The notes under the pieces: generated by a model
The model's input: the letters and a program-made list of their open reading frames with translations, nothing else
The model's database searches: none
What the model was told of the DNA's origin: nothing
Origin: Burkholderia sp.
Lineage (GTDB): Bacteria; Pseudomonadota; Gammaproteobacteria; Burkholderiales; Burkholderiaceae
NCBI GenBank assembly: GCA_028292565.1
Contig: JAQGMD010000134.1
Location: forward strand, 1-8,392
DNA: 8,392 nucleotides
Direction of reading: 5' to 3'
Position numbers and translations under genes: made by a program
Shown here: positions 1 through 8,392 of the stretch, piece by piece
How positions within the stretch are numbered: position 1 is the stretch's first letter
Layout: each line of letters begins with the position of its first letter

Positions 1-750
1 ATTGAAATCCGCGGGCGAAGCGAACGAGCGACCCGGCATGAACGAGGTCTCGAACCAGCCGTTACGCCGCTCGACGATTCCCTTGGACTCGGGATCCCGC
101 GGCGGCAGCAGCACCAGCCTGGTCGCCAGCGTTCCCATGAACGCATCGACTCCGACAGCGTGACGCTTACCCCGGCTGATACCCGGTTCGTTGTCCCAGA
201 GCAAACGACGCGGAACCCGCCCGAGCCGCTCGATCAGCTCCCACGACCCCAGCAGCAGATCTTCGGTCTTCCGCGTCGGGATCATCCTGCCAGTCACGAA
301 CCGTGAGTGCCCCAGCGCGATCACCAGCACCGGCAGCAGCCTTGCCGTTCCGTCCTCAAGCGGAACCTTCTTCGGCGGGAACCACAAGTCACACTGCGCC
401 GCGTCCCCGGCCGACCACTCCAGCCGATCCGCCGGATCGATGCGCTGCTGTTCGGGCCGCAGCCGTTTCACGTTCTCACGGAACCACCGAATCGACCCCT
501 CCCAACCGACCCGTTCCGCCAGCACTGTTGCAGGCATGCCCGGCGTCTCGGTCAGTAGTTCACGAACCCGCGCTTCGAAGGGCGTGAACGCCGTGGGCGC
601 GGCCTTGCGCTCATACCGCGGCGGCGACTCTGACGCCACCGCCTTGATGACCGTGGTCCGCGAGATCCCCAACCTCTCCGCGATCCTCGCCTTCGGTTCC
701 CCCTCCGCGGCAAGCCTGCGGATCAACGCCCAATCCTCCAAAGTGATCAC
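1..750 (-). CDS. istA: IS21-family transposase IstA, N-terminal 250 residues
   Basis: This is a DDE transposase that cuts and joins the IS21-like element, normally with an IstB-type AAA+ helper. The reading frame is open from a GTG at 750 to the window edge, giving 250 codons of a protein that is usually about 400-500 residues. A helix-turn-helix lies near residues 16-40 (EPKARIAERLGISRTTVIKA). The catalytic core follows: Asp121 in AQCDLWFP, Asp186 in LLWDNEPG, and a Glu at 227 in KGIVERRNGWFE, so all three acidic residues are in the fragment. An in-frame stop at 769-771 limits the start. A GGAG at 752-755 is very close to the GTG, so a TTG at 741 is an alternative start. No frameshift is visible in this part, so the element may be active. 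GC content is higher than in the neighbouring operon. Confidence 0.85.
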   Translation of the reverse strand, partial: MITLEDWALIRRLAAEGEPKARIAERLGISRTTVIKAVASESPPRYERKAAPTAFTPFEARVRELLTETPGMPATVLAERVGWEGSIRWFRENVKRLRPEQQRIDPADRLEWSAGDAAQCDLWFPPKKVPLEDGTARLLPVLVIALGHSRFVTGRMIPTRKTEDLLLGSWELIERLGRVPRRLLWDNEPGISRGKRHAVGVDAFMGTLATRLVLLPPRDPESKGIVERRNGWFETSFMPGRSFASPADFN

Positions 751-765
751 TCTCCAATCGTTGAG

Positions 766-809
766 TGTTCACTTTTCGAGCGCCGCTACTGTCCAGTTTT
801 CGAGCGCCG
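766..809. repeat. Two sub-terminal direct repeats of the IS21-like element
   Basis: TGTTCACTTTTCGAGCGCCG (766-785) and TGTCCAGTTTTCGAGCGCCG (790-809) match at 18 of 20 positions and are spaced 24 bp apart. They lie just inside the presumed IS end and upstream of the transposase. In the IS21 family such multiple terminal repeats are transposase-binding sites. The role here is inferred from position. Confidence 0.7.
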
Positions 810-815
810 TCGACA

Positions 816-956
816 CCAACAGCCTCGTTTGGATGCTCCTGCTGTTCGACCATAGGTGCAAGATTGCCCCTTGACCGTCACTGAGACGTTACGAGCACGC
901 TGGTGGGCTTGAACTTTGGATGTCGCTGCTCATCCACGACCTCATGCGCCCTGAGA
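816..956. other. Stretch between the IS end and the NTPase remnant, no gene seen
   Basis: I see no convincing gene here. Short open stretches in two plus frames do not show a recognisable motif. If the downstream NTPase remnant once had its N-terminal domain here, it is no longer readable; the IS21-family insertion may have separated or removed it. Confidence 0.4.
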
Positions 957-1378
957 AAACCAAACCGGGTGCCAATTGGTCTGACTGAGGCTTCTAAGTC
1001 AAGACTGGCCGCCGAGGCGGTGCGGAGGACCTACCGACCCGCCAGACGCTTCCGGCCTACACGGGCAAGGGGCTGGTCGAGCTGCTCCACAAAGTCCGAC
1101 CCAAGAACAGTGTGCTCTGGCTCGAGGCTCTAGAAAAGTTCTTCCTTAACGGCTTGACCCGAGATAGCGTACGGAATCTCGTTGCGGACGGGAACATTCT
1201 AGTAGCCACGATTAGGTACTCGGAGCGGGAAAAGTTGAACGTCAGTCAGTCCTCCAAACCGGTCGGATGCGACGTTTTGGAACTGTTCCGCCAGGTGCCG
1301 CTAGACGACCTGCTCATCAGATGTTCCCAGCCCGAAATTGCGATCTCCCGATTTTCTGCGAGTGTCTCCGGGCCATGA
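957..1378 (+). pseudogene. Remnant of a STAND/AAA-like NTPase (P-loop to Walker B region), frameshifted
   Basis: Two plus frames join to give one recognisable piece of an ATP-binding protein. From 957 to about 1030 the first frame reads VPIGLTEASKSRLAAEAVRR, which fits a Walker A helix (GxxxxGKS then an alanine-rich helix) with Ser in place of the last Gly. The frame then shifts, and the second frame, open from 998, continues LPAYTGKGLVELL and then NSVLWLEALEKFF, a Walker B-like strand. After that comes NILVATIRYSE, resembling the sensor strand, and a stop at 1376-1378. This order resembles actinobacterial STAND-type ATP-binding proteins, many of which carry TIR, protease or TPR domains in conflict systems. 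It lacks any N-terminal domain and any long C-terminal region. It ends 9 bp from the convergent hydrolase stop. The family call is from pattern memory, so it is moderate; the frameshift is directly visible. Confidence 0.5.
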
Positions 1379-1387
1379 TTCGGGGTG

Positions 1388-2731
1388 TTATCTACGTGCC
1401 GCCGCTATAGCTGAGACCATAGCGTGCGCTACTTCGGGATGAACAATGTCTCCATGATCTGCAATGACTTTGTCAGCCTGCAGGTTATAGATCTTTCCTC
1501 CCTCAAAGTCATAGCTGGCCTCAACGGCCAGGAGCGACCGTGGAGCCGCCTCGGGAGTATGCTGCGCGCCGTTGCGGCCCAGACCCCCAAAACGGGAATG
1601 CTCATCGCCGAGGTCAGCAGCGTCATCTCCGGCGATGCTAGACGCGATGGGATATGCCAGACCCACGGCTTTATCATTGACGGTGTGGGTAATGAGTGCC
1701 GGACCGCGTACGAGCTTTTCCGCAACTACTCGGCGAAAGGCTCCCGTCCGTCCTTCCTCTTCTTCATCGAAGTTTACGGCGAACGCGTTATGTGAAAAGG
1801 CGGCCTGTAACAGCACTACGGAATGCACCGTCAACCCCGTGCCGACGTCAGAGCCCCTAGCTGCGGTTGTCACGAGCCGGGCTCCAAACGAGTGGCCGAC
1901 GAGGTGGATTTTCAAGTCGGCGCGGACGTCGCGGATTTGACGGAGTAGGGCGTTCACGCCGTCGCCTACGGTCCCGGCCCGTTCCTTCATAAGGTAGTAC
2001 GTGGAGTAGTTGAGCAGGTTTCTTGCGGCTGACTTGATTCCGGTAAAGAAATCTCCGAGTCCGGTCGCCCGGCCCTGCTCATCCAGTCCCTCCGTATGCG
2101 CCTCAGGTTCTGACCCCTCACGTGGGGCACCGTCCACAGGGATTGGTTTTGCAAGCCGGTCCATCAGGTCACGTCCATCAAGAGCGAAAAATGCTGGGGA
2201 GGTATCTTCCTCTGTGACTTCGTTCTGGGGTGTCGGTAGAACAGATCGGATGATGTCAGCAAAACTGGTCTGAGCTTTAGGGCTGTCTTCAAGGTCGGTA
2301 ACTAGCGCTCTGGCCATGTCGAGTTTCACCTCGGCGTCCGGGCTCGCAGTAGCTTCCTGCAAATTTTTGATCTGTTCAATGAGCCCAGCATCCGAGATGG
2401 CGCCGGCCAGTCCCGCGCTGGGGCCGGAGACGATTTCCGGGTCAGCAAATTTTTTGGACGGCCACAGAACGGCAAGGACGCCAAAATCGGCCGGAGTTCC
2501 TGCTATGCGGGCAGCTGTTAGTTCCGCTCTTACCAGGCTCAGCAGTCCACGGTACAGTCGGCGGGCCTCTTCCATGTTGTTGTTCCATCCATGGGCCAGA
2601 ACGATGAGTTCGGTAGCCGGTTTCGCTTGGCGGATATGGTTCTTCAGTGCATCTACCTGAGCGGGAATTTCGATGTCACCGCGCTCATTGAATTGCACTT
2701 CAAAGTATGAAAAGCCGGACACTTCCGTCAT
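1388..2731 (-). CDS. Alpha/beta hydrolase (serine hydrolase), last gene of the operon
   Basis: This 447-residue protein has the features of a serine alpha/beta hydrolase. LIVLAHGW at residues 43-49 fits the first core strand and oxyanion turn. IHLVGHSFGARL at 275-286 is the nucleophile elbow with Ser281. Asp353 (HTVNDKAVG) and His426 (ADHGDI) are the likely remaining triad members. Between about residues 95 and 250 lies a long, acidic, low-complexity-looking insertion in the position of a lid or cap domain, and an EEEE run lies at 323-326. There is no signal peptide or membrane helix, so it should be cytosolic. The ATG at 2731 has a strong AAGGAG eight bases upstream, and that site overlaps the stop codon of the peptidase gene before it. 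The substrate cannot be read from the sequence; lipase, esterase and peptidase are all possible. In this context it may be an effector enzyme, which is inference. Confidence 0.8.
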   Translation of the reverse strand: MTEVSGFSYFEVQFNERGDIEIPAQVDALKNHIRQAKPATELIVLAHGWNNNMEEARRLYRGLLSLVRAELTAARIAGTPADFGVLAVLWPSKKFADPEIVSGPSAGLAGAISDAGLIEQIKNLQEATASPDAEVKLDMARALVTDLEDSPKAQTSFADIIRSVLPTPQNEVTEEDTSPAFFALDGRDLMDRLAKPIPVDGAPREGSEPEAHTEGLDEQGRATGLGDFFTGIKSAARNLLNYSTYYLMKERAGTVGDGVNALLRQIRDVRADLKIHLVGHSFGARLVTTAARGSDVGTGLTVHSVVLLQAAFSHNAFAVNFDEEEEGRTGAFRRVVAEKLVRGPALITHTVNDKAVGLAYPIASSIAGDDAADLGDEHSRFGGLGRNGAQHTPEAAPRSLLAVEASYDFEGGKIYNLQADKVIADHGDIVHPEVAHAMVSAIAAARR

Positions 2732-2739
2732 TTCTGTTT

Positions 2740-2746
2740 CTCCTTA
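2740..2746 (-). promoter_or_regulatory. Ribosome binding site overlapping the upstream stop (TAAGGAG)
   Basis: On the minus strand the stop codon TAA of the subtilisin gene (2746-2744) runs into AAGGAG (2745-2740), eight bases before the hydrolase ATG. The two genes are therefore probably translationally coupled and made in a fixed ratio. Confidence 0.75.
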
Positions 2747-4441
2747 TACGGATTGGATGGCACGCATCAAATCGACAATTCCGTGTCCTTGGAAGTTCCG
2801 GTCACGCTTCAGGTCCGTTGCGGAGGAGAGAAAGATGTCTTTGATTTCCTCTGATTTTCCTTTGAACTCGTTGCGTACTGACAGGAAGGCGGCTATGACG
2901 CCGGAGACGTGCGGGGCAGCCATACTGGTGCCGCTGTCCTCGACGTAGTCACACGTTTGTTTGAACTTCCGCTCGGCTTTTCTTCTGGCATCACCGGCAG
3001 CACAGGACACGATTTTTTCGCCAGGTGCGACAACATCCGGTTTCAGCCGACCGTCCCCTGTCGGGCCCTTGGACGAAAAATACGAAACGCCGTACATATG
3101 GGGGCTTTCCCGATGCGTGGACCCGACAGTAATGGCCCGCTCGGAGTTCCCAGGATCGTTGATAGTGAGGTCCAGGCCTGCAGACACCATTCCCTTGAAT
3201 TTGTCGTTGTTGAAGCCGTACCCTGTATTGCCGGCAGCGACGACAACGACCACACCGGAGCGGGCAAGAAGGTCGACCTCAACACATAACGGGCTTTGGC
3301 CGCAGGCGAACCACTCGGGTTCGAATTCATACCCCACGCTTAGGTTGACACCGTGAATTTGGATATTGCGGCCGTATGCGTTGACTCGCTGTACCGCTTC
3401 AAGCGCGGCAATTATTTGGCTCACCTTGCCCTGGCCGTTCGCATCAAGTACTTTGAAGCTGACGAGCTTGCACTTGGGTGCCATGCCGGTGATCGAGGAA
3501 AGCGATAATTTGTCGTAGGTGACCTCACCGTCTTGGTCACGTCGTTTTGCTGCGGCACGTATTTGTGCGCGCACAGGTTTGCTTGCACCAGGGACTGCAT
3601 CAGCATCCGCTACTGAGGCAGCTAATTCATGGACTGCGGCAGCTTCTTCTACTGTGGCTGATTCAATGCCTGCTGCGGCTTTCTCTTTGACATGTTCCCC
3701 TTTGAACAAGGCTCCGGCGATGATACCGGCGACATGGGTCCCGTGCCCGAACTCGTCTGTAAGCGCCGTGCCTGAGTTTGTGAAATTTCTGTGATCCAGA
3801 GGCTTTTGGAGCTTCAGATTCTGGTACTTGGTGAAGTGTGGGTGGTCTCCGTCAATCCCTGAATCGATGACAGCCCAGACGACGTTCTCGCCGAATGCAG
3901 AAAATGAGACGCGAGCGGCATCAGCCTTCACGGTACTGACGGACTTATAGGTCAGCTTGCTGACCGCGAAGTCAGGCCAAATCTTAAAGATCAACTGCTC
4001 ACTCGGTGAGTTCTTGGCTCGCTGTTGGTCCAGCTCAACGAGTTTGCTAATGACACGGGGTTCCAGTTGGGCAACCACATACTGACTATTCATTGGACTG
4101 ATGGGATCAACTCGCTGCCTGGCTTTGTTGACCCCTATTTGTATTGCAAGTTCAATCAGTTGGCTGAGGTCCTCCGCTGCCCCGTCACGGCCTCTCTCGT
4201 ATGCAAGATTGACGTCGATCATGACATCCAGGATAGGAGGGTTATAGTCTCGCACATCCTCGGGCTTCGGCCCCTCAATTTTCCACTTATCCAGCCATGG
4301 TTTAATCGCCCTGAGTAGTGGAACAGCGATCACCGTTTTGTCGAGTACTTCGGGGGTGAACCCGCTGGTGTCCCTAGGATTAGAATCCGGTAATTCGTCT
4401 GCGCTGGTGCCTTCACTGGCTGGCTCTGCCATATTTTCCAT
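2744..4441 (-). CDS. Cytosolic S8 subtilisin-like serine peptidase with I9-like propeptide
   Basis: This is a 565-residue peptidase when started at the ATG at 4441. The catalytic Asp193 is in VWAVIDSGID, His233 in FGHGTHVAG, the oxyanion Asn405 in VVAAGNTGYG, and Ser506 in DSGTSMAAPHVSG, so the triad is complete. Residues about 65-160 alternate strands and helices (DVMIDVNL, QLIELAIQ, YVVAQLEP, IFKIWPDF) in a way that fits an I9-type inhibitory propeptide, ending at IWPDF before the mature domain. An Ala/Glu-rich insertion of roughly 60 residues (about 245-310) separates the His motif from GMAPKCKLVSFKVL. There is no signal peptide, unusual for secreted subtilisins, so it probably acts inside the cell. 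The frame stays open to a GTG at 4570, but the decayed paralogue at 7045 starts at the position equivalent to 4441 and there is no good ribosome site before the GTG. ATG 4432 is another possible start. Confidence 0.88.
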   Translation of the reverse strand: MENMAEPASEGTSADELPDSNPRDTSGFTPEVLDKTVIAVPLLRAIKPWLDKWKIEGPKPEDVRDYNPPILDVMIDVNLAYERGRDGAAEDLSQLIELAIQIGVNKARQRVDPISPMNSQYVVAQLEPRVISKLVELDQQRAKNSPSEQLIFKIWPDFAVSKLTYKSVSTVKADAARVSFSAFGENVVWAVIDSGIDGDHPHFTKYQNLKLQKPLDHRNFTNSGTALTDEFGHGTHVAGIIAGALFKGEHVKEKAAAGIESATVEEAAAVHELAASVADADAVPGASKPVRAQIRAAAKRRDQDGEVTYDKLSLSSITGMAPKCKLVSFKVLDANGQGKVSQIIAALEAVQRVNAYGRNIQIHGVNLSVGYEFEPEWFACGQSPLCVEVDLLARSGVVVVVAAGNTGYGFNNDKFKGMVSAGLDLTINDPGNSERAITVGSTHRESPHMYGVSYFSSKGPTGDGRLKPDVVAPGEKIVSCAAGDARRKAERKFKQTCDYVEDSGTSMAAPHVSGVIAAFLSVRNEFKGKSEEIKDIFLSSATDLKRDRNFQGHGIVDLMRAIQSV

Positions 4442-4625
4442 CGTTTCACTATCAATCCTGCCGGTACTTCCGTATGCCTGTTGTTGGTCTTGCTGGCAAG
4501 TCCGCTTGCATTTTTTCAGTGGACCATGACGGACGAAAGGCCAGCAAGTGAAAAAAGGGCAGCGGTCCACCCCGTCGGCAAGTATCCCGCAAGTTAAATT
4601 TCAAGCTAAGTAAACGGCATTTGGG
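4442..4625. other. 184-bp gap inside the operon
   Basis: This is the longest gap in the operon. Part of it (up to 4570) is in frame with the peptidase and would add a Cys-containing extension if a GTG at 4570 were used, but no ribosome binding site supports that. It contains a T6 tract on the minus strand (4551-4556) without a convincing stem before it. I see no other gene; the only mini-ORFs are 17 codons or fewer. Confidence 0.4.
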
Positions 4626-4967
4626 CTAATCTTCAAAAAACTGGACCGGAGGATTGAACGGCCCCATGACAACTAGTTGCTCCGATTCTGTGGCTTTTAG
4701 TCGGAAGTATGCGGCCGCGGGACTCTTGATCAAAGTGGGGAACGATTGTGGTTCAATCTGCTCGAGGCTGGTCTTGGCTCCGCTGAGCGAGCTGATGCGA
4801 TCCTGTAGCCACTTTATCCATGCAGGGTCAGGCCCTGTGAAGGGAAACACCTTGAGAAAGGCTCGTTCGACGCTCTCGGGGTCCATGTCATGGAAATCTG
4901 GCTCAATCAGGGCGGCCAGGGCGGCGGCGGTTCGCTCGAAAACCAGGTTAGCGTCATCTGCCATCAT
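4626..4967 (-). CDS. Small acidic protein of unknown function (114 aa)
   Basis: I do not recognise this protein. It begins MMADDANLVFERTAAAL and ends NPPVQFFED. The first two thirds look helical, with an acidic stretch (EPDFHDMDPESVERAF) followed by a Trp-containing helix (PAWIKWLQDRISSL); the last third (YFRLKATESEQLVVMGPF) looks like beta strands. No signal peptide, membrane segment or enzyme motif is visible. The frame is open upstream to 5117, but that would run through the preceding gene's end and the hairpin. The ATG pair at 4967/4964 with GGAA six bases upstream of the first is the better start. It lies between a repeat protein and a subtilisin zymogen, so an adaptor, inhibitor or peptidase-substrate role is conceivable, but nothing in the sequence shows this. 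Confidence 0.6.
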   Translation of the reverse strand: MMADDANLVFERTAAALAALIEPDFHDMDPESVERAFLKVFPFTGPDPAWIKWLQDRISSLSGAKTSLEQIEPQSFPTLIKSPAAAYFRLKATESEQLVVMGPFNPPVQFFED

Positions 4968-4996
4968 GTTCCATTCCAGGGAGAAACGATAAGTTT

Positions 4997-5040
4997 CGCT
5001 GGTGGACGCAGGCGACCGAAGCCGAATGCGTCCACCAGCG
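4997..5040. terminator. Perfect 14-bp stem hairpin between two operon genes
   Basis: CGCTGGTGGACGCA (4997-5010) is exactly complementary to TGCGTCCACCAGCG (5027-5040) across a 16-nt loop. It starts 10 bp after the stop of the repeat-protein gene (5051) and ends about 30 bp before the next start (4967). On the transcribed strand it is followed by AAACTTATCGTTT, not a run of U, so it is not a classical intrinsic terminator. Such U-less hairpins in high-GC Gram-positives can act as partial terminators, attenuators or mRNA-stabilising ends. The likely effect is different expression of the first two and last three genes; that effect is inference. Confidence 0.65.
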
Positions 5041-5050
5041 GCGCTGAAAT

Positions 5051-5605
5051 TCAGAGAACTGCCGCGATGACTAGAGGGGCCACCTTGGCGACTACGCTCA
5101 TGACGTCGTCGAACCAACCCTTCTCTTTGCCTTCGGGGACAGCCGGAAGCGTGTCGACTTGAAAGTCCTTTCCGTTGATGGCGTCCACGACTGCTGGCAC
5201 AACGGTGTTGAGTGCGGAGCTCAGGAAGTCCCAGAAGTCCTTGTCATTGGTGAGGCTTGAAGGAGCCGCTGCGAATATGTCTTCGGCCGTTGGCTGCTTG
5301 AAATCCTTGCCGAGGACACTCGTGATGATCGGAACTCCGAACCTCACTACGCTGGAGGCAAATGACCAGAAATCCTTATTGGCAAGATCGGATGGTGTTA
5401 TGTCTGGTGCTTCAACCACGCCTTTGGGCAGCGCCAACGTAGGTTTGATGACATATGCCTGTTGAACTCCGGCGAGGAGCATTGAGCCGAAGGCAGCAGC
5501 GGCCATGGTTGAGTCCTGGGTGAATCCCTTCTGGTCTTTGTGCGTGGCGATGAGGTCGGAGACTGCTTTGGTGATTTTGTCTTGGTCTAGCGTTGCGGTT
5601 GTCAT
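5051..5605 (-). CDS. Small hydrophobic repeat protein of unknown function (184 aa)
   Basis: I do not recognise a family. The protein contains an internal repeat: residues 77-102 begin KDFWSFASSV and end SVLGKDF, residues 122-148 begin KDFWDFLSSA and end AINGKDF, and residues 162-184 (KGWFDDVMSVVAKVAPLVI then AAVL) form a third, truncated copy that ends the protein. Each copy carries a hydrophobic helix after an aromatic-acidic start. Another non-polar segment lies at 34-53 (MAAAAFGSMLLAGVQQAYVI). The ATG at 5605 has AAAGGAA nine bases upstream, a good ribosome site, and the gene starts 24 bp after the caspase stop, so the two are surely co-transcribed. The hydrophobic repeats and the free hydrophobic C-terminus would suit membrane association or oligomerisation, and being next to a caspase makes it a candidate substrate or effector. 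Both ideas are inference. It is not gasdermin-like in length or motif. Confidence 0.75.
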   Translation of the reverse strand: MTTATLDQDKITKAVSDLIATHKDQKGFTQDSTMAAAAFGSMLLAGVQQAYVIKPTLALPKGVVEAPDITPSDLANKDFWSFASSVVRFGVPIITSVLGKDFKQPTAEDIFAAAPSSLTNDKDFWDFLSSALNTVVPAVVDAINGKDFQVDTLPAVPEGKEKGWFDDVMSVVAKVAPLVIAAVL

Positions 5606-5629
5606 TTTGCCGTTCCTTTCGTTTGGTCT

Positions 5630-6622
5630 TTATGAGGGGATGTATTGCTTGCGGTGGGAGCCGACGATCGATGCGATCGCTGCGGCAACATTGGCCGCCG
5701 GTTCGCCGGCACCTGGAGGGCTAGGCGAAGGCGGAGGTGCGGCAGGAGATGTGGGTTCCATCAGGATGAAGGTTTCGTCGGCGAGAAGCTGGTTTGCCGG
5801 TGGAACCCAATACACCGGGGTTTGGTGCAAATTGAGCGATTTCACCTTCGCAATAACTCTGTCGCAAAGAGAGCGGAGCGGCAGGCTTGGGTCCAAAGTC
5901 TGAGTCAGTCCAAAGGTAAAGGCTGATAATGAACTTGTGGCGGGGCTGCCGGCCGCGGCTGTTTCGTCTGCCATGCAGGCGGCGAGGAGTGCGGCATTGA
6001 GGACCGGTTCTGCCAGCTCCTTCGCAGCTGGGATGTCCAAGGTGGGGGGTGTCGCGAATTGCTTCACCACAGTGCCGATATCCGAGGTCGGCTTTTGGCC
6101 GAAAAACCGAATTTTTGTGACCTGCTGCAGCACGCCGATGCGGGTTACCGCATCCTCGTGGGGGGGCTGGAAGACTTTATTTCGGACAAATGAGGCTTCG
6201 CCGCCGGGGAAGAAGACCTTGTCCATTCCACCTGCATGGCATGCGTCCAACACCACCGTCAGGACGGACGAGGGGATGTTTTTCGTGCGGTCTACCAGTT
6301 CCTTGTCCTCAAAGAACTTGTCATAGAGGCAGAGCACTTCCACCATAGTGTCGCCCTCAAGCATTCTGTAGCCATGGGAGGACTCGTAGAAGACGAGTTT
6401 GTCCCCTGCACTGGCCCCAACGAAAAGGGCGTCCAACGCACGACGAACGTTGTCCAACGTGGCGTTCTGGTTATGCAGGAGGGTGATATCGGACGGAGAG
6501 AATGCGTAGATGTCCGTCAGGATTTTTCGGAATGCAAGAGTGTCGTTGATACACGAGTTGAGCCGGTTCCGTGGGTCAGGGTAGTCGTCGATGCCGACGA
6601 GGACGGCCTTTTTGTTTGCCAT
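5630..6622 (-). CDS. Caspase-like cysteine peptidase (C14 family), first gene of the operon
   Basis: This 330-residue protein has a caspase-fold catalytic domain. It opens with KKAVLVGIDDYPDPRNRLNS, the first strand and loop typical of prokaryotic caspases. The catalytic His83 is in LVFYESSHGY, where the usual SGHG is SSHG, and Cys128 is in TVVLDACHAGG. The domain continues through a short p10-like part (LNAALLAACMADETA, VYWVPP). The tail (about 289-330) is a Pro/Ala-rich linker followed by an amphipathic stretch (ANVAAAIASIVGSHRKQYI). No signal peptide is seen, so it is cytosolic. The ATG at 6622 is chosen because GGAG lies six bases upstream; an in-frame GTG at 6634 overlaps that site. As first gene of an operon with a second peptidase, it is the likely trigger or activator. 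Cleavage specificity cannot be judged from sequence alone. Confidence 0.88.
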   Translation of the reverse strand: MANKKAVLVGIDDYPDPRNRLNSCINDTLAFRKILTDIYAFSPSDITLLHNQNATLDNVRRALDALFVGASAGDKLVFYESSHGYRMLEGDTMVEVLCLYDKFFEDKELVDRTKNIPSSVLTVVLDACHAGGMDKVFFPGGEASFVRNKVFQPPHEDAVTRIGVLQQVTKIRFFGQKPTSDIGTVVKQFATPPTLDIPAAKELAEPVLNAALLAACMADETAAAGSPATSSLSAFTFGLTQTLDPSLPLRSLCDRVIAKVKSLNLHQTPVYWVPPANQLLADETFILMEPTSPAAPPPSPSPPGAGEPAANVAAAIASIVGSHRKQYIPS

Positions 6623-6628
6623 GTTTGT

Positions 6629-6632
6629 CTCC
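6629..6632 (-). promoter_or_regulatory. Ribosome binding site that decides the caspase start
   Basis: GGAG on the minus strand lies six bases before the ATG at 6622. It overlaps the alternative GTG at 6634, which argues for the ATG as the real start. Confidence 0.65.
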
Positions 6633-6718
6633 ACTGGGTCGGAAATTTTCTTTTAGGGGACGACGGGTGTGCGGTTGGGGAAGGTGTCGCGACCAATACA
6701 GGAATTAGAGCATCGCGG

Positions 6719-6738
6719 CGTTACAGGATCGTTACAGG
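6719..6738. repeat. CGTTACAGG direct repeat, possible operator
   Basis: CGTTACAGG occurs at 6719-6727 and again at 6730-6738. The 11-bp spacing places both copies on the same face of the helix, as for a regulator dimer. It lies about 100 bp upstream of the caspase start, where an operon promoter is expected. No regulator gene is in the window, so the role is inference. Confidence 0.35.
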
Positions 6739-6768
6739 TCATGCTGCTGCTGACTTCATCCACTCAGC

Positions 6769-6792
6769 GTTGAGTCCTGGGTTGAGTCCTGG
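6769..6792. repeat. Tandem 12-bp repeat GTTGAGTCCTGG x2
   Basis: GTTGAGTCCTGG is present twice without a gap, at 6769-6780 and 6781-6792. It may be a simple duplication in non-coding DNA or a binding site upstream of the divergent genes. Nothing else in the sequence decides between these. Confidence 0.4.
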
Positions 6793-6976
6793 GGCGTAAC
6801 CAGCAAGGGTTGCCGCTGCCGACACGCCTGATCCTTCGGCGACGGACATATGCGTAACGCCCGGTTTCTATGCTTCAAATCCATAGGCCGTGAGTGGAAA
6901 GCGGAGGTTCGTGCGGCAAGGTTCCAAGGCCTCGGGGCCGGTTCCTTACGGCTGCCTGCGCATCGCCGAGGCCGTC

Positions 6977-6992
6977 GGGGGGGGGGGGGGGG
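6977..6992 (+). repeat. 16-G homopolymer upstream of the peptidase pseudogene
   Basis: There are sixteen G residues in a row, followed by CGGGCAGGGCGGG, so the whole stretch is a potential G-quadruplex on the plus strand. It lies about 50 bp before the ATG at 7045, between promoter and start of the decayed gene. Long G runs slip during replication and are also a common place for sequencing error, so the exact length is uncertain. A reading frame from the ATG at 6849 through the run cannot be joined to the peptidase frame because of a TAA at 7006-7008. Confidence 0.7.
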
Positions 6993-7044
6993 CGGGCAGG
7001 GCGGGTAAAACCCGGTCCACCCCGAAAACCAGCAAGGTGTTCAC

Positions 7045-8190
7045 ATGACAGGAGACATGACCAACGCGAATGAACTGCCGGAGAGCGAGTCCGCGGCACA
7101 AAACAGTGTTTCGTTTACTCCCGAGGTGCTCGACAAGAGCGTCATTGCCGTATCTCATCTGCGGATCCTGGAGGAGAAAAGTGAAGCGGAGAACCGGGCG
7201 CGGAACGGAATAGAATACGTGCCGGACCTGATCGGTGTCATCGTGGATCTCGACCTCGAGTAAAAGGGCGGCGGGGAGAAAGCCAGGCAACGGTTTCGTG
7301 AAACTGGTGGATGAGGCAAAGGCCCGTGCAGCCGGCAGCCCGGACAAACAGGGCATCGTCACCGGAAAAACACACAGGCAGTACGACTTTGCGCGGCTTG
7401 AACCGGACGTTATCCGCGAGCTGGTACGGCTTGACCAGGCGGGAACCACGCAAGGCGGGGAGGAAACGCACACAGGAAACGATCTACCGTATCTGGCCGG
7501 ACTTTCCGATCGGCAAGTTACTATTAAGTCCGTCAGCACCGTCAAGGCTGATGCCGCCCGCGTGTCGTTCTCGGCATATGGTGAAGGCATCGTTTGGGCG
7601 GTCATCGATTCGGGCATTGAGGGTTCGCATCCGCATTTCGCCGCGCGCGGCAACCTCGATGTCACCAGTCCGCTCAGGCACCGCGACTTCACCGGAAGCG
7701 GCAGTGGGCTCAGGGACGCGTTCGGCCACGGCACCCACATGGCGGGCATCATCGCCGACACCCTGTCAGCGGACTCCGCTACAGGCAAGAAAGTCGTCGT
7801 CGTGGCCCGTCACCGCGACGAAAACGGCGAAATAGAACCCAGAAGGCTGGAGCTGGGCGCGATCTCGGGGATGGCTCCGAAGTGTAAACTGGTCACTTTT
7901 GACGAAAACGGCCAGGGTGAGGCCAGCAACCTTCTGGCGGCCATTGACGAAATTCAGCAGATCAATGGATGCGGCCGCATATTCGGATGCACGGGGTGAA
8001 CCTGAGCGTGGGATACGGCTTCGAGCCCGAATGGTTCGCCTGCGGGCAAAGCGGCTTGTATCTCTTAAGTACCCCTGTTGAGGTGGGTGGTCGTCGTTTA
8101 CGGTGGCCTTGGGAGGGGCCGGGGTGGTTCCGGTTTTCGGCCGGGCGTCATGGCCCGTGAAAGAGATCGTCGCCCCCGGCCTGTCTTCCA
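7045..8190 (+). pseudogene. Decayed paralogue of the S8 subtilisin-like peptidase
   Basis: This is a broken second copy of the peptidase encoded at 2744-4441. It starts at ATG 7045 (AAGGTG five bases upstream) with SFTPEVLDKSVIAV, matching GFTPEVLDKTVIAV. A frameshift at about 7261, in TAAAA, ends the first frame; a second frame carries the propeptide helix (FVKLVDEAKARA, LEPDVIRELVRLDQ). The IWPDF motif lies in a third frame (about 7450-7520), and the second frame then resumes with KSVSTVKADAARVSFSA, the Asp motif VIDSGIEG and the His motif FGHGTHMAG. Another shift near 7975 moves MHGVNLSVGYGFEPEWFACG to a further frame. After about 8060 only traces remain. The Asn and Ser motifs are missing, so it cannot be active. 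The Ala-rich insertion is shorter than in the intact copy. It is richer in GC than the intact gene, so it is an old or separately acquired relative, not a fresh duplicate. Confidence 0.85.
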
Positions 8191-8198
8191 AGCAGACC

Positions 8199-8392
8199 GG
8201 GACTATCCCATAAACGGTGTATCCGACGGTTTGTTTTAGTAGTTTTCAGCGGCTGGGAATCGGTTGCTGAAGGTGATGGCGAAGGCGTTCAAAGCGGGCT
8301 TCCAGCGCATTGTCCATCGGGTCCTGCCGGCACCGGTCGGATCGAGGGATCGGGTGACCAGATACAGGCACTTTAGCGCGGCCTGCTCGGTC
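8199..8392 (-). mobile_element. IS256-family insertion sequence, transposase 3' end (partial, runs off the right edge)
   Basis: The element appears to begin near 8199 with a terminal-repeat-like sequence (GGGACTATCCCATAAACGGT), 37 bp beyond the transposase stop codon. It cuts off the peptidase pseudogene. The other end and most of the transposase lie right of the window, so the inverted repeat and target duplication cannot be checked, and the boundary is approximate. Confidence 0.65.
8236..8392 (-). CDS. IS256-family (mutator) transposase, C-terminal 51 residues
   Basis: The minus strand encodes the C-terminus of a DDE transposase of the IS256/mutator family, ending in a TAA at 8236-8238. 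The visible part reads ALKCLYLVTRSLDPTG, then RWKPALNAFAITFSNRF and PAAENY, the typical tail in which a conserved W-K-P-ALN-F-I-F pattern closes the protein. The catalytic Asp/Asp/Glu residues would be outside the window. The tail shows no frameshift. The family call rests on recognition of this tail. Confidence 0.8.
   Translation of the reverse strand, partial: TEQAALKCLYLVTRSLDPTGAGRTRWTMRWKPALNAFAITFSNRFPAAENY

Follow-up and report, generated by a model that had tools for sequence, protein, structure and literature searches.

The window analysed here, that is, the whole stretch of 8,392 nucleotides from a soil bacterium, contains five intact open reading frames, all on the minus strand and within 5.2 kb. 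This bears out an earlier description, made from the letters alone (the sequence-only reading), of five co-directional intact genes. The features are as follows.

5630..6622, minus strand: caspase P0001 (peptidase C14), 330 aa; Pfam Peptidase_C14, 3.3e-19, and conservation over 120 rows
5051..5605, minus strand: P0002, the 'KDFW' protein, 184 aa, with Lys-bounded hydrophobic helices; two relatives, fused domains and AF2 models
4996..5040, minus strand: hairpin with a 13-bp outer stem in the P0002-P0003 gap (83 bp); folding of a 76-nt stretch
4626..4967, minus strand: P0003, 113 aa; family matches all below cut-offs
4442..4625, minus strand: P0003-S8 gap, 184 bp; terminator-like site at 4573-4556, a pattern match only
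2744..4441, minus strand: S8 subtilase P0004, 565 aa; Pfam Peptidase_S8, 7e-42, and alignment A2
1388..2731, minus strand: alpha/beta hydrolase, 447 aa, GHSFG motif, Ser281/Asp353/His426; weak Pfam matches and residue conservation

The caspase and P0002 genes are 24 bp apart and the S8 and hydrolase genes 12 bp apart. The genes had been taken as a single intact operon, a view that we could not confirm; the hairpin and the terminator-like gap split them into three blocks. The 76-nt stretch with the hairpin folds at -38.2 kcal/mol (z -6.62) and none of 200 shuffles folded equally well; the hairpin is a possible terminator or mRNA boundary. The terminator-like pattern occurs at 13 sites in the window, compared with 8.8 +/- 2.6 in shuffles. 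Rfam gave nothing at gathering cut-offs. The proposed insertion-sequence flanks were recovered: an istA of the IS21 type lies at 1-750 (157.5 bits, slightly below the model cut-off of 160), and the stretch 8199-8391 has 90.7% identity to an annotated IS256-type element. On the 5' side of the caspase, a decayed S8 copy is the sole recognised gene within the window. P0002 and P0003, previously listed as two small unassigned proteins, indeed have no confident family match in Pfam and other profile searches (PHROGs gave only E 0.02-0.08), and neither has a relative among plasmids or viral contigs. Judged by eye only, no signal peptide is apparent on the proteases.

The two peptidases have complete catalytic residues, as had been stated: H83 and C128 of the caspase are kept in 120/120 rows (P0001 plus 119 listed relatives), and D193, H233 and S506 of the S8 protease, together with N405, in 6/6 (alignment A2). 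The Peptidase_C14 match of the caspase reaches 69.9 bits against a Pfam cut-off of 21.4. In addition, Asp126 and Ser81 are kept in 120/120 rows and Lys201, in the linker, in 117/120. The sequence relatives of the caspase in the PDB are chains named Metacaspase-4, -9 and -1 and, as far as sequence can tell, Ser81, Asp126 and Lys201 match features of Lys/Arg-cutting metacaspases, the first two corresponding to residues of the metacaspase S1 pocket. When P0001 was searched against 395 genomes from the same phylum as G001, 77 were matched, the best at 57 bits and most over the p20 part only. Viral contigs contained no relative of P0001, and a phage search gave one match with 25% identity. A plasmid search with P0073 found five records, each already matched by P0001.

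Two relatives of P0002 were found, and each equals a caspase relative in the length of its longest contig (24242 bp in one case, 16877 bp in the other). Furthermore, the association extends to gene fusions. Seventeen of the 120 caspase rows (P0001 included) have at least 410 aa, and a P0002-type C-terminal extension was assigned in 16 of the 119 listed caspase relatives, 11 of them through alignment A4, in which they are 24-34% identical to P0002, and 5 from their segment pattern alone; the seventeenth long caspase, P0086, has just the beginning of such a domain. We defined a segment as a hydrophobic and amphipathic run of 18-30 residues whose last residue is K/R or the C-terminal one. The 19 P0002-type domains examined contain 31 segments, compared with 1.3 +/- 1.1 in shuffles (0/300 reach 31), while the caspase parts contain 4, compared with 1.9 (32/300 reach 4). 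At least one segment is present in 18 of the 19 domains, that of P0050 having none. The K:R ratio is 238:69 in these domains against 190:281 in the caspase parts, and K exceeds R in 19/19 of the former and 3/19 of the latter (Fisher p 3e-25, uncorrected for relatedness). The only invariant columns of A4 (14 rows) are K77, K162 and P177. The segments of P0002 itself are these.

5306..5374, minus strand: residues 78-100, DFWSFASSVVRFGVPIITSVLGK, after K77; net charge +1, internal Arg88; K77 invariant in A4
5168..5239, minus strand: residues 123-146, DFWDFLSSALNTVVPAVVDAINGK, after K122; net charge -2; hydrophobic moment 0.41
5054..5119, minus strand: residues 163-184, GWFDDVMSVVAKVAPLVIAAVL, after K162; net charge -1, internal Lys; K162 and P177 invariant in A4

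Under K/R cutting, one of the three (123-146) stays within the segment thresholds, the other two carrying an internal Arg or Lys. The P0002-type domains carry a net negative charge (-2 to -10), and the charges of the P0002 segments (+1, -2, -1) are unlike those of most antimicrobial peptides. AF2 placed helices at 77-98, 122-143 and 162-183 with low confidence (pLDDT 45 and 57 in two models). By this segment definition, the rhizobial and Paraburkholderia loci gave 2 segments in L006 and 0 in L007, L008 and L017, and tblastn with P0002 gave no match in these loci; the resemblance of the rhizobial repeat proteins to P0002 is weak.

The second pair of genes also recurs. The serine hydrolase of the sequence-only reading lies at 1388..2731, and its S281, D353 and H426 are kept in 8/8, its assignment as an alpha/beta hydrolase coming from weak matches under the Pfam cut-offs. 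Residues 92-247 are variable, with none of the 40 invariant columns inside them. An S8 gene lies directly 5' of the hydrolase in 14 of the 20 plasmid records listed out of 27 matched (one S8 being a fragment) and in all three strong matches from Bacteroidota samples, the seed genome of L001 being one of these. The pair keeps this gene order in Actinobacteria, Rhizobiales and the Bacteroidota samples. A weak hydrolase match in G275 has no S8 gene adjoining, and no partner was assigned in L014 (Embleya, unannotated). Alignment A1 of the hydrolase found no relative in viral contigs, and in the PDB a single match at E 0.045 that we took as chance. In the S8 protease a long N-terminal region precedes the catalytic domain, which starts near residue 184. 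Such a region is generally an inhibitory propeptide in S8 proteases, and that of P0004 is, by inference, propeptide-like. Against PADLOC models, P0004 scored 175 bits for the subtilase and 73 bits for the best IetS model, which covers part of the protein. Within the window, membership in IetAS was rejected on these scores, on 48.5 bits for NF042956 (cut-off 900) and on the lack of an ATPase match among the five proteins.

Relatives of both proteases sit in neighbourhoods of an immunity or cell-death kind. The S8-hydrolase pair adjoins two ThsB-type TIR genes and AbiE-like genes in L024, and a weakly TIR-like gene, below cut-off, in L031; an S8 relative adjoins an LmuA/Avs1a-type MBL gene in L016. 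Exchange of partners is also observed, on the S8 side in L016 and on the hydrolase side in four loci: the hydrolase stands with a C25 protease in L010 and L011, with a CHAT protease and nSTAND1 in L012, and with a CHAT protease as second gene downstream in L013. A coupling of protease and effector is plausible, and on sequence grounds both pairs look like self-destruction or anti-phage devices. Of the link to defence that had been suggested, the part resting on immunity or cell-death-type neighbourhoods stands (L024 and L016, with L031 below cut-off), while the part that treated the five genes as one set is not supported.

The sequence-only reading had the caspase activate the subtilisin zymogen, which would work via the hydrolase or P0002 in a single five-gene system. 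The common direction of all five genes within 5.2 kb and the long region that precedes the S8 catalytic domain fit such a cascade. However, the relatives pair the caspase with a P0002-like protein and the S8 protease with the hydrolase, and S8-hydrolase pairs occur without a caspase nearby. Outside the window, in collections other than actinobacterial genome sets, the two pairs were not found together among relatives: none of 39 fetched loci has a caspase of the P0001 kind plus S8 or hydrolase, and the 119 listed caspase and 119 listed hydrolase relatives share no longest-contig size, a partial fingerprint in which 34/119 and 52/119 contigs, respectively, have at least 8 kb and many are short. 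One conserved five-gene system was rejected on the relatives' loci and the two lists, and we regard the cascade as very improbable here. Since co-occurrence was not found and the hairpin and gap separate the blocks, we favour two adjoining independent modules, caspase plus P0002 (module A) and S8 plus hydrolase (module B); with their mechanisms included, we hold this reading at slightly less than even confidence. The two modules could act together in this strain. Another view leaves defence aside: module B would supply a maturation protease and an esterase to a cluster for a secondary metabolite or a lanthipeptide, and the protease of module A would serve development or a stress response. A LanC-family gene does lie downstream of the S8-hydrolase pair in L003, but this is the sole such locus annotated among those fetched, and others have ThsB-type TIR, AbiE-like, CHAT-STAND or LmuA-type genes; we give this view little credit.

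For module A, we infer that P0002 may serve as a precursor from which the caspase cuts membrane-active helices. Upon a presumed trigger, the caspase would be activated, probably while cleaving itself at the linker lysine that is conserved, and would cut P0002 after the lysines that bound the helices. Once free, the helices, each about 22 residues long and bent at a proline, would insert in the inner membrane, and the cell would die or be arrested. The full form of this proposal, a caspase substrate that is a polyprotein of lysine-bounded membrane-lytic helices, from which lysine cuts would free a burst of pore-forming peptides, is offered tentatively, as it is rather less likely to be right than wrong. 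P0002 might instead fold into a helical sensor or scaffold that regulates the caspase and binds to membranes or to a trigger; the caspase would then have other substrates. Given the low AF2 confidence, a folded bundle has to be considered: with 14 rows the model had a pTM of 0.51 and, over residues 111-170, mean pLDDT values per block of 63-79, fusion to the caspase would suit a regulatory domain too, and in canu the protein CanB is soluble together with CanA, the caspase, and potentially modulates it, according to PMC12799240. Nevertheless, the model is of low confidence and its fold search gave no match at E<=0.001, and a scaffold would need neither the bias of K over R nor the invariant lysines; we consider a scaffold possible but doubtful. 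For module B, we infer that the hydrolase may be a protease-activated effector. The S8 protease would be a subtilisin zymogen and the hydrolase would be kept inactive by its variable insert; S8 would cut this insert, and the freed hydrolase would attack a cell component, probably lipid.

If the precursor reading of P0002 is true, a gasdermin-like outcome would be reached by a different effector, muramidases near some loci could finish lysis, and actinobacterial caspases would follow this principle; those of rhizobia and Paraburkholderia might do so too, although with unlike repeats. To our knowledge, substrates are known for few prokaryotic caspases. In this locus a candidate substrate is encoded beside the enzyme or fused to it and the possible cut sites are conserved lysines, so the substrate question can be put to a direct test. 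As for module B, it suggests that bacterial effectors activated by proteases may include alpha/beta hydrolases as well as nucleases, and that several types of protease may take part. In a literature that was mainly open-access, we found no description of a caspase with a lysine-bounded helix precursor, nor of an S8-alpha/beta-hydrolase immune pair.

Among known systems, the gasdermin systems offer a parallel, in which a small membrane-active protein is released by a caspase-like or subtilisin-like protease. Module A would share this principle in the proposed reading, but P0002 has repeated helices and is not a gasdermin pore former; membership was rejected, as no gasdermin model matched the five proteins of the window. 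The plant pair AtMC4-Propep1 is another. We take PDB entry 6w8s to be AtMC4, as its numbering fits PMC7206013. According to that paper, linker Lys225 of AtMC4 sits in a pocket of Asp137, Ser84, Asp352 and Ser350, the enzyme self-cleaves there, and it processes Propep1. The likeness lies in the caspase fold, an Asp at Cys-2, a Ser at His-2 and the linker Lys, and in a peptide precursor processed after basic residues, which for P0002 would be by inference. Unlike that pair, the present locus is bacterial, each precursor has several helices and adjoins or is fused to the protease, and the caspase has no visible counterpart of Asp352 (Ala224 at that place and Ala222 at that of Ser350, where the alignment is weak). 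As described in PMC12799240 (Tuck et al. 2025), the gated nucleases of Hachiman, AVAST and canu likewise place a protease beside a putative proenzyme gene, and the S8 relative in L016 adjoins an LmuA/Avs1a-type MBL protein; the effector in module B is instead an alpha/beta hydrolase, the protease is S8 rather than a trypsin or a caspase, and no sensor gene was recognised within the window. Within the window, membership in canu, where an MBL pro-nuclease gene follows the caspase, was rejected, as none of the eight proteins scanned matched an MBL family in Pfam. For the VMAP ternary systems, caspase-alpha/beta-hydrolase pairs are predicted to cooperate (PMC7159879, Kaur et al. 2020). They share with module B a protease with a hydrolase neighbour and, in L010-L013, a hydrolase near CHAT or C25; they differ in that S8 is our main partner and no MoxR, vWA or VMAP gene was found among the eight window proteins scanned. 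Finally, the EACC1-caspase two-gene system (PMC7159879) resembles module A in combining a caspase with varied C-terminal domains; no EACC1 gene was recognised within the window, and the caspase scored 42 bits against a cut-off of 140 for model NF047832.

The genes of the window, together with the elements that lie between and beside them, are arranged as follows:

6622-5630, minus strand: caspase P0001
5605-5051, minus strand: P0002, the protein with predicted helices bounded by lysines
83-bp gap between P0002 and P0003: hairpin, -38.2 kcal/mol for the folded 76-nt stretch, z -6.6
4967-4626, minus strand: P0003, a small protein
4573-4556: terminator-like pattern, in the 184-bp gap between P0003 and the S8 gene
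4441-2744, minus strand: S8 subtilase P0004
2731-1388, minus strand: alpha/beta hydrolase P0005
1-750: IS21-type istA gene, 157.5 bits against a model cut-off of 160
8199-8391: IS256-type stretch, 90.7% identity to an element of an Arthrobacter FB24 plasmid

The spacing of these genes suggests three blocks: the caspase with P0002 (24 bp apart), P0003, and the S8 subtilase with the hydrolase (12 bp apart). None of 200 shuffles folded as well as the P0002-P0003 hairpin; the terminator-like site is weak by itself, as the window holds 13 such patterns and 8.8 +/- 2.6 were expected. The setting flanked by insertion sequences, which the sequence-only reading had described, was confirmed, with istA (just below the cut-off) on one side and the IS256-type stretch on the other. 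A decayed second S8 gene is found at 7045-8160 on the plus strand, with 44% identity to P0004 (107 of 242 alignment columns); it is broken across several frames and ends near 8049, where DNA common to Arthrobacter plasmids starts. Upstream of it, a run of about 16 G at about 6977-6992 is possibly a slippage site or an assembly artefact.

The same reading had taken the five genes as one operon, but a recurring five-gene set was not supported: none of the 39 fetched loci carried a caspase matched by P0001 together with an S8 or hydrolase gene, and no longest-contig value was common to the 119 caspase and 119 hydrolase relatives among the best 120 rows of each search (rows of the window excluded; 34 and 52 of these contigs have at least 8 kb). 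The same kind of comparison tied the P0002 relatives to a caspase in both cases. On plasmid NZ_CP021816, a caspase and a pair of S8 and MBL (metallo-beta-lactamase-type) genes share one replicon, about 33 kb apart. The locus is likely composed of two modules, the caspase with P0002 (module A) and the S8 subtilase with the hydrolase (module B).

Regarding module A, the homology search returned two relatives besides P0002 itself, P0006 (56%) and P0007 (29%). Their longest contigs, 24242 and 16877, have the same values as those of caspase relatives at 78% and 55%, respectively; judging from these matching values, both very probably share a contig with a caspase. Among the best 120 caspases (P0001 included) of the 157 above threshold, out of 7997 scored, 17 have at least 410 aa, and 16 of these 17 were assigned a C-terminal extension of P0002 type, taking as its start the point where local alignment to P0001 ends. 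Eleven were assigned by a 14-row alignment of such domains, over which they are 24-34% identical to P0002, and five (P0094, P0097, P0101, P0106 and P0116) on the segment pattern alone; P0086, the remaining one, has just the start of the domain. An internal Met-Thr-Thr near the start of the stand-alone P0002 is kept in several fused proteins (e.g. P0073, P0088, P0102, P0115, P0122), as expected of neighbouring genes that have fused. The C-terminal tails of many unfused caspase relatives are FDPxxWLRxQLG- or FDSFLQxLGIG-like and could be a motif for docking.

The 19 domains (P0002, P0006, P0007 and the 16 fused ones) were cut in silico after K or R, and segments of 18-30 residues were sought with self-chosen thresholds of mean hydrophobicity 0.2 and moment 0.35, on the Eisenberg scale. 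The domains gave 31 such segments against 1.3 +/- 1.1 in shuffles, none of 300 reaching 31, while the corresponding caspase parts gave 4 against 1.9, a count attained by 32 of 300. At least one segment was present in 18 of the 19 domains, the exception being P0050; in P0002 a single segment qualifies, since both remaining helices hold an internal Arg or Lys. The domains contain 238 K and 69 R, compared with 190 K and 281 R in the caspase parts, and K exceeds R in 19/19 domains versus 3/19 caspase parts (p 3e-25, kinship ignored). Lysine precedes 40 of the 54 sites with the segment-start pattern, and the only invariant columns of the 14-row alignment are K77, K162 and P177. AlphaFold2 placed helices at 77-98, 122-143 and 162-183 in models from 3 and 14 rows alike, at low confidence (pLDDT 45 and 57), and a PDB fold search with the P0002 model gave no match at E<=0.001. 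The net charge of the domains is acidic (-2 to -10), and the three P0002 segments carry +1, -2 and -1. We favour the view, still unproven, that P0002 is a precursor of helices cut by its caspase.

The PDB sequence relatives of P0001 are chains named Metacaspase-4, -9 and -1. One study places the linker residue Lys225 of AtMC4 in a pocket formed by Asp137, Ser84, Asp352 and Ser350, and reports cleavage at this lysine upon calcium treatment (PMC7206013). Asp137 and Ser84 align with Asp126 and Ser81 of P0001, both present in 120/120 listed caspases; Ser350 and Asp352 align with Ala222 and Ala224 in a weakly aligned stretch (1.4 bits), so the two pockets may differ. Asp27 occurs in all 119 listed caspases having a letter there and Lys201, within the variable stretch ahead of the p10 part, in 117 of 120; lysine is also conserved at positions 149, 187 and 172 (Arg in P0001). 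According to a review, every C14 member characterised to date, caspases excepted, has a strict P1 preference for Arg and/or Lys (PMC5756287).

In four fetched loci (Paraburkholderia, Sinorhizobium and two Bradyrhizobium plasmids), a caspase 33-35% identical to P0001 lies ahead of a gene whose product has hydrophobic stretches close to basic residues. With the same thresholds, L006 had two segments and L007, L008 and L017 none; an 18-residue stretch of moment 0.18 is repeated 16 times in L008 and 11 times in L017, and the protein of L007 has no basic-free stretch of at least 16 residues. Searching these caspase loci with P0002 by tblastn gave no match. Given these counts and the empty search, the likeness to P0002 is suggestive at most. 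In Rhizobium L015, the caspase is annotated as a portion of a longer gene, with no such neighbour in the annotation. Two of the four loci have a further gene downstream, for a muramidase in L006 (past an IS3 gene) and for a GH108 protein in L007.

As to module B, P0005 has its closest named relatives in Pseudarthrobacter (80%) and Paenarthrobacter (52%), so the host probably belongs to this group. S8 lies directly upstream of the hydrolase on the same strand in 14 of the 20 plasmid records listed (27 matched), once as a fragment. Partners could be named for four of the other six (the remaining two being L014 and H25): a C25 peptidase adjoining the hydrolase in Nostoc L010 and Sinorhizobium terangae L011, a CHAT-nSTAND1 protein in Planktothrix L012, and a CHAT protein, second gene downstream, in Gemmobacter L013. 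In genomes sampled around Pedobacter G001, the hydrolase matched in 3/296 (phylum) and 6/251 (family). The strong matches come from three distinct genomes (G232, G531 and the seed genome G001), all with S8 adjoining; five genomes gave weak matches (G275, G448, G467, G497, G521), and G275, the one inspected, had no S8 beside it.

The defence-type surroundings proposed earlier found support near S8 relatives. In L024, from the Bacteroidota sample, a haem peroxidase gene accompanies the S8 and hydrolase genes, as do two TIR genes of ThsB type (184 and 312 bits) and genes resembling AbiEi/AbiEii; L016, a Sinorhizobium meliloti plasmid (3279-7546), has patatin, S8 (37% identity) and MBL genes in a row, the MBL protein scoring 178 bits with the LmuA model and 109 with Avs1a. 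Near the pair of L031 lie an ATPase-GH25 protein and a gene whose likeness to TIR is weak (under the cut-off). The L024 set (3387-15280) is all on one strand and is possibly a Thoeris-like variant with an S8-hydrolase effector. Animal-type haem peroxidase genes lie upstream of the hydrolase in Nostoc (L010, 4279-6054) and L024 (3387-5372). Cell-wall hydrolase-type genes (M15, M23/GH25, DUF2272, amidase/glucosaminidase, ATPase-GH25) occur near the pairs of L001, L002, L005, L019 and L031, as raw occurrences with no background count, and L003 (8907-12547) shows a LanC-family gene and a possible lanthipeptide precursor downstream of its S8-hydrolase pair.

An eight-row hydrolase alignment has 40 invariant columns, of which 10 fall within residues 1-91 and the other 30 within 248-447. 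The lack of invariant columns in 92-247 leaves room for a removable lid, and a protease-activated hydrolase is plausible. The whole explanation, two modules with a caspase-cut helix precursor and a protease-activated hydrolase, is our best one, held tentatively at somewhat less than an even chance. That the lysine-bounded helices are membrane-lytic and form a dedicated polyprotein substrate of the caspase, with a gasdermin-like outcome, we consider rather unlikely. Both estimates allow for the limited fit of the rhizobial repeat proteins to the pattern and for the fact that only one P0002 segment passes the thresholds.

Within the window, the features that define some of the named systems were not found. 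Module A would be alike in its proposed outcome to gasdermins. It would also resemble AtMC4 and Propep1, which that protease is reported to process (PMC7206013). VMAP caspases always adjoin an alpha/beta hydrolase gene, as stated by Kaur et al. 2020 (PMC7159879). Protease-activated pro-nucleases and caspase-nuclease loci are described by Tuck et al. 2025 (PMC12799240), and module B would operate like those pro-nuclease systems, with a different effector.
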